Assembly: GCA_016764775.1 (NCBI GenBank)
Contig: JAESRE010000025.1
Span: 1 to 35,932, forward strand
Source: Alphaproteobacteria bacterium
GTDB taxonomy: Bacteria; Pseudomonadota; Alphaproteobacteria; Micavibrionales; Micavibrionaceae
DNA length: 35,932 bases
Reading direction: 5' to 3'
The notes under the pieces are model-generated. The model searched no databases. It worked only from the letters and a program-made list of their open reading frames with translations, and was not told the origin of the DNA. Positions 1-35,932 of this stretch are shown here, piece by piece (the stretch's first letter is position 1; every line of letters begins with the position of its first letter). Made by a program: the position numbers and the translations under genes.

Positions 1-633
1 GATGCGGCGGCCGCCATCCCCGCGTTGCTGTTCGGCGATGTGCAGGGTGAGCGTGTTTATGACCTGTGTGCCGCCCCGGGTGGTAAGACGTTGCAACTGG
101 CGGCGAGGGGCGCGCATGTAACCGCGCTTGACCGTTCTGCGGGGCGTTTGAAGCGCTTACAGGAAAATCTGGAGCGCATGCATCTGACCGATTCCGTTGA
201 GGTGATTACCGCCGATGCGGGCAGCTGGCGTCCGAAAGAGCCTGCGGGCTATGTCTTGCTCGATGCGCCGTGTAGCGCGACGGGCACACTACGCCGTCAT
301 CCCGATGTTGCGCATTTGAAATCCGCGACCGATGTTTCCCGTTTGCAGAATTTGCAGGCGGCGTTGCTCCGTAATGCGTTCGACATGCTGATGCCTGGTG
401 GGGTTCTGGTGTATTGTACGTGTTCTTTGCAAAAGGCCGAAGGCGAGCAGCAGATTGAGCACTTCCTTAAAACCGAACTACAGGCCGAACGTTTGCCGAT
501 CACGGCGAAGGAGCTTGGAGGGTTTGACGAAGCTCTGACCGAGGAGGGCGATTTGCGCATCCTCTCCTTCCACCAAGCCGCCCTTGGCGGTATGGACGGG
601 TTTTACATTGCCCGCTTGACCAAAAGCGCCTAA
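1..633 (+). CDS. rsmB: 16S rRNA m5C methyltransferase RsmB/Sun (5' truncated)
   Basis: The frame is open from base 1, so the gene starts outside the window; about 210 C-terminal residues are present. They form the Rossmann catalytic domain of the NOL1/NOP2/Sun family, which makes 5-methylcytosine in 16S rRNA from S-adenosylmethionine. Visible are the SAM-binding motif CAAPGGKT, an acidic motif II (ALDRS), motif IV DAPCSATGTLRRHPD with the Pro-Cys pair, and motif VI YCTCSLQKAEGE with the catalytic Thr-Cys. The upstream residues DAAAAIPA match the sequence that precedes motif I in this family. The missing N-terminus should hold the NusB-like RNA-binding domain. rpe follows 114 bp downstream on the same strand, an order common in alphaproteobacteria. 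Family assignment is firm; the exact target base (C967 in E. coli) is by analogy. Confidence 0.93.
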   Translation, partial: DAAAAIPALLFGDVQGERVYDLCAAPGGKTLQLAARGAHVTALDRSAGRLKRLQENLERMHLTDSVEVITADAGSWRPKEPAGYVLLDAPCSATGTLRRHPDVAHLKSATDVSRLQNLQAALLRNAFDMLMPGGVLVYCTCSLQKAEGEQQIEHFLKTELQAERLPITAKELGGFDEALTEEGDLRILSFHQAALGGMDGFYIARLTKSA

Positions 634-747
634 AATCTCAGCCGAATCATCTCTGGCTTTGCATAAGTGATTCTGATAAATTTATATAAAGTCACAGTTT
701 TTTCTGTTATTCACAGATGTATCCACGCGCTTTAAGAGTTTAATTTT

Positions 748-1407
748 ATGCCGCAACAACCTGTCCGCATTGCACCGTCTATTTTGTCATCCGACTTCTC
801 CATTTTGGGGGAAGAGGTTCGTCGTATTGATGAAGGCGGCGCCGATTACATTCATATCGATGTGATGGACGGCCATTTTGTGCCGAACCTGACATTCGGT
901 GCGCCTGTCGTGAAGTGTTTGCGTCCGCATACGAAGAAGATTTTCGACGTGCATTTGATGATTGCGCCTGTCGACCCGTTGATTGAGGATTTCGCAAAGG
1001 CGGGTAGCGACATCATCACCGCACATGTTGAGGCAGGGCCGCATCTGCACCGTACATTGCAGGCGATTAAAAGCCATGGCGTCAAAGCGGGCGTGTCCCT
1101 TAACCCGCATACGCCGATAGAAAGCATTCAACATGTGATGGATATGGTTGATTTGATCCTGATCATGACCGTAAACCCGGGTTTCGGCGGGCAGAGTTTT
1201 ATTCCTTTACTGGACAAGATTGCCAAGGCGCGCGCAATGATCGACGCGACCGGACGCGAGATAGATTTAGAAGTTGACGGCGGGGTCAATCCTGACACTG
1301 CCAAACAGGTAATTGAAGCAGGAGCAGACGTGCTTGTGGCCGGAACGGCCGTATTCAAGGACGGTCCTGAACAATACGCTGCCAATATTAAGGCGTTACG
1401 AGGGTAA
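748..1407 (+). CDS. rpe: Ribulose-phosphate 3-epimerase
   Basis: A 219-residue TIM-barrel enzyme that interconverts D-ribulose 5-phosphate and D-xylulose 5-phosphate in the pentose phosphate and Calvin pathways. The length is normal for the family. Signature segments are APSILSSDF at the N-terminus, [16 protein letters not shown] with the metal-binding His and catalytic Asp, [18 protein letters not shown] (phosphate/lid loop), EVDGGVN with the second catalytic Asp, and [12 protein letters not shown] at the phosphate-binding C-terminal strand. The ATG at 748 gives the expected N-terminus; only a weak purine stretch precedes it, so the start rests on homology. Its neighbours are rsmB upstream and the heparinase-like gene 33 bp downstream, so co-transcription is likely. 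Confidence 0.97.
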
Positions 1408-1440
1408 CGACCTGTCTTTTTGATCGTTAGAGGTATGGAT

Positions 1441-3069
1441 ATGCCGCTACAGTTTTTGAACATGATTAAGAATCGTGCGAGCCAGATGGCGTACTCATCG
1501 ACGCTGTACGACTGGAGCTTGCGCGGATACACGCCCGAGCGTTTGATCGTGCGTCCGCCGGATTGTTGGGTAGGCGATGTGGACAGGGGCCGTGCTTTGT
1601 TTGATGGTGTCCTGATGCATGAAGGCGAGAGCCTACCGCTTGCGCAATGTGGCTGGATGCCGCTTGGTATTACGCAGCCGTGGATCAGGCACGTACACGG
1701 GTTCACGTGGCTTCGTGATTTGCGCAGTTTGTCTTGCGAAAAAGGTATGGGCGCGGATGCCCGCCGTGCCGCGCGTGCAATGATCCAAAGCTGGCTTTCC
1801 TACTATCGGCATTGGGACAAGGATGCGTGGGCGCCCGAAGTTACGGGCCACCGCTTATCGATGTGGTTGGGGCATTATGAATTTTACGGCCAGTTCGAAG
1901 GTGACGACGACGAAGCCGACCGTTTCGAACATGTGTTTTTTGATGCCGCCGTTCGGCAGGCGCGTCATTTATCCCATGTGTTTTCCCAGAAAAACAGTGA
2001 TCCCAGAGATATCGGCCATTTCAGCGCGGCTAAAGGCTTGCTTTATGCGGGTATTGCTTTTGAAGGGCACGAGGCGTGGATTGATGTCGCGTTAAATGAA
2101 ATCGAACGGGCAATTGAAGGACAAATTGCGGGCGATGGCTCGCACAGATCCCGCTCGCCGCAGGCGTTGCTGGATGTTTTGAAGACATTGCTCGATATTC
2201 GCATGGCCTTGCAATCGGCGGATTATCCGATGCCTGAAAAGATTCAGCATGCCATCGACAAAATGGGGCCTGCTCTGCGCTTCTTCCGTTACAACGACAA
2301 GGGTCTCGGCCTGTTCAATGGCGCGCAGGAAGGGGACCGCGATGTGCTGGATTCCGTCATGCGTCAATGCGGTATTCGCGGTAAGGCGATGAGCTCTCTT
2401 CCCTGTGCGGGGTTTGAACGCATCGTGCATGGTCGCACGACGATTGTAATGGATACCGGTAAGGCGGGCGAATATGTCAGTCATCACGGCCCGTTGGCAT
2501 TCGAGATGAATTACGGACGTCAGCGTGTTTTTGTGAATTGCGGGCATCATCCGCTGGACGAAGACTGGCAGGATGCTTTGAGTGCTTGTCCTGCGCATAC
2601 CAGTATCACGCTTGATAGCCGCAACCCGTTGGTTGGCAAGGCATCGTATTCGTCCAGAGAAGATCATAAGAATGCAACCTTGCTGGAAGCAGCGCATGAG
2701 GGGTATGTGGCCCTTAACGGCTTTACGCATAAGCGCCGCCTGTACGTGTCCGATCAGGGGCAGGATATTCGCGGTGAAGATAGCCTGACTGCTCAGCATG
2801 ATCCGCAAAGACCGATAGAGGCGGTTATCCGTTTCCATTTACATCCAAAAGTCATGGTGTCTTTGATCCGTGAAGGGCAAGAAGCCTTGCTTCGTTTGCC
2901 GGGCGGCGTCGGTTGGCGCTTCCATCATTCGGGCGGCGAATTGGCGTTGGAGGATAGCGTCTATCTGGGCGAGGGTAAGCAGATACGCAAGACAAAACAA
3001 TTGGCTATTTACGGCCAAATCACTCAAAAGCAAGCGCGAATTCTATGGGCTGTGCAACGCGAGGGATAA
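1441..3069 (+). CDS. Heparinase II/III family protein
   Basis: About 542 residues, with an alpha-helical toroid-like N-terminal half and a beta-rich C-terminal half typical of heparinase II/III proteins (polysaccharide lyase-like). The C-terminal signature is the stretch around VSHHGPLAFEMNYG followed by RVFVNCG and the TSITLDSRNP segment. In alphaproteobacteria a copy of this family conserved between rpe and purH is common; its substrate is unknown. The frame can start at TTG 1420, ATG 1435 or ATG 1441; ATG 1441 is preferred because an AGAGG lies seven bases upstream. No clear signal peptide is seen, so a cytoplasmic or atypically exported location is possible. The last codons are 19 bp from the EAL gene. 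Family call is good; enzymatic activity is not established. Confidence 0.85.
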   Translation: MPLQFLNMIKNRASQMAYSSTLYDWSLRGYTPERLIVRPPDCWVGDVDRGRALFDGVLMHEGESLPLAQCGWMPLGITQPWIRHVHGFTWLRDLRSLSCEKGMGADARRAARAMIQSWLSYYRHWDKDAWAPEVTGHRLSMWLGHYEFYGQFEGDDDEADRFEHVFFDAAVRQARHLSHVFSQKNSDPRDIGHFSAAKGLLYAGIAFEGHEAWIDVALNEIERAIEGQIAGDGSHRSRSPQALLDVLKTLLDIRMALQSADYPMPEKIQHAIDKMGPALRFFRYNDKGLGLFNGAQEGDRDVLDSVMRQCGIRGKAMSSLPCAGFERIVHGRTTIVMDTGKAGEYVSHHGPLAFEMNYGRQRVFVNCGHHPLDEDWQDALSACPAHTSITLDSRNPLVGKASYSSREDHKNATLLEAAHEGYVALNGFTHKRRLYVSDQGQDIRGEDSLTAQHDPQRPIEAVIRFHLHPKVMVSLIREGQEALLRLPGGVGWRFHHSGGELALEDSVYLGEGKQIRKTKQLAIYGQITQKQARILWAVQREG

Positions 3070-3088
3070 AAGCGTATACTAATATACA

Positions 3089-4054
3089 ATGCAGACATCG
3101 CGACAACAGCAACCTGAAACCGTTCAAGATTACGACACCGAACTTCTTCGGCGCATCGAAAATCTTATACGCAGTTTTCAGAAGCACGTACGCGATGCCG
3201 AAGGTACAGAATCCGAAGAGCAGATGGTTTACGGTCTGCGCACATTGGTTGCGCTGGCCAACATGGTTCTCCACAAACAAGACGTATTCGGCATAGAGCC
3301 GTGGCATATTATTTCGCCGTACGCACCGTTATCCATGCCGGGTGAAATGCTGCTGCGGGTTAAAGATTTCAAAGGCAACCCGATGGCGCCTTATCCGGCG
3401 ATTATGGCGTTTTATGAAACAGGCTATACCGCACAGATTGACGCAATTTTGTTTCTTGTCGCTTTGGGGCAGTTTGAACGTATGCGTAAAGCGGGCACTA
3501 AAAAGCAGGTTTCGATCAATATCTCTGCACGGTCATTACGTGATTCAGATTTTGTCAAAGCCACGCTGGCGCGTCTGGAAAGTTTGCAATTAAACAGCGA
3601 AGAAAAAATCATCATCGAAATTCATGAAAGCAGTCCGCATCTGGCGATGAGTCGTCAAGTTCTGGAGCTGTATAAGATGCTGGATGTCGGGTTTGCGATT
3701 GATGATGTGGGTTTGAACATGAATGATGTTCTGCGGCTGGCTGAATTTGAAGGGTTGGCTGAATTTGTAAAAATCGACCGCCATTCCGTATGCGCCGAAG
3801 AGGGGCAGGCCAACTCGCTTGATCAAGTGATGTCTTTTGTACGCACGCTGATGCCCGATGCGCTGGCTGTGGCCGAAGGTGTTAAAAATGAAGAGCATGC
3901 GTTCGAAATCGCGCAGAAATATCCCGATATACAGTATGTGCAGGGCTTGTATCTGACGAGTGACCGCGACGATTTCAAGCTGGCTTTTTACAATGTCGAT
4001 AAAGCCGACGGGCTTTCCAATGCAAGCGCATCCGGCATGGATGAATTTGCTTAA
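3089..4054 (+). CDS. EAL-domain protein, possible c-di-GMP phosphodiesterase with divergent loop 6
   Basis: 321 residues: an N-terminal helical region of about 65 residues (RRIENLIRSFQKH, then LRTLVALANMVLHKQ) and a C-terminal EAL domain from about residue 75 to 300. Predicted catalytic residues are present: Glu86 in an E-M-L version of the EAL motif, Asn144 (SINIS), Glu180 (IEIHES), Asp205-Asp206 (AIDDVG), Lys228 (KIDR), Glu263 (AEGV) and Gln285 (QG). Loop 6, normally DDFGTGYSS, reads DDVGLNMND, so the loop that organises the dimer and metal site has diverged. No GGDEF, membrane or receiver domain is visible. It could be a weak or regulated phosphodiesterase, or a c-di-GMP receptor. ATG 3089 lacks a well-spaced Shine-Dalgarno. 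It sits where purH often follows the heparinase gene. Confidence 0.85.
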   Translation: MQTSRQQQPETVQDYDTELLRRIENLIRSFQKHVRDAEGTESEEQMVYGLRTLVALANMVLHKQDVFGIEPWHIISPYAPLSMPGEMLLRVKDFKGNPMAPYPAIMAFYETGYTAQIDAILFLVALGQFERMRKAGTKKQVSINISARSLRDSDFVKATLARLESLQLNSEEKIIIEIHESSPHLAMSRQVLELYKMLDVGFAIDDVGLNMNDVLRLAEFEGLAEFVKIDRHSVCAEEGQANSLDQVMSFVRTLMPDALAVAEGVKNEEHAFEIAQKYPDIQYVQGLYLTSDRDDFKLAFYNVDKADGLSNASASGMDEFA

Positions 4055-4117
4055 TAATCCGTCTTACACCTAAAAATTGTTCTTTATTTGTTCTCTTTTT
4101 TGCGGCATAGTGATTCT

Positions 4118-5527
4118 ATGGCGAAGGCAAAGAAATCATATATCTGTCAGTCTTGTGGTTCGGTCCATAGCAAGTGGGCGGGCAAGTGTGAATCCTGCGG
4201 CGAATGGAATTCCATGACCGAGGATACGGTCGCGCAAACAGCTGTGCCGAAGGGGTTAACGAGCAAGAAGGGACGCAAAGTCGATTTTGTTTCGCTGAAT
4301 GACCCGACCCAGACAAATTACAAACGCTATGTATCGGGTATAGAAGAATTTGATCGCGTATGCGGCGGTGGTTTGGTGCCCGGCTCGGCGACGCTGATCG
4401 GCGGCGACCCCGGCATCGGTAAATCGACATTATTACTACAGGCGATTTGTGCGCTGGCCCAAAAGGGCGCGCGCTGCGTGTATGTTTCCGGTGAAGAAGC
4501 CATTGATCAGGTGCGTATGCGTGCGAAACGGCTTGGTTTGGCCGAAGCGCCGGTGGAGTTGGCTTCTACAACCAACATACGGGATATCCTGACCAGTGTG
4601 GAAGGCGGAGAGAAGCCCGTTGAATTTTTGGTTATCGATTCGATTCAGACCATGTATGTCGATAATATTGAATCGGCCCCCGGCACGGTGACTCAGGTAC
4701 GTACAAGTGCGCAGGAAATTATCCGCTACGCCAAGGCCCGTAACATGGCGGTATTGTTTGTCGGGCATGTGACGAAGGAAGGACAGATTGCGGGTCCGCG
4801 TGTTCTCGAACATATGGTGGATACAGTGCTGTATTTCGAAGGGGACCGTTCACACCATTTCCGCATTTTGCGCGGGGTAAAAAACCGTTTCGGCCCGACG
4901 GATGAAATCGGCGTCTTCGAAATGGAAGGCGGCGGATTAGCCGAAGTTGAAAACCCCTCTGAAATCTTTCTTTCTCAACGTAATCAGGATGTGGCGGGGA
5001 GCGCCGTTCTGGCCGCCCTTGAAGGCTCACGCCCGATGCTGGTCGAGGTGCAGGCATTGGCCGCGCCGTCATCACTGGCGTCGCCGCGCCGTTCGGTGAT
5101 CGGTTGGGACCCGAACAGGTTGGCTATGATTGTTGCTGTTTTGGAAACGCGGATCGGTTTGCAAATCTCGGGTTGTGATATTTTTCTCAACATTGCGGGC
5201 GGTATACGCATTAACGAACCGGCGGCGGATCTGGCCGTAGCTGCGGCATTGATCAGCGCGTTACAAAATAACCCCTTGCCGGCGGAAATGGTGTTTTTCG
5301 GCGAAGTCGGTCTTGCGGGTGAAGTACGACAGGTTGCGCAACCCGACCTGCGTTTGAAAGAAGCTCATAAGCTTGGTTTCCGTGAAGCGATCATTCCGAA
5401 ATCCAAGAAAAGTATTGCGCCCAAAAAGGCGAAAAACGATGAAATTCGTGTGTCGGAACTGGAGCATATACAGATGCTGGCTGATTTGTTTGTCAGTAAC
5501 GCACCGCCAAAAGCGTACGCTGTGTAA
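4118..5527 (+). CDS. radA: DNA repair protein RadA (DnaB-like helicase with Lon-like domain)
   Basis: 469 residues from ATG 4118, where the N-terminus MAKAKKSYICQSCG matches the family; an upstream TTG at 4088 in the same frame is less likely. Domain order: a four-cysteine zinc finger (Cys10, 13, 24, 27), a RecA-like ATPase with Walker A GGDPGIGKST near residue 96, Walker B around FLVIDSIQT, the RadA-specific KNRFG motif, and a C-terminal Lon protease-like domain (residues about 290-460) of structural role. RadA promotes branch migration and helicase activity at recombination intermediates. No Shine-Dalgarno is seen; a CATAGT -10-like hexamer at 4106-4111 lies six bases before the ATG, which would allow a leaderless transcript. 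cvpA and purF follow on the same strand. Confidence 0.96.
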   Translation: MAKAKKSYICQSCGSVHSKWAGKCESCGEWNSMTEDTVAQTAVPKGLTSKKGRKVDFVSLNDPTQTNYKRYVSGIEEFDRVCGGGLVPGSATLIGGDPGIGKSTLLLQAICALAQKGARCVYVSGEEAIDQVRMRAKRLGLAEAPVELASTTNIRDILTSVEGGEKPVEFLVIDSIQTMYVDNIESAPGTVTQVRTSAQEIIRYAKARNMAVLFVGHVTKEGQIAGPRVLEHMVDTVLYFEGDRSHHFRILRGVKNRFGPTDEIGVFEMEGGGLAEVENPSEIFLSQRNQDVAGSAVLAALEGSRPMLVEVQALAAPSSLASPRRSVIGWDPNRLAMIVAVLETRIGLQISGCDIFLNIAGGIRINEPAADLAVAAALISALQNNPLPAEMVFFGEVGLAGEVRQVAQPDLRLKEAHKLGFREAIIPKSKKSIAPKKAKNDEIRVSELEHIQMLADLFVSNAPPKAYAV

Positions 5528-5608
5528 GCTTACGCGACTAAAGTCTTGATTTTATAACCCGCTTTACTTATGTATGGGGCTTAACCGCCAACCACGCGCA
5601 GACTTTAT

Positions 5609-6361
5609 ATGATCGTTGATATTGTTGTTCTTGCCGTATTGCTGATTTCGGCACTTATCGCCTTTATGCGGGGCTTGATCCGCGAGGTCCTTACAATCAC
5701 GGGTGTTGTCGGCGGTCTGGCAGCGGCCTATTTCTTCGGCCCCCTTCTCAAACCCCACATGCGTGACTGGTTCGGTGTCGCGGAAAACGCAGCACAGGAA
5801 GAGCCTGACAAGCTTTTAGGGATTTTACCGTACGATATTGTTGCCGACGCGTTGTCTTATGGCGTCATCTTTATCGGCGTGGTTATCATTCTTTCCGTTA
5901 TCAGTCACTTTTTGGCCGAAGGTGTGCGCAGTATCGGACTGGGTGCCATTGACCGTACGCTCGGGTTTATATTCGGCCTGTTGCGCGGTGTCATTATTCT
6001 CGGGCTTCTTTACCTGCCCGTTCACCTGTTTATTGACGATGAAACGAAGGCAGATGTATTTGAAGGCAGTTCCACGCAGTTCTATCTGGAACGTACGGCA
6101 GAGATGATTGCCGACTTGTTGCCTGAGGAAGCGATAGAAAAAGCCGAAGAAGGCGTGCAGGAGCTGGAAGATATTAGCGAGACGCGTAAAGCCCTTGAAG
6201 ACAACGGTTTGTTGAAATCCGAAGAAGATGACAACGAGCCCCTACAAACCGAACCCGAAAACAACAATATTATTCCTGAAAGTAACGAAGGCTATAACGA
6301 CGAGTTTCGTGATAACATGGACCAGTTGTTCCAGGACGAAACAGATGACACCAATCCATAA
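5609..6361 (+). CDS. cvpA: CvpA family inner-membrane protein with long acidic tail
   Basis: 250 residues. The first 150 or so carry four hydrophobic segments: about residues 4-22, a second near LTITGVVGGLAAAYFFG, a third around YGVIFIGVVIILSVISHFLA and a fourth around LGFIFGLLRGVIILGLLYL. The family signature R-G-L-I-R-E-V at residues 22-28 and GAIDRTLGFIFGLLRG fit CvpA, linked in E. coli to colicin V production and envelope homeostasis and often found upstream of purF. The last 90 residues are hydrophilic and rich in Glu, Asp and Asn. The stop is four bases before the purF ATG, so translational coupling is likely. No strong Shine-Dalgarno precedes ATG 5609. Confidence 0.9.
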   Translation: MIVDIVVLAVLLISALIAFMRGLIREVLTITGVVGGLAAAYFFGPLLKPHMRDWFGVAENAAQEEPDKLLGILPYDIVADALSYGVIFIGVVIILSVISHFLAEGVRSIGLGAIDRTLGFIFGLLRGVIILGLLYLPVHLFIDDETKADVFEGSSTQFYLERTAEMIADLLPEEAIEKAEEGVQELEDISETRKALEDNGLLKSEEDDNEPLQTEPENNNIIPESNEGYNDEFRDNMDQLFQDETDDTNP

Positions 6362-6365
6362 TACT

Positions 6366-7832
6366 ATGAGTGAAGAATTTATACAGTTTGACGATGATAA
6401 GTTGCACGAGGAGTGCGGCGTGTTTGGTGTTTACGGTACCGAGGATGCATCCGCGTTTACGGCTCTTGGTTTGCACGCTTTGCAGCATCGCGGGCAAGAA
6501 GCTTGCGGTATTGTTTCCTATGACGGCGAGACGTTTTTTGCACACAAAGCCCAAGGGCTTGTAGGTGCGAACTTCAGTGAAAGCAACGTTATTGACCGTT
6601 TGAAAGGCTACGTTGCACTGGGCCACAACCGCTATGCCACCACAGGTGAAGGGGGTATGCGTAACGTACAGCCTCTCTATGCCGATATGGATTTCGGCGG
6701 CTTTGCTGTTGCTCATAACGGAAATTTGACTAACTCGCATGCCCTAAGGCAGGAGCTGGTAAAGGGCGGATCTATCTTTCAGTCCACCAGTGATACTGAA
6801 ACCATCATTCACCTGATTGCGGTGTCCAAGAAAAAGACCCTCGCGGAACGTTTCATAGAAGCGCTTGGTCGCGTGAAGGGTGCATATGCGCTCGTCGCGT
6901 GTGCGGAAGGCCAAATGATCGGTATCCGTGATCCACACGGTATTCGTCCGCTTGTTCTGGGCAGTTTAGGCGAGGCGTACATTCTGGCTTCTGAGACATG
7001 CGCTTTGGATATTATCGGTGCGGAATTCGTACGCGAGGTTGAGCCCGGAGAGATGGTTGTTATTGGGCAGGATGGCGTTCAGAGCCACAGTCCGTTTGAT
7101 AAAGTTCCTGAGCAACCGTGTATTTTCGAGTACGTATATTTTGCTCGTCCCGACAGCGTTATGGGCGGCCGTTCTGTTTACGAAGTACGCAAGAATATCG
7201 GTGCCGAACTGGCTAAAGAAGAGCCTGTAGTGGGCGCTGATCTGGTTGTACCTGTTCCCGACAGCGGTACGCCGTCAGCTATTGGTTATGCCGAAGAGTG
7301 CGGTGTGCCGTTTGAGCTGGGCATTATCCGCAACCACTATGTTGGTCGTACATTCATTGAGCCGACGGATAAAATCCGCCACTTGGGTGTACGGTTGAAG
7401 CACAACGCCAACCGCAAGTTCATCGAAGGTAAAAGCGTTGTTCTGGTCGATGACTCTATCGTGCGCGGTACGACGTCCAAGAAAATTGTTGAGATGATCC
7501 GTGCCGCAGGTGCGCGTGAAGTGCATATGCGCATATCGTCGCCGCCAATCCGTTTCAGTTGTTTTTACGGCATTGATACGCCGACAACGAGCGAGTTGCT
7601 GGCCCATGAAAAGTCGGTTGAAGAAATTTGCAAATATATCGGGGCTGACTCTCTGGCCTATGTGACGATTGACGGTTTGTATCGTGCACTGGGTGAAGAG
7701 GCGCGTAATAACGAACAGCCGCAATTCGAAGATGCTTGCTTCACAGGTGATTATCCTGTCGAGCTGGTTGATTACAAAAACAACCAGACAGGCGCGAAAG
7801 TCACAGACTTACGAGAGCGTCGTAAATCCTAG
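6366..7832 (+). CDS. purF: Amidophosphoribosyltransferase
   Basis: 488 residues. PurF catalyses the first committed step of purine synthesis, forming 5-phosphoribosylamine from PRPP and glutamine. ATG 6366 is chosen because it sits four bases after cvpA and gives a 16-residue propeptide before Cys17 (HEECGVFG), the glutaminase nucleophile exposed by processing. The glutaminase domain shows GLHALQHRGQEACGI, GHNRYATTG and HNGNLTN; the phosphoribosyltransferase domain shows the PRPP loop VVLVDDSIVRGTTS. The propeptide and sequence resemble the Bacillus-type, Fe-S-containing class. Cys252, Cys399 and Cys458 align with three cluster ligands, but the fourth position reads Glu455 (QFEDACFTG) rather than Cys. 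The gene ends four bases from the convergent mscS stop. Confidence 0.97.
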   Translation: MSEEFIQFDDDKLHEECGVFGVYGTEDASAFTALGLHALQHRGQEACGIVSYDGETFFAHKAQGLVGANFSESNVIDRLKGYVALGHNRYATTGEGGMRNVQPLYADMDFGGFAVAHNGNLTNSHALRQELVKGGSIFQSTSDTETIIHLIAVSKKKTLAERFIEALGRVKGAYALVACAEGQMIGIRDPHGIRPLVLGSLGEAYILASETCALDIIGAEFVREVEPGEMVVIGQDGVQSHSPFDKVPEQPCIFEYVYFARPDSVMGGRSVYEVRKNIGAELAKEEPVVGADLVVPVPDSGTPSAIGYAEECGVPFELGIIRNHYVGRTFIEPTDKIRHLGVRLKHNANRKFIEGKSVVLVDDSIVRGTTSKKIVEMIRAAGAREVHMRISSPPIRFSCFYGIDTPTTSELLAHEKSVEEICKYIGADSLAYVTIDGLYRALGEEARNNEQPQFEDACFTGDYPVELVDYKNNQTGAKVTDLRERRKS

Positions 7833-7836
7833 AAAT

Positions 7837-8691
7837 TTAAGCTGCTTTTTTCTTAGAACTTGCTGCCAGAGCTTCTACGCTCTCGGGTGAGAATTCCAAT
7901 GTACGTGTAGGGAACGGGATAGAGATGCCCGCTTTGTCCAGAGCCTCTTTCGTGGCTTTGGTCAGATCCCATTTTGTAGCCAGGAAGTCTGATGTTGCGG
8001 TCCAGTAGCGGACGCCGACATTCACGGATGAATCGCCAAGGCTGGATACGTAGTAAACCGGCTCTTTACCCGCTGTTGTAATGATACGCTCTTCTTTATC
8101 GATGATGGCCTTAATGGCTTTGATCGCCTTATCGATGTCCTCGTCATAGGCAATGCCGTTAACGAGGTCGAAGCGGCGTTGCTTGTTACGATTGTAATTG
8201 ATGATTTCGGAATTCCAGATCTGGCTGTTCGGTGCAAAGACGTACAGGTTATCCAGTGTCGCGAGTTCGGTTGCGAAGAGGCTTAGGGATTTTACGGTTC
8301 CTGAGACGCTGCCCGCTTCGATGTAGTCACCGACATTAAACGGACGCAGGATCAGCATCATTACACCGGATGCGACGTTAGAGAGTGTGCCTTGCAGAGC
8401 CAGACCGATCGCCAGACCGGCGGCACCCAAAACGGCCAGCAAGCTGGCGGTTTGTACACCGAGTTGCCCCAGTACAGCGACAAAAGCGATCGAGAGGATG
8501 CCATACTTTGCCAAGCCGCCGAGGAAACTTTTAAGCGTGTCGTCGAGCTTTTTGAAAGATTTTATGCGGTTACTGGCCCATTTCCCGATCACCCATCCTG
8601 CGATCAAAATGGCAATGGCCGTTAACAGGCGCATGCCCCAGAATGTAAGCAAAGCAATAAATTCGCTTTCGGGTCCTAAATCCAGTTCCAT
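7837..8691 (-). CDS. mscS: MscS-type small-conductance mechanosensitive channel
   Basis: 284 residues, close to E. coli MscS (286). Three N-terminal membrane helices are visible: about residues 12-33, 60-80 and the pore helix with the Ala/Gly pattern LLAVLGAAGLAIGLALQGTLSNVASGV. A cytoplasmic beta domain follows (ILRPFNVGDYIEAGSVSGTVKSL, then FAPNSQIWNSEIINY) and an alpha/beta cage domain. It would open on hypo-osmotic shock to release solutes. A strong AAGGAGA stands upstream of ATG 8691. It is the last gene of the minus-strand run after der (33-bp gap), so co-transcription is plausible. The tail is Lys/Ala-rich (SSKKKAA). Confidence 0.95.
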   Translation of the reverse strand: MELDLGPESEFIALLTFWGMRLLTAIAILIAGWVIGKWASNRIKSFKKLDDTLKSFLGGLAKYGILSIAFVAVLGQLGVQTASLLAVLGAAGLAIGLALQGTLSNVASGVMMLILRPFNVGDYIEAGSVSGTVKSLSLFATELATLDNLYVFAPNSQIWNSEIINYNRNKQRRFDLVNGIAYDEDIDKAIKAIKAIIDKEERIITTAGKEPVYYVSSLGDSSVNVGVRYWTATSDFLATKWDLTKATKEALDKAGISIPFPTRTLEFSPESVEALAASSKKKAA

Positions 8692-8724
8692 GTCTAAAAT
8701 CTCCTTATATTCAGGTGTGTTAAC

Positions 8725-10137
8725 CTATGCATACGGGTTTTTCGAACGTCTGACAAGTAGCCGGATCGGTACGCCCGGTATCTGATAGTCCTTGCGCAGC
8801 CCGTTCATAATATAGCGTTTGTATGCGGCGGGTAGTTTATCCGGTCTTGAGACCCATAATGCAAATGTCGGCGGGCGGGTTTTGACTTGTGTGATGTATT
8901 TCAAACGGTTGCGGCGGCCGCTGATGAGCGGTGCGGGGTTCTGGCTTTCCATTTTTTGCAGCCAGCGGTTCAGCCCGGCTGTTGAGATACGCTTATTCCA
9001 AAGCGTGTACGCGTCCAGACCACGGTCCAGCAGTTTGTGGATATTGCGGCCGTTTAATGCGGAAATGGTTTGCCACGGGATATCTTTAATCTGTGCCAGT
9101 GAGGTGTCCATTTTATAGGCGAGTTCATCAAGCGCATCGTCACGGTCCTTCACAGAGTCCCATTTGTTGACGGCGATGACGAGCGCGCGGCCTTCCTCGA
9201 TAATATGCTCGGCAATTTGCAGGTCCTGTTTTTCGAGAATGGCGTTGGCATCAATCACCATGATTACGATTTGGGCCAGACGGATGGCACGGATGGAATC
9301 CTCGACACTCATACGTTCGATAGGATTCTGCACCTTGGCTTTTTTACGCATGCCTGCGGTATCAACCAGTTTGAATTTGCGGTCCTGATAATCCCAGTCC
9401 ACGGCGATGGCGTCGCGGGTGATGCCCGCCTCCGGACCTGTCATGACGCGTTGATCCTGCACAATCGCGTTCAACAACGTGGATTTTCCGACATTGGGAC
9501 GGCCGACAATGGCGATCTTAATCGGTTTCTCGGGATCGTCTTCTTCTTGCTGGAATTCGAAATCATCGCGGCCTTCGAGGTCGTCAATGTTGTCGAAGTT
9601 TTCGAAATTCTCGAGATTGTCTTCTTCGATTTCTTCGTCATCTTCGGGGAAGAAGGGGCTGAGCGCGTGGTAAATCTCTTCCATGCCCGTGCCGTGTTCG
9701 GCGGAAATCGCTATCGGTTCGCCGAGGCCAAGGCCGTACGCCTCACCCATGGCGGTTTGCACGGCTTTTTCATTCTCGCCCTTGTTTACGGCAAGGATAA
9801 CAGGGAATTTCTGTTTGCGCAGCCAACCTGCGAAATGTTCGTCTAACGGGGTTACGCCTGCGCGCCCGTCTATCATGAACAGTACGGCGTCTGCGTGTTT
9901 GAGGGCTGCTTCGGTTTGCTGGCGCATACGGCCTTGAATGGAGTCATCAAAGCTTTCTTCCAAGCCCGCGGTGTCGATGATGTGCATGTCACGGTCAAAT
10001 AAAAACCCGTCAGCCTCACGCCAATCGCGGGTTACGCCCGGCGTATCATCAACGATGGCAAGCTTTTTGCCCGCGAAGCGGTTGAAGAGGGTTGATTTGC
10101 CGACATTGGGGCGGCCTATGAGCGCGAGCGTAAACAT
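8725..10137 (-). CDS. der: Ribosome-associated GTPase Der (EngA)
   Basis: 470 residues with the diagnostic double G-domain. The first domain has the P-loop GRPNVGKST at residues 8-16, switch DDTPGVTRD, DTAGLEE and NKGE; the second has GRPNVGKSTLLNA near residue 215, GITRDAI, DTAGMRKK and NKWD. The C-terminal KH-like domain spans about residues 380-470 and ends in a basic RSKNPYA. Der is needed for 50S ribosomal subunit maturation. The inter-domain linker (about 165-205) is unusually long and acidic, dominated by Glu, Asp, Asn and Phe. The order yfgM-bamB-der, here on one strand, is widely conserved in proteobacteria. No good Shine-Dalgarno precedes ATG 10137. Confidence 0.97.
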   Translation of the reverse strand: MFTLALIGRPNVGKSTLFNRFAGKKLAIVDDTPGVTRDWREADGFLFDRDMHIIDTAGLEESFDDSIQGRMRQQTEAALKHADAVLFMIDGRAGVTPLDEHFAGWLRKQKFPVILAVNKGENEKAVQTAMGEAYGLGLGEPIAISAEHGTGMEEIYHALSPFFPEDDEEIEEDNLENFENFDNIDDLEGRDDFEFQQEEDDPEKPIKIAIVGRPNVGKSTLLNAIVQDQRVMTGPEAGITRDAIAVDWDYQDRKFKLVDTAGMRKKAKVQNPIERMSVEDSIRAIRLAQIVIMVIDANAILEKQDLQIAEHIIEEGRALVIAVNKWDSVKDRDDALDELAYKMDTSLAQIKDIPWQTISALNGRNIHKLLDRGLDAYTLWNKRISTAGLNRWLQKMESQNPAPLISGRRNRLKYITQVKTRPPTFALWVSRPDKLPAAYKRYIMNGLRKDYQIPGVPIRLLVRRSKNPYA

Positions 10138-10170
10138 GGCGCTGTCGTATCACGCGCGTATGGCGTATGT

Positions 10171-11478
10171 CTAGCGATAAGCAACGAGCTTACCGTCATT
10201 GGTAAGAATAAAGAGCTGCCCTGCGGCGACGATCGGGGGAACGGCAACGGTTGCGCCTGTATCCCATTCACGAAGGATATCACCTGTTTCGGGCGATACT
10301 TCGATTACACGTCCGCCTGTTCCGGCCAGAATAAGGCGTCCGCCGGCAAGAACCGGTCCGACGAAGATAAGCGGATCATCGTCGTCAAATCGCGGCAGGT
10401 CTGTAACCCAGCGAATAGCACCGCTGTCACGGCCAAGAGCGATGAGCTGGTTGTCGGTGGACAGGACGAACATGTGGTTGCCCGCCATCCATGGTGTTTG
10501 TGCGCCACTGATTTCACGTTGCCAGATACGTGTGCCTGTACGCTTATCGATTGCTACGAGGCGGCCATTGAAGCTGATGGCATAGACGATGCCCTTATCG
10601 ATGACGGGTAGAGCCCGGATATCGGAGATGGTGGACAAGCCGCCGAGACCGCGTACGCTGGCGAGGTTATCCGACCATGCAACAGAACCGTTTTCGATGC
10701 GCAGGGCGGTGACTTCACCGGATGAGAATGCCGGAACGACGATGTCCTGATTGGCGGCGGGGCTGGCCGCACCGACAAGGGCGGCATCATCGGCAACGCC
10801 GTTATATTCCCACAATACATTCCCGTTTGCGGCGCTTAAAGCGAGCAAGCGGCTGTCGAGTGTTGCGACGAATACACGGCCTTCGAACACGGTCGGGGCC
10901 GCGCGGGAAACAGCAGGGATGGTTTTACGCCATAAAATTTTGCCGTCACTCGGGCCGATAGCCAGAACTTCGTTATAGCCGTTCGTGGCATAAATCGCGC
11001 CTGTGCCGGCGGCAATACCACCCGTAATCACGCGGTCGTCTTCTTCCTTGGCGCTAATGTCCGTTCTCCAGAGACGTTTTCCGCTCTCGAGGTTGTAGGC
11101 GCTCATGTCGTTTTCTGTGTCCAGAGCGTAGATAACGCCGTCAAAGATGATGGGTTGTGTAATCAAAGGGATTTCTTCATCGCCGCCTTCGCCGATATCG
11201 ACGCTCCATGCTTGCTTAAGCTCGCCGCCGTTCAGGGCGAGGTTCTGCATGGAGTGGTTCGGATATCCGCCGACTTGCGGCCAGAATTCATTTTGCCAGA
11301 CGGGCGGCATTTGCAGGCCTTGCGCCTCTAACAGAGGATCATCCGGTTCCAGTGAGCGTTGTAATTCCAGAACACTGATCCGTTCACCTTCCAAAGGCGG
11401 GGCATCGTCTTTGTCACTACAGGCGCTTAGGAAAACGAGGATACCGGCAAGAGCCAGAAGGGAAGGTGAGCGTAGCAT
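10171..11478 (-). CDS. bamB: Outer-membrane assembly lipoprotein BamB (PQQ-like beta-propeller)
   Basis: 435 residues. A lipoprotein signal peptide ends in the lipobox LSAC (Cys20), giving a lipid-anchored periplasmic protein. The rest consists of beta-propeller blades with repeated motifs such as GVIYALDTENDMSAYNLESGKRLWR, GRVFVATLDSRLLALSAANGNVLWE and GIVYAISFNGRLVAIDKRTGTRIWQ, each a variant of the PQQ repeat. BamB is an accessory part of the BAM complex that inserts outer-membrane beta-barrels. Its place between the yfgM-like gene (four bases upstream) and der supports BamB over a PQQ dehydrogenase, and no catalytic or metal-binding motif of those enzymes is seen. Co-transcription with both neighbours is likely. 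Confidence 0.92.
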   Translation of the reverse strand: MLRSPSLLALAGILVFLSACSDKDDAPPLEGERISVLELQRSLEPDDPLLEAQGLQMPPVWQNEFWPQVGGYPNHSMQNLALNGGELKQAWSVDIGEGGDEEIPLITQPIIFDGVIYALDTENDMSAYNLESGKRLWRTDISAKEEDDRVITGGIAAGTGAIYATNGYNEVLAIGPSDGKILWRKTIPAVSRAAPTVFEGRVFVATLDSRLLALSAANGNVLWEYNGVADDAALVGAASPAANQDIVVPAFSSGEVTALRIENGSVAWSDNLASVRGLGGLSTISDIRALPVIDKGIVYAISFNGRLVAIDKRTGTRIWQREISGAQTPWMAGNHMFVLSTDNQLIALGRDSGAIRWVTDLPRFDDDDPLIFVGPVLAGGRLILAGTGGRVIEVSPETGDILREWDTGATVAVPPIVAAGQLFILTNDGKLVAYR

Positions 11479-11482
11479 AGAG

Positions 11483-12151
11483 TTAACCTGTCTCGGATGT
11501 GTTTTGTGATTTCAGGGTATAAAGATGTTTCAGTGCTTCGATCCGTTCCATCATGCTGCGCGGCAGGTTTGGAGCATTGGACGCATCGTCGAGATGGGTC
11601 AGGGCTACCGCGTAGTTATCGAACTGGTGGAACTGGATGACCGCTGACAAAACATGTGCGTGGGCTGTCCACGGGCTGTCAGTATCCTGTGTCACGACTT
11701 GAAGCTCCTTGAGCAAGACATGCCCGTCGGGTGTTTCTTCCGTATCCATTTTCAAGCTGACGCTGGCGATGATTGCGCTTTGACGTATATCGTCGGGTAG
11801 GCCTGTATCCAGAGCCGCACGGTCATAGAGTTTTAGAGCTGTCTCTGTATTTTGTTCGCCGAGTGCTGTGGCTGCGCCCTGCATCAGTGCGATGCCGCGA
11901 AGTCCGCCACGGAAATCCAGCTCGTTATCCAGCAGGTTTTCAGGGTAGTTTTCGTCATCCTGCATCGCGATGATGGCGGCGGTTTGTTCTTCTTTAACGT
12001 TGTAATCCCAGGTCCGGTACGCGGAGAGAAGGCCGGTTAGAACGATTGTCCCGACAATAAAACCAATGATGTAGAATTTGTTTTCTTGCCAGAACTTTTC
12101 CATGCGCTCCTGGCGCATGACTTCATCAACTTCTTGTAATAAATCAGCCAT
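11483..12151 (-). CDS. YfgM-like membrane-anchored TPR protein
   Basis: 222 residues: a cytoplasmic N-terminus with MADLLQEVDEVMRQERMEKFW, one membrane helix at about residues 27-46 (FYIIGFIVGTIVLTGLLSAY), and a periplasmic helical-repeat domain. This is the architecture of YfgM, a Sec translocon accessory protein that connects to periplasmic chaperones and is often encoded next to bamB. The helical segments around LRGIALMQGAATALGEQNTETALKLYDRA are TPR-like. An AGAGGA five bases upstream supports ATG 12151. The stop lies four bases before the bamB start. It is probably the first gene of the operon running to mscS. Sequence similarity to YfgM is modest, so context carries part of the call. Confidence 0.8.
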   Translation of the reverse strand: MADLLQEVDEVMRQERMEKFWQENKFYIIGFIVGTIVLTGLLSAYRTWDYNVKEEQTAAIIAMQDDENYPENLLDNELDFRGGLRGIALMQGAATALGEQNTETALKLYDRAALDTGLPDDIRQSAIIASVSLKMDTEETPDGHVLLKELQVVTQDTDSPWTAHAHVLSAVIQFHQFDNYAVALTHLDDASNAPNLPRSMMERIEALKHLYTLKSQNTSETG

Positions 12152-12284
12152 TTTTTCCTCTGGGCTTCGTTACTGTACTTCCTCGTGTATGCTTATACAC
12201 TTCGTCGTTCGTGCCTTGCCAGATGAAAAAACGACGAAATTTCACACTAGGAATAAACGCTTTAATATTCAAGGCTTTAGAATC
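12152..12284 (-). promoter_or_regulatory. Leader region with two adjacent hairpins upstream of yfgM-bamB-der
   Basis: Between the peroxiredoxin-like gene and the yfgM-like gene lie two back-to-back inverted repeats. The first is GTGTAT/ATACAC with loop GCTT at 12185-12200; the second is TTCGTCGTT/AACGACGAA at 12201-12209 and 12230-12238, a perfect 9-bp stem with a 20-base loop. On the minus strand they sit 34-87 bases before the yfgM-like start and after the stop of the upstream gene. Neither is followed by a U-tract typical of an intrinsic terminator. They could be a leader structure, operator sites or an mRNA processing site; nothing here decides between these. Confidence 0.4.
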
Positions 12285-12836
12285 TTATTTCCACTTGATC
12301 GAACAGCCCATGGACGAGAACTGTTTTGCGGGGCCCTGACCGCTTTCAGCAATTTCCAGCATGGCGTTCAGAAGTTCTTTTTCGGTGCTGTCATTGGCGG
12401 GGTCGGGACCTGCACTGTCCAGACGGCCACGATATTGTAATTCCCCGTCAGCGTTGAAGCCGAAAATATCGGGCGTACAGATCGCATCATAGGCCCGGGC
12501 CACTTCCTGTGTTTCATCAATGACGTACGGGAAGGTGAATCCGTGTTCGGTGGCGAATTTTTCCATGTTTTCAAAAGAATCGGCAGGGTGGGTTGCTGTG
12601 TCGTTGGGCATGACGGCGACAACGCCGATACCGTTGTCCTGTAAGGTTTTTGCGTCCTCGACGAAGCGTTTTATGATGGCTTTGACGTACGGGCAATGAT
12701 TGCAAATAAAGGCGATGACCGTGCCTTTTTCGCCTTTAACGTCGGCGAGGGTTTTCATCGTGCCGTCTATGTTTTTTAGTTCAAAATCAGGCGCTTGGAA
12801 ATTTTCATTATCTGTGGGGGTGTGTAGTAAAGCCAT
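12285..12836 (-). CDS. Peroxiredoxin-like/thioredoxin-fold protein with CNHC motif
   Basis: 183 residues from ATG 12836, supported by an AAGGAG eight bases upstream; longer in-frame starts lack this. The thioredoxin-fold domain carries AFICNHCPYVKAI, a CxxC of the form Cys-Asn-His-Cys at the end of strand beta1, as in the PRX_like1 family (redoxin proteins related to AhpC/TSA). Other conserved parts are AVMPNDTATHPADS, the FPYVIDETQEVARAYDA helix-turn and the cis-Pro-bearing TPDIFGF. No signal peptide is seen, so a cytoplasmic thiol redox role is likely; the substrate is unknown. It is divergent from the 111-residue gene with only 39 bases between starts, so its promoter must overlap that gene or its upstream region. 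Confidence 0.87.
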   Translation of the reverse strand: MALLHTPTDNENFQAPDFELKNIDGTMKTLADVKGEKGTVIAFICNHCPYVKAIIKRFVEDAKTLQDNGIGVVAVMPNDTATHPADSFENMEKFATEHGFTFPYVIDETQEVARAYDAICTPDIFGFNADGELQYRGRLDSAGPDPANDSTEKELLNAMLEIAESGQGPAKQFSSMGCSIKWK

Positions 12837-12860
12837 TATATTTCTCCTTTTGCCCAAAAA

Positions 12861-12875
12861 TGCTAAAATAAGGGA
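12861..12875 (+). promoter_or_regulatory. Extended -10 promoter placing the transcription start at the ATG
   Basis: TGCTAAAAT at 12861-12869 matches an extended -10 element (TGnTAAAAT). The A of the ATG at 12876 lies seven bases after it, where transcription would start. There is no usable Shine-Dalgarno: the AAGGG abuts the ATG, and an in-frame stop at 12864-12866 excludes an earlier start. A leaderless mRNA is the simplest reading. Confidence 0.4.
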
Positions 12876-13211
12876 ATGACTGAAATTATACCTTTTTCGA
12901 AATCGAGTCACCCCTCCGGCTTTACCAATGCGCAATTCAAGCAGTTGGACGGATTGTACTTACAGGCAGCGGCTGAAAAAGTGCTGAATTACCGCGCTGT
13001 TGATTGTGATTTTGACGAAGGGCTTGCCACCTATACTTATTATAGGGCGGAGAAATTCAAACCGTATCTACAGTTTGTGATACGCAGGGTCGGTCCGCGC
13101 ACAACGATGTATGAGGTGTATCTGGAAGGGAAGGGCCGCATAGCAAAAAGCGGCATATTCCAGCGTGCCTATGAAAAGCTGCACGCTGAAATTATGACCT
13201 TAATGGATTAA
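12876..13211 (+). CDS. Conserved-looking hypothetical protein, 111 residues
   Basis: I do not recognise this family. The product is small, soluble and basic, with no signal peptide or membrane helix. It looks like a single alpha/beta domain: an N-terminal helix (FTNAQFKQLDGLYLQAAAEKVL), several beta-like stretches (YRAVDCDFDEG, ATYTYYRA, LQFVIRRVG, MYEVYLEGKG) and a C-terminal helix (FQRAYEKLHAEIMTLMD). Its codon use resembles its neighbours, and no long competing frame covers it, so I take it as real. It ends six bases from the convergent stop of the 79-residue membrane protein gene. An extended -10 directly before the ATG suggests it is transcribed alone, possibly leaderless. Confidence 0.65.
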   Translation: MTEIIPFSKSSHPSGFTNAQFKQLDGLYLQAAAEKVLNYRAVDCDFDEGLATYTYYRAEKFKPYLQFVIRRVGPRTTMYEVYLEGKGRIAKSGIFQRAYEKLHAEIMTLMD

Positions 13212-13217
13212 ATCCGC

Positions 13218-13457
13218 TTAGTTGCCTTCGGATTGTGTTTCCGTAGACGCACTGAAACCGTCATCATTAACATCAACGTTCAATTCTGTTGTGCTGTCTT
13301 CAATATTGTCGGCTGTTTCTTCAATGCCGGCTGCCGGATCTATGTTCGTGATTTCAGTGTTATCGTTTTCTACATAAAGAAATCCGATCACTGCGACGAT
13401 GACAACCAATGCACCGACAATAAAATATAATCCGTTATTACTTTCCTGCGTAGCCAT
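13218..13457 (-). CDS. Small single-pass membrane protein with acidic tail
   Basis: 79 residues from ATG 13457, chosen because an AAGGA stands six bases upstream; an earlier in-frame start at 13472 lacks this. A short polar N-terminus (MATQESNN) is followed by one strong membrane helix, about residues 9-29 (GLYFIVGALVVIVAVIGFLYV), then about 50 acidic residues rich in Asp, Glu, Asn and Thr with only negative charges. The topology and charge suggest an inner-membrane protein with a periplasmic acidic tail. The family is not recognised and the function unknown. It is convergent with the 111-residue gene and divergent from icd, so its promoter should lie within 13458-13625. Confidence 0.65.
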   Translation of the reverse strand: MATQESNNGLYFIVGALVVIVAVIGFLYVENDNTEITNIDPAAGIEETADNIEDSTTELNVDVNDDGFSASTETQSEGN

Positions 13458-13625
13458 TTTGAGTCCTTTCAATCTGCGTTGGTAAGCTTATATCTTCATA
13501 ACGGCCTGTGTGTGGTAAAGTTCCGAAAAGCCACAGAGGTTATTGTATTCTAGGGGCTGGAAGATGCTTCAAAAGCCGTATAATATGCCAGTTCCGCAGT
13601 ATTTGGGATGGAAGGAAGAAGACCC

Positions 13626-14840
13626 GTGACCAAGATCAAAGTAAAAAATCCGATAGTTGAAATCGACGGCGACGAGATGACGCGCATTATATGGCAGTTC
13701 ATCAAAGACAAGCTGATCCTGCCGTATCTGGATGTGGATTTGAAATATTACGACCTGTCGATACAAAACCGCGATGATACTGACGATCAGGTGACTGTGG
13801 ATGCAGCCAACGCGATTAAAGAACATGGTGTCGGTATTAAATGTGCGACGATTACGCCTGACGAAGCGCGTGTTGAAGAATTTGGTTTGAAGAAAATGTG
13901 GCGTTCCCCGAACGGGACGATCCGTAACATCCTGAACGGGACGGTATTCCGTGAACCGATTACGACCAAGAACGTGCCGAAATACGTGCCCGGTTGGGAA
14001 AACCCGATTGTTATCGGCCGTCATGCCTTTGGTGATCAGTATAAAGCCACAGACATGAAAATCCCCGGTCCCGGACGTTTAACAATGAAGTTCGAACCGG
14101 AAGACGGTGGCGAGGCGCAAGAATGGGAAGTGTTCAACTTCCCCGCCAGCGGCGTCGCTATGGGTATGTACAACCTTGATGAAAGTATCGAGGGCTTTGC
14201 GCGCAGTTCTTTTAACTATGGCTTGCAGCGCGGCTATCCCGTTTACATGTCGACCAAAAATACGATCCTCAAACAATATGACGGAAAGTTCATGGAGATT
14301 TTCCAGCGTATTTATGATGAGGAATTTAAAGAAGAGTTTGAAGCGAACGATCTGTGGTACGAGCACCGCCTGATCGATGACATGGTCGCGTTCGCGCTGA
14401 AAGGCAATGGCGGCATTGTCTGGGCCTGTAAAAACTATGACGGTGACGTACAGTCCGATATCGTCGCCCAAGGCTTTGGTTCGCTGGGGCTTATGACGTC
14501 TGTGCTACTGACGCCTGATGGCAAAACCGTAGAAACGGAAGCCGCACACGGAACCGTAACCCGCCATTACCGTTTACATCAGGACGGTAAACCGACATCC
14601 ACCAACCCGATCGCATCGATTTTTGCGTGGACGCGCGGGCTGAAGTATCGCGGTGAGTTTGATGAAACACCGGATGTGGTCGAGTTTGCCGAGACTGTTG
14701 AGCGCGTATGTGTCGAAACCGTAGAGGCCGGACATATGACCAAGGACCTTGCGCTTTTGATTGGTAAAGACCAGAAATACCTTACAACGCAGGAGTTTCT
14801 GGATAAGCTGGTTGAAGGTCTGGAAGAGGCTATGGCCTAG
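13626..14840 (+). CDS. icd: NADP-dependent isocitrate dehydrogenase
   Basis: 404 residues of the eukaryote-like NADP-IDH type common in alphaproteobacteria, converting isocitrate to 2-oxoglutarate and CO2 in the TCA cycle. GTG 13626 is preferred: it gives the family N-terminus [20 protein letters not shown] and is preceded by GGAAGGAAG. An in-frame ATG at 13608 lies inside that purine run. Substrate-binding residues are visible in [14 protein letters not shown] (Ser, Asn, Arg) and [12 protein letters not shown]; metal and cofactor residues appear in [28 protein letters not shown] and [12 protein letters not shown]. Length and motifs are normal. It is followed after 78 bp by the L,D-transpeptidase gene. 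Confidence 0.97.
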
Positions 14841-14918
14841 GGTTTCAAAGGGTTTTCAGTGTTCAACCCGTATAAATTGTCATATAGTTATGATTGCTAA
14901 GTTAAAGAGTTTAGATAC

Positions 14919-16058
14919 ATGCGCTTAATTTACGTTTCCGCCTTTCTTATTACGCTCTGTCTGCCGCAACTCGCGCAGGCGGAATACGACAAGCCGTATG
15001 TCGGCGATATGATCGAATATGATACACGGTACGAAGACACGTTCGTACACATCGCCCGTGATTTTAACCTCGGTTTCACAGAATTGCGTGCGGCAAACCC
15101 GTATGTTGATCCGTGGTTACCGGGGAAAGGTACGGATTTGATATTGCCGACACGCCATATCCTGCCGGATGCACCGCGCGAAGGTATTGTTATCAACCTT
15201 GCGGATTTACGCTTGTACGCATTTGTGAACGGTGATGAAGAACCGTTCCATACACCGCTCGGTATTGGTCGTGAGGGGCTCAATACGCCCGAAGGCGTTA
15301 CCAAGGTTGTGCGCAAGAAGGTGGGCCCTACATGGACCCCTACACCGCGTATGCGTAAAGAAGACCCGACATTAAAAGCCACATACCCGCCGGGCCCTGA
15401 TAACCCGCTGGGTACGCATATGATTTATTTGGGATGGCCGACATACGGTATCCACGGCACGAACAAGCCGTTCGGTATTGGTCGCCGCGTAAGCTCCGGA
15501 TGTATCCGTTCTTACCCCGAGGCCATTATCAAGCTGTTCGATCTTGTGCCTGTCGGGACGAAAGTAACTGTCGTGAATCAGCCTATTAAAGTCGCCTGGA
15601 TTGATGATGAGCTGTTCCTCGAAGCCAACCCGTCTCTGGAGCAGTCCGCTGCTATGGAGGAGATGGGCGAAGTGCAGGAAGAGAAAATCAGCAATGACGA
15701 GATGAATATGATCATCAAGACGGCCGGAGAGTTTCAGGACCGTCTTCGCTGGCCCGCAATTCGCAAAGCTCTGAAGACCCGTAACGGTTATCCTGTGGCG
15801 ATTGCCCGCAGACCGTCACTGGAGGTTAAAGATGACGAGATCATTGAACATGAGACTAATGCCGAAGCCGCCGTAGAAGAGTTCGAGCCGCCAGAAGAAA
15901 TCAAGGATTTGGTTGAGGGCGCAGAAAACGAGGAAGAAGAGGTTGAAGCCGCTGATTCGGGTAAGGAACAGTTGGATGAAATCTATGTTGCCGAGGACGA
16001 TCAGCGTCCCGTCTCTTACGACAATGCGGCTAACCCGTTCAGCACGTTGAACCCGTAA
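14919..16058 (+). CDS. L,D-transpeptidase (YkuD domain) with LysM-like N-terminus and acidic tail
   Basis: 379 residues. A Sec signal peptide (about residues 1-21, ending AQA) is followed by a LysM-like segment (DTFVHIARDFNLGFTELRAANPYVD, then LPGKGTDLILP) and the YkuD catalytic domain from about residue 90 to 225. The catalytic signature is complete: His179 in YGIHGTNKP and Cys195 in RRVSSGCIRSYPEA. It would form 3-3 crosslinks in peptidoglycan or attach proteins or modify stem peptides in the periplasm. The C-terminal 150 residues are helical and then very acidic (repeated Glu-rich runs), which is not part of the core fold. The last 43 bases overlap a small membrane protein gene on the other strand. 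Confidence 0.93.
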   Translation: MRLIYVSAFLITLCLPQLAQAEYDKPYVGDMIEYDTRYEDTFVHIARDFNLGFTELRAANPYVDPWLPGKGTDLILPTRHILPDAPREGIVINLADLRLYAFVNGDEEPFHTPLGIGREGLNTPEGVTKVVRKKVGPTWTPTPRMRKEDPTLKATYPPGPDNPLGTHMIYLGWPTYGIHGTNKPFGIGRRVSSGCIRSYPEAIIKLFDLVPVGTKVTVVNQPIKVAWIDDELFLEANPSLEQSAAMEEMGEVQEEKISNDEMNMIIKTAGEFQDRLRWPAIRKALKTRNGYPVAIARRPSLEVKDDEIIEHETNAEAAVEEFEPPEEIKDLVEGAENEEEEVEAADSGKEQLDEIYVAEDDQRPVSYDNAANPFSTLNP

Positions 16059-16327
16059 ATCATCGGTACAATCACTGGAACGCATAAGAACAGATAGCGT
16101 TCTTTCCCTTTTGCAAAGAAGAATCCGAGACTGAAGACGGCGCATACGGCCCATGTGATGATCGTGCCCAGAAAGAAGTCGTTATACAGGACATCCTCGC
16201 CGATGGTCTCGGGGAAGGCTGTATCGATAAGCCCCGATAGATAGGCGAAGTTGTAGCTGATGGCTGTTGAGGAGAACCCCAACAGGTTGGCGAATATAAA
16301 CAGAATGATATCGACGATACGACGCAT
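16016..16327 (-). CDS. Small polytopic membrane protein, unknown function
   Basis: 103 residues with three hydrophobic segments: about residues 4-24 (IVDIILFIFANLLGFSSTAIS), 52-75 (FFLGTIITWAVCAVFSLGFFFA) and 80-98 (YLFLCVPVIVPMIYGFNVL). I do not recognise the family. The strong hydrophobic periodicity and the absence of a competing frame in 16059-16327 support a real gene. No clear Shine-Dalgarno precedes ATG 16327. The stop lies inside the 3' end of the L,D-transpeptidase gene on the opposite strand, a 43-base tail-to-tail overlap. The terminator at 16355-16380 isolates it from the lipoprotein gene upstream, so its promoter must be short and close to the start. Confidence 0.55.
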   Translation of the reverse strand: MRRIVDIILFIFANLLGFSSTAISYNFAYLSGLIDTAFPETIGEDVLYNDFFLGTIITWAVCAVFSLGFFFAKGKERYLFLCVPVIVPMIYGFNVLNGLAALS

Positions 16328-16354
16328 AATAGTTTTATCTTAACGCAAAAAGAA

Positions 16355-16380
16355 AAGGCTGCCCAAGGTTGAGCAGCCTT
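16355..16380 (-). terminator. Intrinsic terminator downstream of the small lipoprotein gene
   Basis: An 8-bp perfect stem, AAGGCTGC/GCAGCCTT, with a 10-base loop, followed on the minus strand by TTTTCTTTTT. It lies 24 bases past the lipoprotein stop, as expected for a Rho-independent terminator. Confidence 0.85.
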
Positions 16381-16403
16381 AAATCTTTATTTATCAGCAA
16401 AAA

Positions 16404-16610
16404 TTATTTTGTTTGCTGTTCTCTGAACACGCGCTCAGCTCTTGGCTCTGGAGCCGGCTGACGTGGAGAAGCAGAAGCTGTACCTGAATGTGTAGCTGTA
16501 CGCTCTTGAGCGTATGGAGCTTCGTCTTCGTAGTTGCCCATTTGGCCGTTACATGCTGACAATGCTACCGCTGTACCGGCAATGCATAGAATAGTTGAAA
16601 AAGTTTTCAT
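16404..16610 (-). CDS. Small lipoprotein, 68 residues
   Basis: A short gene with a clear lipoprotein signal peptide: MKTF, a hydrophobic stretch, then lipobox LSAC with Cys20. The mature part is about 49 residues, hydrophilic and likely disordered, rich in Ala, Pro, Arg, Glu and Thr (SASPRQPAPEPRAERVF). A GAGG lies six bases before ATG 16610, and a good intrinsic terminator follows, so it is a self-contained transcription unit. The family is not recognised; small entericidin-like or outer-membrane anchored lipoproteins are the nearest comparison in size only. Confidence 0.75.
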   Translation of the reverse strand: MKTFSTILCIAGTAVALSACNGQMGNYEDEAPYAQERTATHSGTASASPRQPAPEPRAERVFREQQTK

Positions 16611-16771
16611 TTAGACCTCGTTTTAAAGTTAGTTAAAAACCTATGCTCTTACCGAGCAATTGCGAATAGATTTTCTTATACACAATCAAAAGGGCATTGA
16701 ACACTGTTTTTCAAGAGTTTTTTTAGGAATTTTCCCAATGTGTTGCCAATTTGCACAAAAGAAGCGCTTTG
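16611..16771 (-). other. Promoter-containing gap upstream of the lipoprotein gene
   Basis: This 161-bp AT-rich gap should hold the promoter of the small lipoprotein and the end of the amidase transcript. At its upper edge a 5-bp inverted repeat AGCGC/GCGCT (16763-16782) overlaps the amidase stop codon and is followed on the minus strand by TCTTTTG, a weak terminator candidate. Nothing else is seen. Confidence 0.35.
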
Positions 16772-18007
16772 TTATATGCGCTGATTCTTGCGAACTTGTT
16801 CGAAATAGCGGTCTACACCTTTTTTCAACGCCTTAGCAATTTTTTTGCGATGGCTGGCCGAGTTAAGCTGGTTCGCTTCGTTTTTATTAGACATAAAGCC
16901 CGCTTCTATCAGTACCGACGGAACATCGGGTGCTTTTAAGACTGCAAATCCTGCATAACGATGGGCGGTATCCAGTGTTTTTAGGCGGTCGGCTCTGAGG
17001 TGATCGACAAGCGTGTTTGCAAAATATTTCGACTGATTGGTGGTATCACGCATAGCCAGTTCGGTCAGAATTGTAACAACGTCCTGATCTTCCACGCTTA
17101 AATCTATGCCTGCGATCAAATCAACTTTATTTTCGCGGGCTGCCAAACGGGCGGTTTGCGCATCTGACGCTTTTTCAGACAATGTGTATACGGATGCACC
17201 GCTTACGCTGTGATTTTCAAGGGAATCGGCATGTATGGAGATAAAGAGGTCTGCACCATGTTCGCGGGCGATTTTTACACGATCGGACAGTTTAATGAAA
17301 ATATCGGTCTCACGCGTTAATTTCACGCGATACTGGCCGCTATCCTCCAGTTGCTTTTTCAGTTCCTTCGCCAGAGCCAGAACCACTTTCTTTTCGTAGA
17401 CACCGTTTGAACCGACGGCACCCGGATCAACGCCTCCGTGACCGGGGTCAATCATGATCAATGGTTTTTCGGCCTTTTTCGGCGGTATAGGCGCCGATGG
17501 TGTGGCCAAGCCTTTAAATGCGACATTGCTTTGCACGTCGTCGACGTTGAGTGTGCCGAATACGCTGCTTTTAGTGCGTGTGAACAAGCCCGCGGAGACG
17601 TTGGCGAAATCAATGACCAGTCTCGGCGGTTTATCGCCGTTGCGGGGCAGGGTGAATGCTTTTTGGATGCTGACCGGACGGTTCATATCGAAAACGATGC
17701 GCGATATGCCCGGTTTCAAATTGCCGTGGCGTGTTTCCAGTACGCCTGCATTGTGTGGGCTGTCCACATCGCCTGCCTTCCATTCGAAGGCGGGCAAGTC
17801 AATGACCATGCGGTAAGGGTCGCCCAAAACAAATGCACGGAAGTCCGCGCTGCGATCGAGGTCCAGCACGAGGCGTGTTTTATCCTGATGCAGGCCGAAA
17901 CGAACGGCGTCCAGATCCAGTGCCTGACTTTGCGGCACGAACGTGAAGACAGCCAGAAGGCTCAGCAAACAGTATTGAATGAATCGTTTAAACAAGCGGG
18001 ACCCCAA
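16772..18007 (-). CDS. amiC: N-acetylmuramoyl-L-alanine amidase with AMIN domain (AmiC-like)
   Basis: 411 residues: signal peptide (hydrophobic core CLLSLLAVFTFV, cleavage near QSQA), an AMIN domain at about residues 30-140 (VRFGLHQDKTRLVLDLDRS, then YRMVIDLPAF and RLVIDFANV) and an amidase_3 zinc domain at about 185-405. Metal and catalytic residues are visible: His in MIDPGHGGVDPGA, Glu in VYEKKVVL, His in FISIHADS, and catalytic Glu in LIEAGFMSN. It cleaves the amide bond between muramic acid and L-alanine during daughter-cell separation. The AMIN domain usually targets the septum. The only start giving a whole signal peptide is TTG 18007, with a poor Shine-Dalgarno, so the start is uncertain. 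cobB lies 68 bp upstream on the same strand. Confidence 0.93.
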   Translation of the reverse strand: MGSRLFKRFIQYCLLSLLAVFTFVPQSQALDLDAVRFGLHQDKTRLVLDLDRSADFRAFVLGDPYRMVIDLPAFEWKAGDVDSPHNAGVLETRHGNLKPGISRIVFDMNRPVSIQKAFTLPRNGDKPPRLVIDFANVSAGLFTRTKSSVFGTLNVDDVQSNVAFKGLATPSAPIPPKKAEKPLIMIDPGHGGVDPGAVGSNGVYEKKVVLALAKELKKQLEDSGQYRVKLTRETDIFIKLSDRVKIAREHGADLFISIHADSLENHSVSGASVYTLSEKASDAQTARLAARENKVDLIAGIDLSVEDQDVVTILTELAMRDTTNQSKYFANTLVDHLRADRLKTLDTAHRYAGFAVLKAPDVPSVLIEAGFMSNKNEANQLNSASHRKKIAKALKKGVDRYFEQVRKNQRI

Positions 18008-18075
18008 CTCAAGCAGTAACCTATAATATATAACATGCCGTGGCGGTGGGCTGTAAAGGACGGTGTGCTAATATT

Positions 18076-18807
18076 TTACGCCAAAAGCCTTCGCACAAGA
18101 GCGGGCACAGTCTCACCGGCCGGACCGGTTATGTGTTCGTGGAAATCATTGGCAATCATGGAGTGTTCCAGATTGCATTCAATCGTTACAGCGCCACTGA
18201 GCAGGGCTTCGCGGACAAATCCGGCGGCGGGATATACGTTGCCCGATGTGCCGATGGAGACAAACACATCACAGTTTTGCAAGGCCTCGAATATTCTCTC
18301 CATTTGATAGGGCATTTCGCCGAACCACACGATGTCGGGGCGTAAACCGCCCGCGTAGCCGCAGTTTTCGCAGGCCATTTCTACGGCCAGATCATCGACA
18401 CAGTCTATCTTGTCCCCCATTCCGTCTGAACAATTGGCGCAGAACGCCTTTAAAACCTCGCCATGCATATGGATCAGGTTTTTGCTGCCGCCGCGTTCAT
18501 GGAGGTCGTCGATGTTCTGTGTGACGACCAGCACTTCGCCCAACCACTTTTGTTCCAGTTCCGCCAATGCTTTATGCGCATCGTTGGGGTGTACGTCTTT
18601 CACACCCTTGCGGCGCAAGTTGTAAAATTCATGAACGAGTGCCGGGTCGCGTGCGAATGCTTCGGGCGTTGCCACGTCTTCTACACGGTGGCCTTCCCAT
18701 AGTCCGTCGGCACCACGAAACGTTGCCAACCCGCTCTCGGCTGAAATGCCCGCACCGGTAAGCACGACAATGGATGAATCGGGGGATATTTGGTCAAAAA
18801 CAGACAT
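18076..18807 (-). CDS. cobB: NAD-dependent protein deacylase (sirtuin, CobB/SIRT5-like)
   Basis: About 244 residues. Sirtuin motifs are complete: GAGISAESG (residues 18-26), TFRG, TQNIDDLHERGG (96-107), catalytic His115 in HMHGE, and four zinc cysteines at 123, 126, 146 and 149. Tyr62 and Arg65 in FYNLRR match the Y-x-x-R pair that SIRT5-type enzymes use to bind succinyl or malonyl groups, so desuccinylase/demalonylase activity beside deacetylation is expected. ATG 18807 is chosen; a GTG directly upstream (18810) is also in frame. The Shine-Dalgarno is weak. It is divergent from rne and followed by amiC. Confidence 0.94.
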   Translation of the reverse strand: MSVFDQISPDSSIVVLTGAGISAESGLATFRGADGLWEGHRVEDVATPEAFARDPALVHEFYNLRRKGVKDVHPNDAHKALAELEQKWLGEVLVVTQNIDDLHERGGSKNLIHMHGEVLKAFCANCSDGMGDKIDCVDDLAVEMACENCGYAGGLRPDIVWFGEMPYQMERIFEALQNCDVFVSIGTSGNVYPAAGFVREALLSGAVTIECNLEHSMIANDFHEHITGPAGETVPALVRRLLA

Positions 18808-19086
18808 CACTTTTTATTGTTATAAATCAACTTTTTATAAAAACGAATCACTTTCTCGCTTGTGCAAATTTTCACTTCTGTATATGGTGCCTATGAGTGT
18901 TTAGTGTATTGCGGTTTTAGCGCTTTAAAGGATTACTTAGGTTTCGCGAACTGCAATATCCAAAATTTGAAATAACGTTTCGCGCGATTTCGCGCCGTTC
19001 ACCCGTGGATGACACTCCGGGGCCTTTTCTCAAGAGGCAACGCACGCTCGAACAGGCAGCGCTCGCGCCACATATGGAGAAGCCCG
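18808..19086 (+). promoter_or_regulatory. Divergent cobB/rne intergenic region and rne 5' leader
   Basis: About 280 bp without a gene. It must hold the cobB promoter (minus) and the rne promoter and leader (plus). A GC-rich hairpin GCGCG-ATTT-CGCGC lies at 18982-18995, about 90 bases before the rne start. In E. coli the rne 5' leader is used for autoregulation by RNase E cleavage, so a structured leader here is suggestive only. A strong GGAGA at 19076-19080 fixes the rne start. No confident promoter hexamers were found. Confidence 0.35.
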
Positions 19087-21663
19087 ATGGCTAAAAAAAT
19101 GCTAATAGATGCAACGCATACAGAGGAAACTCGCGTTGCAGTCGTTGATAGTGGCCGCTTAGACGAATTTGATTACGAAAGCGCCTTCCGCAAACCCTTA
19201 AAAGGCAATATTTACCTCGCGAAAGTTACACGCGTCGAACCCTCATTGCAGGCGGCCTTTGTAAATTTCGGCGGTAACCGACACGGTTTCCTGCCTTTTT
19301 CTGAAATCCACCCTGATTACTTCCGTATTCCGATCGCCGACCGCGAAGCTTTGCTGGCCGAGCAGGAAGAAGAGCTGAAAAAGCATGACGAGGAAGAAGA
19401 TCTGGATGCCGACATCGATGACGATGATGACGAAGGTGATCTTGAAACCGTTGATGACGATAAAGACAGTGTCGATGAAGTCGGCGGTGACGGTTCATCC
19501 GAAGATGACGATTCCAAATCCAAAAAAGGATCAAAAGGTAAGTCCAAAAAATCCAAAAAGGATGATGATGACGATAACCGCGGCAATCGCAAAGATGATG
19601 ATGACGACGCCGACGGTAACAAGGCTGAAGACGACGATGATGACGAAGACGACAATAAAGGCAATCGCAGACGCGGTCGTCGTGGTGGTCGCGGACGTGG
19701 TCGTGGTGGTCGTGGACGTGGTGGCCGTAATTCGGCCCAACGTTCCAAGCGTGTAGAAGCCTATGACGATCTGGATGACGAGCAGAAGTTCCGTTTCAGC
19801 CTGCGTCGTAAGTACAAAATTCAGGAAGTGATCAAGCGTGGCCAGATTATGCTAGTGCAGGTTTCCAAGGAAGAACGCGGAAACAAAGGTGCGGCTGTGG
19901 GTTCATATTTGTCCCTGCCGGGCCGGTACTGTGTTCTGATGCCGAATAGCCCGCGTGCCGGCGGTATCTCCCGCAAAATATCGAACAACAAAGACCGCGC
20001 AAAAATGCGCGATATGATCAAGGAACTGGAAGTTCCGAAAGGTATGTCCGTGATCCTGCGTACGGCGGGTGTTACACGCACCAAAGCTGAAGTGAAGCGT
20101 GATCTGGATTACCTGTTGCGCTTGTGGAACACAATCCGTGAAACAACGCTGGAATCTTCTGCTCCTGCTTTGGTGTATGAGGAAGCCGACTTGATCAAAC
20201 GTGCGGTTCGTGACTTGTACACCCGTGATGTGAACGAAGTTCATGTGGCCGGCGAAGAAGGTTTCAAGACAGCCAAGAACTTCATGAAGCTGATGATTCC
20301 GTCACATGCTAAAAAAGTGATCGAATACAAAGATAACAGCATGTCACTGTTCAACAAACACCAAGTCGAAGACCAGATTGCGGAAATCGGCGAAACAACC
20401 GTAACGTTGAAATCCGGTGGCTATCTTGTCATCAACCCGACGGAAGCGCTTGTATCGATCGATGTGAACTCCGGTAAGGCGACCAAAGAGCGCCATATCG
20501 AGGAAACCGCGTTGAAGACCAACCTTGAAGCCGCTGAAGAGGTAGCGCGCCAGATGCGTTTGCGTGACCTTGGCGGTCTGGTTGTGATCGACTTTATTGA
20601 TATGGAAGACCGCCGTAATAACGGTAAGGTCGAGCGCAAAATGCGTGAGGCGCTTTCGGGTGACCGCGCACGTATTCAGGTCGGACGGATTTCATCCTTC
20701 GGTTTGATGGAAATGTCCAGACAGCGTTTGAGCCCGTCCTTGACGGAGTCCCAGTTCGAGGTTTGCCAGCAATGTGCGGGTACAGGCCGTGTGCGTACAG
20801 CCGATGCCGCGAGTATTCTGGTTTTGCGTGCAATCGAAGCCGAGGGTACTAAAGGCCGTGCAGCACAGGTGATAGCACATGTGCCGAATGAAGTGGCCTT
20901 GTACATCCTGAACCACAAACGTAAGAATTTGGCCGAGATCGAAGAGCGTTATAACTTTACCGTTCTGCTTCGCGTTGACAGCGCTTTGGCGGCATCCGAT
21001 CACCGTGTTGAGGTTTCCAAGCCTGCGAACAAGTCATCGGACGATGATGACGATGATCAGAACGACGACAACAACGACGATAACGATAATGACGACAAGT
21101 CAAAACGTGGTCGCAGACGCGGTCGTCGCGGCGGTCGTGGACGTGGTCGCGGTCGTGACAAAGATCAGAACGACGATAATGACAATAAAGGCTCCGACGA
21201 CTCTAAAGGTAATGACGAGAAGTCTGATGATTCTAAATCCGAAAAGGATTCTAAAAAGGATGATGATAACAAGAAGTCATCCGGCAAAAAGTCATCTTCC
21301 AAATCTTCAAAAAAGACAGAGAGGAAAGATGACGAAAAATCCGATAAGGACGATGGGAAAGACGATAAGAAGAAGTCTGCCCCTAAGAAATCATCATCCA
21401 AGAAGAAGGATGACGATGCCAAGGATTCCAAAAAAGATAAGGAGAAATCCGATAAGGATGACGGGAAAGACGATAAGAAGAAGTCTGCCCCTAAGAAATC
21501 ATCATCCAAAAAGAAGGATGACGATGCCAAGGATAAGCCTGTTAAGAAGGTGAAGGCATCAAATGATGACAAGCCTGCCGATCAGGATCCTAAGGATTAC
21601 GAAGTCGTCAACGCTGCGCCTGAGAAGAAGAAAAAGGGCTGGTGGAATAAGCTGACTGACTAA
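19087..21663 (+). CDS. rne: Ribonuclease E/G with split S1 domain and long repetitive charged tail
   Basis: 858 residues from ATG 19087, which has a GGAGA six bases upstream and the N-terminus MAKKMLIDATHTEETRVAV. RNase E makes the initiating endonucleolytic cuts in mRNA decay and rRNA processing. The S1 domain begins at about residue 35 and is interrupted at about 94-220 by an Asp/Glu/Lys-rich stretch and an Arg-Gly block, then resumes (RRKYKIQEVIKRGQIMLVQV). The catalytic core has magnesium ligands Asp459 (SIDVNSGK) and Asp502 (VIDFIDMED) and the zinc-link CQQC at 560-563. From about residue 640 the tail is low complexity: Asp/Asn runs, a second Arg-Gly block, Lys/Ser/Asp repeats including two copies of a 31-codon unit, and a terminal GWWNKL. 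The tail is the expected degradosome scaffold and RNA-binding part. Confidence 0.96.
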   Translation: MAKKMLIDATHTEETRVAVVDSGRLDEFDYESAFRKPLKGNIYLAKVTRVEPSLQAAFVNFGGNRHGFLPFSEIHPDYFRIPIADREALLAEQEEELKKHDEEEDLDADIDDDDDEGDLETVDDDKDSVDEVGGDGSSEDDDSKSKKGSKGKSKKSKKDDDDDNRGNRKDDDDDADGNKAEDDDDDEDDNKGNRRRGRRGGRGRGRGGRGRGGRNSAQRSKRVEAYDDLDDEQKFRFSLRRKYKIQEVIKRGQIMLVQVSKEERGNKGAAVGSYLSLPGRYCVLMPNSPRAGGISRKISNNKDRAKMRDMIKELEVPKGMSVILRTAGVTRTKAEVKRDLDYLLRLWNTIRETTLESSAPALVYEEADLIKRAVRDLYTRDVNEVHVAGEEGFKTAKNFMKLMIPSHAKKVIEYKDNSMSLFNKHQVEDQIAEIGETTVTLKSGGYLVINPTEALVSIDVNSGKATKERHIEETALKTNLEAAEEVARQMRLRDLGGLVVIDFIDMEDRRNNGKVERKMREALSGDRARIQVGRISSFGLMEMSRQRLSPSLTESQFEVCQQCAGTGRVRTADAASILVLRAIEAEGTKGRAAQVIAHVPNEVALYILNHKRKNLAEIEERYNFTVLLRVDSALAASDHRVEVSKPANKSSDDDDDDQNDDNNDDNDNDDKSKRGRRRGRRGGRGRGRGRDKDQNDDNDNKGSDDSKGNDEKSDDSKSEKDSKKDDDNKKSSGKKSSSKSSKKTERKDDEKSDKDDGKDDKKKSAPKKSSSKKKDDDAKDSKKDKEKSDKDDGKDDKKKSAPKKSSSKKKDDDAKDKPVKKVKASNDDKPADQDPKDYEVVNAAPEKKKKGWWNKLTD
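21334..21534 (+). repeat. Two near-identical 93-bp direct repeats in the rne 3' end
   Basis: Copies at 21334-21426 and 21442-21534, offset 108 bp, differ at only a few third-position bases. They encode the Lys/Asp/Ser-rich unit beginning EKSDKDDGKDDKKKSAPKK. The near identity at DNA level points to a recent duplication and makes repeat-number variation between strains likely. Confidence 0.9.
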
Positions 21664-21692
21664 GACACTCTGTCATTCAATCAAAAGAATAA

Positions 21693-21721
21693 AATAACGG
21701 CGCCTTGATGGTGCCGTTATT
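21693..21721. terminator. Bidirectional terminator hairpin between rne and the dehydrogenase gene
   Basis: A 12-bp stem, AATAACGGCGCC paired with GGTGCCGTTATT (one G-T wobble), with a 5-base loop. It lies between two convergent genes. On the minus strand it is followed by TTTATTCTTTTG; on the plus strand by a poorer T-tract. Confidence 0.8.
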
Positions 21722-21738
21722 GCGTTATGGCTTGGAGA

Positions 21739-22890
21739 TTAAGCTGTCCGGGTATGACGGTCGTTGTTGTTATCGGCATCCTCGACACGTTTGCGTGCGT
21801 ATTCAGATGCGATGGATGCGAGGTCACGGTCCGGGTTTTGTTTGGCCAGTTCCAATATCTCGGCGAACCGTTTTGGAACGCCTTCGCGCAGTTCTTTGGT
21901 GATTTGTTCTGCGTTTTCGCCAACTTTGGCCACCCAGATCACGCCTGCGGCATTCACGATGTAGTCAGGGCAATACAGAATGCCGAGTTTATGCATTAAC
22001 CGGCTTTGTGATCCGCCGATCTGGTCTGCTTGCTGGTTGTTGGCAGCGCCGCAGACGATTTGAACGCCCGCTTCTTTCAGGCGTTTAATGTTTTCATCGG
22101 TCAATGTGCCGCCGATGGCGTTCGGGGCAAAGACATCGGCTTTGACATCGTAAATCTCATCAAGGTCGACTTTGTCGCATTCTACATTCTCGGCTTTCAG
22201 CTTTTCAAATGCGGAGGATGATGTATCTGTGGCGGACAGGATGGCGCCGTCTTCGTGCAGAAGTTTGGCCAATGTTGCGCCGACCGCGCCTATTCCTTGC
22301 AAAGATACACGTACACCGTCCATGGAATCCCGTCCGAGCTTGTGTTTGACGGCAACTTTCATGCATTCGAACACGCCGATGGCCGTCAAAGGGGAGGGGT
22401 TGCCGCTTACGACTGTTGGGTCGTCGGATGACGCGCCCTTAATGTAGGGTGTCGTTTCGAGCATTTTATCGAGCGCGTATTCGCTGATGTTCATGTCTTC
22501 CGCACCGTAGTACAAAGTGCGGTTCTTATTGATGATATTAAAGCCTTCGGCCATGATTTGCAGAGCCACATCGCTGGGACGGTCTTGCCCCTTTTGTGCC
22601 ATGATGACGCTTTTACCGCCGCCATGATCGAGACCGCCTGCGGCGTTTTTCCATGTCATGGCTTCGGACAGACGTAATACATCGGTCAGGGCTTCTGCTT
22701 CGTTTGCATAGCTTTTATAGCGAATGCCGCCAAGGCCGGGGCCTAGCGCGGTATTGTGGATGCCGACAAAGGCAATGAAATTGTTATCCGGTTCGGTGAT
22801 TTTATAGACCGATTCATGGTCCATATATTGCGGATGGTTTTCCACGGGAACTTCAGAAACACGTATATTTTCTAAAAAATTATCGGTCAT
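21739..22890 (-). CDS. Leu/Phe/Val-type (Glu-family) amino-acid dehydrogenase
   Basis: 383 residues from ATG 22890, where the family N-terminus begins; a longer in-frame start exists but adds an unlikely basic stretch. This family deaminates branched-chain or aromatic L-amino acids to 2-oxo acids with NAD. Motifs seen: GPGLGGIRY, the substrate/catalytic Lys segment LRLSEAMTWKNAAGGLDHGGGKSVI, AEDMNIS, PYIKGASSDDPTVVSGNPSPLTAIGV, and the Rossmann loop GIGAVGATLAKLLHEDG with an acidic residue (ATDTS) that suits NAD rather than NADP. C-terminal signature: CGAANNQ and YCPDYIVNAAGVI. The length suits leucine dehydrogenase, but Leu, Val and Phe specificity cannot be told apart by eye. A weak GAAGAG lies five bases upstream. 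Confidence 0.9.
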   Translation of the reverse strand: MTDNFLENIRVSEVPVENHPQYMDHESVYKITEPDNNFIAFVGIHNTALGPGLGGIRYKSYANEAEALTDVLRLSEAMTWKNAAGGLDHGGGKSVIMAQKGQDRPSDVALQIMAEGFNIINKNRTLYYGAEDMNISEYALDKMLETTPYIKGASSDDPTVVSGNPSPLTAIGVFECMKVAVKHKLGRDSMDGVRVSLQGIGAVGATLAKLLHEDGAILSATDTSSSAFEKLKAENVECDKVDLDEIYDVKADVFAPNAIGGTLTDENIKRLKEAGVQIVCGAANNQQADQIGGSQSRLMHKLGILYCPDYIVNAAGVIWVAKVGENAEQITKELREGVPKRFAEILELAKQNPDRDLASIASEYARKRVEDADNNNDRHTRTA

Positions 22891-23032
22891 GGCGCTCTTC
22901 AAAATATGATGCTCGAGCGATAAAAAGCCATAGCTGCGGCGTTTTTGCAAGTGATAACGGTCATTTAGGCTTCAAAATCCGTATTGTGCAGTGCGAATTT
23001 GGCTCAAAATCCTTAAAAATAAATCTCGAATT

Positions 23033-23125
23033 TTATTTACTTTCTATAAAGATTTTATGTGTTATGTTAAATATATAAGGACAAATGATTGGTAATAAGG
23101 GTGTTTTCAAAAAGATATCGATCAT
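23033..23125 (-). CDS. Possible 30-residue hydrophobic peptide
   Basis: A minus-strand frame starting MIDIFLKTPLLPIICPYIF and ending in KIFIESK, with a strong TGAGGAGAGA directly upstream of ATG 23125. The Shine-Dalgarno quality is better than for many real genes in this window, which is the main reason to list it. The product would be a single hydrophobic, weakly basic helix. No promoter is evident and AT-rich gaps produce such frames by chance, so this is tentative. Confidence 0.22.
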   Translation of the reverse strand: MIDIFLKTPLLPIICPYIFNITHKIFIESK

Positions 23126-23159
23126 TCTCTCCTCATTTTTGTATGTCACAGACCAGTGA
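23085..23159 (+). CDS. Possible 24-residue amphipathic peptide opposite the 30-residue frame
   Basis: A plus-strand frame with the peptide MIGNKGVFKKISIILSSFLY plus four residues, preceded by AAGGA three bases from the ATG. The spacing is short. A basic N-terminus followed by a hydrophobic stretch resembles membrane-acting peptides of type I toxin-antitoxin systems, but that is shape only. It ends just inside a hairpin followed by T6 (23143-23174). It overlaps the opposed 30-residue frame. Confidence 0.18.
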   Translation: MIGNKGVFKKISIILSSFLYVTDQ

Positions 23160-23296
23160 CTTGGGACATTTTTTAAGAGCGCAAAAGCGCCGAAAATACT
23201 GATCGGGCAAGGGAAGGCCCGCATGTTGTGTCCAAACAGGGTTCGTTAATACAGGTTATTTAAAATTTTGGTTTATCTCTTATGTCATGCGCACTG

Positions 23297-23374
23297 GCCT
23301 GTATGAGAGCTGAGGAACGATTTAAGTGTTGCCCCACGTAAAAATCCTTTAGCATTCATACAGGCTTTTTTTTT
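23297..23374 (+). ncRNA. Candidate structured small RNA ending in an intrinsic terminator
   Basis: GCCTGTATGA at 23297-23306 pairs perfectly with TCATACAGGC at 23356-23365; inside, GCTGAGGA (23309-23316) pairs with TCCTTTAGC (23345-23353) with one bulged T. The long hairpin is followed at once by nine T residues (23366-23374). The upstream gene on this side is on the other strand, so the hairpin is not simply that gene's terminator; on the plus strand nothing larger than the tentative 24-residue frame precedes it. It is either the 3' part of a small RNA transcribed from within the gap or a transcription-attenuation structure 50 bases before the secreted-protein gene. No convincing promoter hexamers were found. 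Confidence 0.45.
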
Positions 23375-23423
23375 GCCTGAAACAGCGCTAGATTACTATC
23401 AAATGCACAAATCAGGATCTTCT

Positions 23424-24167
23424 ATGAAACCGTATATTTTTCTTTCCGCACTCGTTATGGGTGTTTTCGTTTTTCCGGCCGTATCAATGTCACAGGAAGC
23501 CGACGCTGAAGCCGAGGCTGTCGAACCCTCGGATGCTGCCGTATCAGAAAAAACCCGCAGTGCCATGATCGAGGTCAGAGAGGCTGCGCAACGGTTCGTG
23601 GAAGACCTAACCCCCGAACAGGAAAGGCATTTTGGCGTTTTGTACGGGAATTACAATCTGATCAAAGTCGTGAAAACAGTGCGCGAGGATCTGGGTAACG
23701 CCATGGATTCCTGCGGTGAAGAAAACCCGGATATCAAAGAAGAGGCGTCGACCCGTTACGATGAATGGACCGAGGCTATCGACCCTGTTCTTGAGGACGC
23801 CGAAGCCAATGTCGCGAATATGATCGTGGCACAGGATTACGCCCGTCCGCGTGAATTCGACCAGTTTTTCAAGCTGGTGGACAAAGCCCGCGACCAAAAC
23901 AGTCAGGATGTCCAAAAAGTGCCTGTGACTTCACTGGAAGCGTGTCAGACCATGATTTCCAAAATGGATGAAACGCAGCCCAATATGATCGAACTTCTTA
24001 ATGCTACGCTGGTGAGCTTGCCCAAGGCGCTTCAGGAAGAAAAGCAGAAAGCGGAAGAAGAAGCCGCGAAGAAAGCTGCTGAAGAGGCTGAAAAGGCTGC
24101 CGAAGAAGCCGTAGCAGAGGACGCTGATGAGGAATCGGAAGAAACGGCAGAAGACGACGCTGAATAA
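23424..24167 (+). CDS. Secreted protein with helical domain and Glu/Lys/Ala coiled-coil tail
   Basis: 247 residues from ATG 23424, supported by AGGA six bases upstream. A signal peptide is clear (MKPYIFLSALVMGVFVFPAV, cleavage near SMS or SQA). An acidic Ala/Glu linker follows, then a mostly helical domain (about residues 45-205) with two cysteines, in AMDSCGEEN and SLEACQTM, which could form a disulfide in the periplasm. The last 45 residues are almost only Glu, Ala, Lys and Asp (EEAAKKAAEEAEKAAEEA), a charged single helix or coiled coil. I do not recognise the family. It precedes the giant gene by 234 bp, with its own promoter between them, so common regulation is possible but not shown. 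Confidence 0.8.
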   Translation: MKPYIFLSALVMGVFVFPAVSMSQEADAEAEAVEPSDAAVSEKTRSAMIEVREAAQRFVEDLTPEQERHFGVLYGNYNLIKVVKTVREDLGNAMDSCGEENPDIKEEASTRYDEWTEAIDPVLEDAEANVANMIVAQDYARPREFDQFFKLVDKARDQNSQDVQKVPVTSLEACQTMISKMDETQPNMIELLNATLVSLPKALQEEKQKAEEEAAKKAAEEAEKAAEEAVAEDADEESEETAEDDAE

Positions 24168-24196
24168 AACGGCGATCGCATCCCCTCTTTAATTTG

Positions 24197-24211
24197 TTAA
24201 CTATTTGTTAA
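24197..24211 (+). promoter_or_regulatory. CtrA-like box TTAA-N7-TTAA
   Basis: TTAA at 24197-24200 and TTAA at 24208-24211, separated by exactly seven bases (CTATTTG), which is the full consensus for the alphaproteobacterial cell-cycle regulator CtrA. It is part of an 11-bp tandem repeat (ATTTGTTAACT twice, 24192-24213). It lies 24 bases upstream of a -35-like hexamer for the giant gene. Confidence 0.5.
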
Positions 24212-24234
24212 CTATTTGAAATTGCACGAAAAAT

Positions 24235-24263
24235 TTGTTTTTTTGTGCCCGTTGTGGCATAAT
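24235..24263 (+). promoter_or_regulatory. Sigma70-like promoter for the 1155-residue protein gene
   Basis: TTGTTT at 24235-24240 and CATAAT at 24258-24263 are separated by 17 bases. The predicted transcript starts near 24270 and would have a leader of about 130 bases. The leader carries a small inverted repeat, CTCCTG-ATT-CAGGAG, at 24282-24296. Confidence 0.55.
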
Positions 24264-24401
24264 GCAAGTACGTTAGAAGTACTCCTGATTCAGGAGCAAG
24301 TTTTATATATAAAAAACAATAACTTAGCTTTTGACGTTTGAGAATAAAACCGTCCAAAAAAGAAAATAAACGGCGGAAATAAATTTAGAGGGTGTGACTT
24401 A

Positions 24402-27400
24402 ATGGCGGATATAGCCGAAAATCCTGCAGCACAGAGGCTCATTGAGGGCTTGTCAGGCGTTGGAGCAAGATTCTCCGACCCGAGTGCTGTCACGGATGCC
24501 GAGCTTCAGCGCGAAACCATAAGTTTCCTACAAAAACTAAACAGTATCATGGCCGAAGAAGGCCAAACGCCGACGCCTATTACGACGGTGGATGCTGCTA
24601 CCTTACAAAACCTCCGAACCCAGATAGAACGAAATTTTAATAGAGCGGACGATAACGGTGTAACCGGATTAGAAAAGCTACGCGCTCTTGTTGACGGGGA
24701 TGTTGATACCCTACTTGCCGGTGCGGATATAGCTTCACGCGTCCTTGGAGCGAGCGAACTGAACTCGATTTACCGTTCAGGTTCAAAAGCAGAGAATGCG
24801 AGAGATGCGCTGATATTTGCGGCGTCTCATGATGAAGATACGATGCGCCTGTTGCAGACACTTCGCCGCGATGCTCCTGGTATTCTGAACAACCTTCCCG
24901 CTGCCGTAGCTTTACTTGAAGGCTCCGATGACATGCTTGCTGATTTGCAAACGCTGGCCGATGCGGGTCTGTATGATACGACCCCAACCATGCCGGGTGT
25001 GGGTGCGCCTGCTGATCCGGCTCAGGAATATACGGCTGCGATCTCGGCATTAGAAGCCGCAGCAGGCTCAACGAACACAGACGGCGCATGGGACAGTACG
25101 GACAGGCAAGCCATGCAGACCATGTTCCGCGCGATGCAAAACAGTTCCTTTTACGGTGAAGGCTGGACCGGTCCTAAAGACGGTATATATGACGCGGCTT
25201 TCCGTGCCCATCTGGATTCCAAACTCGCGGCAATGCCGGATTCGGACACCCGTAAAGCCGAATTACAGTCACTTCTGAACAATATTGATGTGGTCGTTTC
25301 GCGCGCCGACACGATTACGCCGGAACGTTTGACAGTTCGTTCCGCCATTTTAAGAGTCGAGCAAGGCCTTACGGTTATTGCCCCGCAGATCAACAGTACC
25401 CTTGAGGATGCACAGGAAAGAATGAGCGGCAGCACAGGACTGGCCGCTTTATTCCAGTCTTTTGCCCAAATCGGCATTCTGGACCACCGCATTCCTGAAA
25501 TAACAGCACCGGACGAGAATTTTGACCTGCGTTCGCAGGCCGCATTGCAAGGATTTATGATTTTCCTGAGTGACCCGATGGTTATGAACATTCCGGGTGA
25601 AAACAACTGGTATTATACCCCTGAAAAAGGGCAGTTCATTCTGGCAAATCTGGATAACCTCAAAGACAAGATCAAACGTATGATCGGTGAGGAAGAGTAC
25701 AACAATCAGAACCTTGATGAGATGCTGACGCGGGACAACCTTGTTCCTTTAATTGAAGCGCTGGACTTTCTGTCAGAACAAGACCCGCCAAGACTTGCGC
25801 AACAATTGTTGTTTAACAGCGGCAATATTGATACGCCACAGTACACAATCGATTTATTCCAAAACCTGATTTCGGAACCTGCGGACGAGCAGGCCAGAGA
25901 GTATCTGGCGGAGTTCGGCGCACACCGTATTGCAGGCATGGCGACGCATAATCCGGACATGTTGAAGCTTATGGATGTTCTGACCCGTGAATATACAGGT
26001 CAATACGGTTTGATGGACCTTATGCCCGACCTCGAAGGTACAGAGGCTCTGGATGATATTGACGGTTCGATCCCCCGTGAGCAATTGATTGCGAATTTAT
26101 ACAAGGCAGCACGCGCCAAGCATCAAGAGAACGGCCATGGCGACACGATGGACCAAGACATGTTTATCATGATTAGCACCATCAATACTTTGCCGTTCGG
26201 TTCTACCGAATATCGCCGTAATTATGAGCGTATGATGCGCGATGCCATTGAAGCTGCTAACGAAATCAGTGATCCGGATGAAGCAGCCCGCATTTTTGCG
26301 GAACGCGTTTCTGACGGTATGGCACAGCTTGAAGCGCAAAACGGCACCCCACAACATACGCAAATATATGAGCGCAGTGCACCGGCATGGAAGCCTGGAT
26401 TGGAAAACATGACGATTACATCCGAAGGGGAAACCTTTACGGCGTCTGACATTGCTGTGTTCTACGACAACTATCACATTCTGGCGCCGGGTAACCCGTT
26501 TCAGGATGACCTGCAAACGGATTTCATCGACTTGCATGGCTATGTGACGTTCAAGGATGATAACGACAATATTTACGTTGCCGGTATTGATAAAGAGTCG
26601 ATGATCTTCAGTGTCGAGCGCATTGATCCCGCGCGGATTTTGGAAATTTATTATGACTCGAGCATGGATACCGAGCAAAAACGCGCAGCGATGATTGAAG
26701 CTGATCCGGGCTTTGCCCTGTTGGCCGGCATTCATGGTGCTGCGGGCGCGGAAGCCGCTGTTATTAACTTCAGAGCCTTTGATAATGTGCGTTCGTTCAA
26801 AAGCCGGGCCGCAGATTATCAAAGGGATGTTGATGCGATCAGAGAACGTACGACAGCCGAGCAGGCAGAAAGAGATGCCTATATTCCACCATACGCGAAC
26901 AGTGTTTCCGCGGCGGAGAATGATGCTCCATCAACGGCAGCGCGCTTTAGTTCGGCGGCAGGTCCTCCCGATGTGTTCTCGGATACGACGAGAGACCGTA
27001 CGCAGATTCTTGCTGATCTTGATTCCTTGCGAAACTTTGCCAATGACGAATTGAATTCTTCGCCGCGCGTTATCATGGCACACGAGACGGGCATAATGGA
27101 TATGCTTCGTCGTAACGATATTACGGGGCCGGATGGCCGCCCTATTGAATTGCCTGTCGGTAATTATCCCGGCATTTCGAGTTTACGTGTTGAACATGTG
27201 GATTTGCCGCCAGAGGGCACGACAGGACAAATGCTTTCCTATTATGACTGGGATGCCAATACGGTCAGAGTTATTCCTATGCCTGATTATCTGGTTGATC
27301 CGGAGCGCCGTGCCGAACTTAAAGCGATGGCTGCATCCGGTGCGGATAGTGCAGACTTTATGCGCAGTATCCAGCAGGATTATCCTGAACTGTTTGCCGT

Positions 27401-27869
27401 TATCCAGCAATACCGTACCGGCGGATATGGTGGCGGCATTGTCGTTGAAGGCAGTCCGATCGGACTTAATGAATACACGCAGTTCAAAACGTCCATGCAC
27501 GGTTTAATCCGTAGTCTGGAACGTGATATCCGCGACCATGCTTATGTCGAGCCTGTCGAGCCGAGAACGGCAGATACGTTTTGGGATAACATGCGTAACG
27601 CCCGCGATGGTGTGTTGAATACACCAAGCAGGATCGGACGTCATTTTGAAGAGCGTTACGGCGACTTTGATCCGGAAGCTGCTGGCGAAGGTATACGTCA
27701 ATTGCCTGAACGTGTAGTTGACGGTGCTGTTTCGGTAGTTAAAGGCATTGGAAGCCGTGCAGAAGAAGTTGCCGACCAGATTACAGGCGAACGTGAAAGT
27801 ACGGGGCTATCCCATCAAATTCACGGTACTGCAACGACTGTGCATGACCCAGGCTTGAACGGCCAATAA
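24402..27869 (+). CDS. 1155-residue cysteine-free protein of unknown function
   Basis: I do not recognise this protein or any domain in it. It is acidic, has no signal peptide, no membrane helix and no cysteine in 1155 residues. The first 660 residues look all-helical, with many short amphipathic helices. Residues about 670-800 look more beta-rich (MTITSEGETFTASDIAVFYDN, then YVTFKDDNDNIYVAGIDKE). A Ser/Ala/Pro linker lies near 825-865, then a mixed domain (about 870-1040) including YYDWDANTVRVIPMPDYL and a Gly-rich TGGYGGG, and a basic-acidic helical tail to 1155. The absence of Cys in so large a protein is typical of secreted substrates, but no RTX repeats are seen. ATG 24402 has GAGGGTG upstream. 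Codon use resembles the neighbours. Confidence 0.85.
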   Translation: MADIAENPAAQRLIEGLSGVGARFSDPSAVTDAELQRETISFLQKLNSIMAEEGQTPTPITTVDAATLQNLRTQIERNFNRADDNGVTGLEKLRALVDGDVDTLLAGADIASRVLGASELNSIYRSGSKAENARDALIFAASHDEDTMRLLQTLRRDAPGILNNLPAAVALLEGSDDMLADLQTLADAGLYDTTPTMPGVGAPADPAQEYTAAISALEAAAGSTNTDGAWDSTDRQAMQTMFRAMQNSSFYGEGWTGPKDGIYDAAFRAHLDSKLAAMPDSDTRKAELQSLLNNIDVVVSRADTITPERLTVRSAILRVEQGLTVIAPQINSTLEDAQERMSGSTGLAALFQSFAQIGILDHRIPEITAPDENFDLRSQAALQGFMIFLSDPMVMNIPGENNWYYTPEKGQFILANLDNLKDKIKRMIGEEEYNNQNLDEMLTRDNLVPLIEALDFLSEQDPPRLAQQLLFNSGNIDTPQYTIDLFQNLISEPADEQAREYLAEFGAHRIAGMATHNPDMLKLMDVLTREYTGQYGLMDLMPDLEGTEALDDIDGSIPREQLIANLYKAARAKHQENGHGDTMDQDMFIMISTINTLPFGSTEYRRNYERMMRDAIEAANEISDPDEAARIFAERVSDGMAQLEAQNGTPQHTQIYERSAPAWKPGLENMTITSEGETFTASDIAVFYDNYHILAPGNPFQDDLQTDFIDLHGYVTFKDDNDNIYVAGIDKESMIFSVERIDPARILEIYYDSSMDTEQKRAAMIEADPGFALLAGIHGAAGAEAAVINFRAFDNVRSFKSRAADYQRDVDAIRERTTAEQAERDAYIPPYANSVSAAENDAPSTAARFSSAAGPPDVFSDTTRDRTQILADLDSLRNFANDELNSSPRVIMAHETGIMDMLRRNDITGPDGRPIELPVGNYPGISSLRVEHVDLPPEGTTGQMLSYYDWDANTVRVIPMPDYLVDPERRAELKAMAASGADSADFMRSIQQDYPELFAVIQQYRTGGYGGGIVVEGSPIGLNEYTQFKTSMHGLIRSLERDIRDHAYVEPVEPRTADTFWDNMRNARDGVLNTPSRIGRHFEERYGDFDPEAAGEGIRQLPERVVDGAVSVVKGIGSRAEEVADQITGERESTGLSHQIHGTATTVHDPGLNGQ

Positions 27870-27956
27870 ATCTTTTCCTTTGTTGATCTTGCTAAATGGG
27901 CTTCATAAATCGGCCTAGGCGCGTTAATGTAATAAAAAACGTATAAAGAGTGTTTT

Positions 27957-29429
27957 ATGGCTGAATCCGACGCAAAATCCCAACCGCAAAATAGTGAGCA
28001 AGAAAACAAGCTGACCAGTACGCAGTTTGATGAATTTAAAGAGTCGCTGGAGCTTTTATATACGATCGCCAATTTGAGTGCGCGCATTCAGTTTGCGCAG
28101 AAATGGCCTGCTGCTGCGGAATTCGTGCTGGGTGAAGACCTGATGCAATATGACCGCGAAGGCGTGAAGTCCCAAGATGAGAAAGAAGACCGCGCGGAGT
28201 TGGAGAAGAAAGCCGAAGACAAGCGCATCACGCTGTTGGAATTCATGGATACGATCGAGGAAAAAAGCGTCGATAAAGGTGCTTTGCAGATCGAGTATGT
28301 GAAAGAGGCCATGGGCAAGCTTGGTCGTGACCTGTCCTTGCTGATATACGGAGAGCATCTGGTTGACCGTTTTCTTCCTGCTTCCCCTGAAGAGTTGACG
28401 AAAAAGGAAGAAGAGAGTGAAGCTGAGAATGCTGAAGGTGCTGAGGCGCCTGCAGCGGGTGCACCAGCCGAAGTGGCGGCGGAACCAAAACCCGATACGC
28501 CCTCACCGGAAACGCCGCCTGTTGCACCTGTCGCGGAAAGCACCCCGCCTGAAAATCCTGACGGGCCTACAGATGTTACACCCGAGACGTTGTCCGAGCC
28601 TGTTGCGGGCGCTATGAGTGCAGAGGAGAGTGGCGCACCGAAAATCCATCACGATCCGATGGATGATGTTAAGCCGATTGATTTGGAGCCTCCGTCATCA
28701 CCCGAAGCTCCGCAAGCCGAAACACCCGAAGCTGCGCCCGAGCCAACACCCGCCGAACCTTCGGCGCCTGAACAAGCTGAAGCCGCAGAGGAACCACCTT
28801 TGCCGCCCGAAGACATTCCGCCTGTTGACGAGCCGCCTGCGTCGGTGTCGAAAAGTGACGTGATCAAACCGCTTGAGGGTGAAGCACCACATTTGGTTGA
28901 GGAAGACGCGCACAACCCGATTGATACAGAACAGGTTAAGGCCGAAGATGATGATCCGGCTGTGCCGTTGGTATCGGAAGAACCATCAGCCCCTCAGGCG
29001 CCACCGGCTCCTCCCGCTGGTGCGGCACCGTTATCACCGCCGCCGCCATCATCACCATCAGCCCCGATAGCGCCGTCGTCTCCGAGTCAGGAGGCCGAGA
29101 AACCGCAAGCACCGTTGGAGCAACCCGAACCCGATGTTACGCCGCCGCAAGCGCCGGAACCTTCTAAAGACCGAGCGTCTGCGCCGCCACCGCCTCCACC
29201 ACCGGGGCAGGCTACACCGCCACCACCACCGGCAGGTGAAGCTAAACCGCCGGAGCCGCCTGTGTCTCCGCCGCCGTCACCACAGCAACCGGAACAAGCT
29301 CCACCGCAAACCCAGAGCGGGGAGACAACCCAAAAGCCTGTGACCATGAAGTTTGTGTCTTCAAAGGATAAGAAGCCTGAAGAACAGGGCGGGGAAGCCG
29401 AGAAAAAAGACGAGAACGATCAGGGCTAG
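27957..29429 (+). CDS. Cysteine-free protein with helical head and long Pro/Glu/Ala-rich tail
   Basis: 490 residues. The first 140 or so form a helical, charged head (TSTQFDEFKESLELLYTIAN, KWPAAAEFVLGEDLMQYDRE, LLIYGEHLVDRFLPASPEEL). The rest is low complexity: Pro, Glu, Ala and Ser, with a run of seven prolines and one of five near residues 405-425, and a charged KKDENDQG end. No cysteine, signal peptide or membrane helix. Such a tail is likely disordered and could bind partners or span distance; poly-proline runs would depend on EF-P for translation. The family is unknown. It follows the giant gene by 87 bp without a visible terminator, so the two may be co-transcribed. Its stop codon overlaps the ctaA stop on the other strand. 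Confidence 0.8.
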   Translation: MAESDAKSQPQNSEQENKLTSTQFDEFKESLELLYTIANLSARIQFAQKWPAAAEFVLGEDLMQYDREGVKSQDEKEDRAELEKKAEDKRITLLEFMDTIEEKSVDKGALQIEYVKEAMGKLGRDLSLLIYGEHLVDRFLPASPEELTKKEEESEAENAEGAEAPAAGAPAEVAAEPKPDTPSPETPPVAPVAESTPPENPDGPTDVTPETLSEPVAGAMSAEESGAPKIHHDPMDDVKPIDLEPPSSPEAPQAETPEAAPEPTPAEPSAPEQAEAAEEPPLPPEDIPPVDEPPASVSKSDVIKPLEGEAPHLVEEDAHNPIDTEQVKAEDDDPAVPLVSEEPSAPQAPPAPPAGAAPLSPPPPSSPSAPIAPSSPSQEAEKPQAPLEQPEPDVTPPQAPEPSKDRASAPPPPPPPGQATPPPPPAGEAKPPEPPVSPPPSPQQPEQAPPQTQSGETTQKPVTMKFVSSKDKKPEEQGGEAEKKDENDQG

Positions 29430-30457
29430 GTTTTAGCCGGTTTCGTTTGACGGATACTCAAAAGCAAAAGAAGCAACAATATGGCCGCGCCAGCCTGATG
29501 GAGTGCGGCGATCACCACATTTACGCTCGTCAGTATGGTCGCAATGCCTAGCCCCATTTGCATGAAGGCCATTAACGCCAACAGATGCAGCGCCGTGAAG
29601 CTATAGTTTTTGGCCAGACCGTGCACCCATACACTGCATATATACAGTACGGTGAAGATCGCCAGCCAACGGTGAAAAAACTGTACACTGCTGTGGTTTT
29701 CAATCAGGTTTTTAAACACATTGTCGTATAGCCAGAAGTCCGGTGGTACGATTTGTCCGCCCATAAGGGGGAAGCTGTCATTATAAAGCAGTCCCGCATC
29801 CAGCCCCGCTGTAAACGCGCCCCATGTGATCGTGATCGCCAGAAACAGGGCAGCGGAATGCAGATGGATTCTGAATGCGCGGCTGGCCGTATGTGTTGTA
29901 CGTACGCTGATGGAAAACGCGTACCACAGTAAAAACCCGTAAATGATAAATGCGAGTCCCAGATGTCCGGCCAGACGGTAATGGCTGACTGCGGGTTGGT
30001 CGATAAGGCCGCTTTGGACCATGTACCAGCCCATCAGCCCTTGTGCGCCGCCGAGGGCCAGCAAAAAGACAAATTTGGATTTATAGCCTTGCGGGATCAT
30101 GTCTTTGATCCAGAAAACCACAAGGGGTAGAGCAAAGACGAGGCCGATCGTACGTCCCCATAAACGGTGAAACCATTCCCAGAAGAAAATGGTTTTGAAT
30201 TCGTCCAACTCCATCCAGAAATTCTTTTTCTCGAATTCAGGGCTGGCTTTATAGAGATTAAAAACGCGTTGCCATTCTTCTTCCGATAGTGGCGGTAATG
30301 CCCCGATCAGCGGGCGCCATTCCACCATCGACAGTCCGGATTCGGTCAGACGTGTGATCGCACCGATGACCATCATGGCAAAAACCATAAATGCACAGGC
30401 ATACAGCCACAGTGTGACAGCCTTGTGATTTTGCAGCGGTTGAGCGTTTGTCGTCAT
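29426..30457 (-). CDS. ctaA: Heme A synthase (COX15/CtaA)
   Basis: 343 residues with about eight membrane helices. The enzyme oxidises the methyl group of heme O to the formyl group of heme A for cytochrome aa3 oxidase. Conserved elements are GAITRLTESGLSMVEWRP near the N-terminus, EWFHRLWGR, HYRLAGHLGLAF, QFFHRWLA and ALHQAGA, supplying the histidines that bind the two hemes. The length and the ITRLTESGLSM motif match the alphaproteobacterial/mitochondrial COX15 type. ATG 30457 has only a weak GGGA upstream. No other oxidase assembly gene is in the window. The stop overlaps that of the Pro-rich protein gene. Confidence 0.96.
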   Translation of the reverse strand: MTTNAQPLQNHKAVTLWLYACAFMVFAMMVIGAITRLTESGLSMVEWRPLIGALPPLSEEEWQRVFNLYKASPEFEKKNFWMELDEFKTIFFWEWFHRLWGRTIGLVFALPLVVFWIKDMIPQGYKSKFVFLLALGGAQGLMGWYMVQSGLIDQPAVSHYRLAGHLGLAFIIYGFLLWYAFSISVRTTHTASRAFRIHLHSAALFLAITITWGAFTAGLDAGLLYNDSFPLMGGQIVPPDFWLYDNVFKNLIENHSSVQFFHRWLAIFTVLYICSVWVHGLAKNYSFTALHLLALMAFMQMGLGIATILTSVNVVIAALHQAGAAILLLLLLLSIRQTKPAKT

Positions 30458-30563
30458 TTTTTCCCAATCTTTTGGAACGCGTCTCTTTCAAGGGATTGCA
30501 CTATGCTGTATTTGTTTTATGTGTCAAACAACATAAGCACTTTATTTAGAGTACAAATCCTCG

Positions 30564-31388
30564 ATGGCCAGTTTTGATATTATTGATTGTACGAGCCAGT
30601 CCTACAGATTTATGTGGGATCATCGAGCATATGTCACCCGTTTTTCGGTTCCCGTCATTTTTGCGAAGATTGCGGCCTTTGTAGTCTTCGTTCTTTTGGG
30701 GCTGGAAGAGAACTTCCTGCGTCAGGGGTTGTTACTTGTACCCGTGTATTTTCTCGAAGGCTGGGTGATCGGGCAATTAGTGCTTATGGCTTTGCAGATT
30801 GAGCACACCCCGAAGAAAGTTCCGGGTGTGAATGACAAGCAAGGGCCGCATCCGTTATTACCTTCGCCTGCGAATGTTCAAAGAAATATCATGGCCTCGG
30901 CTGTCATATACACGCTGACCAAACTCGCGCTGGCGTTCATCATCGGTATGACGATGCAGGGGCATTCCCCCGAAAGCGCGGCCAGCGCGCCGCCGGCGAG
31001 CGGATCGATGTTTATTTTTGTGGTGGTCCTTATTGCCATGATGATCTGGGCGTTTCGCTTTTTCTGGATCTATATCCCGATGCTGCTTGGTAAGACGCCG
31101 CTGCAATACCTGCTCAGGTTCAAGGCGTTTTCATCATCCTTTTATCTGCTTGGGGTGTGGATGTTGTGTTTTGTGCCGATGGCGATCCTTATGCTTCTGT
31201 TTACGGAGTTTATGGCCGGTGTTTTATCGACATTCTCCTTGACCGAGGACGCGACGGCTTTCCGCATCGGGCTATCCGTCATTCAGGGTACGTTTGATTA
31301 TCTGCTTGCGTTATTGTCCAGCCTCGCTGTAGGTTTCGGTGTTTTTTCGGTATTTAACGATGAGAATAAGACCACACCGATCTGGTAG
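30564..31388 (+). CDS. Polytopic membrane protein of unknown function
   Basis: 274 residues with about six hydrophobic segments, near residues 25-45 (FSVPVIFAKIAAFVVFVLLG), 52-75, 112-130, 150-172 (SMFIFVVVLIAMMIWAFRFFW), 195-220 and 245-262. Loops are short; one Pro-rich loop lies at about 83-108. The family is not recognised. It ends five bases before the ferredoxin ATG, so the two are almost surely co-transcribed, which suggests but does not prove a link to electron transfer. The gene starts divergently from ctaA. A TACAAA hexamer six bases before ATG 30564 could be a -10 giving a leaderless mRNA; no Shine-Dalgarno is seen. Confidence 0.75.
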   Translation: MASFDIIDCTSQSYRFMWDHRAYVTRFSVPVIFAKIAAFVVFVLLGLEENFLRQGLLLVPVYFLEGWVIGQLVLMALQIEHTPKKVPGVNDKQGPHPLLPSPANVQRNIMASAVIYTLTKLALAFIIGMTMQGHSPESAASAPPASGSMFIFVVVLIAMMIWAFRFFWIYIPMLLGKTPLQYLLRFKAFSSSFYLLGVWMLCFVPMAILMLLFTEFMAGVLSTFSLTEDATAFRIGLSVIQGTFDYLLALLSSLAVGFGVFSVFNDENKTTPIW

Positions 31389-31393
31389 AGTTC

Positions 31394-31705
31394 ATGAAGA
31401 TTTACGTCACTGATTTACAAGGCAAAGAGCACGCGCTTGAGGCGGTTGAAGGCTGGCGCGTGATGGAGATCATCCGTGAACACGGATTACCCATCAAAGC
31501 CGAGTGCGGTGGTTGCTGTGCTTGTGCAACCTGTCATGTATATGTCGATGAGAGCTGGATCGATAAACTCCCCGAAATGCGCGATGACGAGGAAGAGATG
31601 CTCGATGAGGCGTTCGATCTTCAGGACAATTCCCGTCTGTCTTGCCAATTGATCATGTCCGAGGAACTGGACGGGCTGAAGGTCACTTTGACCGAAGCGG
31701 ATTAG
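31394..31705 (+). CDS. Adrenodoxin-type 2Fe-2S ferredoxin
   Basis: 103 residues. Cluster ligands follow the vertebrate/ISC ferredoxin spacing: Cys38, Cys44, Cys47 and Cys84 (C-x5-C-x2-C-x36-C), in ECGGCCACATCHVYV and RLSCQLI. Two further cysteines, 41 and 42, sit inside the loop. The acidic helix between (EMRDDEEEMLDEA) is the partner-docking surface of this family. It could serve Fe-S assembly, heme A synthesis or a P450; ctaA lies nearby on the other strand, and COX15 is known to depend on ferredoxin in mitochondria, so a role there is a fair guess. The gene is five bases after the membrane protein gene. Confidence 0.95.
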   Translation: MKIYVTDLQGKEHALEAVEGWRVMEIIREHGLPIKAECGGCCACATCHVYVDESWIDKLPEMRDDEEEMLDEAFDLQDNSRLSCQLIMSEELDGLKVTLTEAD

Positions 31706-31751
31706 TGGTCACAAAAAGATTTACATAATTAGAATATTTTGCTAAAACCCG

Positions 31752-31774
31752 TCTTCCACTGAAAGAATGGAAGA
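31752..31774 (+). promoter_or_regulatory. Hairpin that pairs with the ATP-grasp ribosome-binding site
   Basis: TCTTCCA at 31752-31758 is fully complementary to TGGAAGA at 31768-31774, leaving a 9-base loop. The right arm contains the GGAAG that serves as Shine-Dalgarno for ATG 31778, three bases further on. Folding would hide the ribosome-binding site. Confidence 0.45.
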
Positions 31775-31777
31775 AAC

Positions 31778-32680
31778 ATGCTGAATTTGGCAGAAATGAT
31801 GGTTTTGGCCTGTGAAAACTGGCAATCCAAAGCTGATTTTAATGCTGTGTGCAGACCGCACCGGGAGCGTCCGGGGGCTTATCACATTGTGCTGAACGGC
31901 AAGCATTTCGGTTTTGACGGTAACAGTACGCCTTTTAACCCTCTCAATGCGTCCAAGCTATGCAGATCCAAGATCGATACGATCGAACTGGTTTCGCAAG
32001 CTGATTTGAAAACCGGCATTCATATCCCGAAGACGCGGGCATATTTCGATCCGAGTTTTTATGAACCCGGCGTGCGGGACGAAAAGCTTCGTATGTTTCG
32101 TCAGAACACCGATGACATCTGTGCCGATGTCGCAGGGGTGTTTTCGTTTCCCGTGATTGTTAAACCGAACAGCAAGTCGATGAGCACGAACAGCTCTCTG
32201 GTTCATACGGCCGATGAACTTCCTGCCGCGCTGGATCGTGTTTTTGCGGATGCCAGCTCGTATGATCTGGATGCTGTGGTTCAGGAGCGCATCGATATAC
32301 AGACGGAATACCGTGCCGTATGTTTTGACGGTCGTAGCATGATGATGATCGAGCGCGATACCAGTAATGCCGAACCGAATGAAATTCTTAATCCCGTTTT
32401 CTGGGAGGGCACGCGCAGTGTACTTGTTCACGATGAAGAGCTGGCAGCGGCCAGTGAAGAGATCGCCACGTTTTTGAAAGATAAAGCGGGGTTACGCTAC
32501 ACGGGGTTTGATCTGGCACGCGACCGTGACGGGCAAATCTGGTTTATCGAGGCGAATTCAGCGCCTATGATCGCTGTCGGAGAATTACTGCATGAGGATG
32601 AAGGGTTGGCGGCTATACGTCATCTGACGGACGTCATGTTCGTGGACATGGCGCATCAGGCCGGTATCGATCTGGGGTAA
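31778..32680 (+). CDS. ATP-grasp family ligase-like protein, substrate unknown
   Basis: 300 residues. An N-terminal region (about 1-95) with a Rossmann-like or preATP-grasp character is followed by the ATP-grasp fold. Seen: the first nucleotide-binding lysine in FPVIVKPNSKSMSTNSSLV, the hinge strand AVVQERIDIQTEYRAVCFDG, and the metal-binding end TGFDLARDRDGQIWFIEANSAPM with the Glu-x-Asn pair. These resemble RimK, D-Ala-D-Ala ligase and similar carboxylate-amine ligases, but it is not clearly any named member. A partner gene for a known pathway is absent: the ferredoxin precedes it by 72 bp and usg is convergent. GGAAG before ATG 31778 fixes the start. Related proteins make peptides or glutamyl tails; I cannot tell which applies. 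Confidence 0.8.
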   Translation: MLNLAEMMVLACENWQSKADFNAVCRPHRERPGAYHIVLNGKHFGFDGNSTPFNPLNASKLCRSKIDTIELVSQADLKTGIHIPKTRAYFDPSFYEPGVRDEKLRMFRQNTDDICADVAGVFSFPVIVKPNSKSMSTNSSLVHTADELPAALDRVFADASSYDLDAVVQERIDIQTEYRAVCFDGRSMMMIERDTSNAEPNEILNPVFWEGTRSVLVHDEELAAASEEIATFLKDKAGLRYTGFDLARDRDGQIWFIEANSAPMIAVGELLHEDEGLAAIRHLTDVMFVDMAHQAGIDLG

Positions 32681-32683
32681 CCG

Positions 32684-32947
32684 TTACTGTACGGTGCCGA
32701 GCCAATCGGACGCACGGTAATCGGATGTGGTGATAATTTCCCGTTTTGCGACATACACGGAATGAAGCTTACCTTCGATTTCGCGGGTCCAAAAATCCAG
32801 AAAACTCTTAAGTTCGGGGAATTGCGGCGCCAGATCGTAATCCTGCCAGATGAATTCCTGCAACAAGTTGCTGGAGTCCGGCATGTGATAATAAATTTGT
32901 GCCGTAGTTAAGCGGTAATTGCCTAATTGTTTAGTTAAATCAGCCAT
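32684..32947 (-). CDS. usg: Usg family protein
   Basis: 87 residues. The sequence LTTAQIYYHMPDSSNLLQEF, WQDYDLAPQFPELKSFLDFW and KLHSVYVAKRE matches the small Usg family found in alphaproteobacteria, named for a gene upstream of trpF in some genomes. The function is not known. No signal peptide or membrane helix. An AGGAGG stands a few bases before ATG 32947, the best ribosome-binding site in the window. It ends three bases from the convergent ATP-grasp stop and is divergent from groESL; no trp gene is present here. Confidence 0.9.
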   Translation of the reverse strand: MADLTKQLGNYRLTTAQIYYHMPDSSNLLQEFIWQDYDLAPQFPELKSFLDFWTREIEGKLHSVYVAKREIITTSDYRASDWLGTVQ

Positions 32948-33286
32948 TTAATCCTCCTTGTCCTGTCCTAGGGCATGGTGGAGCCTTATGCTCTCTAACA
33001 GGCATATTCTACGCCTATCTTTATTCATAATATAGGTAAAATCTTGCGAAAGCCTTAACTATCAACAGTTACAGAGATGTGGGGCGGTGTGCGGCGCAAT
33101 AATCGGGGGCGGAAATTTTAAGCGAAATCTCTTGAAAGTTTTTAGAGTCTGTACTATCTGTTTGGCACTCACTAATCGAGAGTGCTAACAGCGTTCCGGA
33201 GGTGAGTTTGGAAGGGGCTTTGATGTCCGCATTATATGGGGCAAAAAAGCCTGCTTGTTCAACCATAAACTTAGGAGAAAGTCGAA
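32948..33286. promoter_or_regulatory. Divergent usg/groESL control region
   Basis: A 339-bp gap holding the groESL promoter and CIRCE and, at its left side, the usg promoter and AGGAGG. A TTGAAA at 33132-33137 within CTTGAAA is a good -35 for either sigma70 or the heat-shock sigma; the -10 is unclear, TATCTG at 33155-33160 having the right 17-base spacing. That would put the transcription start inside CIRCE. The groES leader is about 120 bases and ends in AGGAGA. Nothing else recognised. Confidence 0.6.
33162..33188 (+). promoter_or_regulatory. CIRCE operator (HrcA binding site)
   Basis: TTGGCACTC at 33162-33170, nine bases, then GAGTGCTAA at 33180-33188. The consensus is TTAGCACTC-N9-GAGTGCTAA, so the right arm is perfect and the left arm has one change (A to G). 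It predicts HrcA repression of groESL, relieved on heat shock. hrcA is not in the window. Confidence 0.93.
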
Positions 33287-33589
33287 ATGGCAAAGAAAGT
33301 CAAATTTCGTCCTCTACATGACCGCGTTCTTGTCCGCCGCGTTGAAGCAGACACCAAAACAGCCGGTGGGATCATTATCCCCGATACAGCTGCCGATAAG
33401 CCTATGGAAGGCGAAATCGTTGCTGCCGGTAAAGGCCACGTAAATGACAATGGCGATATTCGTCCATTGGATGTGAAAGAAGGCGACAAGGTCGTGTTCT
33501 CGAAATGGGCCGGTACGGAAGTGACTATCGACGGCGAAGAGCTGATGGTGATGAAAGAGTCCGACATTATCGGAATCATCGCTGCTTAA
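33287..33589 (+). CDS. groES: Co-chaperonin GroES
   Basis: 100 residues, a little longer than E. coli GroES (97). It forms the seven-subunit lid of the GroEL chamber. Motifs: [16 protein letters not shown] at the N-terminus, the mobile loop [24 protein letters not shown] that contacts GroEL, and the C-terminal [14 protein letters not shown] and [22 protein letters not shown] nine bases upstream of ATG 33287. It is 33 bp from groEL and controlled by the CIRCE element upstream. Codon use shifts toward the optimised set of highly expressed genes. Confidence 0.98.
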
Positions 33590-33595
33590 ATTTAA

Positions 33596-35278
<1,683 letters not shown>

Positions 35279-35300
35279 GCCGACCCCTTATAATTCATTA

Positions 35301-35332
35301 AAGGCCGTTCTCTCAGCAGGGCGGCCTTTTTT
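35301..35332 (+). terminator. Intrinsic terminator of groESL
   Basis: Stem AAGGCCG/CGGCCTT at 35301-35307 and 35322-35328 with a 14-base loop, followed by a run of T (35327-35332). It lies 22 bases past the groEL stop. Confidence 0.9.
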
Positions 35333-35384
35333 GTTGTCTTTTTCGCTTCCAGCTCTTATATTCCGCACAAAATATTTAACATAT

Positions 35385-35932
35385 ATGAACTCGACAGGGT
35401 TGGATGTGGGACTGCGTAAAATCAATTTCAGGCAAATAGCCGTCAATTCGGCGACCGATGCGGGCGTCTGTTTTAACGTCGGTAATGTGCCTGTCAGCAT
35501 GCAACATAGTTGGGAGGCCGCGGCCTTGAATGTAACGGTGGCGGGGATGTCGTTTGCGTCCCGTTTCGTTGTGGAGTTCAAGAAAGCTGCGGAAGAGCGG
35601 GGGTTTAAAGTTGTTCCTGCAAACCGCATTTCCAAAGCGCTAGATCGTTTTGCATCCAACCGCGGTGCGGGCCTTGTAACCTCCGGTACCCTGACATTAA
35701 CCGCGGCAGGTTTTGCTGCGGCAGAGGCCATGAATGGTAACCCCGATGCTGCGTCTACGGCGGGCATGTTGGGATGTTTCGGTTTGGTGCATACATTCCG
35801 CGGCGTGGCCACGGGCATGAAGGACGGTATCAAAAAATATGGTCTGGATACGGTGGCGTTTATATCTGCTGTATCGGCGTATATCATCGCGAACCCGGAT
35901 TTGCCGGTTGCGGTAAAATCGGCTTATGGCGG
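35385..35932 (+). CDS. Hypothetical protein, 3' truncated by the window end
   Basis: An open frame from ATG 35385 to the last base, 182 residues so far (MNSTGLDVGLRKINFRQIAV...). The middle and end have hydrophobic stretches (LVTSGTLTLTAAGFAAAEAM; TAGMLGCFGLVHTFRGVATG; VAFISAVSAYIIANPDLPVA), suggesting two or three membrane helices or a hydrophobic core. The family is not recognised. No Shine-Dalgarno precedes ATG 35385, so the true start could be a later in-frame ATG or GTG. An antisense frame covers 35288-35887, but its Ser/Thr/Pro/Arg-heavy product looks like a shadow. Confidence 0.6.
   Translation, partial: MNSTGLDVGLRKINFRQIAVNSATDAGVCFNVGNVPVSMQHSWEAAALNVTVAGMSFASRFVVEFKKAAEERGFKVVPANRISKALDRFASNRGAGLVTSGTLTLTAAGFAAAEAMNGNPDAASTAGMLGCFGLVHTFRGVATGMKDGIKKYGLDTVAFISAVSAYIIANPDLPVAVKSAYG

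Follow-up and report, generated by a model that had tools for sequence, protein, structure and literature searches.

A candidate small RNA gene with a C-rich loop hairpin, conserved in a family of Micavibrio-type Alphaproteobacteria

We find that a hairpin followed by nine T residues, at positions 23297-23374 of the plus strand of contig JAESRE010000025.1, probably forms the 3' end of a free-standing gene for a small non-coding RNA, which sequence comparison places in an undescribed, structurally conserved family of Micavibrio-type Alphaproteobacteria. The window, that is, the whole stretch of DNA analyzed, is 35,932 nt long. The RNA looks like an undescribed family within a known class, that of bacterial small RNAs with a C-rich loop. 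Its relatives are spread over many genera of one alphaproteobacterial family, including Micavibrio aeruginosavorus, usually with one strong match per genome; they are convincing only in this family and lie near an orphan secreted protein that is itself confined to it. The RNA gives a way into the regulation of a family that has an epibiotic bacterial predator (Micavibrio) among its members, and it appears to show a small peptide ORF being gained or lost within one RNA gene.

The hairpin can be read directly from the sequence. Its outer stem consists of 10 perfect base pairs between GCCTGTATGA (23297-23306) and TCATACAGGC (23356-23365), which close a hairpin of 69 nt (23297-23365, plus strand); together with the T9 run (23366-23374), where the U tail and 3' end of the RNA would lie, the element measures 78 nt. 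Stem, length and T run are all as originally predicted. The minimum free energy of 23290-23380 is -32.1 kcal/mol, against a mean of -17.55 for 200 dinucleotide shuffles, none of which equaled it (z = -5.20). The minus strand of the region also folds stably (z = -4.01, equaled by 1 of 200 shuffles), but has no T tail there. An inner stem is present too, although not in the form of 8 bp with one bulge that had been proposed for it: the predicted fold has 7 bp, an internal loop, and then 5 bp plus 3 bp around the loop UUGCCC. By fold, covariation and the window-type covariance model (R2), the outer stem of the main hairpin is conserved, the inner stem changes fast and the apical loop is GTTGCCCCAC. 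A rho-independent terminator has a GC-containing stem and then a U run, and sequence and fold give the hairpin and T9 both; in the window's lineage the main hairpin doubles as terminator stem. The element is absent from the list of a simple terminator scan, the pattern of which was limited to loops of 3-8.

This hairpin forms the 3' portion of a conserved locus that is considerably longer (approximately 23017-23374), as seen from blastn blocks and from the individual loci read; the original prediction had fallen short of the full extent of the RNA, with conserved blocks reaching back to 23017. The locus opens with a highly conserved promoter-like block, AATTTTATTTACTTTCTATAAAGATTTTATGTGTTATGTTAAATATATAAG (23017-23079, plus strand), which is 74-90% identical to blocks in other genera of the family; a sigma-70 consensus scan of 23017-23079 gave no plus-strand site. 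We infer from the sequence that the RNA starts just after this block, at about 23070-23082. Farther along the plus strand come a small ORF of 24 amino acids after AAGGA (23085-23159), a conserved motif GACCAGYGA..GGGACA (23151-23169), the reading frame of which differs between genera (frames by eye), and a small hairpin with a purine loop, CGGGC-AAGGGAAG-GCCCG (23204-23221), seen in folds and in the relatives read. The stem of this small hairpin is CGAGC/GCTCG in the nearest relative (L003) and TGAGC/GCTCA in L004. A conserved box, TTTATCTCTTATGTCATGCGCAC (23272-23294, plus strand), supported by blastn, relatives and folds, precedes the main hairpin. In full-length folds it pairs partially with upstream sequence, differently in each relative; the box is a possible second pairing region. 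Pairing of the GACCAGYG motif with CACTGG before the hairpin was considered by eye and set aside, being lost in genus g8. The plan of the window group is a promoter-like block, GACCAGYGA..GGGACA, the purine-loop hairpin, the box TTTATCTCTTATGTCATGYGC, the C-rich-loop hairpin and a T run, with some members lacking some blocks.

The surroundings are largely those first described. The gene to the left indeed points away, being a Glu/Leu/Phe/Val-dehydrogenase-type gene (Pfam PF02812 and PF00208) on the minus strand. The statement that there is no sizeable plus-strand gene upstream needs the qualification that the ORF at 23085-23159 is present, unconserved in the nearest relative; we do not claim this ORF of 24 codons as a gene because it has only 7 codons in L003.

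Relatives were sought in 104 genomes of the same family. A blastn search with 601 bases around the element gave matches in 32 of these, mainly to the blocks 23017-23079 and ~23271-23306, a count that includes chance matches, at least those in G067 (C77, upstream of an unrelated gene) and G076 (L030, excluded before the neighbor count over 28 loci given below). This genome (G000) has only one blastn match, which speaks against a multi-copy repeat. A covariance model built on 16 window-type sequences, the window included (R2), matched 22 of 104 genomes, comprising its 16 source genomes (E <= 2.2e-12), four of genus g35 weakly and two at chance level. Its match in the window, itself an R2 source, spans 23284-23374. 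A second model, R1, was built from 15 sequences of a distant, two-hairpin type, with a structure summed from single-sequence pair probabilities. It matched 56 of 104 genomes at E <= 0.1 (its 15 sources and 41 others), and neither the window nor five of its six same-genus relatives was among the matched loci; in the sixth relative R1 has one match, at a different locus. Beyond the family, a class-level search with R1 found only weak matches, in 9 of 289 genomes (E 3.9e-4 to 8e-3), which is hardly more than chance would yield over so many genomes.

Inspection of weak R1 matches (G061, G100, G016:C80, G050:C169 and G058) showed mostly terminators without a C-rich-loop hairpin. The match in G088 (E 2.6e-4) has a hairpin and a terminator, with a loop that lacks CCCC, and was not counted as a copy. 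Further weak matches lie in G072:C14, G017, G087:C7, G083, G084 and G001:C15. An R1 match places the RNA of G039 at C1:383719-383865, and two records of metagenome-assembled genomes (MAGs), JAUIIA010000004.1 (L032) and JAJFGR010000022.1 (L033), carry the window type. No RNA match was found in the stretches examined of L034 and L035 ('Micavibrio sp.' MAG), records with a related dehydrogenase. Two irregular loci deserve mention. One, L179 (G054:C54:3935-4046), is an additional locus of a same-genus genome, with a long hairpin, loop CTTTCCCCCACAC and a terminator (E 0.001), and is possibly a paralogous RNA. At L085 (G031, 877-923), TGTCATGCGCAC stands directly before a different terminator hairpin and the secreted-protein gene (R2 E 2e-5), seemingly as a short degenerate form.

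The RNA comes in two forms. The distant form, found by reading upstream of 60 more secreted-protein orthologs, is shorter and consists of an apical TTGCCCCGCA hairpin, a linker TTGTCCCCTT and a terminator GCCGCCGG..CCGGCGGC-T. It is often found with the secreted-protein gene on one side and, on the other, a gene judged RNase E-like from the tail of its translation. Genera g8, g30 and g35 have a separate GC-rich terminator after the long hairpin; in the window's genus the second hairpin is absent and the loop hairpin itself ends in a T run. The g35 loci are intermediate, with a window-like 5' half and a 3' half like that of the distant type, and they are matched by R1 (E 4e-9 to 1.2e-6) and weakly by R2 (E 4.4e-4 to 0.03). 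What links the two forms is not one covariance model but their position, promoter and loop, together with these g35 intermediates. The loop hairpin appears to have taken over the terminator role in the window's lineage, with the sequence outside the loop turning over.

Covarying base pairs, which the original prediction had named as a check, are present as compensatory changes across genera in the alignments of both models. The R1 alignment (A5, 52 rows) has two-sided changes in 28 of 29 pairs; 87.6% of its cells are paired, compared with 32-47% for slid pairings. It was fitted to its own structure and includes two reverse-strand terminator-only matches and the doubtful locus L179. In the R2 alignment (A6, 24 distinct rows, including one reverse-strand match and the short degenerate L085), 8 of 12 pairs show two-sided changes and 97.9% of cells are paired, against 17-47% when slid; A5 and A6 are each biased toward the model behind them. 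In the MAFFT alignment A4, which was not fitted, 3 of 12 outer-stem pairs have two-sided changes, most others being invariant. RNAalifold recovered the terminator stem alone on alignment A2 and the outer stem alone on A4, few stems because MAFFT misaligns those that change fast. Sequences folded singly had a mean z of -4.96 (n = 41, 25 of them chosen with the help of fold and loop), with all values negative and the highest -1.8. On the aligned sequences, maintenance of the stems by compensatory change across genera is supported.

Such conservation makes it scarcely credible that the element is a plain intrinsic terminator with no further function, even though a stem plus T9 is what such a terminator looks like. 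A plain terminator would account neither for the conserved apical loop nor for the long stem with its asymmetric bulge. Nor does it fit with conservation across the family at one locus and in unlinked copies, or with the separate terminator hairpin that stands alongside in most RNA-bearing genera.

A search of Rfam release 15 at the gathering cut-off found no match in the whole window, in agreement with the earlier failure to place the element among known RNAs, and none in 16 homologous loci; below the cut-off there were three chance-level matches only (E 1.6-2.9). The RNA is like 6S RNA (RF00013) in being structured, in its long hairpin and in being widespread in the family, but 6S has no match at this locus and the genome's own 6S match lies elsewhere, at C22:10762-10959. 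The parts of the Micavibrio literature on small RNA, sRNA and noncoding RNA-seq that we consulted yielded no such RNA, and the parts consulted of the M. aeruginosavorus ARL-13 paper make no mention of one.

The usual downstream neighbor is a gene for a secreted, all-helical orphan protein (family A1; 23424-24167, plus strand, with the start taken as 23424). An ortholog lies downstream in 27 of 28 blastn loci (L030 having been dropped beforehand, and the sole miss, L019, being a locus cut by a contig end), as against 2 of 28 for the window's upstream dehydrogenase. With a profile of 24 of these proteins, orthologs turned up in 97 of the 104 family genomes; among 289 class-wide genomes only three had one, all of this family. 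The predicted structure is all-helical (mean pLDDT 87), and 13 columns are invariant across the 24 sequences of A1. No NCBIfam or Pfam family was matched by more than 3 of the 24 members, none convincingly; no PDB sequence matched; the best Foldseek E was 0.12; and VIA gave a best Z of 9.2 at rmsd 7.5, which falls among the values of common helical arrangements. Along the window an RNase E-like ORF (19009-21663) comes first, followed by the dehydrogenase gene on the opposite strand, then the RNA and finally the gene for the secreted protein.

This neighborhood bears on the other half of the original prediction, which left a choice between a small RNA and a leader attenuator. As an attenuator or riboswitch-like leader, the element would be a conditional terminator through which transcription from the promoter at 23017-23079 reads into 23424-24167. 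We keep this reading in play because the RNA lies immediately upstream of the same gene, with a model match on the same strand, in 58 of 97 protein-bearing genomes at E <= 0.01, and the near-constant downstream neighbor among the blastn loci, compared with the rarely shared upstream one, also favors it. At E <= 0.1 the adjacency holds in 60 of 97 genomes, with the RNA 42-326 nt before the protein match. A cis-acting leader, however, always stands upstream of the gene it controls, and strong copies of this RNA occur elsewhere. The copy in G033 (E 1.4e-12), a genome with no detectable protein gene, lies between aminotransferase-like and arginyl-tRNA-synthetase-like genes (names read from translations). 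Those in G103 (E 1.2e-9), beside an mnmA-like gene, and G006 (E 3.1e-6), between RNase E-like and CBS-domain-like genes, have the protein gene on another contig; none of the three is an R1 source. Conversely, a model match at E <= 0.1 is missing beside 37 of 97 protein genes. Diverged forms escape the models, however: reading by eye, which covered a part of these 37 (others, such as G063, G066, G081 and G082, excepted), shows the RNA in at least G019, G069 and G078. In some genera the protein gene directly follows an RNase E-like or other gene, with no RNA seen.

The protein gene may also have a promoter of its own. A candidate -10 box, GCTAGATTA (23387-23395, plus strand), is a possible part of a separate promoter, as a motif recognized post hoc. 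Of 27 loci, 18 have a GCTA/TCTA box, which we take to resemble the -10 of alphaproteobacterial housekeeping promoters, no more than 26 nt past the T run; 2000 mononucleotide shuffles gave a mean of 5.0 and a maximum of 13, for a motif and distance picked after seeing the sequences. This arrangement suggests, at the level of sequence, that the terminator T run and the promoter of the next gene overlap. The box is of GCTA type and 12 nt past the T run in the window, L003, L004, L007 and L011. Because of the unlinked copies, the unaccompanied protein genes and this possible -10 box, we favor a free-standing RNA gene with a habitual neighbor over an obligatory leader; the small RNA is the better supported half of the original pair, and the attenuator is rather unlikely. 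The secreted-protein gene often stands beside the RNA and may be its target or be regulated together with it, but it is not an obligatory component.

How might a free-standing RNA of this kind act? By analogy with known systems, it would most likely be a base-pairing sRNA acting through its CCCC loop, as GsrN or PmaR do. A trans-acting, Hfq-dependent sRNA is expected to have a free-standing gene with a promoter and an intrinsic terminator of its own, to which the conserved promoter-like block, the T run and the unlinked copies in three genomes might correspond. Most RNA relatives have a C-rich apical loop (UUGCCCC). In 23 of 28 loci, the window included, CCCC is found in the 130 nt that precede the final T run, against a mean of 6.2 and a maximum of 13 in 1000 mononucleotide shuffles; these loci were recruited through the promoter block or the pre-hairpin box, with matches that also covered the loop in L003, L004 and L016. 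Two of the misses, L005 and L021, were anchored on a later T run and have CCCC by eye. Among the 16 window-type members three lack CCCC, of which L007 and L017 have CCC and L022 has neither. Hfq is encoded in this genome (C38:14037-14222, E 1.6e-30) and in 28 of the 31 family genomes searched.

On this model of a base-pairing sRNA, transcription would start near 23075 and stop at 23374, giving an RNA of about 300 nt. Hfq would bind its U tail, and the exposed UUGCCCC loop would pair with G-rich or ribosome-binding stretches of mRNAs, as the conserved UCUCUUAUGUCAUG box perhaps would too; pairing would then change the translation or stability of the target. Exact 10-mer complements of the loop (TGGGGCAACA) occur at 15 sites in three genomes that share it, three of these being the RNA itself. 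Among the remaining 12, one is antisense to such an ORF and 11 fall within a same-strand ORF of at least 80 codons. No site coincides with a ribosome-binding site; one (L211) follows a possible start codon at a distance of 27 nt. Trans pairing with mRNA targets is accordingly put forward as our inference, to which this exact-10-mer search lends no support.

The closest parallel is GsrN, an alphaproteobacterial stress sRNA of Caulobacter crescentus with a conserved, exposed C-rich loop; in the predicted fold, GTTGCCCCAC is exposed and C-rich in the same way. Sigma-EcfG promoters have the motif GGAAC-N15-18-CGTT. The window holds three exact matches to it, the nearest ending at 16101, and identity with GsrN was rejected on promoter grounds, with no sigma-EcfG-type match at the locus near 23 kb; the neighbors differ as well. 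GsrN depends on sigma-T, its homologs usually lie near general-stress-response genes, and its C-rich loop pairs with a G-rich mRNA leader (PMC5869019). PmaR of Agrobacterium tumefaciens has, by its description, a long stem topped by a C-rich single-stranded loop, as here, whereas the present RNA is set apart by its conserved promoter-like block and, in most genera, by a terminator hairpin of its own beside the loop hairpin. The PmaR loop binds targets (PMC6234868), and the C-rich loops of both GsrN and PmaR matter for target regulation (PMC5869019, PMC6234868).

The conserved purine-rich loop AAGGGAAG at 23204-23221, present besides the C-rich loop, might instead point to an RNA that binds a protein, as a sponge, a 6S-like or a CsrA-type RNA, rather than mRNAs. 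CsrA sponges have many GGA loops. This locus has only one or two, it matches no Rfam family, and 6S RNA is encoded elsewhere in the genome, all of which makes a protein-binding role very improbable next to base pairing.

Three sister genera carry a further element. In g8 (L018, L020 and L024), g30 (L012, L014 and L015) and g35 (L021, L023, L025 and L026), the promoter is followed immediately by an ORF 29-61 codons long, the N-terminal half of which is hydrophobic; it occupies the place of the window's 24-codon ORF. All nine within-genus comparisons, most of them restricted to the ungapped N-terminal part, gave pS above pN in its coding frame: 0.67 and 0.05 (L018/L020), 0.61 and 0.09 (L020/L024), 0.87 and 0.11 (L025/L026), 0.81 and 0.18 (L021/L025), 0.76 and 0.24 (L023/L026), 0.47 and 0.12 (L012/L014), 0.47 and 0.25 (L021/L023), and, weakest, 0.32 and 0.19 (L018/L024) and 0.23 and 0.08 (L021/L026). 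In other frames such an excess is seen less, yet sometimes, for example in frame 1 of L021/L026 (0.17 versus 0.10) and of L012/L014 (0.26 versus 0.14). A small membrane-type peptide apparently evolves under purifying selection in g8, g30 and g35, where the transcript may not be purely non-coding. A selected-looking peptide in three sister genera makes a dual-function RNA possible. SgrS is a dual-function RNA, its peptide being SgrT. The loci of these genera are like it in combining a small ORF with a C-rich-loop hairpin; unlike SgrT, the peptide here is predicted to be of membrane type, and the window's lineage lacks it. We tentatively entertain a dual-function RNA across the whole lineage, with a peptide and a C-rich seed hairpin, from which the window's lineage lost the peptide and fused the hairpin with the terminator. 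That reading takes in both the peptide encoded in several genera and the adjoining orphan secreted helical protein. A literature search on dual-function terms found nothing.

The same ORFs could mean that the chief product of the locus is a short mRNA encoding a membrane mini-protein, with the hairpin serving mainly as its 3' UTR and terminator and with the ORF decayed in the window's lineage. Their position straight after the promoter and the excess of pS in 9 of 9 pairs, mostly clearer than in other frames, fit such an mRNA. Against it, hairpin, loop and promoter persist where the ORF is short or absent, the distant type leaves little room between promoter-like sequence and hairpin (by eye), and a plain terminator needs neither a conserved C-rich loop nor a second terminator hairpin. 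We regard the mini-protein mRNA as distinctly improbable and retain the small non-coding RNA as our account of the locus.

Some minor features of coding sequence were also recorded. Downstream of the locus, two plus-strand ORFs, 24402-27869 (1155 amino acids) and 27957-29429 (proline-rich, 490 amino acids), have no Pfam match at E <= 0.1. The ORF at 19009-21663, named RNase E/G-like from reading, has long acidic and lysine-rich stretches. In the small ORFs of g8 and g35, the codons of a C-terminal GPA/RPA-EG and, in some, of RAGEG overlap nucleotide motifs kept in the window's RNA.
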